From Chromatiales bacterium (GTDB lineage: Bacteria; Pseudomonadota; Gammaproteobacteria; UBA6429; Thiohalophilaceae), in NCBI GenBank assembly GCA_026984045.1, contig JALSSV010000031.1, forward strand, positions 1 to 64,000: a stretch of DNA of 64,000 nt. The letters run 5' to 3'. Shown here in pieces: positions 1 through 64,000 of the stretch. Position 1 is the stretch's first letter, and each line of letters opens with the position of its first letter. A program made the translations under genes and the position numbers. The notes under the pieces were generated by a model that was not told the DNA's origin, searched no databases, and saw only the letters and a list, made by a program, of their open reading frames with translations.

Positions 1-423
1 GGGCATCTTCGTGTCCTCTCAGATAGGCTTCAAACGAAGAATGCACACAGAACCCCATTGTAATCAACACCTTGGCGATCAAACCTCTTTATGCGGCGAT
101 CAGAAAAATGAGGGGATCCCTGAGCCCCGGAACATGATTTCTAAGTTGTCCTGTTTTTATTTTGTGTAGATATTACGGCAATCCAGAAACCGGATTCGCT
201 CGATTGCCAAACAGCAGTTCAGCTTCGCTTTAGCGCACAGGATACAAAAAACGGATGGCATGTCAATTTTTTGTTTCCGGTAAAGTGCGCGAGGAAAGGT
301 ACGAATAATTCCTGATAGCCGCCACTTGATAAATGATTAATCGTTTGTTTTCAGTCTCTTGCCTGACATGCCTCCCTGATCAGAAGCAATCTGCAATAAT
401 GATAATTTCGTATATCCTGCATC
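1..423. other. Non-coding left edge of the window
   Basis: No open frame of convincing coding character is visible on either strand. The stretch is visibly richer in A and T than the core genome to the right of 6.6 kb, as is all sequence up to about 2.7 kb, which fits acquired DNA. It lies downstream of the minus-strand transglutaminase-like gene, so any terminator for that gene would be here. I see no clear GC-rich hairpin followed by a T-run. Confidence 0.5.
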
Positions 424-1326
424 TCAATTCAATCGCACATTGACGCCATTTCGGGTATACACGAACTGATGCGTATTCCTCAACCCCGATCCCTCTGTCA
501 GCATTCCCGCATCGATGAGCCTGAAGCCGATGTAATTCATCTCGTTTTCCAGCATCTTTCCGTTTTGCGGATCGATTATCCGCCATCTCCCATTGAGGTA
601 CACCTCGACCCAGTTGTGATAGGTTTCGGGATTCAGCTTCTGGCTGTTGGCGGCGATGTAACCGCCCACCCCTCTTGCCGGGATTCCATTCAATCGTGCC
701 AGGGCCATGAACAAATACATGTATTCCGTACAATCGCCCTTCCTGTGCTTGTAGGCATACAATGCGCCCCTGTCATCCCGGATATAGCCGGCATAACGGA
801 TGTTCCGCGATTCCCATTTCAGTATGTTCCTCAATGTGCCGACCGGCTCACCTGCGCTCAATCGCTTTGCCAGTGTGCGAATTTCCATGTTATCGGTCTC
901 GACATATTTCTGGCCAGCAAGATACCTTGCAGAATCCCCCAGCCTCATGTGTTGCGGCTTCTCAGCAACCCCGATTTCTGCCGTAATCGTAATGACCCGT
1001 GTCGCATACGGAGGCAGGCGCTCTATCTCGAACCGAAGAATACGGTTCCCCGATTCATCATCAAATGCGGTAAAAGGCACCGTTGCCTGGACCTTTCGGA
1101 TTTTGAGAAAGGCCGACTCTGGCACAGGCGAGTAGGCATAAACTTCGACATTCCTCTGCACGATGGCCGTCTTGTTTTGCACTTCCATCTGGTACCGAAC
1201 GATGCGGGTTTGCGCATACTCATTCTGTTCACCCTCACCAAGATATACCAACCCGATTAGTGCAAGCCCAAGAAAGCCGAGCGGGAACACCCACCACAGA
1301 CGATTATGAAGGTCTAGTTTGAACAT
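424..1326 (-). CDS. Membrane-anchored transglutaminase-like protein
   Basis: A 300-residue protein with one hydrophobic segment near the N-terminus (about residues 11-29), then a presumably periplasmic region ending in a transglutaminase-like (papain-fold) domain. The likely catalytic triad is visible: Cys199 in KGDCTEY, His237 in TYHNWVEVYLNGRW and Asp252 in IIDPQ. In the family this triad supports a cysteine protease or transamidase. No substrate can be inferred here. Residues 35-130 look like a beta-rich domain found ahead of many bacterial transglutaminase-like domains. The gene overlaps the upstream rhodanese-like gene by 13 bases, so the two are probably co-translated. The ATG follows an AGAGG stretch. 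Composition is more AT-rich than the core genes, and I infer it is element cargo. No family name is assigned. Confidence 0.8.
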   Translation of the reverse strand: MFKLDLHNRLWWVFPLGFLGLALIGLVYLGEGEQNEYAQTRIVRYQMEVQNKTAIVQRNVEVYAYSPVPESAFLKIRKVQATVPFTAFDDESGNRILRFEIERLPPYATRVITITAEIGVAEKPQHMRLGDSARYLAGQKYVETDNMEIRTLAKRLSAGEPVGTLRNILKWESRNIRYAGYIRDDRGALYAYKHRKGDCTEYMYLFMALARLNGIPARGVGGYIAANSQKLNPETYHNWVEVYLNGRWRIIDPQNGKMLENEMNYIGFRLIDAGMLTEGSGLRNTHQFVYTRNGVNVRLN

Positions 1327-2120
1327 CCCTGCACCTCTTGCAAGCGGAAAGCGTGTTTCCCTGCGATAGCTTTACGCATCCTGTCGAACATTTTCAATGC
1401 GGACACCCCTCCGCGCAGAACATATACCTGATTTTCGTGATCGAGGTTGTATGCCATCAACTCGGACGTCATCGAAAAATCATCGTCGACAACAACAAAG
1501 TTCTCCGAACTGCTCAAAGACAGCATCTTCCTGACAGCCCCGCCGGTCAACTGCGGAATTTCCCGCCTGTGCGGAAAATACTTCGCCAGCACCGGATCCG
1601 GCTCCTTCACAATAGCCGTGAATTCTTCCGCTCCCCCGTGAACAACAAAATCATTGATATCCAGCGTGTAGGCCGCATCCAAAATCGCCATCATTCGGTT
1701 TGCCTTCGCCCAGCGCAGAAACGCCTGCCCACCAAAATAAACGGAGCCAAACCCTTTCTCCAACATGAACTTGCACAACAAATCGTTTTTCTGTTTGCGG
1801 AACGGCAAATCGATCAGCACAATTTGATAATCCCGAAATATGCGCTTGTTGGGCAACACTTCAGGAGCGATATGGATAGCAGCAGGAAAATGCCCGTTTA
1901 CGAACTCGTCTTCGGATCGCACATCGACGATCAATGCGCCACCCGCTTTTGCATATTTACTCAATTCATCAACGACTTCCTCACAATTTACCTTGGCTTG
2001 CACATTGGAAAATGCTGAAAGCAGACTCGTCAGCAAGGCGGCGGTAATGACGGATTTTCTGTCGGCCTTGCACACATTTATTTTGGCGTTTTCCTTTGTC
2101 ACAAACAGACGTCTATCCAT
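1314..2120 (-). CDS. Exported tandem rhodanese-like protein, no catalytic Cys
   Basis: A 268-residue protein, starting at the ATG at 2120 because GGGAGAG lies just upstream. A further 8 codons upstream are open but lack a ribosome site. After a basic N-terminal stretch there is a hydrophobic segment ending in SNVQA, which resembles a signal peptide. Two rhodanese-like folds follow. The first has DVRSEDEFVNGHFPAAIHI and a closing YFGGQAFLRW. The second has a degenerate VVVDDDFSM and LRGGVSAL. In both, the position where active rhodaneses carry the sulfur-accepting Cys loop reads as other residues (VLIDLPFRKQ, and VVDDDFSM). It is probably a non-catalytic binding or scaffold protein in the periplasm, working with the overlapping transglutaminase-like gene. 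Confidence 0.75.
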   Translation of the reverse strand: MDRRLFVTKENAKINVCKADRKSVITAALLTSLLSAFSNVQAKVNCEEVVDELSKYAKAGGALIVDVRSEDEFVNGHFPAAIHIAPEVLPNKRIFRDYQIVLIDLPFRKQKNDLLCKFMLEKGFGSVYFGGQAFLRWAKANRMMAILDAAYTLDINDFVVHGGAEEFTAIVKEPDPVLAKYFPHRREIPQLTGGAVRKMLSLSSSENFVVVDDDFSMTSELMAYNLDHENQVYVLRGGVSALKMFDRMRKAIAGKHAFRLQEVQGCSN

Positions 2121-2835
2121 AGAGGCTCTCCCTATCGGCAGCACAAAACGAGCGGCGGGAATAAACGGATTTTCTTCTGTGCGTTATCTGTCGTATTATT
2201 TGCATCGAACCGATGCTGGCGCAACCTGATCCTCACAATCATCCGCCGCAGGCCAGCTCCGTGCCAGTCTGACGAAATTCTACCGCAACCGAACCGCACT
2301 TATGAAAATGAATTCACGACAACCATTTCCTGATCGAATCGGCGTAGCACAAATCGTTTCTGCAGAAGTTATCAGGAATGTTGCTGATGAGTCGACACTG
2401 AACAATCAACATCCCGCACACACATGAATGCATGCTTTCTGCGTGATCAGTCGATAATTCCGGCAGGCAGGCCGCTCCCCTGCTGCGCCTCTCGCCATGC
2501 GGGGCAAGTCGACACCCGTACTGGCCAAGTAATCTTTGAGCATTCATATCGGACGGCCATAAAACCATCCGCAATTCCTCAGCCACTGCCGGGGACACAT
2601 AGCTGGTCGGTAACGAACCAGATGAAAACTGATGAATTGCTGGAAGCAAGGGGCCTTCATGCGTCATCGGTATCTCAGGCACAACACCTCACACAGCCCA
2701 TCCAAGGCTGATTTTACCCGATTTGCCAGCCGACGCCCGTATTTCCCACCCGGTTTCCTCCGATCCCGCTTTCACCGGAAAACGGCCTCAGGGGCGGCAA
2801 TTTGCCCATTTTTGCAGGTTTCATCACTACGGAGC
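2121..2835. other. Gene-poor stretch between cargo pair and orphan protein
   Basis: About 700 bases without a convincing gene. Short open frames exist on both strands, but none has a ribosome site together with recognisable protein character. The left part (to about 2.7 kb) is AT-richer and the right part GC-richer, so a composition boundary lies near 2.7 kb. The promoter for the minus-strand cargo pair should be here, but I could not pick one with confidence. Confidence 0.45.
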
Positions 2836-3525
2836 TCATCCCCGACTGGCACACCAGGCGCTCAAGGGCAGGATACGATCCTCGAGCCGCTCCAGGTACC
2901 CCAGCCTGCAATGGGAACCGGGTGCATCGGTACCATGACGCCGGCGCCATTCATGGCACGTGAGAGTGACCAGTGTTCCCACCTGTCGGCGGATCCCGGA
3001 AAACCCCGGTGTTCGATACAGGCTGTGCATGGCTTCCTGCAGAAATCCGGAAGAACCCGAGCGGCACGCCTGGAGGATCCGGGTTCGCCAGGCCTCAAGG
3101 CACTCTCGTGTCATGCGCCAGGTCCAGACCAGGCCGCCGCCATGTTCACTCTTGCGCGTAACACGAACCAGTTCGTAGTCATCCCCGATGCGCAGCCGGT
3201 GACGGCGATCGGTGATAGCGTGCAGTCTTTCCCGTTCGTGGGCCAGGCCATTACCGTTCGTCACGAGCAGCCACCAGAGCAGGTCATCATGCTCGGGTCG
3301 GGGCAGGAAAAACAACCGGGAATTGGCGTTTCCTTTCCTCTTGGCGTATGCACGCTGGTTGGCGTTGCGGTCAACGTGATAAAGATCGGCGAACTTGTCG
3401 GCAAGATGCGCGGCTCGCGTTATCGGCACGTGACCGGACGTGTGCCAGACATAGCCGCGGATGGCGGCATCGAGGAGGCGCTGCATCAGGACCGTTTTGT
3501 GGGTATGAACTGGTGGATCGTACAT
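2836..3525 (-). CDS. Conserved-looking hypothetical protein of the integrative element
   Basis: A 229-residue, basic, His- and Arg-rich protein. The ATG follows TGGAGA at a normal distance. Visible elements are HTHKTVLMQRLLDAAIRGY at the N-terminus, a WHTSGHVP stretch, then RLFFLPR and LLWWLLVT beta-like segments, DDYELVRVTR, and TWRMTRECLEAWR near the middle. There is no signal peptide or membrane segment, so it is probably cytoplasmic. I do not recognise a named domain. The clean reading frame and the regular alternation of hydrophobic and charged blocks argue that it is a real gene. It starts 160 bases from a perfect palindrome, with the hairpin-rich region beyond it on the way to the integrase. 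The basic character would suit nucleic-acid binding, but that is inference only. Confidence 0.7.
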   Translation of the reverse strand: MYDPPVHTHKTVLMQRLLDAAIRGYVWHTSGHVPITRAAHLADKFADLYHVDRNANQRAYAKRKGNANSRLFFLPRPEHDDLLWWLLVTNGNGLAHERERLHAITDRRHRLRIGDDYELVRVTRKSEHGGGLVWTWRMTRECLEAWRTRILQACRSGSSGFLQEAMHSLYRTPGFSGIRRQVGTLVTLTCHEWRRRHGTDAPGSHCRLGYLERLEDRILPLSAWCASRG

Positions 3526-3683
3526 GGGGTGTGTCTCCAGGCAGTGGGCTTGTCACGTATAGCGAACGCCGTCGAAAAGCTTCGTGATGCAGCGGGTGGG
3601 TATCCAGGGCAGCAACAGATGCGCGCTTGCGCGCATCGGACCGAGGCAAACCGGAGAGGGTTGCAAGTCTTTGATGTAAAAGC

Positions 3684-3718
3684 TTCATTTGAATCGGCCG
3701 GTGGCCGATTCAAATGAA
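3684..3718. repeat. Perfect 16-bp-arm palindrome
   Basis: The arms TTCATTTGAATCGGCC and GGCCGATTCAAATGAA are separated by a 3-base GGT spacer. The palindrome lies between the divergent starts of the 229-residue protein (minus strand) and the hairpin-rich region (plus strand). There is no T-run on either side, so it is not a standard terminator. It could be an operator, a recombination or replication site, or the outer stem of an RNA. The AT-rich outer part contrasts with the GC-rich hairpins that follow. Confidence 0.85.
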
Positions 3719-3720
3719 AC

Positions 3721-4860
3721 TACTGGAGATTCCAGAAGGGACGCCAGAAATGGCGACCCGGTACCTATACGAGACAGGACACTGGTGCATGTACGTTGCA
3801 CGACGGACATGACCGGGGGCCTGGCTCACCACCACCTGTGGGGGGCCTCACCAGCCCCCGACACCACCGTCACTGCCCCGAACGGGGCACGGCCGGACCA
3901 CCAATCCGGTCAGGCCGGGACCACTAATCCCGGCTGAGCACGCGCTGTAGCCGTATGCCCGTAGTTGGGCTCGTACGGCTGCGACGGGCGCTCCGGGCTG
4001 CAATGCCCGGTTCGACCCAATCCACACCGCAGTGGTGAGATTGGGCGACGCGGAAACGGGCCGGAGGGGGATATGCAACTGCATTGAAACCGAAGGAACC
4101 CTGTCGCAGATGAAGGTGGTGAAAATCCCCACCGGGGGGTGCTCGAGAGGGTACAACCCGGTCCCGACTGGTGGGCTTCACGCATGGCGGGAAACCGTCA
4201 TGAGGTCGCAAGGGGAAACCTGGAGCGGCTGGTACCAACCGGGGCAACCTGGGTGGATCGATGCATAGCTCAAGCCAGTAACGGCATCCCCGGAGGATGC
4301 TGTCGGGTAAGCGAACGATCGCCAGTGCCGGTCCTGAAGTGGCCGGTTGACTGAAGCTGGAAGGTTCATGACGGTAAGGGAGGCGCTTTGGAATCTCTGC
4401 CCCCTGAAAACCAATTGGCGAGGTGGAAAACACCACGTCATGAACATGAGGCGCTGGCTAGGTAGTGACATTTGCGTACTAACGCGGGAAGGCCTAAAGG
4501 CGATGACGGGGTTGGTACCCCCTGAGCCCATGGCCGGGAGCGATGTGAGTAGACCATAAACCTTGCTGGTGATTCAGTCGAAGCCGCAAGGGAGGCGCAA
4601 GCCAGCCGGGGGTGGTATCCCGGTGTCGAAAGCATCAGGCGTATGCGAAAGTGACTGGGCGTGGTAGCCCGGGTGGTGTGTGAGCGTGCCCTGACTGAAC
4701 GGGTGGTGCCGCAGATCCAGGTCGCATGTTTGGGGGTGGTACCCTCACAGCTCAACAATGTTCAACGTAGCGATGATATGGAGGTATTCGAGATTGGCCG
4801 TTCTTATTCGGGTCTGGCCAGCCCACTCGGTGCCCCACCATTTCGGTGGTGGGGTACCTA
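3721..4860 (+). ncRNA. Candidate large structured RNA of the integrative element
   Basis: About 1.1 kb between the palindrome and the integrase stop with no convincing protein frame. The plus strand has a near-continuous series of hairpins. Examples: 3723-3735; 3742-3755 (stem CGCCA/TGGCG, loop GAAA); 3785-3801; 3841-3859 (loop CTCACCA); 3874-3889; 3893-3909 (loop CCACCAA); 3915-3933 (loop CCACTAA); 3947-3982; 3993-4010; 4016-4045; 4185-4200 (loop GAAA); 4281-4303 (nine pairs with a G.U); 4422-4434; 4474-4485; 4508-4521 (loop TTGGTA); 4594-4603 (loop GCAA); 4606-4623; 4655-4672; 4731-4747 (loop TGGTA); 4833-4854. GNRA loops and G.U pairs occur on the plus strand and would be lost on the other, which fixes the likely transcribed strand. 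I cannot match it to a known RNA class. Ends are approximate and no promoter was identified. Confidence 0.6.
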
Positions 4861-4866
4861 CCAACT

Positions 4867-6465
4867 TCATCCGTGCTCAGGGACGAGAACGGGTATTTCG
4901 AGACCGGGGTAGTGTATGCGCCTGATCGCCTCATTGAGGCGTCTTATCGAAAAGGTACTGCCATACCGCCGGCCCATTCGCTGTGTATTGCTGTGTCCCA
5001 TGAGTGCGTCGGAAATCTCCTCGTCAAGGCCGGCTTCACGGCACGCATCCCGGAATGTATGCCGGAAGCTGTGGAACACCTTGCGCCGGTCGGTGATGCC
5101 CAATTCCTCTCGGATGTGCTTCATGAAGGCCTTGGAGAAAGCTGCCGAATACTTGCCGAAGCGGTCTGGCCGCAAGTCGGGGAAGAGCCGGATTTCCCCC
5201 TTGTTCCGCAATCGATCAAGGTAACGAAGAAATCCTGCGTCGATAATCCGGGGATGCAAGGGCAGTCGTCGCCTTGATGAGGCATTCTTGAGACGCTTTC
5301 GGGTACCCTGCTGTTCGGATTCGTCATCGATAACGACGCACCAGATGCCGTCAATTTGCTGAATGTCCTCAACCAGAAGCTGGGCCAGTTCTTCCACACG
5401 GCATCCCTGATAGAGCGCGAGCAGCGGAAGCCAGACACCGGCATCGCCAATACGGCGTCCGAGTCGCTTTCCCTGTGTATACAGAGGCGAGCAAAAGATC
5501 CGTCTGAGTTCGTCCAGATCAAACGGCAAGCGGTGACGGCTGTCGCTTCGGGGTATGGGGATCCGCTGTGCAGGATTGACGAACAGCTTTCCGTTGTTGA
5601 TGCCGACGTTGAACAGGGCACAGAGGAAGGTGATCTTCTTCGCGACAGTCTTGGGTCGCAGCCCCCGTCCAATCAATTCATCGCGATAGCGGATGACATC
5701 CTGCCGCGTCACCGATTCCGCCGTTTTCCGGCCCGTAGAGCGCCGGAAGTCGTTCAACACCCGACGCACGTCTTCGACGGTGCGCTCGGGTCGGCGGGGA
5801 TCGAACCGCTGCCAGTCCTCGAAAAGCGTATCGAGGATGGTGTCGCCGGTCCGGGGTTGAGACAGGCGACTGGCGGCAACCGGCTCCGGGGTCCACACCA
5901 CCTCGCCTTCGTCGCGCGCAAGCTGCTGGTCGTGAACCTCCGTGGCAGTTTGCAGGAACCGATACAGGAGCTCCCGGTATTTCGACTCGTTGCCCCGCAG
6001 CTCGATGCCAAGGAGGTTCAGGAAGACCGTCAGTGCCGGTTCGATGGCTTCGAGTCGAGACTCCCTGAGAACGTCTCTGAGGGCTTCGCGGGTTTCGAGC
6101 CGCTCGGCTTTGCGCTCTACGAGTTCGTCGAGGAAAAAGCCTTCCCGCCGGTGGTATTCATCGTTGGCAAGGCTGAGGTGACGCCACAGGTCACAGATCT
6201 CCCGGATCAGTTCATCGTTGATGATCAGGGGTGATGTGATGGCCTGCCGGCGCTGGATCTCGTTTCGGAGTTGTTCGCAACGCCGATCAAAATCGACAGA
6301 CGCCTGTCGGGCAAGCCGACGTGCTTCAGCCGGATCGCGAGTTCGGAGGGAAAACTTTTCCTCGACTTTGCCGAGATAAGGCTGAAGATCTCGCGGAATC
6401 TTTACCCTGAAATAATATGTGGCATTACGCCGAATCAACCGTGTTTGGGCGTGCATATCCGTCAT
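4867..6465 (-). CDS. Tyrosine site-specific integrase
   Basis: A 532-residue phage-type integrase. The N-terminus (about 8-65: RRNATYYFRVKIPRDLQPYL, then SLRTRDPAEARRLA) resembles the DUF6538-type arm-binding start of many integrases in tRNA genes. A core-binding region spans about 215-300 and the catalytic domain about 310-505. The catalytic residues are visible: Arg356 in CRVEE, a basic strand SSRRRLPLHP, His465 and Arg468 in HSFRH, His491 in GHS and the nucleophile Tyr501 in RRYGS. It therefore looks intact and active. It reads away from tRNA-Ser(GGA), whose 3' end lies 90 bases upstream, the usual layout for an integrase beside its own attachment site. The stop codon abuts the end of the hairpin-rich region, so the two would be transcribed toward each other. 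Confidence 0.93.
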   Translation of the reverse strand: MTDMHAQTRLIRRNATYYFRVKIPRDLQPYLGKVEEKFSLRTRDPAEARRLARQASVDFDRRCEQLRNEIQRRQAITSPLIINDELIREICDLWRHLSLANDEYHRREGFFLDELVERKAERLETREALRDVLRESRLEAIEPALTVFLNLLGIELRGNESKYRELLYRFLQTATEVHDQQLARDEGEVVWTPEPVAASRLSQPRTGDTILDTLFEDWQRFDPRRPERTVEDVRRVLNDFRRSTGRKTAESVTRQDVIRYRDELIGRGLRPKTVAKKITFLCALFNVGINNGKLFVNPAQRIPIPRSDSRHRLPFDLDELRRIFCSPLYTQGKRLGRRIGDAGVWLPLLALYQGCRVEELAQLLVEDIQQIDGIWCVVIDDESEQQGTRKRLKNASSRRRLPLHPRIIDAGFLRYLDRLRNKGEIRLFPDLRPDRFGKYSAAFSKAFMKHIREELGITDRRKVFHSFRHTFRDACREAGLDEEISDALMGHSNTQRMGRRYGSTFSIRRLNEAIRRIHYPGLEIPVLVPEHG

Positions 6466-6468
6466 CTC

Positions 6469-6490
6469 GGTGTACCACCTTGGTGTACCA
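6469..6490. repeat. Direct repeats upstream of the integrase
   Basis: GGTGTACCA occurs twice (6469-6477 and 6482-6490), 13 bases apart, between the integrase start and the tRNA attachment region. A related GGTACC follows at 6505-6510. The position and spacing fit arm-type binding sites for the integrase or an operator for its gene. No direct evidence separates these options. Confidence 0.45.
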
Positions 6491-6554
6491 GACGGATATG
6501 TATAGGTACCGAAGGATCAAAAACTTGTAAGTCCTTCAAATACCTAGAGAAATT

Positions 6555-6645
6555 TGGCGGAGAGGGAGGGATTCGAACCCTCGATACGGGGTTACCGTAT
6601 ACACACTTTCCAGGCGTGCTCCTTCGACCACTCGGACACCTCTCC
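6555..6645 (-). tRNA. tRNA-Ser(GGA), integration target
   Basis: A 91-base serine tRNA on the minus strand with encoded CCA. It has a seven-pair acceptor stem starting GGAGAGG, a long variable arm, the T-loop GGTTCGAATCC and anticodon GGA in the loop CTGGAAA. The 3' end points to the integrase, so the left attachment junction should lie in the 3' part of this gene. The tRNA is complete, meaning the element rebuilt its 3' end on integration. Confidence 0.97.
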
Positions 6646-6811
6646 GGGGTGTGGGTCATCACGAGAGCGGGGCTCGTGAAGCGCGGCATTTTACCACAAT
6701 CCGGGGAAAAATCATGGTGGGCGAGGGAAAGTTATTTGGTGATATTGCAAAAGGTTGAATGACGTGGGAGTGTCGTGGCAGGGGGCGCCGCTCCTTCAGA
6801 AGGAGAGTGTG

Positions 6812-6848
6812 GAAGAAGAAAGGGCCGCGGAGCGGCCCTTTCTTCTTC
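6812..6848 (-). terminator. Terminator downstream of pnp
   Basis: A perfect 17-base inverted repeat with a 3-base loop. The stem core is AAGGGCCGC/GCGGCCCTT, continued by a pyrimidine-rich TTTCTTCTTC on the minus strand. It lies 20 bases past the pnp stop and closes the rimP-to-pnp operon. Confidence 0.85.
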
Positions 6849-6867
6849 ATGATTGTCAGACCCGGAT

Positions 6868-8955
6868 TCAGTCCTTGCCGACGGCTTTCATGGAAAGGCG
6901 GATGCGGCCCTGTTTGTCGACTTCGAGGACCTTGACCTTGACGATGTCGCCTTCGGAGAGCTTGTCGGAGACGTTTTCGACGCGCTCGTCGCTGATCTGG
7001 GAGACGTGGACCAGGCCGTCCTTGCCGGGGAGGATGGTGACGAAGGCGCCGAAGTCCATGAGTTTGGCGACCTTGCCTTCGTAGACCTTGCCCACTTCGA
7101 CGTCGGCGGTGAGCTGTTCGACGCGGCGGCGGGCTTCGTTGGCGGCGGCGGAGTCGCTGGAGGCGATCTTGACCAGACCGTCGTCGCTGATGTCGATGGT
7201 GGTGCCGGTTTCCTCGGTGATGGCGCGGATGGTGGCGCCGCCCTTGCCGATCACGTCGCGGATCTTGTCGGGGTTGATCTTGAAGGTGATGTAGCGCGGG
7301 GCGTAGACCGACATTTCGGTACGCGGCTCGGCGATCACCTCGTTCATCTTGCCGAGGATGTGCAGGCGGCCTTCCTTCGCCTGTTCGAGGGCGATTTCCA
7401 TGATCTGGCGGGTGATGCCGTCGATCTTGATGTCCATCTGCAGGGCAGTGACGCCGTCCCGGCTGCCGGCCACCTTGAAGTCCATGTCGCCGAGGTGGTC
7501 CTCGTCACCGAGGATGTCGGTGAGGACGGCGAACTTGTCGTCTTCCTTGATCAGGCCCATGGCGATGCCGGCCACGGGGGCCTTGAGGGGCACGCCGGCG
7601 TCCATCAGGGCGAGGCTGGTGCCGCACACGGAGGCCATGGAGCTGGAGCCGTTGGATTCGGTGATCTCGGAGACCACGCGGATGGTGTAGGGGAATTCGT
7701 CCTGGCTGGGCATGACGCCGAGCACGCCGCGCTTGGCGAGGCGGCCGTGGCCGATCTCGCGGCGCTTGGGGCTGCCGACGCGGCCGGTTTCACCGACGCA
7801 GAAGGGCGGGAAGTTGTACTGGAGCATGAAGGGCTCGCGGTAGGTGCCTTCCAGGGCGTCGATGATCTGGGCCTCGCGCTCGGTGCCGAGGGTGGCGGTG
7901 ACCAGGGCCTGGGTCTCGCCGCGGGTGAACAGGGCCGAGCCGTGGGTGCGGGGCAGCACGCCGACCCTGACATTGATGGGCCGCACGGTGCGGGTGTCGC
8001 GGCCGTCGATGCGCGGTTCGCCGTTGAGGATCTTGCCGCGCACCACGCGTTTTTCGAGTTTCTCGATGGCGCCGCGCACTTCCTCTTCGCTGTAGGGGCC
8101 TTCCTCGCCGGCGAGCTTTTCAATGATTTCACTGCGGATCTCGCCAAGACGGTTGTAGCGGGGCTGCTTCTCGCGAATGGTGTAGGCTTCCTTGAAGGCG
8201 GCTTCGCCAAGTTCGGCCACGGCCTTTTCCAGGTCTTGATTCTTCTCTGGCGGCGTCCACGCCATGGGCTCGGGGCCCACCTCGGCAGCGAACTCCTTGA
8301 TGGCCTGGATGACGGCCTGCTGCTGTTCGTGACCAAACATGACGGCGCCGAGCATGACTTCCTCGGAGAGCAGCCTGGCTTCCGACTCCACCATGAGCAC
8401 GGCGTTCTCGGTACCGGAAACCACCAGATCCAGTTCCGATTCCTTGAGTTTGGCGATGGAAGGATTGAGGACGTATTCGCCGTCGATGTAACCCACCCGG
8501 GCCGCGCCGATGGGGCCGTTGAAGGGGACGCCGGCGATGGACAGGGCGGCGGAGACGCCGATCATGGCCACGATGTCGGGGCTGACGTCCGGATCCATCG
8601 ACAGCACGGTGGCGATGATCTGGACTTCGTTGGTAAAGCCTTCGGGGAACAGGGGCCGGACGGGGCGATCGATGAGGCGGGAGGTAAGGGTCTCGTGCTC
8701 GGAGGGTCGCCCTTCCCGCTTGAGGAAGCCGCCGGGAATCTTGCCGGCAGCGTAGGTCTTTTCCTGATAGTCCACGGTCAGGGGGAAGAAGTCGCGGCCT
8801 TCCGCGGCCTTCTTGTCGGCCACCACGGTGGCGAGGACGACCGTGTCGCCCATCCGGGTCATGACGGCGCCTGTGGCCTGTCGGGCGATTTCGCCGGTTT
8901 CCAGGGTGACGGCATGGGCGCCGTATTGAAATTCTTTCTTCACAGGGGTCGGCAT
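6868..8955 (-). CDS. pnp: Polyribonucleotide nucleotidyltransferase
   Basis: A 695-residue PNPase that degrades RNA 3'-to-5' by phosphorolysis, in the cytoplasm and often in the degradosome. Domains in order: a first RNase PH domain (about 5-140), a helical linker, a second RNase PH domain (about 315-540), a KH domain ([10 protein letters not shown], about 555-615) and an S1 domain ([20 protein letters not shown], about 620-690). Length is normal. It lies 43 bases after rpsO, the conserved rpsO-pnp order. In enterobacteria pnp is autoregulated through this leader; the gap here is short, so I cannot say whether that applies. Confidence 0.98.
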
Positions 8956-8998
8956 GACTTTCCCTCGGGTTGTGCTGGCAGGAAGACGGGGACGCGCG

Positions 8999-9268
8999 TT
9001 ACTTGCGCAGGCCCAGACGGGTGATCAGTTCGCGATAGCGATCCAGATCCTTTTTCTTCAGGTAATCCAGCAGCTTACGACGCTGACTTACCATGCGCAG
9101 CAGACCCTGACGGGAATGGTGGTCGTGGATGTGTTCCTTGAAGTGTCCGGACAGATCGTTGATCCGGGCGGACAGCAGGGCGACCTGGACTTCCGGCGAA
9201 CCGGTGTCGCCCTTGCCGCGGGCGTATTCGTTGACGATAGCGGCCTTTTGTTCGGCACTGATGGCCAT
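8999..9268 (-). CDS. rpsO: 30S ribosomal protein S15
   Basis: An 89-residue S15, full length, starting at [13 protein letters not shown] 12-codon upstream extension of the frame is not part of the family. The 16S-binding signature [20 protein letters not shown] is intact. S15 is a primary binder of the central domain of 16S rRNA. The 106-base gap from truB is the largest in this part of the operon and probably carries a promoter for rpsO-pnp. Confidence 0.98.
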
Positions 9269-9374
9269 TCGCAAGCTCCTGTAATCTGTAAAAAATTCGA
9301 CCAATTTCGGAAAGCGCGTATTCTACCCGCGCAGCCGGGCGCAGACAAGAAAATCCGCGGGAAATTCCCCGTTT

Positions 9375-10292
9375 TCAGCCACTCTTGATGAGCCGTTTCG
9401 GCGCCACCCGGCCGTCATCGAGGATGTGGCCCACGCCGAGGAAGGCGCCATCAGGCCGGTGCAGACGCACCCACCCGGCGGTGGGGGCCTGGGGCACCAG
9501 CACCGGCTGGCCCTGCTGCACGTAGTAGGCCGAGTTGTCGGTGAGGTTCACCGCGGGCCAGTCGGCCAGGGCCCGTTCGATGGGCAGCAGCAGGGCGTCG
9601 AGGGCGTCGGTGCCCTGCTCCGCCGCAGTTTCGATCTGCGCCATGGTCACCGCCTCGTCGATGTCGAAGGGGCCGGAGGCGGTGCGGCGCAGGGCGGACA
9701 GGTGCCCGCCGCAGCCCAGGGCCTCGCCGATTTCCTCGGCCAGGGTGCGGACATAGGTGCCCTTGGAACAGTGGATGGAGATTTCCAGCTCGTCGCCTGC
9801 GTGGCGCAACAGTTCGATGCTGTGGATGGTGACCGTGCGCGGCTTGCGCTCGATCTCCATCCCCTTGTGGGCCAGCTTGTACAACGGCGTGCCATTGACC
9901 TTGACCGCCGAGTGCATGGGCGGCACCTGTTCGATCTCGCCGGTGAAGCGTTCCAGTACGTCGCGGATCTGCGCCTCATCGTACTCGCCCACCGGGCGGG
10001 TCTCCAGCACCTCGCCTTCGGCATCGGCGGTGCGGGTGATCACGCCGAGCTTGATGGTGCCCACGTAACGCTTGTCGGAATCCAGCAGGAAGCTGGAAAT
10101 CTTGGTCGCTTCGCCGAAGCAGATGGGCAGAAGGCCGGTGGCCAGCGGGTCGAGATTGCCCGTGTGCCCCGCCTTGGCGGCGCGGAACAGGCGCTTGACC
10201 TGCTGCAGCGCGGCGTTGGAGGTGACGCCCAGCGGCTTGTCGAGCAGGAGGATGCCGTTGACGGGACGGCCCCGGTTTCGTCTGCGTGCCAC
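9375..10292 (-). CDS. truB: tRNA pseudouridine(55) synthase
   Basis: A 305-residue enzyme that makes pseudouridine 55 in the T-loop of tRNAs. The catalytic Asp is in GHTGNLDPLATGLLP, near the N-terminus. A C-terminal PUA-like region (from about 245, with GWVRLHRPDGAFLGVGHI) completes the family architecture. The start is 2 bases from the rbfA stop, so translation is probably coupled within the rimP-to-pnp operon. Confidence 0.97.
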   Translation of the reverse strand: MARRRNRGRPVNGILLLDKPLGVTSNAALQQVKRLFRAAKAGHTGNLDPLATGLLPICFGEATKISSFLLDSDKRYVGTIKLGVITRTADAEGEVLETRPVGEYDEAQIRDVLERFTGEIEQVPPMHSAVKVNGTPLYKLAHKGMEIERKPRTVTIHSIELLRHAGDELEISIHCSKGTYVRTLAEEIGEALGCGGHLSALRRTASGPFDIDEAVTMAQIETAAEQGTDALDALLLPIERALADWPAVNLTDNSAYYVQQGQPVLVPQAPTAGWVRLHRPDGAFLGVGHILDDGRVAPKRLIKSG

Positions 10293-10293
10293 G

Positions 10294-10671
10294 TTAGTCT
10301 GAATCCTGGTGTTTCTTGCGATCTTCGGCCACGGCCTGATCGATCAGGTTGGCCAGTTCGGTCCCCTTGACCAGGGTCTCGTCGTAGATGAAACGCAACT
10401 GGGGGACATTGCGGATGATCATGCGCTCGCCCAGGGCATGGCGCAGGAAGCCCGCGGCCTTCTCCAGGGCCCTTTGCGCCTCGTCCACGTAAAGCTGTTC
10501 GGGCATGACCGTGTAATAGACCTTGGCCAGGGAGAGATCGCGGGTGACCTCGACACCGGAGAGGGTCACGGCGGAAAGGCGCGGATCGCGCACATCGCGC
10601 TGCAGCAACTCGGCCAGCTCCCGCTGCATCTGTTCCCCGACCCGGCGGGTGCGGCTGAAATCCCTGGGCAT
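10294..10671 (-). CDS. rbfA: Ribosome-binding factor A
   Basis: A 125-residue RbfA, a KH-fold protein that binds the 30S precursor near helix 1 of 16S rRNA and aids late maturation. Recognisable stretches are RRVGEQMQRELAELLQRDVRDPRL and KAAGFLRHALGERMIIRNVPQLRF. It sits between infB (9-base gap) and truB, as in most gammaproteobacteria. Confidence 0.96.
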   Translation of the reverse strand: MPRDFSRTRRVGEQMQRELAELLQRDVRDPRLSAVTLSGVEVTRDLSLAKVYYTVMPEQLYVDEAQRALEKAAGFLRHALGERMIIRNVPQLRFIYDETLVKGTELANLIDQAVAEDRKKHQDSD

Positions 10672-10680
10672 GATCGCGGC

Positions 10681-13161
10681 TCAGAGTTCGCGGGCGACCT
10701 GCACCCGTTCGTAGACTTCGATCTGATCGCCCACCTTCACGTCATTGTAGTTCTTGACGCCGATGCCGCATTCCATGCCCTGCTTGACCTCCATGACGTC
10801 TTCCTTGAAACGGCGCAGGGATTCCAGCTCGCCCTCGAAGATCACCACGTTGTCGCGCAGCACGCGGATGGGGTTGTTGCGCTTGACCACCCCATCCACC
10901 ACCATGCAGCCGGCAATGGCGCCGATCTTGGGCGAGCGGAACACGTCGCGCACTTCGGCCAGGCCAATGATCTCTTCCTTGGTCTCGGGCGAGAGGAGGC
11001 CGGACATGGCCTTCTTCACGTCGTCGATGAGATCGTAGATCACGCTGTAATAGTGCAGATCCACGTCTTCCTCGTCGATGATGCGCTTGGCCACCGAATC
11101 GGCGCGCACGTTGAAGCCGATGAGGATGGCATTGGAGGCCACCGCCAGGTTGGCGTCGGATTCGGTGATCCCGCCGACTCCGCTGGAGACGATCTTCACC
11201 TTCACCTCGTCGGTGGAGAGCTTGGTGAGGGCGTCGGAGATGGCCTCCACCGACCCCTGCACGTCGGCCTTGAGGACGATGTTGACCGTGGCCACCTCGC
11301 CTTCCTGCATCTGGCTGAACATGTTTTCCAGCTTGGCCGCCTGCTGGCGGGCCAGCTTGAGTTCGCGAGCCTTGGTCTGGCGATAGTCGGCCACCTCGCG
11401 GGCCTTGCGCTCGTTGGGCACCACGGTGGCTTCGTCGCCGGCCGCGGGCACCCCGGACAGGCCCAGCACCTCCACCGGAATCGAGGGACCGGCTTCCTCG
11501 AGCTGCCGGGCATGCTCGTTGAGCATGGCCCGCACGCGGCCGTACTCGAGACCGGCGAGCAGGATGTCGCCCTTGTGCAGGGTGCCGCGCTGAACCAGGA
11601 TGGTGGCCACCGGGCCGCGGCCCTTGTCGAGCCGCGACTCGATGACGATGCCGCGCGCCGGGCCCTCCACCGGCGCCTTGAGTTCCAGCACCTCGGCCTG
11701 CAGGAGGATGGAATCGAGCAGTTCGTCCACGCCCTGCCCGGTGTGGGCCGAGACGTTGACAAAGATGGTGTCGCCACCCCAGTCCTCAGGAATGACCTCT
11801 TCCTGGGCCAGTTCGTTCTTGACCCGATCCGGATCGGCCTCGGGCTTGTCGATCTTGTTGACCGCCACGATCAGCGGCACGCCGGCGGCGCGGGCGTGCT
11901 GGATGGCCTCGCGGGTCTGGGGCATCACGCCGTCGTCGGCCGCGACCACCAGGACCACGATGTCGGTGACCTTGGCGCCGCGGGCGCGCATGGCAGTGAA
12001 GGCTTCGTGGCCGGGCGTGTCGAGGAAGGTGATCTCCCCGCCCCCGGTCTGCACGTGATAGGCCCCGATGTGCTGGGTGATGCCCCCGGCCTCGCCGGAA
12101 GCGACGCGGCTCTCGCGGATGTAGTCCAGCAGCGAGGTCTTGCCGTGGTCCACGTGGCCCATGATGGTGACTACCGGTGCGCGGGGCAGGGCCTCGCCCT
12201 CTTCCACTTCCTCGATGATCGCCTTCTCCACCGCACCTTCCTCGATGAGCTTGACCTTGTGGCCCAGCTCCTCGACCACGATGGCCGCGGTGTCCTGATC
12301 CAGCACCTGGTTGATGGTGACCATGGTGCCCATGTTCATCAGGGCCTTGATCACCTCGGCGGCCTTGACCGACATCTTCTGCGCCAGATCGCCCACGGTG
12401 ATGGTTTCGGGAATCGCCACCTCGCGCACGATGGGCGCAGTGGGCTTCTGGAAGCCGTGCTCGCCGGAGGTGGCCGTGGTCACGGCCCGGCCACGGGGTT
12501 TCTTGCGCCGGCGGCCGGCCTTGTCGCTGGCCACGTGCAGTTCCTTGCGGCCGTACTTGGTGTGTTTCTCCTCGCGCGCCTTCTCCTTTTCCTTGCCCTT
12601 CTTGCGGCCGCGCTCGGCCGCGGGCGGCGGGGGCGGCGGTGCCGCCGCCGGCGCTTCCGCCGGGGCCTTCTCGGCTTCGGCGGCGGCCTTCCGGCGGGCC
12701 TCTTCCTCGGCCTTGCGCTGCGCCTCGAGGCGCTTGGCCTCCTCGCGGGCGCGGGCCTCGGCCTCTTCGCGGGCGCGACGTTCCGCTTCCAGCTCCTCGA
12801 GCTTGCGGCGCGCCTCCTCGGCCTCGAGCCGTTCCTGATCGGTGCGGGCCTCGCCGCCCTCGCCCGGCTTGATCACCCGTTTCTTGCGGCGCTGGATGGT
12901 GACCGTCTTGGTGCGCCCCTGGGAGGTGGTGGTCTTGACCTGGTTGACCGCGCGCCGGGACAGGGTGACCTTCTTCTCGGCCTTTTCCTTCTTCGGCGCG
13001 TGCTTGTTCTTGAGGAAGGTCAGCAGCGACAGCTTCTCCTCCTCGGAGATGGTCGCATCGGCATCGGTGACCGACACGCCCGCCTCCTTGAGCTGCTCGA
13101 GCAGAAGATTCACCGGCACGCCGACGACTTCCGCGAATTGCTTGACTGTGACTTCAGCCAT
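10681..13161 (-). CDS. infB: Translation initiation factor IF-2
   Basis: An 826-residue IF-2 GTPase that brings initiator tRNA to the 30S subunit. The start chosen is [13 protein letters not shown], preceded by AGGAGA; a TTG 8 codons upstream lacks a ribosome site. An N-terminal IF2N domain (about 1-50) precedes a long charged, Ala/Glu/Arg-rich linker with a proline run (about 100-210). A second N-terminal subdomain, the G domain ([23 protein letters not shown]) and the EF-Tu-like domains 2 to 4 follow. The linker is typical in gammaproteobacteria and varies in length. It lies directly downstream of nusA in the conserved operon. Confidence 0.98.
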
Positions 13162-13193
13162 ATCGTGTTCTCTCCTGCCCCTCAAACGGTGTG

Positions 13194-14705
13194 TTACGAC
13201 TGTCCGCTCTGTTCAGCCGGTTCCGCGAACCAGGGCTCGCGGGCCTTCATGATCAGTTGCGCGGCCTTCTCCTCGTCCAGCGCCTCGTCGATGGCCAGCA
13301 GCTCGTCCACCGACTGCTCGGCCAGGTCCTCCATGCTCACCACGCCGTGGGAGGCCAGCTTGTAGGCCAGATCCATGTCCATGCCTTCCATGGACTTGAG
13401 ATCCTCGGCAGGCTCGACGGCGGTCAGGCTCTCTTCGCTGCTGATGGCGCGGGTCAGGAGCAGGTCCTTGGCCCGGCCCTGCAGTTCGGCCACGATGTCC
13501 TCGTCAAACTCCTCGATCTGCAGCATCTCCTCGGGCGGTACGTAGGCGATTTCGTCGATACTGGTGAAGCCTTCCTGCACCAGGATGGCGGCCACTTCCT
13601 CGTCCACGTCCAGCTCTTCCATGAACAGTTTCTGGATCTTCTCGGCCTCGGCCTCGGTCTTCTCCTCCAGCTCTTCGGTGGACATGACGTTGAGGTTCCA
13701 GCCGGTCAGCTCGGAAGCCAAGCGCACGTTCTGGCCACCGCGGCCGATGGCCTGGGAGAGCTGCTCCTCGGCCACGGCCACGTCCATGGTGCGGGTCTCC
13801 TCGTCCATGACGATGGATTCCACCTCGGCCGGGGACATGGCGTTGATCACGAACTGGGCCGGATCCTCGTCCCACAGCACGATGTCCACCCGTTCGCCGG
13901 CCAGCTCGTTGGAGACGGCCTGCACCCGCGAGCCGCGCATGCCCACGCAGGCGCCCACCGGATCGATGCGCGGCTCGTTGCTGCGCACGGCGATCTTGGC
14001 CCGCAGGCCCGGATCCCGGGCCGCGGCGAGGATATCGATGAGGCCCTCGCCCACTTCCGGCACCTCGATCTTGAACAGCTCGATGAGGAAACGCGGATCG
14101 GTGCGACTGACGATGAGCTGCGGACCCCGCATCTCGGTGTTGATTTCCTTCAGGTAACCGCGGATCCGATCGCCGGGGCGGATGGACTCGCGCGGGATCA
14201 GCTCGTCGCGGGGGATGATGGCGTCGGCATTGGCCCCCAGATCCAGGTACACGTTGCCGCGCTCCACGCGCTTGACCACCCCCATCACCAGCTCGCCGAC
14301 CCGGTCCTGGTAGGCTTCCACCACCTGGGCGCGCTCGGCCTCGCGCACCTTCTGCACGATCACCTGCTTGGCAGTCTGGGCGGCGATGCGGCCGAACTCG
14401 ATGGATTCCACCTGTTCCTCGATGAAGTCGCCCGGCTGGATGTCGGGATTGTCGAGGCGCGCGGCGGAGAGGGTGATCTGGCGCTCCGGAAACTCCATCT
14501 CGTCGTCCTCGACCACTTCCCAGCGGCGGAAGGTCTCGTAGTCGCCGGTTTCGGGGTCGATCTGCACGCGGATGTCCACGTCGTTGTCGTAGCGCTTCTT
14601 GGTGGCGGTGGCCAGCGCCGTTTCGATGGCCTCGAAAATCACCTGTTCGTCGACGCCCTTCTCGTTGGAGACGGCTTCCACGACCATGAGAATCTCTTTG
14701 TTCAT
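13194..14705 (-). CDS. nusA: Transcription termination/antitermination factor NusA
   Basis: A 503-residue NusA that binds RNA polymerase and nascent RNA and controls pausing, termination and antitermination. It has the N-terminal polymerase-binding domain (1-125), S1 (about 135-200), two KH domains (about 200-345, with [14 protein letters not shown] and [15 protein letters not shown]) and two acidic C-terminal repeats (about 365-490). Length matches the proteobacterial form with the acidic repeats. A terminator-like hairpin lies in the leader of this operon, which makes autoregulation by NusA plausible. Confidence 0.98.
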
Positions 14706-14769
14706 TACGCAACCTCTGTCGGTTTCTTTCCTTCGGGACGGAAACAGTCCGCCCTGGCTTCCTGCGGCC

Positions 14770-15231
14770 CTACCACTGGGGGACCAGATTGGCCTTCTCG
14801 ATATCGTCCAGCGCCAGGCGCCAGGTCTCGCCGCTCTCGGGATCGGCGAGGATCAGCGTGTCGTCCTCCACGCCGGCGATCACGCCGCTGAACTTGCGGC
14901 GGCCGTCGAGCGGCATCCGCAGGCGCACGCTGACCGGCTGCCCCTGGAAGCGGCGGTAGTGATCCGCCGTGAACAGGGGACGATCCACGCCCGGCGAGGA
15001 GACCTCCAGCGTGTACTGGCCACGGATGGGGTCTTCCACGTCCAGCACCGCGCTGATCTGACGGCTGGCCCGCTCGCAATCGTCCAGAGTGATGCCTTCG
15101 GGGCTGTCGAGGAACACCCGCAGCACCGAATGACGGCCCTGGGAGAGGTGCTCCACCCCCAGCAGCTCATAGCCCAGGGGCTCGACGGCCGAGGCCACCA
15201 GTTCTGTCAGCGAATCCTTGACCTGCGCCAT
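14770..15231 (-). CDS. rimP: Ribosome maturation factor RimP
   Basis: A 153-residue RimP needed for 30S maturation. The N-terminal alpha/beta domain has [11 protein letters not shown] and [14 protein letters not shown], and a C-terminal SH3-like domain follows from about residue 92. It is the first gene of the nusA-infB operon. The start ATG lies about 15 bases past a complete terminator hairpin. Confidence 0.95.
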
Positions 15232-15247
15232 GTTTTGTCTGCCCGTA

Positions 15248-15280
15248 AATAAAAAGTGGGCGCAAGGCCCACTTTTTATA
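15248..15280 (-). terminator. Terminator hairpin in the rimP leader (possible attenuator)
   Basis: On the minus strand the stem GTGGGC/GCCCAC with a 5-base loop is followed by TTTTTATTT, and A-runs on the other side extend the pairing to eleven pairs. It sits immediately upstream of the rimP start codon, inside any leader transcript of rimP-nusA-infB. The hairpin could terminate an upstream transcript, but the gene beyond it (15532) runs the other way. A role as a conditional attenuator for the operon is the simplest reading and is inference. Confidence 0.7.
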
Positions 15281-15531
15281 AACTCCTGTTATCTCGCCGG
15301 GATTGTACCATCGCCAGGGAATTCCGCCAATCCCTGGCGGACATTTTCCCGGCCACCCGGGCCGACCTGTGCCGAGGACAGACCGGCCCCCGCCGGAACA
15401 CGCCCGGGGCCCCGAAAAATCGTTGCAGCATATATAGTTGCATTCGACCGGCAAATCAAGGGAAGCGCCGGCATTGTACCGGCGCCGGCCGGCCACCATA
15501 GTGGGAGAAACAGCCGCGAGGCGAAAGCCGC

Positions 15532-16647
15532 ATGACTCAATCCGAATCGAGCGCCCGTGAAGCCTTCGACCGTGCCGTGGCCCAGGGCCGCGTGGAGCGG
15601 CTCGAATACGACGGCCTCACCCTCGAGCGCTGCAACGACGACGTGGGCCACCTGCCGCGGGGTTCGATCCGTGCCGCCGGCCGGGTGCTGTACGGCTATC
15701 CCCACATCGGGCGGATCCTGGTATTGCGTCGGGGCCTGACCGAACAGCTTGCCGGCCCCTTCCACGTGGAAGAGAAGATCAACGGCTACAACGTGCGCAT
15801 CGCCCGCATCGATGGCCGCCTGCTGGCCTTCACCCGGGGGGGCTTCGTCTGCCCCTTCACCACCGACCGCCTGCCGGATCTCCTCGATCCGGCCTTCTTC
15901 GACGCCCATCCCGACAAGGTGCTGTGCGCCGAGGTGGCCGGGCCCGGAAATCCCTGGCTCGATGCCAGCCCGCCCTTCATCGAGCGGGACGTACGGCTGT
16001 TCGCGTTCGACATCACCGAGTGGAACCGTGCCGACTTCCTGCCGGTGAACGAGCTGCAGACCCTGCTTGAGGAATTCGCCCTGCCCGCCGTGCCCGCCTG
16101 GGGCTGGTCCGATGCCGAGCATTATGACGAGCTGGCCGCCCGCATCCTGGAATTGAACGAACAGGGCCGCGAGGGCCTGATCTTCCGCCAGGAAACGCCC
16201 CGCCCGCGGCGGGTCAAGTACGTCACCGCCCGCGTGAATCTGGAAGACATCCAGCGTTCCGCCACCCGCATGCCCGACATGCCGGCCGGCTATTTCGCCG
16301 GCCGGATCCTGCGCATCGCCCTGTTCCTGCAGGAGCACGGCCTGGACGCGCAGCCGTACGAGGAGGCCCTGGGGCAGGCCCTGCTCGGCGCCCTCGACGA
16401 CACCCTCACCCAGTTGCAGCGAGAACGCCGGGCCAGCCAGCCGTTCACCTGCCGCTTCCGCGAACGACACAATGCCGAACGCCTGGTGGCGCTGCTCCAG
16501 CGGGTGCCCGGCCACAAGGTGAAGATCGTGATCCACGGCATCGAGCCCGAAGCGAACGGCTACTGGCGGCTGCGCTTCGAACGGCGCTATCCGCTGACCA
16601 ACAGCCTGTTGTACGAATTGCTGGGGGGTGGGTTGATTTACGACTGA
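15532..16647 (+). CDS. ATP-dependent RNA ligase, Rnl3 (archaeal) type
   Basis: A 371-residue protein of the archaeal-type homodimeric RNA ligase family. These enzymes seal 5'-phosphate and 3'-hydroxyl ends through a lysyl-adenylate. The nucleotidyltransferase motif I is EEKINGYNVR, with the probable nucleophile Lys82. Motif IV-like EGLIFRQE and motif V-like RVKYVTARVN follow. A C-terminal domain of about 130 residues is the family's dimerisation region. Length fits the family. The family is common in archaea and sporadic in bacteria, suggesting old transfer. The convergent gene to the right encodes the protein that usually accompanies it. Biological substrate is unknown. Confidence 0.85.
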   Translation: MTQSESSAREAFDRAVAQGRVERLEYDGLTLERCNDDVGHLPRGSIRAAGRVLYGYPHIGRILVLRRGLTEQLAGPFHVEEKINGYNVRIARIDGRLLAFTRGGFVCPFTTDRLPDLLDPAFFDAHPDKVLCAEVAGPGNPWLDASPPFIERDVRLFAFDITEWNRADFLPVNELQTLLEEFALPAVPAWGWSDAEHYDELAARILELNEQGREGLIFRQETPRPRRVKYVTARVNLEDIQRSATRMPDMPAGYFAGRILRIALFLQEHGLDAQPYEEALGQALLGALDDTLTQLQRERRASQPFTCRFRERHNAERLVALLQRVPGHKVKIVIHGIEPEANGYWRLRFERRYPLTNSLLYELLGGGLIYD

Positions 16648-16670
16648 GGGGCGAGAGCTGCCTCCTTCCT

Positions 16671-16743
16671 TGTCGCGGCGGGGGCGCCGCTCCTACGCTT
16701 GGCGCCGGATTTTTTCTGTAGGAGCGGCGCCCCCGCCGCGACA
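16671..16743. repeat. REP-type inverted repeat pair
   Basis: Two perfect 26-base arms (16671-16696 and 16718-16743) separated by 21 bases. The right arm begins GTAGGAGCGGCGCC. It lies between the convergent RNA ligase and partner genes and may also act as a bidirectional transcription barrier. Related pairs are at 22990, 35496 and 38567. Confidence 0.9.
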
Positions 16744-16783
16744 ACGGTGTATTGCCAATTCGAGCGGCCAGCGGCTCATTGCT

Positions 16784-17398
16784 TCAGCCCGCATCGTCGC
16801 CCGCCCCCTCCTCCACCTGCCGTTCCACCAGTTCCAGCAGCACGCCCTTGAGGTGTTCGGGAAGGAGGATCTTCACGCCCAGCTTGTCGGCCCAGATCCG
16901 CAGGCCTTCGTCGGCGGTGACCACGATGCCGTCGAGTTCCATGGCCAACAGCAGCACGTCGAGGTCCTCACGCGAGTCGATGAGGCCACGGCGCAGGGCT
17001 TCGCGGTAGCGTTCGCGCAGACGGCTGATGAGCTGGCCCACGTCGCCGCCGCCGGCGGCGTGGCCCTGACGGGCGTGTTCCTCGGCGATGCGCAGGCCGC
17101 GATCGATGCGTCGTCGCACTTCATCGATGAATTCGTAGACGATGGTCGCCGGGATCTGCAACTCGTGGCGGCGCGGCGAGCGGATGTTCACCAGCGACTC
17201 GAAGGCCGGCGCCACGCCATCCAGCTCCTTCATCTGGCACAGCTCTTCGTATATCGAAGTGGGCATGTAGAAGGCGGCGCCGGAGGCCTGGGCAATGTGC
17301 ACGAACTCGCGGATCGCCGCACGGGTGTCCACCCCGAACTGGCGAAACACGTCCGGATTGGTGAAGAGGCTCGTATCGAGCACGTACGCCGGGGTCAT
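16784..17398 (-). CDS. RNA ligase partner protein (PIN-like)
   Basis: A 204-residue protein of the family that accompanies Rnl3-type RNA ligases (MJ_0951-like). The start chosen is MTPAYVLDTSLFTNP, nine codons into the open frame. The PIN-like fold is suggested by the N-terminal VLDTS acidic strand, Glu in SIYEELCQM, and the C-terminal SREDLDVLLLAMELDGIVVTADEGL, where the acidic metal-binding residues of PIN nucleases occur. The family function is unproven; nuclease action on substrates of the neighbouring ligase is a reasonable guess. The gene is convergent with the ligase gene, not in an operon with it. Confidence 0.82.
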   Translation of the reverse strand: MTPAYVLDTSLFTNPDVFRQFGVDTRAAIREFVHIAQASGAAFYMPTSIYEELCQMKELDGVAPAFESLVNIRSPRRHELQIPATIVYEFIDEVRRRIDRGLRIAEEHARQGHAAGGGDVGQLISRLRERYREALRRGLIDSREDLDVLLLAMELDGIVVTADEGLRIWADKLGVKILLPEHLKGVLLELVERQVEEGAGDDAG

Positions 17399-17544
17399 GA
17401 AGGGCTCCGATTGGCTCTCCTGCAAACAACGCAGAGGTTTTCAGATCAGACAATAGGCGCCAGCAAGACGATGGTCAAATCCCTCGTCCTGTCTGCATCG
17501 TCCTTCGGCGAACGCTGCGACCTCTGCGTTCCTTCCACCACCAT

Positions 17545-18009
17545 TCAACGGCCGGCCAGAAACCGCTCGAGGTCGTCGAGAAAGGGCCGCTGGCCCTTGT
17601 GGATCTTGTGGCGGGCGGTGGGCAGGTCGAACCAGGCCCAGTCGTCCACTTCGGGGAAGGTCTGCTGGCGGCCGCTGTGGGGCGGCCATTCCATCTGGAA
17701 GTCATTGCTGTGCATGCGGGCCGGATCGGCGTCGCCTTCCAGGGCAAACACGTGCACCCGCTTGCCGGAAGGCATGCGCCGCTCGCCCAGATCGGTGAAT
17801 TCGCCGTCCACCGTGATGCCCGTCTCCTCGGCGAACTCGCGCCGGGCCGCCTCGAGGGGGGATTCGCCGTTCTCGTAGAGCCCCTTGGGAATGGACCAGG
17901 CGCCCTCGTCCCTGCCGGCCCAGTAGGGCCCGCCGGGATGGGCCAGCAGCACCTCCGGCTGCCCGTCACGCAGGCGCCAGAGCAGGATGCCGGCCGAATG
18001 CAGGGGCAT
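17545..18009 (-). CDS. Nudix hydrolase
   Basis: A 154-residue single-domain Nudix protein with a complete Nudix box at 43-65 (Gly43, Glu49, Arg57-Glu58, Glu61-Glu62, Gly64). These enzymes hydrolyse nucleoside diphosphates linked to another group. Sequence features (LLWRLRDGQPEVLLAHPGG at the start, and WSIPKG) resemble the Ap4A/NTP-type single-domain group, but the substrate cannot be read from sequence. The start lies 1 base from the stop of the endonuclease V-like gene, so the two are probably co-translated. Confidence 0.88.
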   Translation of the reverse strand: MPLHSAGILLWRLRDGQPEVLLAHPGGPYWAGRDEGAWSIPKGLYENGESPLEAARREFAEETGITVDGEFTDLGERRMPSGKRVHVFALEGDADPARMHSNDFQMEWPPHSGRQQTFPEVDDWAWFDLPTARHKIHKGQRPFLDDLERFLAGR

Positions 18010-18010
18010 G

Positions 18011-18532
18011 TCAGGCCGCCCGGGGCAGGTTCGGGGTGGGCGCGCGGCTCAGCCGGTCGGCCAGGCGCAGCATGGCCGGGATGCGGCCTGCGCCAGCCAT
18101 TTTGGCAACCAGGGCGTGAGCCCTGGCCAGAGGCAGACCGGCAGCGGTGACATACAAAGGCCGTCGGCTTTGGCCGCGATACAGGGCGCAGGCCGGATCC
18201 ATGCCATGAAAGAGGTTCTTGGCCACGCCGATCACCGGAATCCGGCCACCAAGGGTCTGGTGAAGATACGCCCCGAGACCGGGCCGCCGGTGGCCGTCGA
18301 GAAACACATGGCCGTCGATGAACAACACTGCGGCTTGCAGCCGGTGGATGCGCAGCAGATGCAGGATGGGCGGCAGCTCGCGTCGCCAGAACGCGCCGGG
18401 TTCGTAGGGCGCGATGCCGTTCAGGGTGGCGGTGAAGGTCGCCTCCGGCCGATCCGCATCGATGCGTTCGAAAGCCACCCCGGCGACATGGGCTGTCTCA
18501 TCCCGATAGTAGACGTCGGTGGCGAGGAACAT
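18011..18532 (-). CDS. Endonuclease V-like protein
   Basis: A 173-residue protein with the endonuclease V core: Asp6 in ATDVYY, Glu52 in WRRELPPIL and Asp73 in FIDGH match the metal-binding residues of Nfi. GLGAYLHQ and IPVIGVAKNLF are further family blocks. Nfi cleaves DNA near deaminated bases such as hypoxanthine. This form is about 50 residues shorter than Escherichia coli Nfi: it lacks the N-terminal helical part and a central segment. It may therefore be a short subfamily with altered substrate. It sits upstream of a Nudix gene. Confidence 0.8.
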   Translation of the reverse strand: MFLATDVYYRDETAHVAGVAFERIDADRPEATFTATLNGIAPYEPGAFWRRELPPILHLLRIHRLQAAVLFIDGHVFLDGHRRPGLGAYLHQTLGGRIPVIGVAKNLFHGMDPACALYRGQSRRPLYVTAAGLPLARAHALVAKMAGAGRIPAMLRLADRLSRAPTPNLPRAA

Positions 18533-18543
18533 GGTTCAAACGA

Positions 18544-18632
18544 AGAGAAAAGATTAAAGATACAAGATACAAGGAAGACAGGTTCGCCGCCGCTTCCGCC
18601 ACCCCTTGTATCTTTTCCCTTGTATCTTTTCT

Positions 18633-18634
<2 letters not shown>
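18544..18634. repeat. Imperfect inverted repeat between nfi-like gene and guaB
   Basis: AGAGAAAAGATTAAAGATAC on the left and its near-complement CTTGTATCTTTTCCCTTGTA with TCTTTTCTCT on the right, built from repeats of AAGATACAAG. It lies between two minus-strand genes and its right arm touches the guaB stop, so it may serve as the guaB terminator. A related AAGACACAAGATACAAAG occurs near 52970. Confidence 0.5.
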
Positions 18635-20129
<1,495 letters not shown>

Positions 20130-20320
20130 TTATAAAGAGAATTCCGGGGGCGGTAAATGGGGGGCGACAACGGTTGCCAAGCCCCGGTCAAGTGCGCATA
20201 ATGCCCTGACGGCAGTGTGGCCACACCTGCCGAATAACCAGAAAAACAACAGGCCTGCCCCGCAGGCCCCTCGGTTCCATCCACCATACATCAATCAAGC
20301 GACATTTCGCGGAGGATCCC

Positions 20321-20632
20321 ATGAAGAAGATCGCTGTCCTGTTTGCCGCTGCCGTTCTGACGCTCGGCGCCTGCGCCGCGCCGTCCGGGCCGGTGCACAA
20401 TGAAAACGATGCCCTGAGCGCCATCACGGCTGCCGAACACGAAACCAAGCGCGCCGCCAAGGCCGGTTTCGAGTGGCGGGATACCGGCAAGCTCATCAAG
20501 AAGGCCAAGGCCGCCCTGAAGAAGGGGGATTACGACACGGCGGTGAAGCTGGCCAACAAGGCCAAGCGCCAGAGCAGCCACGCCCTGGAGCAGGCCCAGC
20601 TGGCCAAGAACGCCGGGCCGCACTTCAACTGA
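20321..20632 (+). CDS. SoxXA-binding-like small lipoprotein
   Basis: A 103-residue predicted lipoprotein with signal peptide MKKIAVLFAAAVLTLGAC and lipobox LGAC (Cys18). The mature part is an alpha-helical Ala/Lys-rich stretch with GFEWRDTGKLIKKAKAALKK and GDYDTAVKLANKAKRQ. This WRDT plus Lys/Ala helix pattern is typical of proteins annotated as SoxXA-binding (SoxK). They associate with the thiosulfate-oxidising cytochrome SoxXA. No other sox gene is in the window, so the assignment rests on sequence pattern alone. A good RBS (GGAGGA) precedes the ATG and a strong terminator follows, so it is a single-gene unit. Confidence 0.65.
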   Translation: MKKIAVLFAAAVLTLGACAAPSGPVHNENDALSAITAAEHETKRAAKAGFEWRDTGKLIKKAKAALKKGDYDTAVKLANKAKRQSSHALEQAQLAKNAGPHFN

Positions 20633-20649
20633 GCGGGTCCCTGCGCTGG

Positions 20650-20685
20650 TACGAAAAAGGCCGGCATTTGCCGGCCTTTTTCGTA
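20650..20685. terminator. Bidirectional-looking terminator after the SoxK-like gene
   Basis: Sixteen-base arms with a 4-base ATTT loop. The stem core GGCCGGC/GCCGGCC is flanked by A5 on the left and T5 on the right, so it fits an intrinsic terminator for the plus-strand lipoprotein gene. It ends before the xseA ribosome site. Confidence 0.9.
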
Positions 20686-20747
20686 CGTGGCTGGCGCCGC
20701 GTGGCCGGTAGCTACCCCCTGCGCCGGGCATCCGCTATCATCACCGG

Positions 20748-22109
20748 ATGACCGAACTTCCTGCCGAATCCTCCCCCTCCCTGCGCGACATCTATACCGT
20801 CAGCCGCCTGAACCGGGAAGTGCGTGCCCTCCTGGAGGGCAGTTTCCCGCTGATCTGGCTGGAGGCGGAGATCTCCAACCTGGCCCGGCCCGCCTCCGGC
20901 CACTGGTATTTCACCCTCAAGGACGAGAACGCCCAGGTGCGGGCGGCCATGTTCCGCAATCGCAACCGCCTGCTGCGCTTCGCCCCGGCCAATGGCATGC
21001 AGGTGCTGGTGCGGGCCCGGATCGGGCTGTACGAGGCGCGCGGCGAGTTCCAGCTCATCGTCGAACACATGGAAGAGGCCGGCGACGGGGCCCTGCGGCG
21101 GGCCTTCGAGGCCCTGCGCAACCGGCTCGACGCCGAGGGGCTGTTCGCCATGGAGCGCAAGCGGCCCCTGCCCCGCCTGCCCCGGCAGATCGGGGTGATC
21201 ACCTCGCCCACCGGCGCCGCGCTGCGCGACATCCTCACCACCCTGCGGCGGCGCTTTCCCGGTATCCCGGTAATCGTCTATCCGGTGCCGGTGCAGGGCG
21301 AGACGGCCGCGCCGGAGATCGCCCGCATGCTGCATCTGGCTGGAGAGCGCGGGGAATGCGACGTGCTGATCCTGGCCCGGGGTGGCGGCTCGCTGGAGGA
21401 TCTGTGGGCCTTCAACGAGGAGGGGGTGGCGCGGGCCCTGGCGGCCTGCCCCCTGCCGGTGGTCACCGGCATCGGTCATGAGGTGGACTTCACCATCGCC
21501 GACTTCGTGGCCGATCAGCGCGCCCCCACCCCCACCGCCGCCGCCGAGCTGCTCACCCCGGATCGCCGGGAATGGGCGCACCGGGCGCAGCAACTGATGA
21601 ATCGCCTGGAACGGGCCGGGATCGGCCGCCTGCAGCGCCTGGAGCAGCATCTTCGCTGGCTGCGCACGCGCCTGCCCCACCCGGCCCGGCGCATCGAGGA
21701 CGGCCTGCAACGCCTCGACGAGCTGGCCCTGCGACGGGATCAGGCCATCGGCCACCGCCTGCGTCACGAGGCCTCCCGCCTGGCCCTGTTGCACAGTCGC
21801 CTGCGCCAGCAGGCGCCCCTGCCCCGTCTGGCCCGTCACCGGATGGCCCTCGATCACCTTCGGGAACGGCTGGGACATGTTATGCAGTCCGGCCTGAAGG
21901 ATCGCCAGGCCCGCCTGCATGCCCTCGGCCAGACCCTCGATGCAGTCAACCCCCTGGCCACCCTCTCGCGGGGCTATGCCATCGTCCAGCGCGCCGACGA
22001 TGGCACGCTGGTGCGCCGCCATGCCGACGTGGCACCGGGCGAGCGCATCACTGCCCGCCTCGGCGAGGGCCGGCTGCTCGCCACGGTGGAGGAAACCCGT
22101 GAGGACTGA
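20748..22109 (+). CDS. xseA: Exodeoxyribonuclease VII large subunit
   Basis: A 453-residue XseA. With XseB it forms a nuclease that cuts single-stranded DNA to short oligonucleotides. An N-terminal OB-fold (about 13-110; WLEAEISNLARPASGHWYF) precedes the catalytic domain (about 130-340; GVITSPTGAALRDI, ARGGGSLEDLWAFNEE, GIGHEVDFTIADFVAD) and a coiled-coil-like C-terminal region. No xseB is adjacent. The stop overlaps the start of the M23 peptidase gene by 11 bases. Confidence 0.97.
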   Translation: MTELPAESSPSLRDIYTVSRLNREVRALLEGSFPLIWLEAEISNLARPASGHWYFTLKDENAQVRAAMFRNRNRLLRFAPANGMQVLVRARIGLYEARGEFQLIVEHMEEAGDGALRRAFEALRNRLDAEGLFAMERKRPLPRLPRQIGVITSPTGAALRDILTTLRRRFPGIPVIVYPVPVQGETAAPEIARMLHLAGERGECDVLILARGGGSLEDLWAFNEEGVARALAACPLPVVTGIGHEVDFTIADFVADQRAPTPTAAAELLTPDRREWAHRAQQLMNRLERAGIGRLQRLEQHLRWLRTRLPHPARRIEDGLQRLDELALRRDQAIGHRLRHEASRLALLHSRLRQQAPLPRLARHRMALDHLRERLGHVMQSGLKDRQARLHALGQTLDAVNPLATLSRGYAIVQRADDGTLVRRHADVAPGERITARLGEGRLLATVEETRED

Positions 22110-22950
22110 TTCACTTCGTCTTCTTCTCGTTCCGGCGCTGGCCCTGCTCCTCCCGACGCTGGCCGGGGCGGCCTTCCCCCGCGCGGAACCGGTGCCCGGC
22201 GGCGTGGCCATCGTGGATCTGGGTCCGGCCACCGGCAAGGCACCAGTGGTTCACTACGGCAAGCGGCGGGTACTGGTGCGCAGGCGCAACGGCCGCTTCG
22301 AGGCGGTGGTGGGGATCCCGCTGTCGGCCCGGCCCGGCACCGCCCGCCTGGCCATTTCGGCAGACGGCCGGCCAGGCGGGCGCGAGTTCCGGATCGCGCC
22401 CAAGGAATACGCCACCCAGCACATCACCCTCAAGAACCGGCGCATGGTCAATCCCTCTGCGAAGGATCTGGAGCGCATCCGGCGGGAGAAGAAAATCATC
22501 CTCGGCGCGCTGGCCACCTGGCGCGACACGCCGAACGTGCAGACCCGCTTCGATCTGCCGGTGGACGGCCGTCTCGGCAGCCCCTTCGGCCTGCGACGCT
22601 TCTTCAACGGCCAGCCGCGCAAGCCCCACAGCGGCCTCGACATCGCCGCCCCCCAGGGGGCGCCCATCCGCGCCCCGGCCGACGGCGTGGTGGTGACTAC
22701 CGGCCACTACTTCTTCAACGGCAACACGGTGTTCGTGGATCACGGCCAGGGACTGGTGACCATGTACTGCCACCTGCACGACATCGCCGTGAAACCCGGC
22801 CAGACCGTGCAGCGGGGCGATCTGCTGGGCCACGTGGGCATGACCGGCCGCGTCACCGGCCCCCACCTGCACTGGGGCGTGAGCCTGAACAACGTGCGGG
22901 TGGATCCGAAGCTGTTTCTCGATTTGGCGGTGAAGACGGCGCGACATTGA
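22099..22950 (+). CDS. M23 family metallopeptidase
   Basis: A 283-residue exported peptidase starting at GTG 22099, chosen because GGAGGA lies 6 bases upstream and the next residues form a signal peptide (LRLLLVPALALLLPTLAGA). The C-terminal LytM/M23 domain (about 160-270) has the zinc ligands HSGLDIAA and HLHWG. Such enzymes cut peptidoglycan cross-links or, when degenerate, activate amidases; here the ligands look intact. The N-terminal 130 residues form a beta-rich domain seen in related gammaproteobacterial M23 proteins. It overlaps xseA. Confidence 0.9.
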   Translation: MRTDSLRLLLVPALALLLPTLAGAAFPRAEPVPGGVAIVDLGPATGKAPVVHYGKRRVLVRRRNGRFEAVVGIPLSARPGTARLAISADGRPGGREFRIAPKEYATQHITLKNRRMVNPSAKDLERIRREKKIILGALATWRDTPNVQTRFDLPVDGRLGSPFGLRRFFNGQPRKPHSGLDIAAPQGAPIRAPADGVVVTTGHYFFNGNTVFVDHGQGLVTMYCHLHDIAVKPGQTVQRGDLLGHVGMTGRVTGPHLHWGVSLNNVRVDPKLFLDLAVKTARH

Positions 22951-22989
22951 GCCGCGATTCGCCTGCGCGACTCGGCCCTGCTCAAACCG

Positions 22990-23126
22990 GTAGGAGCGGC
23001 GCCCTCGCCGCGAACATGTGTTGCCGGATTGGTGGAGGTGGGTTGCCGGGAAAGGCGTCGTTTTTCCCAGCCACCAGCTACCTGCCACCTGCGACCGCAA
23101 CATCGCGGCGAGGGCGCCGCTCCTAC
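22990..23126. repeat. REP-type inverted repeat pair
   Basis: Perfect 24-base arms at 22990-23013 and 23103-23126 with about 90 bases between. The left arm begins GTAGGAGCGGCGCC. It lies between the convergent M23 peptidase and diguanylate cyclase genes. Confidence 0.9.
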
Positions 23127-23162
23127 GGGTGCGGGCGATACCGCTTTTTCTCCAGCTACCCG

Positions 23163-24341
23163 CTACCGCGGCGAAGGCGGGGCGTCGTTGCGGCAGATCA
23201 CGCGGTTGCGGCCTGCGGCCTTGGCTTCGTAGAGGGCTTCGTCGGCGCGGCGCAGGAGATCCTCGAGGCGGTGTTCCTGGGCGGGGATGGTGGTAGCCGC
23301 GCCCGCGCTGATGGTGACCACATCGGCCACCCGGGATGCCGAATGGGGTACGGCCATCTTTTCCACCTGCCAGCGCAGCTTCTCGGCGAGCCGGCAGGCA
23401 TCCTCGGCATCGGTGCGGGCCAGCAGGGCCACGAATTCCTCGCCCCCCAGACGGGCCACGAAATCGCCCGCGCGGCGGGCGGTGTCGGCGAGGGTCTCGG
23501 CGATATGGCGCAGGCAGTCGTCCCCGGCCTGGTGGCCATAGGTATCGTTGTAGGCCTTGAAATCGTCCACGTCGATGATGACCAGCGACAGGGGCGCGGC
23601 ATGGCGCAGATGCCGGTTCCATTCCTGCTGGAAGTGTTCGAAGAAATAGCGGCGATTGGCCAGCCGGGTCAGATGATCGTGATGGGCCAGCTCGTCGAGG
23701 CGGCGGTTGAGCTGATCCAGCCGTTGCTGTTCCGCTTCCAGTTCCCGCTGCAGCACGAAGTTGTAACGGGCGTCGTACTCCATTTCGTAGCAGGCCACCA
23801 TGCCCATGAGATTGGCGGAAACATAGAAGAAGTTGGCCGTCAGCAGCTCCGCGGGCGTGGCGGAACCGGACAGCAGGCTCGCCACGTTGTACGTCACCAG
23901 CACCACCCAGCTCACGCTCGTCGCCCAGATGAACTGCAGGCGGAAGACCGTATAGGTGAACATGGCCGCCAGCATCAGCCCGGCGAAATAGACATCCTGC
24001 GCCTCGGGCGGAATGGCCGTGGTCATGCCCACGATGCCAAGCCCGCCGACGAGACTCCCAATGGCGATGACCGGCTGGCTGTAGGCCCGTTCGTCGCGCC
24101 GGAACAGATAGTAGGCGACCAGCAGCAATACCGGCATGGCCATGCCGTAGCGCCAGAGCCAGATGGCGTGGGCCTGTTGGGGATAGAGCTGGTAATCGAG
24201 AAAGCCGAACAGGGCATACAGCAGAACGCCCGAGGCAATGGCGATGCGCATCATCCCGCCGAAGCGGCGGATGTAGTCCCCCTGGAACTCGCGTTCCTGT
24301 TCGGGATCAGCAAAGTGCAGCGTCAGCCAGTTGACGTTCAC
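23163..24341 (-). CDS. Membrane diguanylate cyclase (GGDEF)
   Basis: A 392-residue protein with about six membrane segments (residues 30-205), then a GGDEF domain (about 225-385) that makes cyclic di-GMP from GTP. The active-site loop reads GGEEF, a functional variant, preceded by DDFKAYNDTYGHQAGDDCL. RAGD five residues upstream of GGEEF matches an inhibitory I-site (RxxD), so product feedback is likely. No partner sensor gene is next to it. The membrane part resembles the MASE-like input modules but I cannot name which. Confidence 0.92.
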   Translation of the reverse strand: MNVNWLTLHFADPEQEREFQGDYIRRFGGMMRIAIASGVLLYALFGFLDYQLYPQQAHAIWLWRYGMAMPVLLLVAYYLFRRDERAYSQPVIAIGSLVGGLGIVGMTTAIPPEAQDVYFAGLMLAAMFTYTVFRLQFIWATSVSWVVLVTYNVASLLSGSATPAELLTANFFYVSANLMGMVACYEMEYDARYNFVLQRELEAEQQRLDQLNRRLDELAHHDHLTRLANRRYFFEHFQQEWNRHLRHAAPLSLVIIDVDDFKAYNDTYGHQAGDDCLRHIAETLADTARRAGDFVARLGGEEFVALLARTDAEDACRLAEKLRWQVEKMAVPHSASRVADVVTISAGAATTIPAQEHRLEDLLRRADEALYEAKAAGRNRVICRNDAPPSPR

Positions 24342-24491
24342 GAGAAGGCTCGCCTGTAGGGTTCGGGGCCGAGGGTCGGCCGTCCGCAGGCGCCATGCCG
24401 CCCGGCGCGGGAAAACGTCCGTTTTTCAAACACCTGCCCAAACGAGTATAGGGTACAGGAGTTCACCGCGGCAGGATACGGCTGCCGGGGT

Positions 24492-26309
24492 TCAGTCGGC
24501 TTCCCGCTCCAGATTGCAGCAATGCCGGCTCTCTTCGGCCGGCGCCTGGAGAATGGCGCCGGTGACGGGGTTGGGGCGGAAGGTGGTGCAGCCCTTGAGC
24601 CCCTGACGCCAGGCCTCATGGTAGATGTGGCGAAAGTCCTCGAAGGGGTAGTCGGCCGGCACGTTGATGGTCTTGGAGATGGCATTGTCCACATGGGGCT
24701 GAATGGCGGCCTGCATGCGCAGGTGATCCGCCGGACGCAGATCGTTGACGTCCACGAAGCTGTCAGGGCGGGGTTCGCCCGGATGGATCTGCTGCCACAG
24801 CCGCCAGGCATAGTCTTCCAGCGCGTATTCCCGGTATTGTCCGTCGGCCTCGAGGACACGCCGCTGATAGGCGAAGTCGAACACCGGCTCGAGGCCGGAG
24901 CTGACGTTGTTGGCCAGCAGGCTGATGGTGCCGGTGGGGGCGATGGCGGTGAGATGGCTGTTGCGGATCCCGTGCGCGGCGATGCCGTCGCGGATGTCGG
25001 CAGGCAGGGTGGCGACGAAGGCGCTGTCCAGATAGGGTTCCCGCTCGAAGACGGGGAAGGCGCCCTTCTCCTTCGCCAGATCGATGGAGGCCCGGTAGGC
25101 CGTGTGGCAGATCAGGGCCATGATCCGCGCCGCCTGGGCCACGCCCGCCTCGCTGTCGTAGCGCCGGTTCAGGAGGATCAGGGCATCGGCCAGGCCGGTG
25201 ATGCCAAGACCGATCCGCCGGCAGCCGCGCTCGGTCTCGGCCTGTTGCGGCAGCGGGAAACGGGAGGCGTCGATCACGTTGTCCATGAAACGCACCGCCT
25301 CGCGCACCGTGGCGGCGATGGCCGTCTCGTCCAGCGCCGCCCGGGAGGAGAACGGTTCGCGCACGAACCGGGTCAGGTTCACGGAGCCGAGATCACAGGC
25401 CCCGTACGGCGGCAGCGGCACTTCGCCGCAGGGGTTGGTGGCGGTGATCCGCTCCCGCCAGGCCAGGTTGTTGAGCCAATTGATGCGGTCGATGAACAGC
25501 ACCCCGGGCTCGGCATAATCGTAGGTGGCGCGCATGATCCGATCCCAGAGTTCCCGTGCCCGCACCGTGCGCAGCACCCGGCAGGGCACGGGATCGCGCC
25601 GACCGCTCCAGACGCGTTCCACGGTGCCTTCCCCCGGATCGTCGTCGGCCAGCGCATCCCGGGGAAACACCAGCGGCCAGGGATCGTCGTTCTCAACGGC
25701 CTGCATGAAATCATCGGTGATCTGTACCGAGAGGTTGAAATGGCGCAACTCACCCGGCTGATGCTTGGCGGTGATGAACTCCTCGATGTCGGGATGATCG
25801 CAGCGCAGGGTGGCCATCATGGCGCCCCGCCGAGCGCCCGTGGAGAGCAGCGTGGCACACATGGCATCCCAGATCCGCATGAAGGAAACCGGACCGGAGG
25901 CGATGGTGCCCACCCGGTGGGCACGGCTGCCGCGCGGACGCAGGGTGGAGAAGTCGTAGCCCACCCCCCCGCCCTGCTGCATGGTCAGGGCGCCTTCCTT
26001 GAGGGCGTCGAAGACGCCGTCGAGGGAATCCTCGATGATCCCCATGACGAAGCAGTTGAACAGGGTCACCTCGTGGGCGGTGCCGGCCCCGGCCAGGATG
26101 CGACCGCCGGGGAGGAAACGGAAATCGTCGAGCAGGGCCCGAAACCGGGGTTCCCAGCGGGCCGGTTCCTGCTCCACGGCGGCCAGCGCCCGCGCCACCC
26201 GTTGCCAGGTATCGGCGATGCTGCGATCGTGCGCCTCGCCGTTGCGATAGCGGTACTTGGTCTCCCAGATGTGGCGGGAAACCTCGCTGAGAAACGGCGA
26301 TGGGGACAT
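24492..26309 (-). CDS. nrdJ: Class II (B12-dependent) ribonucleotide reductase
   Basis: A 605-residue reductase that makes deoxynucleotides with adenosylcobalamin and works with or without oxygen. It has FRFLPGGRILAGAG, Cys86 in LFNCFV, GGGVGYDFSTLRPRGS, Cys294 in NPCGEVPLPPYGACDLGSVN and APTGTISLLA, all core motifs of the family. The C-terminus has HCC, a likely pair of redox cysteines. It is at the short end of the family, which often exceeds 700 residues, because it lacks extra C-terminal domains. It follows rtcB with a 4-base gap, so the two are probably one transcript. Confidence 0.9.
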   Translation of the reverse strand: MSPSPFLSEVSRHIWETKYRYRNGEAHDRSIADTWQRVARALAAVEQEPARWEPRFRALLDDFRFLPGGRILAGAGTAHEVTLFNCFVMGIIEDSLDGVFDALKEGALTMQQGGGVGYDFSTLRPRGSRAHRVGTIASGPVSFMRIWDAMCATLLSTGARRGAMMATLRCDHPDIEEFITAKHQPGELRHFNLSVQITDDFMQAVENDDPWPLVFPRDALADDDPGEGTVERVWSGRRDPVPCRVLRTVRARELWDRIMRATYDYAEPGVLFIDRINWLNNLAWRERITATNPCGEVPLPPYGACDLGSVNLTRFVREPFSSRAALDETAIAATVREAVRFMDNVIDASRFPLPQQAETERGCRRIGLGITGLADALILLNRRYDSEAGVAQAARIMALICHTAYRASIDLAKEKGAFPVFEREPYLDSAFVATLPADIRDGIAAHGIRNSHLTAIAPTGTISLLANNVSSGLEPVFDFAYQRRVLEADGQYREYALEDYAWRLWQQIHPGEPRPDSFVDVNDLRPADHLRMQAAIQPHVDNAISKTINVPADYPFEDFRHIYHEAWRQGLKGCTTFRPNPVTGAILQAPAEESRHCCNLEREAD

Positions 26310-26313
26310 GGGC

Positions 26314-27744
26314 TCAACCCTTGATGGTGATCATCGGCTCGAGGCGGGCCACCAGCTTCGCCAGCCCGGCCCGATCGGCCACCTGCACCACGGCGCTGAC
26401 ATCCTTGTAGGCGCCGGGGGCCTCCTCGGCCACGCCGCGCAGGGAAGGACTGCGAATCAGGATGCCACGGCCGGCCAGCTCGTCCACCAGCGCCCGCCCC
26501 TGCCAGCGCTTGCGGGACTGGTGGCGGCTCATGGCCCGGCCGGCCCCGTGGCAGGCAGAGCTGAAGGCCCGCGCCTCACTCTCGGCGGTGCCGGCCAGAA
26601 TGTAGGAAGCGGTGCCCATGGAGCCGCCGATGATGACCGGCTGGCCGGTGTCGCGGAACACCGCCGGCAGGGACGGATGGCCGGGCCCGAAGGCACGGGT
26701 GGCCCCCTTGCGGTGCACGAACAGGCGGCGTGGCTGACCGTCCACGTCGTGGGTTTCCTCCTTGCAGGTATTGTGGGAGACGTCGTAGAGCAGTTTCGGC
26801 TCGGCCTCGGGGAAGATCCGGGCAAACACTTCGCGGGTGAGATGGGTGATCACCTGGCGGTTGGCCAGGGCACAGTTGATCCCGGCGCGCATGGCGCCCA
26901 GGTAGCGCTGGCCCACGGGGGAGTCGATGGGCGCGCAGGCCAGTTCCCGATCCGGCAGGTGAATGCCGTATTCCTGCGCCGCCAGGGCCATCTCGCGCAG
27001 GAACTCGGTGCCGATCTGGTGGCCGAGGCCGCGGGAGCCGCAATGGATGCTCACCACCACGTCGCCCTCGCGCAGGCCGAAGGCCCCGGCGATGCGGGGA
27101 TCGTGGATGGCCGCCACGTGCTGCACCTCCAGGTAGTGGTTGCCGGAGCCCAGCGTGCCGATCTCGTCCCGCTGCCGCTTCTTGGCATGGGCCGAGACGC
27201 AATCGGGCCGGGCGCCTTCCATGCGGCCGTTCTCTTCGATGCGTTCCAGATCCTCGGGCCAGCCGTAGCCGCGGCCCACGGCCCAGCTCGCGCCGCCTTC
27301 GAGCATGGCGTCCATGGCCGCATCATTCAGGTGGATGCGGCCGGTGCTGCCCACGCCGGCCGGAATCGAGCCGAACAGGGCATCGGCCAGCCGCTCGGCC
27401 TCGGCCTGCACCTGTTCGCGACGCAGGCCCGTGAGCAGGGTACGCACCCCGCAGGAGATGTCGAACCCCACCCCCCCGGCGGAGACCACGCCCCCCTGCG
27501 CCGGATCGAAGGCCGCCACGCCACCGATGGGGAAGCCGTAGCCCCAGTGGGCATCGGGCATCGCCCAGGCCGCCTTGACGATGCCCGGCAGGGTAGCGAC
27601 GTTGCGGATCTGCTCGCGGACCTTCTCGTCCATCTCCGCCAGCAATGCCGCATCGGCAAACAGAATGGCCGGGACGTGCATGGCTCCGTCGCGGGGAATC
27701 CTCCACGCGGTGTCGTCGATGCGTTCCAGCCCCTGGGTGTCCAT
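26314..27744 (-). CDS. rtcB: RNA-splicing ligase RtcB
   Basis: A 476-residue RtcB that joins 2',3'-cyclic phosphate or 3'-phosphate ends to 5'-hydroxyl ends using GTP and manganese. Metal-binding blocks are visible (MPDAHWGYGFPIGGV, SAGGVGFDISCGVR, GSGNHYLEV, HCGSRGLGHQ), as is the guanylylated His in SACHGAGRAMSR. Length is normal. The archease gene lies 144 bases upstream in the same direction and nrdJ 4 bases downstream. No rtcA or rtcR is present, so it is not the sigma-54-controlled arrangement. Confidence 0.96.
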   Translation of the reverse strand: MDTQGLERIDDTAWRIPRDGAMHVPAILFADAALLAEMDEKVREQIRNVATLPGIVKAAWAMPDAHWGYGFPIGGVAAFDPAQGGVVSAGGVGFDISCGVRTLLTGLRREQVQAEAERLADALFGSIPAGVGSTGRIHLNDAAMDAMLEGGASWAVGRGYGWPEDLERIEENGRMEGARPDCVSAHAKKRQRDEIGTLGSGNHYLEVQHVAAIHDPRIAGAFGLREGDVVVSIHCGSRGLGHQIGTEFLREMALAAQEYGIHLPDRELACAPIDSPVGQRYLGAMRAGINCALANRQVITHLTREVFARIFPEAEPKLLYDVSHNTCKEETHDVDGQPRRLFVHRKGATRAFGPGHPSLPAVFRDTGQPVIIGGSMGTASYILAGTAESEARAFSSACHGAGRAMSRHQSRKRWQGRALVDELAGRGILIRSPSLRGVAEEAPGAYKDVSAVVQVADRAGLAKLVARLEPMITIKG

Positions 27745-27888
27745 GGCGTCGGCTTCCGGTTGGGGGAGGTTATTTTCTCTATCGTAGCAGGTGGCGGGAA
27801 ATCAAGGGGAGATTTCGCGGCAGAAGTTGGTCGCGCCGAGAAGGCGCCGCGCTCCTGCCCGTTTTCTCTTTTCTCTTTCCTCTGCCTT

Positions 27889-28302
27889 TCAGACATCCAC
27901 CACACACTGGGCCACCCACTGCCCGTCCTCGCGCCGGTATACCTTCAGCTCGGTGAGGGTGGCGCCCTTGATCTCGACGGCAGGCTGGTGACGGGCACGG
28001 TCCACCGGCTCGCCCCAGGCGCGGGCCTCGAGGCGGTTGCCGTCCAGCGTCACCTCGAAGCGACCGAACAGCATGTGGCGGGTAGCCATCTCGTAGATCA
28101 GGGCGTTGATCCAGTCCAGGAACAGGAACTCCCGATCCGGCGCTTTCCCTTCGATGGGCACGGCCTCGCGCGGTGCCACCTTCGCCGGATCGGTGATCAC
28201 CGCCGTGAGGGCCAGCGCCGCCTCGGCGAAGGCCTCCTCCGGCGTCTCCCCGATCCCGCGGATGCCGATATCGGCCATGTGCTGGAAATGCTCCCAGGGC
28301 AT
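27889..28302 (-). CDS. Archease
   Basis: A 137-residue archease, the small protein that speeds guanylylation and turnover of Rtc[21 protein letters not shown] carries the characteristic metal-site His and Asp, and LNDWIN-like [11 protein letters not shown] and the C-terminal VVDV (final residue Asp-Val) complete the pattern. It precedes rtcB. This pairing occurs across archaea and many bacteria. Confidence 0.93.
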
Positions 28303-28416
28303 GGTGGAACGCGTCTCCCGTCGATGTGGTGGGGGATGGGGCCATCATAAACCCTTTTTCGGCGGGGGAGTGTAATGAACGCAGAGGCGTTTCTTCCACC
28401 AAGCCGCAACGCCAGT

Positions 28417-29814
<1,398 letters not shown>

Positions 29815-29818
29815 GACG

Positions 29819-31036
29819 TCAGTCCTGCGCCTTGCGCAGTTCGAAGGCTTCGATGTTGCCGAGCCGATCCAGGGCGATCACCAGCCCCTGTTCCGGCACC
29901 GGCGTGACGAGGATGTTGTTGGCCTTGGGGAACATCTCCCGATCCTCCTGCTCGTCGGGATTGTCCATGTACCACAGTGCGTTGACCCGGCTGCGGGCCA
30001 CCAGCTTGCCGTCTTCCCGGCGCAGCCAGTGCACGTAACCGTCGTAGTCGGCCACCACCAGGTAGGGGCCGGTCAGGGCCACGCCGGTGAGCTTGCGGCG
30101 CAGCAGCTTGTCCTGGCGCCAGTTGGATTCGCCGGTGAAGCGGTTGAAGGACCAGACCCGGCTCTGGTCGTCGGTGGCGTAGATCCGGTAGCCGTCCACC
30201 GCCAGGCGGTTGAAACCCGAGAAATCCTTGACCCACTGGAGCTGACCGCTGTCGAGAGCCACCGAGGCCAGCCGCTCCTGGTAGGTGACCACATAGATGT
30301 TGCCGTCCACCACTACCGGATCGGCGTCGATGTCGACCATCCGTTCCAGCTCGTTGCGGCCGCGAGGCTCGGCGATGGCCGTCTCCCACAGCAGGGTGCC
30401 GTCACGCAGGGTCAGGGCGGCCAGCTTGCCGTTGTCGTTGCCCACGATCACCAGCCCATCGCTGATCACCGGCGCGCTGGTGCCACGCAGGGTCAGCAGT
30501 GGCACGTTGCGCTCGAAGACCCACACGCGCTGGCCGTCCTCGGCCCGCAGGGCATGCACCCGGCCGTCGACGGTGCGCACCACCAGTATGCCCTGCTCGC
30601 CATGGATGGGGGCCAGCACTTCGGAGCTGACCTGGGCACGCCAGAGCTGCCGTCCGTCCTTCGGGTCCAGGGCCACCACGTCGCCCTGGCTGCTGCCGAT
30701 CAGCAGGCGCCCCTCCACCAGCGACGGCCCGCCGGCCAGCGGCAGGTGCAGTTGCCGCGCCCACAGGCGCCGGCCGTCACGGGCGCGGAAGGCGGTGACG
30801 TAACCGGTGTAGTCAACGCCATAGCCGATGCCCTGGCTGTCGAAGACCGGGCGCAGCTTGAGATAGTAGTTGTAGACGCCGTAGCCCACGGTGGCCTGCC
30901 AGCGGGAGACCACCGGGAGGGGATGATCGAGGGGCGTGAGTTCCACCGGCGGCAGCACCGGCGACGGCGAGCTGCTGCAGGCGGAAAGCGTGGCCAGGAC
31001 AACCAGCAGCAAAAGGGAACGGACGCCTCGCCTCAT
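29819..31036 (-). CDS. bamB: Outer-membrane assembly lipoprotein BamB
   Basis: A 405-residue lipoprotein, BAM complex subunit, with signal peptide and lipobox LSAC (Cys20). The mature part is an eight-bladed beta propeller of PQQ-like repeats (many GxxxALDxxxGxxxW type units such as [18 protein letters not shown]). It anchors to the inner face of the outer membrane and binds BamA. The start overlaps the yfgM stop by 4 bases. Confidence 0.96.
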
Positions 31037-31683
31037 GCCGCTTCACCGGCGGCGGCCGCCACCTCGTTGAGTTTCATTTCGATCTGCCGGCGCAGCTCGC
31101 CGTTGAGCTTGCCGTCGAGCAGCGCCTTGCGGTATTCGGCCGCCGCCAGGGCCGGCTTGTCCTGGGCCCGGTAGGCGTCGCCGCGCACCTCGCTGAACAG
31201 GGTGGCAAAGCCGGGCTCGGGGCCCTTGCCGAGCAGGCTCAGCGCCGCTTCCGGCTGGCCCTGCTGCAGGCGCACGCGGGCCAGGCGCAGCCGTGCCAAG
31301 GTGCGGAATCCGTCGTCAATGCCATTGTCGATCACCCATTGCAGGCGCACCGCAGCGGTGGCCACATCGCCCTTTTCCACGGCACTGCGGGCCAGCAGCA
31401 GGGCGGTGAGGGTGGCGTAGGGCGTGCCGGCATACTGCTCGAGGATCTGTTGACCGTCGCGGGTGGCCTCGTCCACCGCGCCGCGGGCGGCGGCATCGAT
31501 GACCTGGGCATAGATCAGCGAAGCCTGCTCCGACCGGGTCTTCTGATGATCGACCCACCAGCGCCAGCCGCCGATGGCGCCCAGCCCGATCAGCAGGCCG
31601 GCAATCACCGCCTTGCCGTTCTCCTTCCACCAGTCCTTGATCGCCTGGACCTGTTCCTCTTCGGTCTGATAGGGCTCTGCCAT
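31033..31683 (-). CDS. yfgM: YfgM-like TPR membrane protein
   Basis: A 216-residue inner-membrane protein with one N-terminal transmembrane segment (VIAGLLIGLGAIGGWRWW, about 25-42) and periplasmic tetratricopeptide repeats. The enterobacterial homologue is an ancillary SecYEG subunit that links to periplasmic chaperones. It starts 11 bases from hisS and overlaps bamB, in the hisS-yfgM-bamB-der order. Confidence 0.92.
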   Translation of the reverse strand: MAEPYQTEEEQVQAIKDWWKENGKAVIAGLLIGLGAIGGWRWWVDHQKTRSEQASLIYAQVIDAAARGAVDEATRDGQQILEQYAGTPYATLTALLLARSAVEKGDVATAAVRLQWVIDNGIDDGFRTLARLRLARVRLQQGQPEAALSLLGKGPEPGFATLFSEVRGDAYRAQDKPALAAAEYRKALLDGKLNGELRRQIEMKLNEVAAAAGEAA

Positions 31684-31693
31684 GGAGTTCTCC

Positions 31694-32977
<1,284 letters not shown>

Positions 32978-33168
32978 GGCGAAGTCCTGTGTCTTGCGTG
33001 AAAACGGGGCAGATTGCAAAGGCGCCGCGGCGGAGGGAACCGGCGCGGCGCGGAAAGAGGCGATTATACCTCAAATGCGGGGTGGGCTTGGGGTTGGTGG
33101 GCATCGGGGCGGCTTGCGCCGCGCCTACCCGGCTTCACCATCCCCCGACCCACGCGGGGCAGGAGATT

Positions 33169-33923
33169 TCAGAGCTTGCCTTCGGCTTCGAGCTTCCTCA
33201 GGCGGGCGGTCTGGGGAGCGTCGGGGAACTTGCCCTTGAGCAGCAGCTTGTAGCTGGCCAGGCGATCCTTGTTGCCGGCCTTGGCCGCCAGCAGCACGCC
33301 CAGCCACAGGCTCTCGGCGTTGTGGCGGGCCACGGCCAGGTAGTCGTAGAGATACTGGCGGGCGGCGGCGGTATCACCCTGGTCGAAACGGATCTGGCCG
33401 AGGGCCAGCAGCGATTTGGGGGCGCGCGGATTGGCCTTGAGGGACTTTTGCAGGTATTCCTCGGCCAGTTTGATGTCGCCCTTCTGCTGGGCACACAGCC
33501 CGATGTTCTCGTACACCGCCTGGCGAGCCGGATACAGGGGATCCTTCAGCACCCTGCGAAACATCTGGATGGCCTTGTCGTACTTGCCCCGGCCGCAGAG
33601 GAAGGCGCCGTAATTGTTGAGCAGGTTGGGATCGTCCGGGGTGTACTGCAGGGCCGCCCAGTAGGCCTGATCGGCCTTCCTGTTCTCGCCCAGTTTCTGG
33701 TAGAGCACCGCCAGGTAGTGGTGAGCCTGGGCATTCTTCGGATTTTGCTCCACGGCCTTGCGCAGCTTTTCCATGGCCATCTGGTCCCGCCCCTGGCGCA
33801 GGTAGGCCAGGCCCAGCTCGGTGTTGTATTCGGAGGCGGTCTGGAGCTTTTCCTGCTCTTCCTGCGCGGTACTGCAGCCGCCCAGCAGTAACCCCAGCAT
33901 CAGCAGCAGGAGAAGCGGACGCC

Positions 33924-33927
<4 letters not shown>
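33169..33927 (-). CDS. pilF: Type IV pilus assembly lipoprotein PilF/PilW
   Basis: A 252-residue TPR lipoprotein with lipobox LGGC (Cys18) and about six TPR repeats ([53 protein letters not shown]). It is the pilotin that helps the PilQ secretin reach and assemble in the outer membrane. The start overlaps the rlmN stop by 4 bases, the conserved rlmN-pilF order. No other pilus gene is in the window. Confidence 0.93.
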
Positions 33928-35033
<1,106 letters not shown>

Positions 35034-35037
35034 AAGC

Positions 35038-35469
35038 TCAGCGGGTGCGCGGGCAGAGGTCGATGTCGGCGAAGAAATAGGCGATCTCCTGGCGGGCGGT
35101 TTCGGGGCCGTCGGAGCCGTGCACGATGTTCTCGTCCACGGTCGTGGCGAAATCGGCGCGGATGGTGCCGGGGGCCGCCTCGGCCGGATTGGTGGCGCCC
35201 ATCAGCTCGCGGTTCCTGGCGATGGCGTTTTCCCCCTCCAGCACCTGGATCATCACCGGGCCGGAGGTCATGAAATCGACCAGATCGTTGAAGAAGGGCC
35301 GCTCGCGGTGTACGGCATAGAAGCCCTCGGCCTGGGCCCGGGTCAGATGCCGCATGCGCGCGGCGACGATGCGCAGGCCGGCCTTCTCGAAGCGGGCATA
35401 GATTTCGCCGATCAGGTTCTTCGCCACGCCGTCGGGCTTGATGATGGAGAGGGTGCGTTCGATGGGCAT
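35038..35469 (-). CDS. ndk: Nucleoside diphosphate kinase
   Basis: A 143-residue NDK that transfers the gamma phosphate among nucleotides through a phospho-His. The active-site His is in [12 protein letters not shown], and [12 protein letters not shown] starts the protein. Length is exactly that of the family. It is the first gene before rlmN, pilF and hisS, with a REP pair upstream. Confidence 0.98.
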
Positions 35470-35495
35470 GGTGGTCTCGTGGCAGAAAAACTGAT

Positions 35496-35575
35496 GTAGG
35501 AGCGGCGCGAGCCGCGATGATGGTGATGTCCTGCAATCCGCTACCGCCTGGTCGCGGCGGAGGCGCCGCTCCTAC
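35496..35575. repeat. REP-type inverted repeat pair
   Basis: Left arm 35496-35517 (GTAGGAGCGGCGCGAGCCGC) and right arm 35552-35575 in the opposite direction. The two arms differ by a few bases in the centre, unlike the other pairs. It lies between ndk and iscX. Confidence 0.85.
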
Positions 35576-35641
35576 CGGGATATCTCCTGGAATTCGGAGA
35601 ATAAAATAGCACAAAACCCGGCGAACCGGGCGGTTATCCCC

Positions 35642-35842
35642 TCAATCCCGTTCCTCGATCCAGGCCATCTGGATGGCTTCGAGGATCTTTTCGTTGGAGC
35701 GGTTGGGATCGTCGTCGAACTCGGGCAGTTCGCGGACCCACTGGTGGAGATCGGTGAAGCGCACGTACTGGGGATCCACGTCGGGATGGGCTTCGTCGAG
35801 GGCGATAGCGATCTCGAGGACATCAGTCCATTTCAGGCTCAT
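35642..35842 (-). CDS. iscX: IscX iron-sulfur assembly regulator
   Basis: A 66-residue acidic protein with [19 protein letters not shown] and FTDLHQWV, the IscX signature. IscX binds IscS and iron and tunes the cysteine desulfurase rate. It is the last gene of the isc operon here, 16 bases from fdx. Confidence 0.95.
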
Positions 35843-35858
35843 GGCAGGCTCCTGCGCG

Positions 35859-36197
35859 TCAGTGGTTCTCGGACACCATGTTGATGGTGTATTTGGGGAT
35901 CTCGATCACTAGGTCCTCGTCGTCCACCACCGCCTGGCAGCTCAGCCGCGAGTCGGGATCCAGGCCCCAGGCCTTGTCGAGCATGTCTTCCTCGTCTTCG
36001 GTGGGCTCGTTGAGGGATTCGGCCCCCTCGCGCACGTAGACGTGGCAGGTGGTGCAGGCACAGGATTTCTCGCAGGCGTGCTCGATCTCGATGCCGTTGG
36101 CCAGGGCCGCATCGCAGATGGTGGTTCCCGGTTCCGCCTCGACGACGGCGCCGTCGGGACAGATTTCCTCGTGGGGCAGAAAGATCAGCTTGGGCAT
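35859..36197 (-). CDS. fdx: ISC-type [2Fe-2S] ferredoxin
   Basis: A 112-residue ferredoxin that supplies electrons for cluster assembly. The ligands are in [14 protein letters not shown] (C-x5-C-x2-C) and LSCQ. It is 2 bases from hscA, in the usual order. Confidence 0.97.
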
Positions 36198-36199
36198 GT

Positions 36200-38089
36200 T
36201 CAGTTCGACTCTTGTTCGTCGGCGAATTCTTCGATGGTGTGTCCGGCCAGGGCCTTGCGGATGCTCGAGTCCATGCGCTTGGCCACGAAACCGGCGGCGG
36301 CGGCATCCAGATCGGCCAGGGCCTGCTTGATGGCCAGGTGATCGGTGCCATCGCGGGCGGCCTGCAGGTGGGCGGCGGCCCTGTCGATCCGCTGACGTTC
36401 TTCCTCGCTGAGCAGATCCCGGTCCTGGACCAGGGCCACGGCCAGGGCTTCGAGCACCCGGTCCGCTTCCACCTGCTGCTCGAGCAGCTTGCGCGCGGCC
36501 ACGTCGTCTTCGGCATGCTCGATGGAATCGCGCAGCATGGTCTCGATTTCGGCATCGGTCAGGCCGTAGGAGGGCTTGATCTCGATGCCGGCCTGCACGC
36601 CGGTGGTCTCCTCGCGGGCGGTGACCGACAGCAGGCCGTCGGCGTCCACCTGGAAGGTGACCCGGATGCGGGCCGCGCCGGCCACCATGGGCGGGATGCC
36701 GCGCAGGGTGAAGCGGCCCAGGGAGCGGTTGTCGCTGACCAGCTCGCGCTCGCCCTGCACCACGTGGATGGTCATGGCGGTCTGGCCGTCCTTGAAGGTG
36801 GTGAAGTCCTGGGCGCGGGCCACCGGGATGGTGGTGTTGCGTGGAATGATCTTCTCCACCAGCCCACCCATGGTTTCGAGGCCGAGGGACAGGGGAATCA
36901 CGTCCAGCAACAGCATTTCGTCATCGGGCTTGTTGCCCACCAGGATGTCGGCCTGGATGGCGGCGCCCACGGCCACCACGGTGTCGGGGTTGATGTCGAC
37001 CAGCGGTTCCTGGCCGAAGAACTCGCCGACCCGCTCGCGCACCCGCGGCACGCGGGTGGAACCGCCCACCATGACCACCGCGGTGATCTCCTCGGGCGTC
37101 ACCCCGGCGTCGCGCAGGGCGCGGCGGCTGGGGATCAGGGTCTTCTGGATCAGGGGATCGATCAGGCGGTGGAAGGTTTCGCGGTCCAGCTCGCCTTCCC
37201 AGTGGCTGCCGTCTTCCAGTTCCACCTTCAGCGGCACCCGTTCGGCTTCGGTCAGGGCTTCCTTGGCGGCGCGGGCATCGCGCATCAGGCGGCGCAACTG
37301 GTGATGGCCGGCGTCGTCGGCGATGCCGGCCTGCTGCATGATCCATTCGGCGATGGCGCGGTCGAAATCGTCGCCCCCCAGGGCGCTGTCACCGGCGGTG
37401 GCCATCACCTCGAACACGCCCTGGTTGAGGCGCAGGATGGAGATGTCGAAGGTGCCGCCGCCCAGGTCGTAGACCGCGATCACCCCTTCGGCCGACTTGT
37501 CGAGGCCGTAGGCCACGGCGGCAGCGGTGGGCTCGTTGAGCAGGCGCAGCACGTTGAGGCCGGCCAGCCTGGCGGCATCCTTGGTGGCCTGGCGCTGGGC
37601 ATCGTCGAAATAGGCCGGCACGGTGATCACCACGCCGGTCAGCTCGCCGCCGAGGCTGGCCTCGGCGCGCTGACGCAGCACCTTGAGGATCTCGGCCGAG
37701 ACCTCGACCGGGCTCACGTCGCCACCGGCGGTATGGAAACGGGGCACGGCCGAGTCGGTCTCGACGAATTCGTAGGGCAGGCGGGAGCCGAGGGAGCGCA
37801 CGTCTTCCAGACCGCGGCCCATGAAGCGCTTCACCGAGGCGATGGTGTTGAGGGGATCGGTGGTGGCGCCCTCGAGGGCGTCATGCCCCACTTCGGGCGG
37901 CCCGTCAGGGCGATAGTGCACCACCGAGGGCAGCAGGATCCGCCCCTGTTCGTCGGGCAGGGGCTCGGCCTTGCCGGAGCGGACCGTGGCCACCAGGGAG
38001 TTGGTGGTACCCAGGTCGATGCCGGCGGCGAGCCGGTGCTCGTGGGGGTTGGCCGACTGGCCGGGTTCGCTGATCTGTAGCAGTGCCAT
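36200..38089 (-). CDS. hscA: Fe-S assembly chaperone HscA
   Basis: A 629-residue Hsp70 homologue dedicated to the scaffold IscU. The ATPase domain (about 20-380; [40 protein letters not shown]) and the substrate-binding domain are full length. It acts with the J-protein HscB. A 619-base repeat-rich gap splits it from hscB, whereas these genes usually abut. Confidence 0.97.
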
Positions 38090-38350
38090 GTGGTTTCCGG
38101 GTTGCTGGGGGCGGGTAGCGGGTGGCTGGGAACAGCGGGGCTACCGGCCGGAAGCTGGGTTTACATCTTGTCGATACTGACGACTTCTCGAATGGCTGAT
38201 AAATTCCAAATGTTAATCTTTCGGGTCGATTCCGCACTCGGGATCGGAGCGCCGTTTCGTGACTCGGCGTGAATACCTCCCAGTAGGCGTAGATGGCTGT
38301 TCCGAAATATGAATCATTTTGTTTCTGGCTACCCACCAACCCTGACGACC

Positions 38351-38462
38351 GCCCTCATGGCCGGAAAGGGGTTGCGTGACACGCCGTAAATACATCCATG
38401 TAGGCTCTGCGGCCGCATCCATGCGGCCGAAGGTCACGCAACCCCTTTCCGGCCATGAGGGC
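38351..38462. repeat. Long inverted repeat with nested palindrome
   Basis: Perfect 30-base arms at 38351-38380 and 38433-38462 that flank a 52-base centre. Inside is a second palindrome, CGGCCGCAT/ATGCGGCCG, and the widespread block GCCGTAAATACATCCATGTA. It would fold into a long hairpin on either strand. It looks like a small non-autonomous repeat; no transposase gene is in the window. Confidence 0.85.
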
Positions 38463-38566
38463 TTCGTGCCTGCAACGAAAATTGATCAATATTTCGGCAC
38501 AGCTACCCAGGCCCCTTCCGGCTCCAAAAGCTCCGTGCAAATCAGATTATTCGAATCTCTCATCCT

Positions 38567-38622
38567 GTAGGAGCGGCGCAAGCCGCGATGAATGGTGTTT
38601 TCGCGGCTTGCGCCGCTCCTAC
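38567..38622. repeat. REP-type inverted repeat pair
   Basis: Perfect 22-base arms at 38567-38588 and 38601-38622 with 12 bases between. The left arm is GTAGGAGCGGCGCAAGCCGC plus GA. This is the most compact pair in the window. Confidence 0.9.
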
Positions 38623-38708
38623 GCAAAATCGTGTCAGCACAATTTTGAGGCATTCAATTTAGCCGTATTCCGCTTTTCGGCACCTTGTTACGGCATCCCA
38701 AAGCCAAC

Positions 38709-39245
38709 TCAGTCCAGCAGGCCTTCCTCGATTTCCTCGGCTTCTTCCTGCAGGCGGGCGAAGAACTGGAGCTTCTGGACGATCTGGCGTGCCGCTTCCA
38801 GCGCGGCTTCATCCTCCTGCGCCAGGTGCCGGGCCAGTTCCGTCTCCAGGGCCTCGCGTTCGCGGGCCAGATCGGCCAGCAGGCGGTTGAGGGCGGCGAA
38901 GGGATCGGCCTGGCTCCGCACCGCGGCCAGGGCCTCGCGCAGTTCCATCTGGGCCATGAGGAAGTCCGGGTCCAGATGGGTCTGGCGCTCGTCGTCGAAT
39001 TCGACGCCCCGCAGTTCCAGCAGGTAGCGGGCCCGCCGCAGGGGCGAGCGCAGGGTCTGGTAGGCCTCGTTGACCTGGGCGGCGTGCTGGACCGAGAGGC
39101 GCCGTTCCCGATCCGAGGCGTTGGCGAAGCGATCGGGGTGCAGCACGCGTTGCAGTTCCCGGTATTTCTCGGCCAGTTGCGTGGAGTCGATCTCGAAACC
39201 GACCGGCAAGCCGAACAGTTCGAAGTGGTTGCTGCCCAGGTCCAT
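38709..39245 (-). CDS. hscB: Co-chaperone HscB
   Basis: A 178-residue J-domain protein that delivers IscU to HscA. The J domain (about 8-80) has the HPD motif in VLHPDRFANASDRE. The C-terminal helical domain (about 95-175) binds IscU. It follows iscA after 12 bases. Confidence 0.96.
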   Translation of the reverse strand: MDLGSNHFELFGLPVGFEIDSTQLAEKYRELQRVLHPDRFANASDRERRLSVQHAAQVNEAYQTLRSPLRRARYLLELRGVEFDDERQTHLDPDFLMAQMELREALAAVRSQADPFAALNRLLADLAREREALETELARHLAQEDEAALEAARQIVQKLQFFARLQEEAEEIEEGLLD

Positions 39246-39257
39246 GCCGCGCCGGGA

Positions 39258-39581
39258 TCAGACGGTGAAGCTCTCGCCGCAGCCGCAGGTGTCCTTGACG
39301 TTGGGGTTGTTGAACCGGAAGCCCTCGTTGAGGCCTTCCTTGCCGTAGTCCAGTTCGGTGCCGTCGAGATACAGCAGACTCTTGGGATCGACGATGATCT
39401 TCACGCCGTTGGACTCGAAGACCTGATCCTCCTCGGCCACCTCGTCGGCGAACTCCAGCACGTAGGCCATGCCGGAGCAGCCGGTGGTCTTGACGCCCAG
39501 CCGCAGGCCGACGCCCTTGCCCCGGTTCTCGAGGAAGGCCTTGACCCGCTCGGCGGCGGTATCGGTCAGCGTGATGGCCAT
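39258..39581 (-). CDS. iscA: Iron-sulfur cluster assembly protein IscA
   Basis: A 107-residue A-type carrier, starting at [13 protein letters not shown]; six upstream codons are not family-like. The three conserved Cys are present: TTGCSG and the C-terminal TCGCGESF. It passes clusters to target enzymes, mainly [4Fe-4S] ones. Confidence 0.97.
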
Positions 39582-39591
39582 GGGCCGATCC

Positions 39592-40005
39592 TCAGGCACT
39601 CTGGGCGACGTCGTCGTCGCTGTCGAGACCCTGCTTCTGCTTGTAGTCGCTGATGGCGGCCTTGATGGCGTCTTCGGCCAGCACCGAGCAGTGGATCTTC
39701 ACCGGCGGCAGTTCCAGCTCTTCGGCGATGTCGGTGTTCTTGATGCTGGCGGCCTCGTCCAGCGACTTGCCCTTGACCCATTCGGTCAGCAGCGAGCTGG
39801 AGGCGATGGCCGAACCGCAGCCGTAGGTCTTGAACTTGGCGTCTTCGATCACGCCCTGCTCGTTGACCTTGATCTGCAGGCGCATGACGTCGCCGCAGGC
39901 CGGCGCGCCCACCATGCCGGTGCCGACACTGGCATCGTCCTTGTCGAGGCTGCCGACGTTGCGGGGGTTTTCGTAGTGATCGATGACCTTGTCGCTGTAT
40001 GCCAT
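39592..40005 (-). CDS. iscU: Iron-sulfur scaffold IscU
   Basis: A 137-residue scaffold on which clusters are first built. The ligands are in APACGDVM (Cys and Asp), YGCGSAIAS and [21 protein letters not shown] includes the LPPVK site bound by HscA. Full length, in the iscS-iscU-iscA order. Confidence 0.98.
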
Positions 40006-40046
40006 GATGGGTTACCTCGTTCGATGGTCTCGGTTGCGCGGACGGC

Positions 40047-41261
40047 TCAGTGGGCCGTCCACTCGATGGAATTCAGATCGATGCCTTCCTTGTACATTTC
40101 CCACAGCGGCGAGAGTTCCCGCAGCTTGTCGATGTTCTGCTTGATGGCCTCGATGGCATAATCCACTTCCTCTTCGGTGGTGAAGCGGCCGAGGCTGAAG
40201 CGGATCGAGCTGTGGGCCAGCTCGTCGTTGCGGCCCAGGGCCCGCAGCACGTAGGACGGCTCCAGGCTCGCCGAGGTGCAGGCGGAGCCGGAGGAGACGG
40301 CCAGATCCTTGAGCGCCATCATCAGCGATTCCCCTTCCACGAAGTTGAAGCTGATGTTCAGGTTGTGGGGGACCCGCTGTTCCAGGTCGCCGTTGATGTA
40401 GATTTCCTCGATGTCCTCGAGCCCCTTGAGCAGCCGATCGCGCAGCATGCGGATGCGCTCGTTGTCGGCGGCCATTTCTTCCTTCGCGATCCGGAAGGCC
40501 TCGCCCATGCCCACGATCTGGTGGGTGGGCAGGGTGCCGGAGCGCATGCCGCGCTCGTGACCGCCGCCGTGCATCTGGGCCTCCAGGCGCACCCGGGGCT
40601 TGCGCCGCACGTACAGGGCGCCGATGCCCTTGGGACCGTAGATCTTGTGGGCCGAGAAGGACATGAGATCGACCTTCATCGTCTGCAGATCGATGGGCAC
40701 CTTGCCGGCACTCTGGGCCGCGTCCACGTGGAACAGCACCTTGCGCTCGCGGGTGATCTCGCCGATGGCGGCGATGTCCTGGATTACGCCGATCTCGTTG
40801 TTGACGTGCATGATGGAGACCAGCACCGTGTCGTCACGGATGGCGGCCTTCAGCTTGTCCAGATCGATGAGGCCATTGGGCTCGGGATCGAGGTAGGTGA
40901 CCTCGTAGCCCTCGCGTTCGAGCTGGCGACAGGTATCCAGTACGGCCTTGTGTTCGGTCTTGCAGGTGACGACGTGCTTGCCCTTCTTCTGGTAGAAGTG
41001 GGCCGCGCCCTTGATGGCCAGGTTGTCCGATTCGGTGGCCCCGGAGGTGAAGACGATCTCCTTGGGATCGGCCCCCACCAGGTCGGCCACCTGCTGGCGG
41101 GCTTCCTCCACCGCCTCTTCGGCCTTCCAGCCGTATTCGTGGGAGCGGGAGGCGGGGTTGCCGAAGTTGCCGTCCAGGGTCAGGCACTGGCACATCTTCT
41201 CCGCCACCCGCGGATCGACCGGGGTGGTGGCGGAGTAGTCGAAATAGATGGGTTTCTTCAT
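40047..41261 (-). CDS. iscS: Cysteine desulfurase IscS
   Basis: A 404-residue PLP enzyme that takes sulfur from cysteine for clusters and tRNA thiolation. The PLP lysine is in [16 protein letters not shown] and the persulfide Cys in [16 protein letters not shown]. The C-terminus SIEWTAH is the part that contacts IscU. It lies 29 bases after iscR. Confidence 0.98.
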
Positions 41262-41290
41262 GTCCTGCTCATCTCCTGCGGAAACCGGGT

Positions 41291-41764
41291 TCAGGCGCTT
41301 TCCGCCTTGGGGGGTTCGAACTGCATGGCGACCTTTTCCTGGCGGGCGGCCACTTCCTGCACCCCCTTGCGTTCGACCAGGGCGCCGAGGCTGATGCCCA
41401 TCAGGAATTCATGGATCTGGTGGCTCAGCTCGGTCCACAGTTCGTGGGTCAGGCATTGCTGATCGTCCTGGCAGTTGGACAGGCCGCCGCAGCGGGTGGT
41501 CTCCACCTTTTCATCGACGGCGGTGATCACGTCGGCCACGGCAATCTGGCTGGCTTCGCGGCTCAGGCGGTAGCCCCCGCCGGGTCCGCGGGTGCTGTCC
41601 ACCAGCCCCTGCTTGCGCAGCTTGGAGAACAGCTGTTCCAGATAGGAAAGGGAGATCCCCTGGCGCTGGGAGATGTCGGAGAGGGTGATGGGCCCGTCCT
41701 GATAGTGCAGCGCCAGGTCGAGCATGGCGGTGACCGCGTAACGACCTTTGGTTGTCAGTCTCAT
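41291..41764 (-). CDS. iscR: Fe-S cluster-sensing repressor IscR
   Basis: A 157-residue Rrf2-family regulator starting at [15 protein letters not shown]; the open frame upstream is not coding. A winged helix (1-75) is followed by the cluster ligands Cys92, Cys98, Cys104 and His107, at the same positions as in Escherichia coli. Holo-IscR represses its own operon when clusters are plentiful. A matching site lies upstream. Confidence 0.98.
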
Positions 41765-41814
41765 TGCAATACCCTGTAATTTTGAGTAATCTTCTCGGCG
41801 TTCGAACGGAAGCC

Positions 41815-41843
41815 TATCAAGACCTAGCAAAATAGTCAAGTAT
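41815..41843 (-). promoter_or_regulatory. Promoter with IscR-type operator for iscRSUA
   Basis: On the minus strand ATACTTGACT is followed, across TATTTTGCTAG, by GTC and TTGATA. It matches the left half of the type 1 IscR site (ATAsyyGACT) and gives a TTGACT -35. It is 51-79 bases upstream of the iscR start, where an autorepression site should be. Confidence 0.65.
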
Positions 41844-41880
41844 TTTGCCCCGCTTGGTCTGCGTTCTCGGCCCTGATTCC

Positions 41881-42708
41881 TCAGTCCTTTTTCCCTTCCT
41901 CATTGTCAGGTTTTGTCGTCTTTCCGCTGCGGTCGCCGATCCCCGTGTCGCAACCGTTGCCGGCCGAGATGTCACACACACCGAGATCCGGCAGTTCCAC
42001 GACGTCCAGCTCCATTCCCAGTTTTTTCAAGGACTTGCACATGTTCTCCATCTGCTGATCCATGGCGTGCACGTGATCCAGCAGGCAGTTGATGGCGTTG
42101 GCCACCGGATCCGGCATGTCCTGGGTGGTGCCGTAGGCGTCGAAGCCGATCTTTTTGGCGAAGGCCTTGCGCCGCGCGTGCTGCTCGTCATCGGTCTTGC
42201 GGGTAACGATGCGGCCGGGGATCCCGACCACCGTGGCACCGGCCGGCACGTCCTTGACCACCACCGCGTTGGAGCCGATCCGGGCCCCCTCCCCTACCTG
42301 GATGGGGCCGAGTACCTTGGCGCCGGCCCCCACCACCACGTTGTCGGCCAGGGTGGGATGACGCTTGCCCTTCTGCCAGGTGGTGCCGCCGAGGGTGACG
42401 CCGTGATAGAGGGTGCAGTCGTCGCCGATCTCGGCGGTCTCGCCGATCACCACGCCTATGCCGTGATCGATGAAGAAGCGCCGCCCGAGGCGGGCGCCGG
42501 GATGGATTTCGATGCCGGTCAGCCAGCGGCCGAGATGGGAGACGGCCCGGGCCAGCCACTTGAGGTGGTGGTTCCACAGCCAGTGGCTGAGCCGGTGCAC
42601 CAGCACGGCATGCACGCCCGGATAGGTGGTGAGGATCTCGAAACGGGTGCGCGCGGCCGGATCCCGGTCGAAAACGCAATCGATGTCTTCCCGAAGACGA
42701 CTGAACAT
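41881..42708 (-). CDS. cysE: Serine O-acetyltransferase
   Basis: A 275-residue enzyme that makes O-acetylserine for cysteine synthesis. The helical N-terminus (1-65) precedes a left-handed beta helix of hexapeptide repeats (about 70-165; [17 protein letters not shown], the active-site DHG). A long polar tail (about 190-275) has a CDISAGNGC segment and is not seen in the short forms. Position next to iscR-iscS, a cysteine-using pathway, is common in proteobacteria and makes functional sense. Confidence 0.95.
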
Positions 42709-42794
42709 GGCGCGATCCGTGTGGAAAAAAGGCAGTAATTAGAGACGCCCCGCCCGCGGGTGTCAACCGGAACCGGGGAACGAGAAGGCGATGG

Positions 42795-43577
42795 TTACGT
42801 TGCCGGCCGCCCCTCCGCCCGGGCGGCCTTCTCGGCGGCGGCCAGGATGCCGCGCAGAATGTTGACCTCCATCCGGTCCAGCTCTGCGCGATTGAACAGC
42901 CGCCGCAGGCGCCGCATGAGCTGGCGGGGATTGTCGGGATCGTAGAAGTCCAGGGCCGCAAGGGCCCGTTCGAAATGGGCATACAGCCCTTCCCGCTCGG
43001 CCGCGGTGGCCAGGGGCTGATCCCGCTCCAGCACCTTGCCCGCCGGCAGGGCCGACCCCGCTTCCAGCGCGGCCATGCGCAGTTCGTAGGCCAGCACCTG
43101 CACGGCGGCTGCCAGGTTCAGTGAGGGGTAGTCGGGATTGGCCGGAATGTGCACGTGCACCTGGCAGCGTTCCAGTTCGGCGTTGCTCAGCCCCGACTTC
43201 TCCCGGCCCATGACCAGCGCCACCTTCGCCCCACCGGCCGCCTCCGCCTGCATCCGCCGGGCGCAGTCCCGCGGCAGCATGAGCGGCCAGGGAATCGTGC
43301 GACTGCGGGCGCTGGCGCCCACCACCAGGGAACAGTCGGCGATGGCCGCATCCAGGCTTGGCATCACCCAGGCCCGGGCCAGCAGATCGTCGGCGCCGGA
43401 GGCCCGGGCCGTGGCTTCGGCGTGGGGAAACGCCCTTGGCGCCACCAGGGCCAGATCGGAGAGCCCCATGTTCTTCATGGCCCGGGCCACGGCACCGATG
43501 TTGCCGGGATGGCTGGTTTCCACCAGCACCACCCGGATGCGGTTCAGGCTGGAGAGCTCGGGCGGGGAATCGGTCAT
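42795..43577 (-). CDS. trmJ: tRNA (Cm32/Um32) methyltransferase TrmJ
   Basis: A 260-residue SPOUT methyltransferase for the ribose 2'-O of residue 32 in some tRNAs. The start is MTDSPPELSSLNRIRVV. The knotted core has ETSHPGNIGAVARAMKNMGL, LVMGREKSGLSN and NPDYPSLNLAAAVQV. A C-terminal helical extension (about 170-255) matches TrmJ rather than other SPOUT proteins. It is divergent from suhB with a shared 150-base upstream region, as in enterobacteria. Confidence 0.95.
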   Translation of the reverse strand: MTDSPPELSSLNRIRVVLVETSHPGNIGAVARAMKNMGLSDLALVAPRAFPHAEATARASGADDLLARAWVMPSLDAAIADCSLVVGASARSRTIPWPLMLPRDCARRMQAEAAGGAKVALVMGREKSGLSNAELERCQVHVHIPANPDYPSLNLAAAVQVLAYELRMAALEAGSALPAGKVLERDQPLATAAEREGLYAHFERALAALDFYDPDNPRQLMRRLRRLFNRAELDRMEVNILRGILAAAEKAARAEGRPAT

Positions 43578-43727
43578 GGCAGTGGCTTGCAAAGAAAGAA
43601 TGAATGAACGGTCGCGCCTGACGGCGGCCACGGGGCCTGATAGAATAGCGTCTGCGCCAACCGCTGGCGAGTGTCAGCCACTCCCGGCACCTGTTCTTTT
43701 CACCACCGGAATCCCAAGGAAGTCCCC

Positions 43728-44534
43728 GTGCATCCGATGCTCAACATCGCCGTGCGCGCTGCCCGCAGCGCCGGCGCCATCATTAACCGCTATGCCAACC
43801 AGACCGACACCCTGACGATCACGGAGAAGACCCGCAACGATTTCGTCAGCGAGGTGGATCGGCAGGCGGAACAGGCCATCATCCAGGTGATCCGCAAGGC
43901 CTATCCGAACCATGCCATCCTGGCCGAGGAAAGCGGCGAAAGCGCCGGGGACGCGCATCAGTGGATCATCGATCCCCTCGACGGCACCACCAACTTCCTC
44001 TACGGGTTTCCCCAGTTCGCCATCTCCATCGCCCTGCGCCACAAGGGCCGGCTGGAGGTCGGCGTGGTCTACGATCCCCTGCGCGAAGAGCTGTACACGG
44101 CCAGTCGCGGCAACGGCGCCGCCCTCAACAACCGTCGCATCCGGGTCGGCAAGCGCCCGTCGCTCGACGGTGCCCTGCTCGGCACCGGCATCCCCTTCCG
44201 GGAGAGCCAGATGCGCTGGCTCGACGCCTACTGCGAGATGATGAAGGCCCTCATCCCCGGCAGCGCCGGGATCCGCCGTGCCGGCTCGGCCGCCCTGGAT
44301 CTGGCCTACGTGGCGGCGGGGCGGCTGGACGGCTTCTGGGAACTGGATCTCAACCTGTGGGACATCGCTGCCGGCGTGCTGCTCATCGAGGAAGCCGGGG
44401 GGCTGGTCAGCGGCATCGACGGTCACCCCGATCACCTGCAAACCGGCCACGTGGTGGCCGCCAATCCACGGATCTTCAAGGCCATGCTGCAGAAGATCCG
44501 CCCCCTGCTGCCCCCGGACCTCAAATCGGCCTGA
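43728..44534 (+). CDS. suhB: Inositol-1-monophosphatase SuhB
   Basis: A 268-residue phosphatase that also joins ribosomal RNA antitermination complexes in Escherichia coli. The GTG start at 43728 follows AAGGAAG; MLNIAVRAARSAG is the typical N-terminus. The lithium/magnesium site motifs are DPLDGTTNF and WDIAAG, and AEESGE supplies another metal ligand. Full length. Confidence 0.95.
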   Translation: MHPMLNIAVRAARSAGAIINRYANQTDTLTITEKTRNDFVSEVDRQAEQAIIQVIRKAYPNHAILAEESGESAGDAHQWIIDPLDGTTNFLYGFPQFAISIALRHKGRLEVGVVYDPLREELYTASRGNGAALNNRRIRVGKRPSLDGALLGTGIPFRESQMRWLDAYCEMMKALIPGSAGIRRAGSAALDLAYVAAGRLDGFWELDLNLWDIAAGVLLIEEAGGLVSGIDGHPDHLQTGHVVAANPRIFKAMLQKIRPLLPPDLKSA

Positions 44535-44654
44535 GCGGAGGCGTCTGCGCCCCGTTGCGGGTGAACGTGGCCGGAAAACGGCTCGCATACCCTGCAAAAT
44601 GCCGTCCGGCGTCCGCTATGGAAGGCAGAACCGCTTTTCAGTCAGGGACGTCAC

Positions 44655-44975
44655 GTGCCGAAATCCACTGATCCGCTCTCCCGCCGCGCCCTCGAGGCCG
44701 TCATGCGTGACGTGCTCGACGGCCTCATGGAAGCCGCCTGCGCGGCAGCGTATTCGCCGTATCGCGGCGCGTCCCATCTGACCATCCTGTCCATCGAGCC
44801 TCCGCGAAACCCGTTACCCGAGACCCGCGCCAGGGTGGTTTCGGTGGCCACACACCGATCTTCCAATGTGCTGAGCTACCTCCTGCGGCGCGAACAGCAG
44901 CTTGCCTCGGCCGACGGGAATTCATTTCCATGCCCCAAGAAAGGTCTTGCGGTTGACCTGTTCCGGTACCCGTGA
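44655..44975 (+). CDS. Hypothetical protein (weak)
   Basis: A 106-codon frame starting at GTG, 9 bases after a weak GGGAC. The protein has an N-terminal helix-like part (DPLSRRALEAVMRDVLDGLMEAACAAAYSP) and no recognised domain, signal or membrane segment. Nothing larger fits the 560-base space between suhB and the next small gene. It could be a chance frame in GC-rich DNA. Confidence 0.35.
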   Translation: MPKSTDPLSRRALEAVMRDVLDGLMEAACAAAYSPYRGASHLTILSIEPPRNPLPETRARVVSVATHRSSNVLSYLLRREQQLASADGNSFPCPKKGLAVDLFRYP

Positions 44976-45098
44976 TACTCAAGAGGTCATCCTCCGCCCG
45001 ATTCGTGAACGGATCCCCGGAGGTCGGAGACCGGACAGGGCCAGCCCGGTTCCCGGATCACAACAACAACAGGCCCTGTCCGTCATGGAGGTGTGGAG

Positions 45099-45449
45099 AT
45101 GCAAAACCGCAATATCCTGCTGTTGTTCGTTCCTCCGCTGGCCGTCTGCCGCTTCGGCTGCGCCGGCTGCTGTGCTGCGCCCATCGGGGTGTTCTGGCTG
45201 GCCGGCATCGTCAGTTTCATCTATGGCTTCTTCGGCGGCCCGACGGGAACATCCGGGATCAGTTACGGCACCCTGCTGTTCGGTGCCCTGCTCTGGGGCA
45301 TTGCCGTGGTCTGGGCCCAGACGGTGATCCGGAGTGCCGAACGCCATCCCGACAAGTGCGATTCGGAAGCGTCCCGCCTCTGCCGCCGCCTGGCGGAAGA
45401 TGAGCACGATCCGCTGGAGGAAGTCCGCAAGATGCGTGAGGGCTCCTGA
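45099..45449 (+). CDS. Small membrane protein with N-terminal Cys cluster
   Basis: A 116-residue protein, ATG at 45099 (a GTG two codons upstream is possible), after GGAGG. Two hydrophobic segments are clear (about 6-40 and 55-75). The first has an unusual CRFGCAGCC cluster, followed by APIGVFWLAGIVSFIYGFFGG. The C-terminal 40 residues are charged with two more Cys (KCDSEASRLC). I do not recognise the family. The Cys arrangement could bind metal or a cluster at the membrane. It has no operon partner. Confidence 0.6.
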   Translation: MQNRNILLLFVPPLAVCRFGCAGCCAAPIGVFWLAGIVSFIYGFFGGPTGTSGISYGTLLFGALLWGIAVVWAQTVIRSAERHPDKCDSEASRLCRRLAEDEHDPLEEVRKMREGS

Positions 45450-45551
45450 TTCCTGCGCGTACGTTTTCCGGCATTCTGCCCGGCACGATGCCTGCAATCA
45501 TGGTGGCCATGACAGCGAAGGGACATTCGAGACCAACCGGCCTCTTCCCGC

Positions 45552-48311
45552 TCAGGGCGGACAGACTCCGTTCATGTTCCGGATCCATGTCTCGAGCAGA
45601 CTCACCCCAAGGGTGTCGACCAGTGTTGAACCCAGTGGCGGCATCATCACATGGGCTGCGGGATTGCGATCCTGGATGCGAACCATGAGCACGGAGTTGG
45701 CCGGATTGCCCGGATCGATGCGGGGTGCCCCCAGACCCAGCCCCACGTCTTCCTCTGTGGAAGCCGTTCCACAGAGATTCATGGCCGGATCGGCCGTGGC
45801 ATAGCGCATGTCGATGTCCACCGGCGTCGGGCCCATGGGCTGGTGACAATAGGCGCAATTAGTGTGTAACCAGGCTCGTGATTTAAGATGCACGTCTCCG
45901 CCCGGAGTATAGGGATTCGGCATGGCTGGCAGACCGAGGGCCGCGGCGCTCGCTGTCAAGGGCGGTGAAATCATGCCAATGGCATTCAGGGTGTCGATCT
46001 GGTTGGCCGTGCGTCCCGTGGCGGGATAGGTCAGTTCCCGGTTTAACTGCAGGGTTTCCATTCCCAGCGTGACTCCCGCCACGTCGGTATGGCATTGCAG
46101 GCATTCGGTCCGGCTGGGATAGATCCAGGTCTGACCATTGATATCCACCTGCTTGCCCGTTTCCAGCAATACGGCGTCGGATTCGTCCCCTCGCCATTCA
46201 TAACTGTATCCCGCCCAGCCACCATCGTTGTGCCGCATGAGCAGACGCGTTTCAATCAGACGCCCGCCAAGTCGGATATGCTTGATGAGAACACTCCCGA
46301 CAGGCAGATTCCAATGCCCCTGGGCATCAACCTGGAGCGTGGTATTGTCCGGCAGTGCCAGATAGCGTTCCTTGGTGGCATTGTCGGACCAGAAGGGCAC
46401 ATTGACATCATAGGGAATCAAGCCAAATGCCGGTCGCCGAGGATTGGCGGGATCCACGCAGCCCGTTTCCGAGAGCAATGTCGGGATACCTGTCGATCCC
46501 GTGGTGGTTTCCACCAGGCGATAGATCCCTCCTGGAGCATAATTGGGCCCGTAGAACTGGGGTACATAGAGTTCCCCATCGACACCCTCGGCAAACGTCA
46601 CGAAATTCACCGGGCTGTTGAGTATCAACCGGGGGGTGGCCGCCGGATCGTTGTAATAGTCGTAGGCCCAGATGTTTCGCGTGATGAAATCGCCGTGCAC
46701 ATATTTGCCTACCAACCCCGGATTGAGAGTTCCGCGGTAGACATAACCACCCACGATGGAACGAGCGGCATCCCGGTCATAACTGATAAGGGGATTGATC
46801 AATCCGCCGCGGGTGTCGCAGGCGGTGGGAGGCGTGGTCGCCGGATAGGCATAGGCCCCCTCGCATCGACTCCAACCGTAATTGCCTCCCCGGATCACGC
46901 GGTCCACTTCTTCCCAGGCGCTCTGGCCCACATCCGCCAGCCACAAGTCACCAGTAACCCGATCGAAACTCCAGCGCCAGGGATTGCGGAATCCCCAGGC
47001 ATAGATTTCCGGGCAATCCAGCGTACCCACGCCATTGTTACACAGAGGATTGCTGGAAAACGGATTTCCCGTTACCGAATCAGACGGAATACGGTAGGAA
47101 ATCCCGTTAGCCAAATCCGCAGCAGTAACATTCACGTCGACCCGCAGAATGGCACCATGCCAGTTTCGCGTATCCTGTGCCGTGCCGGAGCCGCCGTCGC
47201 CCAACCCCACATAGAGAAAACCGTCCGGCCCAAAACCGATCTGTCCACCATTGTGGTAAGCGGTCGGCTGCCTCAGACGCAAGAGTACGACTTCACTGGC
47301 CGGATCCAGGGTCTGCCCGCCATCCCGGGTCTCGAAACGGGAAATTCGGGTTTCGAACACGGCGCCTGTCAGAGCGCTATCCGCCGTGTAATAGACGTAG
47401 GCAAACGGCGATGCGGGATAATCCGGATGAAACGCCATGCCGAGCAACCCGCCTTCCCCCGTGGTATTGACCTGACCGGAAATGTCCAGGAAAACCTCAG
47501 CCGAAGCGACCGTTTCCTGGTTCACGAAACGGCGAATGACTCCTGCACGCTCAACCACATGCCAATAGCCGGAATCTGCCGGTGCCTGCAGCATGGCCAG
47601 GGGATTCTGGAATGTCAGCGCGGAAAAGACCCGTTGCAGAGCATAGGTGGTTCCGGTTGGTGTCGGTCGCGGTCCGGCAAGGCAGGTCGAGTTGACCGGA
47701 CGTGTATCCAACCCTGAGACGAGTTCCCAGACCTTCACCGTAATGGTGGCGCCTGCGGAAAGCTGGCCATCCGAGACTTCGATATTCAGCACATACTCCT
47801 GGTTGGCAGTGAAATTTGCCGGATCTGTCACTGTGATCCGCCCCGTGGAGGGATTGAGCGCGAAAAGACCATCGGTATTACCGCTCACCAGCGTGTAGCT
47901 GAGTATATCGCCATCCGGATCTCGGTCGGAGCCGGTCACCGCATCGTTCACGTCATAAACGAGGGTTCCTGCAGCCGCTCCCCGTTCGACGGTTGCCGTG
48001 GCATCATCGATGGTCGGTGACACATTGGAGGCCGGTGGGAACGTGGCGGGAGGTGACGCGGTGGGAGAACCACTGTCTGCACCGCCACAGGCCATCAGCA
48101 GCAACAGGCTCGGCATCGCCAGACCAAGGATACGCATGGCAGGATTCGACACCGATGGGCGTTTACGAATCAAGCCGAAAACAACCAGGACTGGCGGACT
48201 CTTGCAGAGGACAGCAAGGACTCGAACGATGTTTAAAAAAACCGCAAAAGCCGGTCTTGCAATCAAACCCGCTGCCAACAGGCTACTTGTACTGAACTGG
48301 AACCGTTCCAT
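45552..48311 (-). CDS. Sorbosone-dehydrogenase/diheme cytochrome lipoprotein
   Basis: A 919-codon gene. Order: a signal/lipobox (MRILGLAMPSLLLLMAC, Met59-Cys75), a cadherin-like module (about 95-195; SDRDPDGDILSYTLVSGNTD), a glucose/sorbosone dehydrogenase beta propeller (about 220-580; GEGGLLGMAFHPDY, HNGGQIGFGPDGFLYVGLGD), and a C-terminal domain with two c-type heme motifs, CLQCH (737) and CAYCH (819). Fusion of the propeller to a diheme domain is known in environmental gammaproteobacteria. Oxidation of a sugar or alcohol and electron transfer to cytochromes in the periplasm or at the cell surface is likely. The start is unclear: GGAGGGGG precedes the ATG at 48311, but the lipobox suggests Met59 (48137). 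Confidence 0.75.
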   Translation of the reverse strand: MERFQFSTSSLLAAGLIARPAFAVFLNIVRVLAVLCKSPPVLVVFGLIRKRPSVSNPAMRILGLAMPSLLLLMACGGADSGSPTASPPATFPPASNVSPTIDDATATVERGAAAGTLVYDVNDAVTGSDRDPDGDILSYTLVSGNTDGLFALNPSTGRITVTDPANFTANQEYVLNIEVSDGQLSAGATITVKVWELVSGLDTRPVNSTCLAGPRPTPTGTTYALQRVFSALTFQNPLAMLQAPADSGYWHVVERAGVIRRFVNQETVASAEVFLDISGQVNTTGEGGLLGMAFHPDYPASPFAYVYYTADSALTGAVFETRISRFETRDGGQTLDPASEVVLLRLRQPTAYHNGGQIGFGPDGFLYVGLGDGGSGTAQDTRNWHGAILRVDVNVTAADLANGISYRIPSDSVTGNPFSSNPLCNNGVGTLDCPEIYAWGFRNPWRWSFDRVTGDLWLADVGQSAWEEVDRVIRGGNYGWSRCEGAYAYPATTPPTACDTRGGLINPLISYDRDAARSIVGGYVYRGTLNPGLVGKYVHGDFITRNIWAYDYYNDPAATPRLILNSPVNFVTFAEGVDGELYVPQFYGPNYAPGGIYRLVETTTGSTGIPTLLSETGCVDPANPRRPAFGLIPYDVNVPFWSDNATKERYLALPDNTTLQVDAQGHWNLPVGSVLIKHIRLGGRLIETRLLMRHNDGGWAGYSYEWRGDESDAVLLETGKQVDINGQTWIYPSRTECLQCHTDVAGVTLGMETLQLNRELTYPATGRTANQIDTLNAIGMISPPLTASAAALGLPAMPNPYTPGGDVHLKSRAWLHTNCAYCHQPMGPTPVDIDMRYATADPAMNLCGTASTEEDVGLGLGAPRIDPGNPANSVLMVRIQDRNPAAHVMMPPLGSTLVDTLGVSLLETWIRNMNGVCPP

Positions 48312-48539
48312 GTATCCCCCTCCATGCCTCGATGCATGGCGATCAGTCGTGATCCGCAGCGGGAAACGGCAGGAACTCCGTCCATTCTCCCCTGTGCGTA
48401 GTATGTCTTTTGCCTTACATCCCTTGTCAGGGTGGACAACAAGACTACCGCACTCAAGCGGAAGATACGCTGAAGATGTTCACAGTTCATGACAGGATCG
48501 GCCCGCAAGGCCGCTCTCGCCCCTGTCACGAAGACACAA

Positions 48540-49484
48540 TCAGGGGCTGGCGCCTTGATCGGCACCTTCCTTCTGTACCGGCATGAGACTGGCCCGAGTG
48601 ATCTTGAGGGCCAGGGCGGCGCTGCTGGCGACGTAGATGGAGGAGTAGGTGCCCACCACGATGCCGATGATGAGGGCCAGCGAGAAGGCGTGGATCAGCT
48701 TGCCACCGAGGAAAAACATGGCCAGCACGACCAGCACGGTCGTGAAGGAGGTCATGAGGGTGCGGGAGAGGGTTTCGTTGATGGAGATGTTGGCGACCTC
48801 GACGGGACTGGCCTTGCGCAGCTTGCGAAAGTTTTCCCGCAGGCGATCGAAGACCACGATGGTGTCATTGAGGGAATAGCCGATCACCGCGAGAATGGCT
48901 GCCAACACGGTCAGATCGAACTCCCACTGGAACAGGGAAAAGGCACCGAGGGTGATGATCACGTCATGAAACAGGGCGCCCACGGAGCCGAGGGCCAGGC
49001 GGTATTCGAAGCGGGCCATGACGTAGACCAGGATGAAGGCCAGGGCGATGAGCATGGCCAGGCCCCCGTCGTCTCGCAGCTCCTCGCCCACCTGCGGACC
49101 GACGAATTCCTGCCGCCGCATCTCCACCGGGCCGTCACTGGCTTCGCGCAGTACCTGCAGCACCCGATCACCGAGGGTTTCCTTGCCCTGTTCACCCCCT
49201 TCCTGCGGTGCCAGACGAACCAGCACGTCGCGGGTGGTGCCGAAGTGCTGGACCACCACATCCTTGAACCCGGCCTTTTCGAGGGCCTCGCGCACGGCCG
49301 GCAATTCCACGGAACGGCTGTAGCCCACCTCGATGAGCGTGCCGCCGGTGAAGTCCAGGCCGAAATTGAGGCCCTTGACGACCAGCGATCCGAGCGAAAC
49401 CAGAATCAGGATGGTGGACAGGACCAGCGCAAGATGACGCTTGCCCATGAAATCGAAGGTGGTGGTCTGCTTGAAAATTTGCAT
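48540..49484 (-). CDS. secF: Preprotein translocase subunit SecF
   Basis: A 314-residue inner-membrane protein with six membrane segments and a periplasmic domain after the first (LNFGLDFTGGTLIEV). GYSLNDTIVVFDRLREN is the family signature in the fourth segment region. With SecD it uses the proton gradient to help export. It lies 19 bases after secD. The C-terminus ends in a short polar tail. Confidence 0.97.
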   Translation of the reverse strand: MQIFKQTTTFDFMGKRHLALVLSTILILVSLGSLVVKGLNFGLDFTGGTLIEVGYSRSVELPAVREALEKAGFKDVVVQHFGTTRDVLVRLAPQEGGEQGKETLGDRVLQVLREASDGPVEMRRQEFVGPQVGEELRDDGGLAMLIALAFILVYVMARFEYRLALGSVGALFHDVIITLGAFSLFQWEFDLTVLAAILAVIGYSLNDTIVVFDRLRENFRKLRKASPVEVANISINETLSRTLMTSFTTVLVVLAMFFLGGKLIHAFSLALIIGIVVGTYSSIYVASSAALALKITRASLMPVQKEGADQGASP

Positions 49485-49503
49485 GGCGTCGGTTTTCCGT
49501 TGC

Positions 49504-51363
49504 TCAAATCGACAGGGACTTGATGTTGCGTCCGCCCACGACCAGATTGATGATCGCCCGGGTGCCCATGATGGCGGTGAACATGGAGGTCACGATACCG
49601 ATGGACAGGGTGATGGCGAAGCCCTTGATGGGACCGGTGCCGAAGATGTACAGCACCACGGCCGCGATCAGGGTGGTGATGTTGGCGTCGGCGATGGTCG
49701 AGAGGGCCTTCTCATATCCGGCGTTGATGCTCGACTGGGGCGTATTGCCGTTGCGCAACTCTTCCCGGATCCGTTCGAAGATCAGCACGTTGGCATCGAC
49801 CGCCATGCCCACCGTGAGCACGATGCCGGCAATCCCCGGCAGGGTCAGGGTGGCCTGGAGCATGGACAGCACGGCCACGATCAGCACCAGGTTGACCAGC
49901 AGGGCCACGTCGGCCACCACGCCGAATCCCCGGTACCAGACCGCCATCAGCAAGACCACCAGGAGCATGCCGACGACGACCGACTTGGTGCCCTGTGCGA
50001 TGTTCTCCTTGCCGAGGCTGGGCCCGATGGTGCGTTCCTCGACGATCCGAATGGGTGCGGCCAGGGCGCCGGCGCGCAGCAGCAGAGCCAGGTTGCGGGC
50101 TTCCTCGACACTGTCGAGGCCGGTGATCTGGAAGCGCTTGCTGAACACGCCCTGGATGGTGGCCACGTTGATGACCTCCTCCTTCTTGACGGTCTCCGTG
50201 ACCTTCTTGCCGTCGACCATCTTCGTCACCGGCTTGTATTCGATGAACACCACCGCCATCGGTTTCTTGAGATTGCGTTTGGTGGTGTGGGCCATGATCC
50301 GGGCACCGGCGCTGTCGAGATTGATGAACACCGCCGGCGAGCCACTTTGCTGATCGAAGCCGGAAGTGGCATTGGTGATGTTCTCGCCGGTGATGATGAC
50401 CCGCTTCTTGAGCAGAATGGGCTTGCCATTGCGCTCGTAATAGAGGCGGGCGGTGGGCGGTACCTTGCCGGCCAGGGCTTCCTGCACACTGTGTTCCACG
50501 TCCACCAGCCGGAATTCCAGGGTGGCGGTGGCACTGAGGATTTCCTTGGCCCGGGCCGAGTCCTGGATCCCCGGCAACTGCACCACGATGCGGTTGTCGC
50601 CCTGCTGCTGGATCACCGGCTCGGCCACTCCCAGTTCGTTGACCCGGTTGCGCAGGGTCGTGACGTTCTGCTGCAGGGCATGTTTCTTGATGTCGCGAAT
50701 CGTCTGTTCGGTCAGCCGCGCCAGGATGACCGGCAGCCCGCCTTCTTCCTCCTCGGACAGCACCAGATCCCGACCGATGCCGCTGCGAATGGCACCGCGG
50801 GCCGCCTCACGCTGTTCCGGCTTGCGGAACTTGAGCACGATGGTCTCGCCCCGGCGCAGGATGGCGGCATAACGGATCTTGCGCTCGCGCAGCAGGCTGC
50901 GCAGATCGGAAATGTAGCGATCGTAAGCCTGCTGCATGACCGTCTCGGTATCCACTTCCATGAGGAAGTGCAGGCCACCGCGCAGATCGAGCCCCAGATA
51001 CATGGGCTTGGCATTGATCTTCTCCAGCCAGGCCGGCGCCGCACTGGCCAGGTTGAGCGCAACGGTGTAATCGTCCCCCAGGGTGGCGGGCAACAGATCC
51101 GCGCTCTTGAGCTGATCCTCCACGCTGTTGAAACGGATCAACAGCTGCCGCTGATCCTGTTCGACGGCCTTGATTGGAATGCCCCGTCCCTTCAGGAGAC
51201 TCGCCACCTGGCTGCGCAGGGCATCGTCGACGCTGGCATTGCGGCCGGCGCTGATCTGAATGGCCGGGTCCGTCCCATAGACGTTGGGCAGGGCATAGAT
51301 GACCCCCACCACGATCACGAACAGGATCAGAAGGTATTTCCACAGCGGATAGCGGTTCAGCAT
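49504..51363 (-). CDS. secD: Preprotein translocase subunit SecD
   Basis: A 619-residue inner-membrane protein with a first membrane segment (YLLILFVIVVGVIYALP), a long periplasmic domain (about 30-450; LGLDLRGGLHFLMEVD) and five C-terminal segments with GMAVDANVLIFERIREEL. Length matches gammaproteobacterial SecD. It follows yajC by 63 bases. Confidence 0.97.
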   Translation of the reverse strand: MLNRYPLWKYLLILFVIVVGVIYALPNVYGTDPAIQISAGRNASVDDALRSQVASLLKGRGIPIKAVEQDQRQLLIRFNSVEDQLKSADLLPATLGDDYTVALNLASAAPAWLEKINAKPMYLGLDLRGGLHFLMEVDTETVMQQAYDRYISDLRSLLRERKIRYAAILRRGETIVLKFRKPEQREAARGAIRSGIGRDLVLSEEEEGGLPVILARLTEQTIRDIKKHALQQNVTTLRNRVNELGVAEPVIQQQGDNRIVVQLPGIQDSARAKEILSATATLEFRLVDVEHSVQEALAGKVPPTARLYYERNGKPILLKKRVIITGENITNATSGFDQQSGSPAVFINLDSAGARIMAHTTKRNLKKPMAVVFIEYKPVTKMVDGKKVTETVKKEEVINVATIQGVFSKRFQITGLDSVEEARNLALLLRAGALAAPIRIVEERTIGPSLGKENIAQGTKSVVVGMLLVVLLMAVWYRGFGVVADVALLVNLVLIVAVLSMLQATLTLPGIAGIVLTVGMAVDANVLIFERIREELRNGNTPQSSINAGYEKALSTIADANITTLIAAVVLYIFGTGPIKGFAITLSIGIVTSMFTAIMGTRAIINLVVGGRNIKSLSI

Positions 51364-51426
51364 GACGGTTGGATCCGAATGGGCGCAGCCGACGCCGTGG
51401 CGCCGGCCCGGCCGGTCTGGTTGGTC

Positions 51427-51774
51427 TTATTTTTCCTTGCCGATGGTCTTGAGCGTGCCCTTGGGCAGCACGCTGGCGATGGCCTGCTTCTGCAGACGCA
51501 CCACCACGTTGTCGGCCAGTTCGAGGCTCACGTATTCCTCCCCCACCTCGGTGACCTTGCCCAGCAGACCCCCATTGGTCACCACCTCGTCTCCCTTGCC
51601 GAGCGCCGAGACCATCTTCTGGTGCTCCTTGGCCCGCTTCTGCTGGGGACGGATGAGGATGAAATAGAAGATCAGGATGAAGCCGCCGAAGAACAGCAGC
51701 AACATCAGCGGATCGCCCTGCTGACCTGCAGCAGGCGCACCTTCGGCAAGGGCATTGGAAATCAGGAAACTCAT
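51427..51774 (-). CDS. yajC: Sec accessory protein YajC
   Basis: A 115-residue protein with one membrane segment (LMLLLFFGGFILIFYFILIR) and the conserved RPQQKRAKEHQKM after it. The second ATG (51774) is preferred because AAAGG precedes it at a better distance than the ATG two codons earlier. It is part of the yajC-secD-secF unit. Confidence 0.95.
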   Translation of the reverse strand: MSFLISNALAEGAPAAGQQGDPLMLLLFFGGFILIFYFILIRPQQKRAKEHQKMVSALGKGDEVVTNGGLLGKVTEVGEEYVSLELADNVVVRLQKQAIASVLPKGTLKTIGKEK

Positions 51775-51830
51775 GGGCATACCTTTCGTTTTGGGATTCG
51801 GGCTCGCCCGGGGGCGAAAAAGCGCGCGTA

Positions 51831-53051
<1,221 letters not shown>

Positions 53052-53062
53052 TCACTTTCCTC

Positions 53063-54076
53063 TCAGCCAATAAACATGGCATCGCCATAGCTGAAGAAGC
53101 GATAGCGCTGCGCCACCGCATGCCGGTAGGCGCGCATCACGGCCTGGTGACCGGCAAAGGCACTGACCAGCATCAGCAGGGTCGATTCGGGCAGGTGGAA
53201 GTTGGTGATCAGGGCGTCCACCGTCCGGAAACGGAAACCGGGGGTGATGAAGATGTCGGTCTCGCCCTCGAAAGGCTGCAATTCGCCCTCCTGCGCCGCC
53301 GTCTCGAGACTGCGCACCACGGTGGTGCCCACCGCCACCACCCGCCCGCCCCGGGCGCGGGTGCGCTGCACGGCCTCGACCACTGTCTCCGGCACCCGCA
53401 GCCATTCGCTGTGCATCCGGTGCTCGGCGATATCGTCGACCCGCACCGGCTGGAAGGTCCCGGCGCCCACGTGCAGGGTGACGCGCACCTGCTCGATGCC
53501 CCGCGCTGCCAGTGCCTCCAGCAGCGTCGCGTCGAAGTGCAGGCCGGCCGTGGGCGCGGCCACCGCACCGGGGTGACGGGCGTAGACGGTCTGGTAGCGC
53601 TCGGCATCCCGTTCCGTGTCTTCTCGCTCGATGTAGGGGGGCAGGGGCATGTGGCCCTGCGCCTCGAGCACGGCCATCACCGGCCGGTTGAACTCGAGGT
53701 GGAACAAATCCGCCTCGCGTCCCGTCACCTCGGCCGTGACCCCCTGCTCGAAGACCAGTCGGGTCCCCGGCTTCGGCGACTTGCTGGCCCGCACGTGGGC
53801 CAGGACACGGCGTTCGTCGAGCGGCCGCTCCACCAGCACTTCCACCTGGCCGCCCGTCTCCTTGCGACCCCACAGGCGGGCCGGGATGACCCGGGTATCG
53901 TTGAGCACCAGCAGATCCCCCGGCCGCAGCAGCGCCGGCAGATCGCGAAACTGCCGGTCGTGCAGAACGCCGCCCTGACGCTCCAGGTGCAACAACCGGC
54001 TGGCCGGCCGTTCGGCGATGGGCTGCTGGGCGATCAGTTCCGGCGGCAGATCGAAGTGAAAGTCCTGACGACGCAT
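53063..54076 (-). CDS. queA: S-adenosylmethionine:tRNA ribosyltransferase-isomerase
   Basis: A 337-residue QueA, starting at [17 protein letters not shown]; ten upstream codons lack family similarity. It moves the ribosyl part of SAM to preQ1 to make epoxyqueuosine in t[24 protein letters not shown] and [16 protein letters not shown] are intact. It acts right after Tgt in the same pathway. A 116-base gap with a pyrimidine-rich imperfect repeat separates the two genes. Confidence 0.97.
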
Positions 54077-54119
54077 GGCGCGCGAGGATAGCAGGTCGGC
54101 CGGCATTTCTCATCCGGGT

Positions 54120-54149
54120 TTGGACAGCCCCCGCCCCGATCCCTATAAT
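54120..54149 (+). promoter_or_regulatory. Promoter of tRNA-Leu
   Basis: A perfect TATAAT at 54144-54149 with TTGGAC (54120-54125) 18 bases upstream. The tRNA starts 11 bases downstream. The -35 region lies in the upstream space divergent from queA. Confidence 0.8.
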
Positions 54150-54159
54150 GGCGGCGCGT

Positions 54160-54244
54160 GGCCGAGTGGTGGAACTGGTAGACACGCAGCACTCAAAATG
54201 CTGTGCCTTCGGGCGTGTCGGTTCGAGTCCGACCTCGGCTACCA
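54160..54244 (+). tRNA. tRNA-Leu(CAA)
   Basis: An 85-base leucine tRNA with encoded CCA, acceptor stem GGCCGAG/CTCGGCT (first pair a wobble), anticodon CAA in the loop CTCAAAA, a variable arm GCCTTCGGGCG and the T-loop GGTTCGAGTCC. Strongly promoted and close to ppc. Confidence 0.97.
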
Positions 54245-54303
54245 CTTCTTTCAAGCATACCCCTTCGGGCAGCGTCAAGAGAGGCTGTCACGATTCCTTG
54301 CGG

Positions 54304-54309
54304 TATAAT
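54304..54309 (+). promoter_or_regulatory. Probable -10 box for ppc
   Basis: A second perfect TATAAT, 35 bases upstream of the ppc ATG. A good -35 at the right distance is not visible. ppc may also be read through from the tRNA promoter. Confidence 0.45.
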
Positions 54310-54343
54310 GCCGGGTTCCGACTGCGACAAGGCTGCCTGGTTC

Positions 54344-57178
54344 ATGACTGCTGACGCCCCTACTTCGACTCCCCCCACCGCCACACGCGTACCCAACGAC
54401 AAGCCCCTGCGCTCGCGGGTCAAGCTGTTCGGCAACCTTCTCGGCCAGATCCTGCACGAGCACGCCGGCAAGAAGGTCTTCGACGCCGTGGAGACCCTGC
54501 GCAAGGGTCACATCAGCCTGCGCAAGTCGGAAGACGTGCGCAAGCGTCAGCGCCTGGCGGCCCTGATCGAATCCCTGGATCCGGACACCCTGGCCCATGT
54601 GATCCGGGCCTTCAGTATCTACTTCAGCCTGGTCAACATCGCCGAGGAAAGTTACCAGCACAAGCTGCGCCGCCGCGAAGTGAGCCGCAACGGCCCCCTG
54701 TGGGTCGGGTCCTTCGATCACACCCTGCGCCAGTTCCACGGCGAGGGCGTTCCGGCCGAGAAGATGCAGCATCTGCTCGACCGCCTGGCCTACATTCCGG
54801 TCTTCACTGCCCACCCCACCGAAGCCAAGCGCCGCACCATCCTCGAGGCTCTGCGGCGGATCTTCGTGATCAGCGAGGAACTGGACGCCCCGCGCCTGTC
54901 CCGCATCGAGCGCAGCCGCATCCTCGAGCGACTGGAACGTCATATCCGCATTCTCTACGAGACCAACGAGGTGCGCACTACGCGCCTGCAGGTGCTCGAC
55001 GAGGTGAAGAACGGGCTCTACTACTTCCGCGAATGCCTGTTCCAGGCCGTGCCCGAAACCTACCGCTATCTCGAAGGCGCCATCGATCGCACCTATGGCC
55101 AGGACGGCGCGCAGATCCACGTGCCGAGTTTCATTCGCTTCGGCTCCTGGATCGGTGGCGATCGGGACGGCAACCCCTTCGTGAAACCCGAAACCACCGT
55201 CACCGCCGTGCGCATGCAGTCCCGCGAGGCCCTGCGTGAATACTACGGCCGGATCCGCCAGCTGCAGAAGATCCTCACCATGTCCACCGAGTTCATCCAG
55301 CCCTCGGCGGACTTTCTGGCCGCCCTGGAACGGGACGAGCAGGCCATGCCCGAGGTCTTCGCCGAACGCCCCCAGCGCTACACGCAGGAACCCTACCGAC
55401 GCAAGCTGGCGCTGATGCAGCGGCGCATCGAGCACAACCTGGCGCGCCTGGATCACCATCTCGAAGGCGGCCCCCTGCCGGTTCCGGATCGCGGTTACCG
55501 TGACGAAGCGGCGCTGCTGACCGATCTCTATCTCATCCGTGACTCCATCATCGGCCACGGCGACGCCATCATCGCCCGGGGGGAATTGCAGGATCTCATC
55601 CGGCTGGTGGAAACCTTCGGTTTCTTCCTGGCCCACCTCGACGTGCGCCAGGAATCCACCGTGCACACCGACACGGTCAGCGCCGTATGGCAGCAAATCG
55701 ATGGCAGCGACTACACCGCCCTGGACGAGGCCGGCCGCCTGCGCAAGCTGGGCGAGGCCCTGGCCGGACCACCACCGGCCATCGATCGCACGGTGCTGGA
55801 CGAGCGCTGCCGCGAGACCCTTGAGACCTTCGACGTCATGGCCCGGATGCGCGAGGAAATCAGTTCCCGGGTCTTCGGCAACTACGTGATCTCCATGACC
55901 CACGCCGCCAGCCACGTGATGGAAGTGATGTTCCTCGCCTGGCTGGCAGGGCTCACGGGCAAGCGCGACGGCGAATGGTTCTGCCACGTACGCGTCTCGC
56001 CCCTGTTCGAGACCATCGACGATCTGGCCCACATCGAACCGGTGATGAACCGGCTGCTGGACGATCCCGTCTATGCCGCCCTGCTGGCCGCCTCCGGCAA
56101 CAGCCAGGAGGTGATGCTGGGCTACTCGGATTCCTGCAAGGACGGTGGCATCCTCGCCTCCGCCTGGAACCTGTACCAGGCCCAGCAGCAGATCACCGCC
56201 CTGTGCAAGGCGCGGGGCGTGCACCTGCGCATGTTCCATGGCCGGGGCGGCACCATCGGCCGGGGCGGTGGCCCCACCCACGAGGCCATTCTCAGCCAGC
56301 CCACCGGCACCGTGCACGGCGAAATCAAGTTCACCGAGCAGGGCGAGGTGCTGTCCTACAAGTACAGCAACCACGAAACCGCCGTCTACGAGCTGAGCAT
56401 GGGCATCACCGGCCTGATGAAGGCCAGCCGCAACCTGATTACGCCGCCGGAGCCGGACAACCCGCGCTACCTGCAGGTGATGAAGGAACTGGCCGACAAG
56501 GGCGAACGGGCCTACCGGCAGCTCACCGACGAGACCCCCGGCTTCCTCGACTATTTCTACGAGGCCACGCCGGTACGGGAAATCGCCCTGATGAACATCG
56601 GCTCGCGGCCGTCGCACCGCAAGGTGGGCGATCGCTCCAAGGGCTCGGTGCGGGCCATCGGCTGGGTGTTCGGCTGGGCCCAGTCCCGCCACACCCTGCC
56701 GGCCTGGTACGGCATCGGCTCGGCGCTGGAAGGCTGGCTTCAGGAGGCGCCCGGCGAGCACGAACTGGCCCGGTTGCAGGCCATGTACGAGGAGTGGCCC
56801 TTCTTCCGTGCCCTGCTCTCCAACTCCCAGATGGCGCTGTTCAAGGCCGACATGCGGATCGCCGAAAGCTACATGTCCCTGTGCCACGAGCAGCAGAGCG
56901 CACGGCAGATCTTCGAGACCATCAGGAACGAATACCAGCGCACGGTACGGGAAGTGCTGGGCGTGGCCCGGATCGACGAACTGATGGCCGAAACGCCCCA
57001 GCTCGCCCTCTCCCTCAAGCGCCGCAACCCCTACCTGGATCCGCTCAACCAGATCCAGGTCACCCTCCTGCGCCGCTACCGCGACGAATCCCTCGACGAG
57101 GAAACCCGCAACCAGTGGCTCAATCCGCTGCTGCGTTCCATCAACGCCATCGCGGCAGGGATGCGCAATACCGGCTGA
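54344..57178 (+). CDS. ppc: Phosphoenolpyruvate carboxylase
   Basis: A 944-residue enzyme that makes oxaloacetate from PEP and bicarbonate, an anaplerotic step. The ATG at 54344 is chosen; the longer open frame overlaps the tRNA. The first catalytic His is His157 in [35 protein letters not shown]-type [10 protein letters not shown], and [19 protein letters not shown] are the other conserved blocks. It ends with TG at the C-terminus in the usual NTG. Length fits the bacterial family. Confidence 0.97.
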
Positions 57179-57202
57179 AGGGCCGGAGGAAAGTTCCTGT
57201 CA

Positions 57203-57676
57203 TCAGCGCCGCGTCATTGGTGCCGCGTCGATGCGGTAGGCCGCATGGCAGGCCACGCAGTTGCGCATGAGGCCGGCGAGTTGTTCGAGGGTGTGGCCGG
57301 GATCGCCAAGCTGCTCGGCGTCCAGGGCCAGCTGATCGAACTGGCGGTGGGTATCGAAACCCAGGCGCTTGAATTCCAGCGGCAGTTTCTTCATCAGCGA
57401 ACCGGGCACCGACCCCTGCGCCGCCGCCCCCACGTGTCGCGCCGCCTTCGCCACCGCGGCCATGTCTCCTTCCTGTGCATCCTGCACGATGGCCTGCACG
57501 CTGGCCAGAAAGGCGCGCATCTCGCCCAGCACCAGATCCCGCTCGGCAGGCGCCAGCAACAGGGCCTGCCGGCCATCGGACGCCGTCACCGTCTCGCCCT
57601 GGATCAGAAACTTCCAGGCCATTCCCCCGCTGAGCACGACCAGGACCAGAACCAACATCCAGCACAGTTTGCACAT
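57203..57676 (-). CDS. Cytochrome c' -like exported protein
   Basis: A 157-residue protein with an N-terminal hydrophobic anchor or signal (WMLVLVLVVLSGGMAWKFLI) and one heme motif, CVACH, at 140-144 near the C-terminus. Its helical body (RDLVLGEMRAFLASVQAIVQ; GFDTHRQFDQLALDAEQLGD) fits a four-helix cytochrome c' type fold, with one heme. It lies downstream of and in line with a TetR gene. A near-palindrome shared with the TetR leader sits upstream of its start (57695-57708). Confidence 0.75.
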   Translation of the reverse strand: MCKLCWMLVLVLVVLSGGMAWKFLIQGETVTASDGRQALLLAPAERDLVLGEMRAFLASVQAIVQDAQEGDMAAVAKAARHVGAAAQGSVPGSLMKKLPLEFKRLGFDTHRQFDQLALDAEQLGDPGHTLEQLAGLMRNCVACHAAYRIDAAPMTRR

Positions 57677-57694
57677 GTCGTTCTCCTTGTATAA

Positions 57695-57708
57695 AGCGAT
57701 TGATTGCT
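57695..57708. promoter_or_regulatory. Putative TetR operator at the cytochrome promoter
   Basis: AGCGATTGATTGCT is a near-palindrome (ten of fourteen positions symmetric). On the minus strand it is followed directly by TTATAC, a likely -10, so a bound repressor would block the promoter. A 12-of-14 copy is upstream of the TetR gene. Confidence 0.55.
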
Positions 57709-57733
57709 CACATTCATGGGAAAATCATTCCCC

Positions 57734-58315
57734 TCACAACGAACGGGCGAGAAATTCCCACAGTTCTTCCGCCTCCGCCTCGAGAGAGAAACCGAAATCG
57801 AAGATCGACCAGCGCATGACGGTGCCCTGGATCAGGGCCGCCACGTAACGGGCGGTGACCTCCGGGTCCGGTTCGGGACGAAAGCGGCCTTCGGCCTGGC
57901 CGGCGCGCACGAGACTGGCGATCTGCTCCATGTAGCTGCGCATGATGCGCTGCACCGCCGCCTTGAGCACCGGCGACTCCAGATGCAGGCGATCGGAGAA
58001 GAGGATCCGCGGCAGGCCCTTGTTGCGTTCGATGAAGGCAAGCTGGGCGCGGATCAGCGCCCGCAGGCGCTCGTCGGCCGGGCCGCTGCCGGTGAAGAAG
58101 GCGCCGAGGGCGGCGAACAGTCCCCGGGCCAGCCAGTCGATGGCGGCGGCGAAGATGGCGTCGCGGTTGGGGAAGTGCCGGAACACGGTGGGCTGGGCGA
58201 TGCCCACCCGATCGGCGATGGCCTGGGTGGTGACCTTCTTCACCCCCTGCTCGGCCGCCAGTTCAAGGGCCGCCTCGACGATCTCCTGCTGGCGTTGTTC
58301 GTGGGGTTTTCCCAT
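57734..58315 (-). CDS. TetR/AcrR family regulator
   Basis: A 193-residue regulator starting at MGKPHEQRQQEIVEAALEL. The helix-turn-helix (about 10-55) reads VTTQAIADRVGIAQPTVFRHFPN, and an effector-binding helical domain follows. Effector unknown. The cytochrome gene is next in the same direction, and both upstream regions have a common motif, so autoregulation and control of the cytochrome are likely. The longer open frame upstream is not coding. Confidence 0.88.
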   Translation of the reverse strand: MGKPHEQRQQEIVEAALELAAEQGVKKVTTQAIADRVGIAQPTVFRHFPNRDAIFAAAIDWLARGLFAALGAFFTGSGPADERLRALIRAQLAFIERNKGLPRILFSDRLHLESPVLKAAVQRIMRSYMEQIASLVRAGQAEGRFRPEPDPEVTARYVAALIQGTVMRWSIFDFGFSLEAEAEELWEFLARSL

Positions 58316-58332
58316 GTCTCGAGCTTTTTGTG

Positions 58333-58346
58333 AGTGATTAATTGCT
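58333..58346. promoter_or_regulatory. Putative TetR operator at its own promoter
   Basis: AGTGATTAATTGCT lies 18 bases upstream of the TetR start codon. It matches the site at 57695-57708 at 12 of 14 positions. Confidence 0.55.
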
Positions 58347-58448
58347 TTCAGTTTAACGGATTTCGGGGCAAAAGCAAGATTCCGTGGGCATCTGGCGAGG
58401 CGCGAGACAGGGACGAGGGGCGTGGTCGGCCCTCGTCCCTCACCACTC

Positions 58449-58491
58449 ACCATCCCTGTCCAGGTCGCTACGCGACCTGGACAGGGATGGT
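58449..58491. repeat. Perfect 20-bp-arm palindrome over the panD stop
   Basis: The arms (58449-58468 and 58472-58491) are perfect complements with a 3-base TAC spacer. The right arm encodes the last residues of panD (IPVQVA) and the spacer is part of its stop codon. There is no T-run after it on the minus strand. It could act as a terminator-like barrier or arise by template switching. Confidence 0.85.
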
Positions 58492-58848
58492 GTTGCGGGT
58501 ATGGGTAATTTCGTTGTTCTCGTCCAGATAGACGAGTTTGGGCTGATGGGCCGCCAGTTCCTTGGCGTCGAGGCCGACGTAGGCGCAGATGATCACGATG
58601 TCGCCGGGGTTGGCCTTGTGGGCGGCGGCGCCGTTGACGGAGACGATGCCGGAGCCCTCCTCGGCACGGATGGCATAGGTGGTGAAGCGTTCGCCGTTGG
58701 TGACGTTGTAGATCTCGATCTGCTCGTATTCGCGGATCCCGGAGACCTCCAGCAGGTGGCCGTCGATGGCGCAGGACCCTTCGTACTCCAGCTCCGAATG
58801 GGTCACCCGGGCGCGGTGCAGTTTGGCCTTGAGCATGGTGGTCAGCAT
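58468..58848 (-). CDS. panD: Aspartate 1-decarboxylase
   Basis: A 126-residue precursor of a pyruvoyl enzyme that makes beta-alanine. Self-cleavage occurs at Gly24-Ser25 in [21 protein letters not shown]-type [11 protein letters not shown] and [17 protein letters not shown] are the other conserved blocks. It supplies PanC with beta-alanine. Its 3' end forms one arm of a perfect palindrome. Confidence 0.97.
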
Positions 58849-58924
58849 GGCGGAATGCTTCCGTCGTGATCAGGAAATGCCGATTTTATCACGGACCGCG
58901 GCATCGGCCCACCGCGCAAGCCGT

Positions 58925-59776
58925 TCATTCCGTTACGGTTTCGATCTGCACGTTGTCGATGAGGCGCACGCTGCCGAGCCGGGCCGCCCCCAGCACCACG
59001 CCCGGTGTGCCCGGGCGTGGCGGGCCGAGATCCGCCGCGGCACGGATGGCCACGTATTCGGGCCGGAAGCCGGCCGCCTCCAGACGCGCCATCGCGGCGC
59101 GCTCCAGCGCGGCCGGCTCGCCACCCCGGCGAAGCGCTTCCGCCGTCTCGCGCAGCACCCGGTACAGGGCGGTGGCGATCCGCCGCTGGCCGGGATCGAG
59201 CCGGCGATTGCGCGAACTCATGGCCAGGCCGTCGGCCTCGCGCACCGTGGGCCGGGCGAGGATGGTCACGGGAAAATCGAGATCCGCCACCATGCGCCGG
59301 ACGATCAGCAGTTGCTGGAAATCCTTTTCGCCGAACACGGCCACCTCGGGCTGCACGATGTGGAACAGCTTGGCCACCACCGTGGTGACGCCCCGGAAGT
59401 GGCCGGGGCGGTGGGCGCCTTCGAGGATTTCTCCCAGCCCCGGCACCTCGACGAAGGTGATGTCCTGCCGCCCTTGTGGATAGAGCGTCTCCTCCGCCGG
59501 GGTGAACACGGCATCGACGCCGCACTCGGCCAGCTTCGCCAGGTCGGCTTCGAGGGTGCGCGGATAGGCGGCGAAATCCTCCGCCTCGTCGAACTGCAGG
59601 GGATTGACGAAGATGCTCACCACCACCCGATCGGCGGCCTCGCGGGCGGCCTGCACCAGGTCCAGATGCCCGGCATGCAGATTGCCCATGGTGGGCACGA
59701 AGGCGATGCGCAGGCCCACCTGTTTCCACAGCCGGACCCGGGCCTGCATTTCGGGGATGGTGGTGACGATGTGCAT
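58925..59776 (-). CDS. panC: Pantothenate synthetase
   Basis: A 283-residue enzyme that joins pantoate and beta-alanine with ATP. The start is MHIVTTIPEMQARVRLW. FVPTMGNLHAGHLDLV is the HxGH-type site, and AMSSRNRRL is the second ATP loop. The last gene of the pathway to pantothenate. A DUF4156 gene separates it from panB. Confidence 0.97.
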   Translation of the reverse strand: MHIVTTIPEMQARVRLWKQVGLRIAFVPTMGNLHAGHLDLVQAAREAADRVVVSIFVNPLQFDEAEDFAAYPRTLEADLAKLAECGVDAVFTPAEETLYPQGRQDITFVEVPGLGEILEGAHRPGHFRGVTTVVAKLFHIVQPEVAVFGEKDFQQLLIVRRMVADLDFPVTILARPTVREADGLAMSSRNRRLDPGQRRIATALYRVLRETAEALRRGGEPAALERAAMARLEAAGFRPEYVAIRAAADLGPPRPGTPGVVLGAARLGSVRLIDNVQIETVTE

Positions 59777-59816
59777 GGCGTCGATCCGTTCCGGTACGTG
59801 GCGGCGCGAGCGCCCT

Positions 59817-60158
59817 CTACTTCTCCCCGCGGCAGCGGTAGACCTTGTAGCTCCGTTCGCCATTTTCCACCGGGCCTTCGGGCACGATGGTGTCGCCACC
59901 GAGTTTCGGGGCATGATTGCGGGCCAGACGCTCCAGCTCGGCGGCCACGGTTTGCGGCTTGCGCTTGATCCCGGCCACAGCGTCGGCCACCGAGACGATG
60001 GTGCGGCCCACGTGGCGACAGTGCTTCACCTGATCGGCGGTGGCCACCCGCACCCCTTCGGCGCCCGGCTTCAGGGGCACCCAGTCGGCACAGGCCGCGA
60101 GGGCCAAGAGGGGGAACAGGAAGAGGATGGTCAGTCGGAAGGGCATGACGGATTTCAT
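59817..60158 (-). CDS. DUF4156-type lipoprotein
   Basis: A 113-residue predicted lipoprotein; the start at 60158 (MKSVMPFRLTILFLFPLLAL) gives a signal peptide with lipobox LAAC. A start four codons later is equally possible. The mature part has KPGAEGVRVATADQVKHCRH and a C-terminal KVYRC, the pattern of DUF4156, with two Cys that may form a disulfide. Function unknown. It is inserted between panB and panC. Confidence 0.75.
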   Translation of the reverse strand: MKSVMPFRLTILFLFPLLALAACADWVPLKPGAEGVRVATADQVKHCRHVGRTIVSVADAVAGIKRKPQTVAAELERLARNHAPKLGGDTIVPEGPVENGERSYKVYRCRGEK

Positions 60159-60203
60159 GGCGGTGGGTGGGTGGTTGCGGGTTTTGCGGTTTTCCTTTTT
60201 TGT

Positions 60204-60340
60204 CCCCCTCACCCCGGCCCTCTCCCCCAAGGGGGAGAGGGTGCGATCGTGCCGGCCCTCTCGGCTCGGGCAGCCTGCTTCGCACGAACTCCGCCATCCA
60301 TGGCGTCGTCCCCCAAAGGGGAGAGGGTGTAATCGTGCAA
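60204..60340. repeat. Two diverged copies of a GC-rich intergenic repeat
   Basis: CCCCCAAGGGGGAGAGGGTG and CCCCCAAAGGGGAGAGGGTG, each followed by ATCGTGC, start 90-100 bases apart in the panB-DUF4156 gap (60159-60432). Each can form a short CCCC/GGGG hairpin. I see no gene in the rest of this gap. Confidence 0.7.
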
Positions 60341-60432
60341 GGTTCGCGAAGGGGATTGTACCGCCGTTTGCCTGGACGGGACATGGCAGGCCTGATTGTC
60401 TCAGGCCTCGCCGTGCGCTCCGTGTTTCTCCC

Positions 60433-61251
60433 TCACTCGAAGCTGTGCTCGGGGCCGGGGAAACGGCCTTCGCGCACGGCGAGGACGTAGGCGTGAATGG
60501 CGTCGGCGATGCCTCTGCCGGGGGGCTGTTCGCTGAGGAAATCGTGGCTGAAGCGGGGGCGGCGGCCGGGGGTGAGGCCGAGGAGATCGTAGCTGACCAG
60601 CACCTGGCCGTCGCAGTCGGGGCCGGCGCCGATGCCGATGGTGGGAATGGCCAGGCTTTCGCTGATCCGCCGGCCGAGGGCGGCGGGAATGCATTCGAGG
60701 ACGATCATCTCCACCCCGGCGGCTTCCAGGGCGCGGGCGTCGGCGAGGATCCGTTCGGCATCCTCCGACGAGCGGCCCTGCACCTTGTAGCCCCCCAGTT
60801 CCTCCACCGACTGGGGAAGCAGGCCCAGATGGCCGCAGACGCGGATCCCGGCGTCGCGCAGGGCTTCGAGCCGGGGCAGGATGGCGCTGCCGCCTTCGAG
60901 CTTGACCATGTCTGCCCCGCCCTCCTCCAGCAGCCGGCGGGCGTTGGCCACGGCCTGCTCCGGCGTCTCGTAGCTGCGGTAGGGCATGTCCACCGCCAGC
61001 AGGGCGCGGCGGCGGGCGCGGGCCACGCAGGCGCAGTGGTAGATCATGTGCTCGATGGTCACCGGCAGGGTCGTGTCGTGCCCCTGGATCACCATGCCCA
61101 GGGAATCGCCCACCAGCAGCACGTCCACCCCGGCGTTCTCGCAGTGCACGGTGAGACTGGCATCGTAACTGGTGAGCATGACCAGCTTGCGGCCTTGCGC
61201 CTTCATGGCGCGCAGGGTCGCGGCATCGGGCAGGGATTCGGGCGCGTTCAC
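60433..61251 (-). CDS. panB: 3-methyl-2-oxobutanoate hydroxymethyltransferase
   Basis: A 272-residue enzyme that makes ketopantoate, the first step to pantothenate. MLTSYDASLTVHCENAGVD, LVGDSLGMVIQGHDTTLPVT and VKLEGG are the conserved metal and substrate blocks. Its start overlaps the stop of the deoxynucleoside kinase gene by 4 bases. Confidence 0.97.
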   Translation of the reverse strand: MNAPESLPDAATLRAMKAQGRKLVMLTSYDASLTVHCENAGVDVLLVGDSLGMVIQGHDTTLPVTIEHMIYHCACVARARRRALLAVDMPYRSYETPEQAVANARRLLEEGGADMVKLEGGSAILPRLEALRDAGIRVCGHLGLLPQSVEELGGYKVQGRSSEDAERILADARALEAAGVEMIVLECIPAALGRRISESLAIPTIGIGAGPDCDGQVLVSYDLLGLTPGRRPRFSHDFLSEQPPGRGIADAIHAYVLAVREGRFPGPEHSFE

Positions 61252-61895
61252 GGTTCCAGCCTCCCGGGGTTGAAGTAGTGGCGGCCGCTGCGGATGCTGC
61301 GGATCCGCTCCAGCAGGAGGGCATAATCCTCCGGATCGTGGGCGAAGTCGAGTTCCGCGGCGTTGACGATCAGCAGCGGCGAGGCGTCGTAATGGTGGAA
61401 GAACTCGGTGTAGCGCTCGCTCAGGCGTTCCAGGTAGTCGGCGCGCAGGGGGCGTTCGTAGCCGCGACCGCGGCTGGCGATGCGCTGCAGCAGCACCGGC
61501 ACCGGGGCCTGCAGGTAGATCACCAGATCCGGCTGCGGGGCGTCGAGGGTGAGGTGGGCATAGACCTGTTCGTAGAGCTTGAACTCTTCCTCGTCGAGGG
61601 TCAGTTCGGCGAACAGGCGATCCTTTTCGATCAGGTAGTCGGCCACCCGCACGGGGCGGAACATGTCCCCCTGGCGCAGGGCACGCAACTGCTCGGCGCG
61701 CTGGAACAGGAAGAAGAGCTGGGTCTGGAAGGCGGCGCTGCGCGGATCCTGGTAGAAGCGTTCGAGAAAGGGATTCTCCTCGGCCCCCTCCAGCAGCAAA
61801 TCGCAGCCGAAACTGTCGGCCAGGCGCCGGGCCAGGGTGGTCTTGCCCACCCCGATGGGCCCTTCCACGACGATGAAACCGGGTTGCTCAGGCAT
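61248..61895 (-). CDS. Deoxynucleoside kinase family protein
   Basis: A 215-residue kinase with P-loop VEGPIGVGKTTLARRL, a DRY-like VADYLIEKDRLFA segment, and a lid region RIASRGRGYERPL. It belongs to the dCK/dGK-type family, which phosphorylates deoxynucleosides for salvage. Which nucleoside is used cannot be told. It lies between folK (8-base overlap) and panB (4-base overlap), the order in many gammaproteobacteria. Confidence 0.88.
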   Translation of the reverse strand: MPEQPGFIVVEGPIGVGKTTLARRLADSFGCDLLLEGAEENPFLERFYQDPRSAAFQTQLFFLFQRAEQLRALRQGDMFRPVRVADYLIEKDRLFAELTLDEEEFKLYEQVYAHLTLDAPQPDLVIYLQAPVPVLLQRIASRGRGYERPLRADYLERLSERYTEFFHHYDASPLLIVNAAELDFAHDPEDYALLLERIRSIRSGRHYFNPGRLEP

Positions 61896-62376
61896 CGATC
61901 CGCTCCAGGGTCGCCTCTGCCGGGCTCAGATCGCCCAGACGGCCGTGGCCGGGCACCGGCAGATCGGCTCCGGCAATCTCCCTCAACGGCACCAGCACGA
62001 AATCCCGCTCGGGCAGGCCGGGATGCGGCACGGTGAGGCGCGGCGTTTCGATACGCGCCTCGCCGTACAGCAGCAGATCCAGATCCAGGGTGCGCGGCCC
62101 CCAGCGCTCGGCGCGCACCCGGCCCTGGGCCGCTTCGATGGCCTGCAGGGCATCGAGCAGGGCCAGCGGGGCCAGGCGGGTTTCGAGCAGGACGGCGGCG
62201 TTGACGTAGTCGGGCTGATCCGGCGGGCCCATGGGCGGCGTGCGATACAGGGAGGAGATGGCGAGCAGGCGGCTTTCCGGCAGCGCGGCCAGCGCCGCAG
62301 TAGCTCGCCGAATCTGTGCCATCGGATCGTCGAGATTGCTGCCCAGCCCGATGCTGGCCACCACCGGCGCACGCAT
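61888..62376 (-). CDS. folK: HPPK, folate biosynthesis pyrophosphokinase
   Basis: A 162-residue 6-hydroxymethyl-7,8-dihydropterin pyrophosphokinase. The start is MRAPVVASIGLGSNLDDP. RAERWGPRTLDLDLLLYG is the family signature with the two metal-binding Asp. It nearly touches pcnB. Confidence 0.96.
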   Translation of the reverse strand: MRAPVVASIGLGSNLDDPMAQIRRATAALAALPESRLLAISSLYRTPPMGPPDQPDYVNAAVLLETRLAPLALLDALQAIEAAQGRVRAERWGPRTLDLDLLLYGEARIETPRLTVPHPGLPERDFVLVPLREIAGADLPVPGHGRLGDLSPAEATLERIDA

Positions 62377-62377
62377 C

Positions 62378-63706
62378 TCAGCCGTGATCGCCCGCCGCCG
62401 CACGGGACTTGCGCCGCCGCTTGCGCCGCCGCTTGCGGCCCTCGCCGCTCCCGAGGGTCTTGACCATGGCCTGGCGCTCGGCCTCGTCGGCCTCCTGGAA
62501 GAGGGTCCACCAGTTGCACAGCTCGTGCACGGGCTCGCCCACCTGGCAGCGCAGCAGCAGGAAGTCGTAGGCGGCCCGGAAGCGCGGCTGCTCCAGCAGC
62601 CGCCAGGCCCGCTTGCCCTGGCGCTTGGGCAGACGCGCCTGGGTGGTCCAGATCTCGCGCATGGGGAAGCTGAAGCGCTTGGGAATGGTCACCTGCTCGA
62701 GCTGGGCGGCGAGGATCTCGTTGCCGGCCTCCTGCAGGGCCTGCAGCTCGGTCATGCCCTCGGCCAGCAGGTATTTCACCTCGTCGTGTACCGGCCCCCA
62801 CAGCAGGGCCGCGAACAGGAAGGCGGGATTGACGCCCTTGCCGGCGTGGATCCGCTCGTCGGTGTTGTGCAGGGCCTGGCGGATGAAGGCGTCGGTGTAG
62901 TCGTCGCCCTCCTTGATGAGTTCGTCGGTCTGGGCGAAGAGATAGCCGAACAGATCCAGATCCTGCAGCACTTCGTAGGAATGCAGGGCGTGGCCGGTGT
63001 GGAACAACTTCAACACCTCGTCGAACAGCCGCGCCGGCGGCACGTTGTCGAGCCGGTCGCCCAGTTCCAGGATCAGCTCGCGCAGGCCCGGCGCCAGGGA
63101 AAAACCCAGCTTGGCGGCGAAGCGGGCCGCGCGCAGCATGCGCACCGGATCCTCGAGGATCCGGGTGCGGGCGTCGCCGATGAAGCGCAGCACCCCGGCC
63201 TGCAGATCGGCCAGCCCGCCGGTGTAGTCCACCACCGAGAAATCGGCGATGTTGTAGTACAGGGCATTGACCGTGAAATCCCGGCGGAAGGCGTCTTCCT
63301 CCAGGGTGCCGTAGACGTTGTCGCGCAGGATCTGGCCGTCTTCGGTCACCCCCTCCCCCGCGCCGCCGGCCGAATGGGGGGCGCGGAAGGTGGCCACCTC
63401 GATGATCTCGCGACCGAAATGCACGTGGGCGAGGCGGAAGCGCCGGCCGATGAGCCGGCAGTTGCGAAAGATCCGCCGCACCTCCTCGGGCGTGGCGTCG
63501 GTGGCCACGTCGAAATCCTTGGGCGTGCGCCCGAGCAGCAGATCCCGCACCCCGCCGCCCACAAGATAGGCCTGGTACCCCTCCTTGTGCAGGCGATAGA
63601 GCACCTTCAGCGCCGACTCGCTGATGTCGGCGCGCGAAATGCAATGTTCCTCGCGAGGAACGATGACGGGCGTGCGATCGATGGTCGTGGTTCCGTTCAG
63701 GGGCAT
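62378..63706 (-). CDS. pcnB: Poly(A) polymerase I
   Basis: A 442-residue polymerase that adds 3' poly(A) tails to RNA and promotes decay. The nucleotidyltransferase motif is LVGGGVRDLLLGRTPKDFDV (catalytic DxD). RLIGRRFRLAHVHF and RMLRAARFAAKLGF follow. The basic C-terminal tail (RKRRRKRRRKSRAAAG) is typical of PcnB and not of tRNA nucleotidyltransferase. It leads the pcnB-folK-panB order. Confidence 0.96.
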   Translation of the reverse strand: MPLNGTTTIDRTPVIVPREEHCISRADISESALKVLYRLHKEGYQAYLVGGGVRDLLLGRTPKDFDVATDATPEEVRRIFRNCRLIGRRFRLAHVHFGREIIEVATFRAPHSAGGAGEGVTEDGQILRDNVYGTLEEDAFRRDFTVNALYYNIADFSVVDYTGGLADLQAGVLRFIGDARTRILEDPVRMLRAARFAAKLGFSLAPGLRELILELGDRLDNVPPARLFDEVLKLFHTGHALHSYEVLQDLDLFGYLFAQTDELIKEGDDYTDAFIRQALHNTDERIHAGKGVNPAFLFAALLWGPVHDEVKYLLAEGMTELQALQEAGNEILAAQLEQVTIPKRFSFPMREIWTTQARLPKRQGKRAWRLLEQPRFRAAYDFLLLRCQVGEPVHELCNWWTLFQEADEAERQAMVKTLGSGEGRKRRRKRRRKSRAAAGDHG

Positions 63707-63763
63707 GGAAACGGGGATCTTACCATTTCCGGGCGGGGGGCTTCGAGCGGCAGGAGTGGAAGA

Positions 63764-63894
63764 AACGCAGAGGGCGCAGAGACGCAGAGGACGCCGAGGG
63801 GAAGAATGACTGGAGGCAGGTCTCGCATTGTTTCCATGCGGAATCAGGAAACATTACACCTCTGCGCTCTCTGCGTCTCTGCGCCCTCTGCGTT
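63764..63894. repeat. Inverted repeat of CGCAGAG units
   Basis: Perfect 26-base arms at 63764-63789 and 63869-63894, built of a reiterated GCAGAG/CTCTGC unit, about 80 bases apart. It lies upstream of pcnB and downstream of the gene at the right edge. A long hairpin could form in read-through RNA. Confidence 0.85.
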
Positions 63895-63923
63895 ATTTGC
63901 AGTGTCCCCAGACGCTGACACCG

Positions 63924-64000
63924 TCAGTCGAAGTCGGCCACCAGCGCATCACGGATGTTTTTCGGCAGGGGGTCGACCGTGGCCTGGTAGTTTTCGTGTT
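63924..64000 (-). CDS. 3' end of an unidentified gene
   Basis: A frame open from the window edge to a TGA (63924-63926), ending VDPLPKNIRDALVADFD. About 25 codons are visible, which is too few to name the product. The reading frame and acidic end look coding. Confidence 0.5.
   Translation of the reverse strand, partial: HENYQATVDPLPKNIRDALVADFD

Follow-up and report, generated by a model that had tools for sequence, protein, structure and literature searches.

What does a chromosomal contig of a Chromatiales bacterium (Gammaproteobacteria; UBA6429; Thiohalophilaceae) encode between the gene of a 229-residue protein and that of a tyrosine integrase? The window that we analysed comprises 64,000 nt, positions 1-64,000 of contig JALSSV010000031.1 (GCA_026984045.1), on the forward strand. 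Examination of its open reading frames supported no gene between the start of the smaller protein, an acpG homologue, at 3525 and the stop of the integrase at 4867, in agreement with the earlier note, which had seen no convincing gene there and had proposed a large, unclassified RNA. The interval does encode an RNA and, with a probability of about 96%, this is a circularly permuted (CP) group II ribozyme that shares an integrase-bearing element at a tRNA-Ser gene with its companion acpG.

Six close relatives from independent genomes were aligned over the whole RNA, and a consensus fold was generated using RNAalifold. It contains 305 pairs, of which 120 show compensatory changes, against 22-31 when the partners were slid and a mean of 50 (maximum 62) in 200 shuffles. 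Of the cells of these pairs, 93.9% were paired, as compared to 36-42% with slid partners; since structure and test share one alignment, the slid control is somewhat favourable, and the gap is large enough to make this bias unimportant. The folding energy was -392.6 kcal/mol for the plus strand, -289.8 for the minus strand and about -119 for column-shuffled alignments. Positions 3794-4775 of the plus strand thus encode a large structured RNA, the boundaries being those of the conserved pairing, with a closing helix in the consensus fold between 3794-3810 and 4758-4775. As a single consensus fold, it includes some long-range pairs, for example near the splice sites described below, which compete with the group II arrangement and should not be taken for native structure. 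Sequence conserved among close relatives is wider than this paired core and extends over about 3727-4858. Size, strand and the compensatory base changes to be sought in aligned homologues had all been anticipated correctly from the letters of the window alone.

The class to which we assign this RNA was described by Roth et al. (2021, iScience, PMC8637638) as a group II ribozyme permuted to the order D5-D6-D1-D2-D3-D4, which in vitro produces a branched RNA together with a small circle. The carriers named there include pPNAP05 of Polaromonas (59 kb) and a Thermus thermophilus plasmid; the pPNAP05 RNA was tested catalytically and has a predicted circle of 32 nt, and processing in vivo has been demonstrated for none of the members (PMC8637638). 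By blastn the window RNA matches the pPNAP05 RNA and about 37 plasmids. The statement of the earlier note that it could be matched to no class does not hold. That statement is explained by Rfam, which for positions 2300-6700 had no hit at gathering score and no credible one up to E 10; at gathering score, Rfam 15 gave no match for the published pPNAP05 and Thermus copies either (L021, L015 and L027 searched). The CP group II class thus seems to be without an effective Rfam model, and with Rfam 15 blind to it, further copies will be read as unknown RNAs.

Domain V (D5) lies at 3949-3980 (+) and accounts for the stem with G.U pairs at 3947-3982 that had been noticed before, which is the catalytic domain. 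It consists of the AGC triad (3949-3951), five pairs (3952-3956 with 3973-3977), a 2-nt UC bulge (U3971 and C3972), four further pairs and a UAGU loop. Over 18 sequences its 12 pairs were 98.6% paired, with 8 pairs doubly changed. Domain VI (D6; 3986-4018, +) carries the TTCGA-CYC motif with a bulged branch-point adenosine, A4015, lying within a CGA that is invariant throughout the alignment, and its basal pairs are compensated (GGG/CCC, GAG/CTC, AAG/CTT). In the 18-sequence alignment, 97.6% of the cells of D5 and D6 taken together are standard pairs, and 16 of 21 pairs are doubly changed; slid controls gave 40-45%. A D5-D6 cmsearch returned a single match in the window (119.5 bits), indicating that there is no canonical D5 downstream of D4. 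Both domains lie 5' of the splice site at 4043 and of the EBS1 loop at 4392, as the permuted order has it.

The splice sites follow directly. After D6, AAU (4019-4021) satisfies the NU rule of the 3' splice site and is followed by 21 nt and then by GGGCG (4043-4047, +), the 5' splice-site motif with which D1 starts. The predicted excised 'exon' is therefore 4022-4042 (+), bounded by the 3' splice site (4021|4022) on one side and the 5' splice site (4042|4043) on the other. The same linker rule, counting from the NU after D6 to GGGCG, gives 32 nt in pPNAP05, which equals the published circle; the 21 nt of the window fall within the 15-86 nt reported for the class (PMC8637638). In alignment A2 (16 sequences), TTGGGCGAC is invariant from the T through the C of GGGCGAC. 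IBS1 (GAGATT, 4037-4042, +) is complementary at 6/6 positions to EBS1 (AATCTC, 4392-4397, +), which lies inside a terminal loop of D1 (4385-4398), and G4391, just 5' of EBS1, pairs with exon C4022 as delta-delta'. In a comparison from which several rows, L056, L040, L012 and L018 among them, were left out, both elements are changed at L039 (AGTCCC/GGGACT) and complementarity is still 6/6.

The remaining domains were placed approximately. Domain I (4043-4475, +) follows the 5' splice site, contains the EBS1 loop and comprises helices of the consensus fold; domains II-IV take up 4476-4757 (+) without individual limits, and the alignments and fold make the GGTTGGTACC hairpin at 4509-4520 (+) the probable D2. 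Upstream of D5, the P1 region (3815-3859, +) has a stem and loop conserved in the close clade. By analogy with the published structure (PMC8637638), the loop CCTCACCAG of its hairpin (3841-3860, +) and the 3' segment GGGTGGTGCC (about 4702-4714) are candidate partners in a P1/3'-end pseudoknot. P2, just 5' of D5 (3913-3935, +), has 7 of 8 pairs compensated; complementarity between its loop and D2, judged by eye, is present in most plasmid copies, amounts to only 4 bp in the window and is absent in some close relatives. Loops of the GGTGGTA type are common to the hairpins at 4509-4520, 4607-4622, 4656-4671 and 4730-4746, and the same hairpins read TGGCA in the Azotobacter and Halomonas copies; these loops are possibly several competing partners for the P1 and P2 loops.

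By analogy with the published class, the window copy should be catalytic and should branch and form a circle. Its group II core would fold with D5-D6 ahead of D1-D4, as in published members. The 2'-OH of A4015 would then attack the 5' splice site between T4042 and G4043, placed by the IBS1-EBS1 pairing, and the freed 3'-OH of the 21-nt segment would attack the 3' splice site between T4021 and C4022. The predicted products are a T-shaped branched ribozyme and a 21-nt RNA circle (4022-4042), which head to tail reads CCACACCGCAGTGGTGAGATT.

With the CP group II class the window RNA shares the AGC triad, the UN bulge, the branch A, the NU and GGGCG splice sites and the EBS1-IBS1 pairing, as well as the D5-D6-linker-D1-D4 order, an adjacent acpG, the lack of a reverse transcriptase ORF and homologues on plasmids. 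It differs from the published members in lying on a chromosomal contig, within an integrase element at a tRNA-Ser gene, and in the extra conserved 5' stretch of its clade (about 3727-3838). Canonical bacterial group II introns share these domains and presumably the two-step transesterification chemistry, but carry D5-D6 at their 3' end and usually a reverse transcriptase/maturase ORF. The window RNA has neither: it is permuted, its splice sites are internal and a circle would take the place of ligated exons. We observed no convincing ORF within the RNA, that is, no intron-encoded protein, and none of the nearby ORFs examined was a reverse transcriptase gene.

The companion gene (2836-3525, -) is divergent from the RNA. 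In phmmer searches its 229-residue product matched ORFs beside CP group II RNAs with E-values of 3e-44 to 2e-6, and the divergent ORF next to the pPNAP05 RNA with 6e-16 (29% identity over 96%). Homologues lie beside the RNA in Paraburkholderia, Pandoraea, Gluconacetobacter, Azotobacter, Halomonas, Burkholderia, E. coli, pMtBL, Paraphotobacterium and Thermus, the Thermus plasmid homologue being of the TTHC007 type. Judged by these matches, the protein is AcpG, the named companion of CP group II RNA, which is often but not always nearby and for which no function is known (PMC8637638). We obtained no Pfam, PHROGs or PDB family for it and no credible match in a PDB profile search, and a single-sequence AlphaFold2 model had a pLDDT of 44. 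Between acpG and the RNA lies an inverted repeat (3681-3721) with 19-nt arms; it had been called a perfect palindrome, and the repeat is real but its arms are 95% complementary. The GAATC..GATTC repeat at this place recurs with changed letters in close relatives. It could be an operator for the divergent acpG/RNA pair. A promoter scan found no sigma-70-like promoter. At the other end, between the convergent RNA and integrase, a CCCCACC..GGTGGGG hairpin (4831-4858) is terminator-like by position; a consensus terminator scan did not call it, and a similar hairpin is present in L004 and other relatives.

The integrase (4867-6465, -; 532 aa) is convergent with the RNA and matches Pfam DUF6538 (9.7e-21) and Phage_integrase (5.7e-10). 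It starts 90 bp from the 3' end of a tRNA-Ser(GGA) gene found by ARAGORN (6555-6645, -), the presumed attachment site, so that both of these neighbours had been named rightly. The order tRNA-Ser, DUF6538 tyrosine integrase, convergent RNA and divergent acpG is found not only in the window but also in another MAG and in a further, third family of bacteria. It is present at L004, found via its integrase (66% identity), and at L042 (genome G297, another family), found via the RNA alone (integrase identity 60%). At L042 the 19-bp end of the tRNA gene, AATCCCTCCCTCTCCGCCA, occurs at 6810 and 18546, with a one-mismatch copy at 18368; the repeat encloses a segment of about 11.7 kb whose cargo comprises two radical-SAM genes and a transposase of IS type. 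In the assembly of the window's own genome we found no such tRNA-end repeat or second attachment site; position 1 of the window is also the start of the contig, so the far end of the element may not be covered. On the contig-start side of acpG, rhodanese-like and transglutaminase-like genes (424-2144, -) may be either cargo or host genes.

Searching with the RNA alone, we found a tyrosine integrase within 11 kb at 6 of 7 other chromosomal loci. In G365 a DUF6538 integrase adjoins the RNA; on contig 21 of G191 a tyrosine integrase is located at tRNA-Met; in G783, G784 and contig 56 of G191 the distance is 7-11 kb. G783 and G784 are, like G297, complete genomes, and all three belong to one genus. 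At the integrase density of these genomes, the chance of one so close is 5-9% per locus, giving about 6e-6 for 5 of 6 when one sister lineage is dropped, a rough figure, with the distance set after the fact and contigs that were short or plasmid-like (G320, G399, G699) excluded. A strict coupling of the RNA to the DUF6538 integrase was rejected: integrase homologues of the 66-71% identity class at L003, L005 and L006 have no RNA in the flanks examined, and their elements have different cargo, KfrA or GmrSD genes for example. L005, at tRNA-Ser(CGA), and L006 have GmrSD-type restriction genes and a WYL regulator in place of the RNA. Integrases are unmentioned in the main text of Roth et al. (PMC8637638). 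The earlier suggestion that RNA, integrase and protein may form one undescribed module thus stands in a narrow sense only: the RNA-acpG pair had already been published, and the regular placement by a tyrosine integrase at tRNA genes is absent from that main text. What is new beyond Roth et al. is mainly this genomic association, which is suggestive.

It may be asked whether the window copy is a decayed, non-functional relic of the class stranded in a chromosome. Its chromosomal location would suit this, and since the assembly shows no second attachment site the element may be incomplete. We nevertheless consider it very unlikely, as the catalytic motifs and the EBS/IBS pairing are all intact, substitutions relative to the five close homologues keep the cells paired to the 93.9% given above, and the acpG and integrase frames are open.

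The relatives bear on a second explanation. About 37 plasmid records contain DNA relatives with 64-89% identity, nearly all of them located where nothing is annotated; a few of the weakest hits may be due to chance. The carriers include E. coli, Azotobacter, Halomonas, Thiothrix, Paraburkholderia, acetic acid bacteria, Pseudoalteromonas pMtBL, Polaromonas pPNAP05, Thermus and Deinococcus, and in pPNAP05, in E. coli plasmids and in carriers such as Thermus, Azotobacter and Halomonas the homology covers 36-39% of the RNA. In E. coli, 21 of 5,426 genomes match, all on plasmids, the carriers being 3-kb RepL plasmids and plasmids of about 30 kb. This abundance on small plasmids, and the location of the pPNAP05 copy near the origin (PMC8637638), would be expected of a replication or copy-number RNA (a ColE1-like primer) captured by an integrated plasmid. 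Such a role is highly improbable because many carriers have a Rep of their own (RepL, TrfA, RepM or a ColE2-like Rep), the experimentally mapped OriR of pMtBL (1918-2759) does not overlap its RNA match (3132-3492), and pTT8 replicates without the ribozyme (Aoki and Itoh 2007, cited in PMC8637638). In Pandoraea pPO70-4 (L025, 3289-5186) an IS256-family transposase gene (3461-4726) interrupts the RNA and splits D5 from the later domains.

The RNA is rare among genomes and its distribution is patchy, which is what a mobile element would show. A covariance model that spans D5 and ends at the 5' splice site (R1) had matches in 9 of 369 genomes of the class and in 3 of 398 of a phylum sample, the window's genome being in both counts, and in no other genome of 40 in its own family. 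At L039 (contig 56 of G191) about 200 bp separate the RNA (9003-10074) from a long CRISPR array of about 54 CRISPR-DR16 repeats (3566-8791), which is interrupted by an ISL3-type transposase gene. No match by DNA or by AcpG protein was found in 50,697 phage records, and two AcpG scans of viral contigs confirmed no relative; a phage origin was rejected on these grounds. A splice-site motif scan of viral contigs gave one match, inside a phage coding region and scoring 13 bits by the model, which is probably due to chance.

A new large ornate RNA class unrelated to introns, of the GOLLD/ROOL kind suggested by the earlier note, is scarcely credible. GOLLD, ROOL and OLE resemble the window RNA in size and, for some of them, in their association with mobile elements, and a large, structured RNA in such a context without an Rfam match might be taken for one of them. 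However, D5, D6, the branch A, the splice-site motifs, EBS/IBS and AcpG all fit the CP group II class, the alignment to a published member refutes the idea, neither GOLLD nor ROOL was matched at E 10, and the RNA is absent from the phage records. For ARRPOF, a large plasmid RNA of Fusobacterium, there was likewise no Rfam match. A cruciform or hairpin array acting as DNA in integrase recombination, which the dense hairpins beside an integrase could suggest, deserves next to no credence given the asymmetry of the strands in folding energy, compensations that tolerate G.U, RNA copies on plasmids with no integrase alongside and the integrase homologues at L003, L005 and L006 that lack it in the flanks examined.

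Having identified the RNA as a CP group II ribozyme, what might it do? Since it is found on plasmids and beside integrases and not in an intron-like scatter, its role may, most plausibly, be a task of the carrier plasmid or integrated element. EBS1 is nearly invariant among distant carriers and the linker is variable, a pattern that agrees better with a conserved trans target than with a function of the circle; a structural constraint internal to the RNA could also keep the EBS1 loop. As a tentative and rather doubtful generalisation, CP group II ribozymes may be, instead of stray introns, standard equipment of certain plasmids and integrase-borne elements, the acpG-ribozyme pair plugging into replicons or tRNA-integrating elements, and a conserved trans target, not the circle, may be what matters. 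The chromosomal copies that lie in tRNA-targeted integrase elements form a clean set, one of them with a measurable boundary repeat, and this makes the role testable, since elements that have or lack the ribozyme can be compared for excision, transfer and stability.
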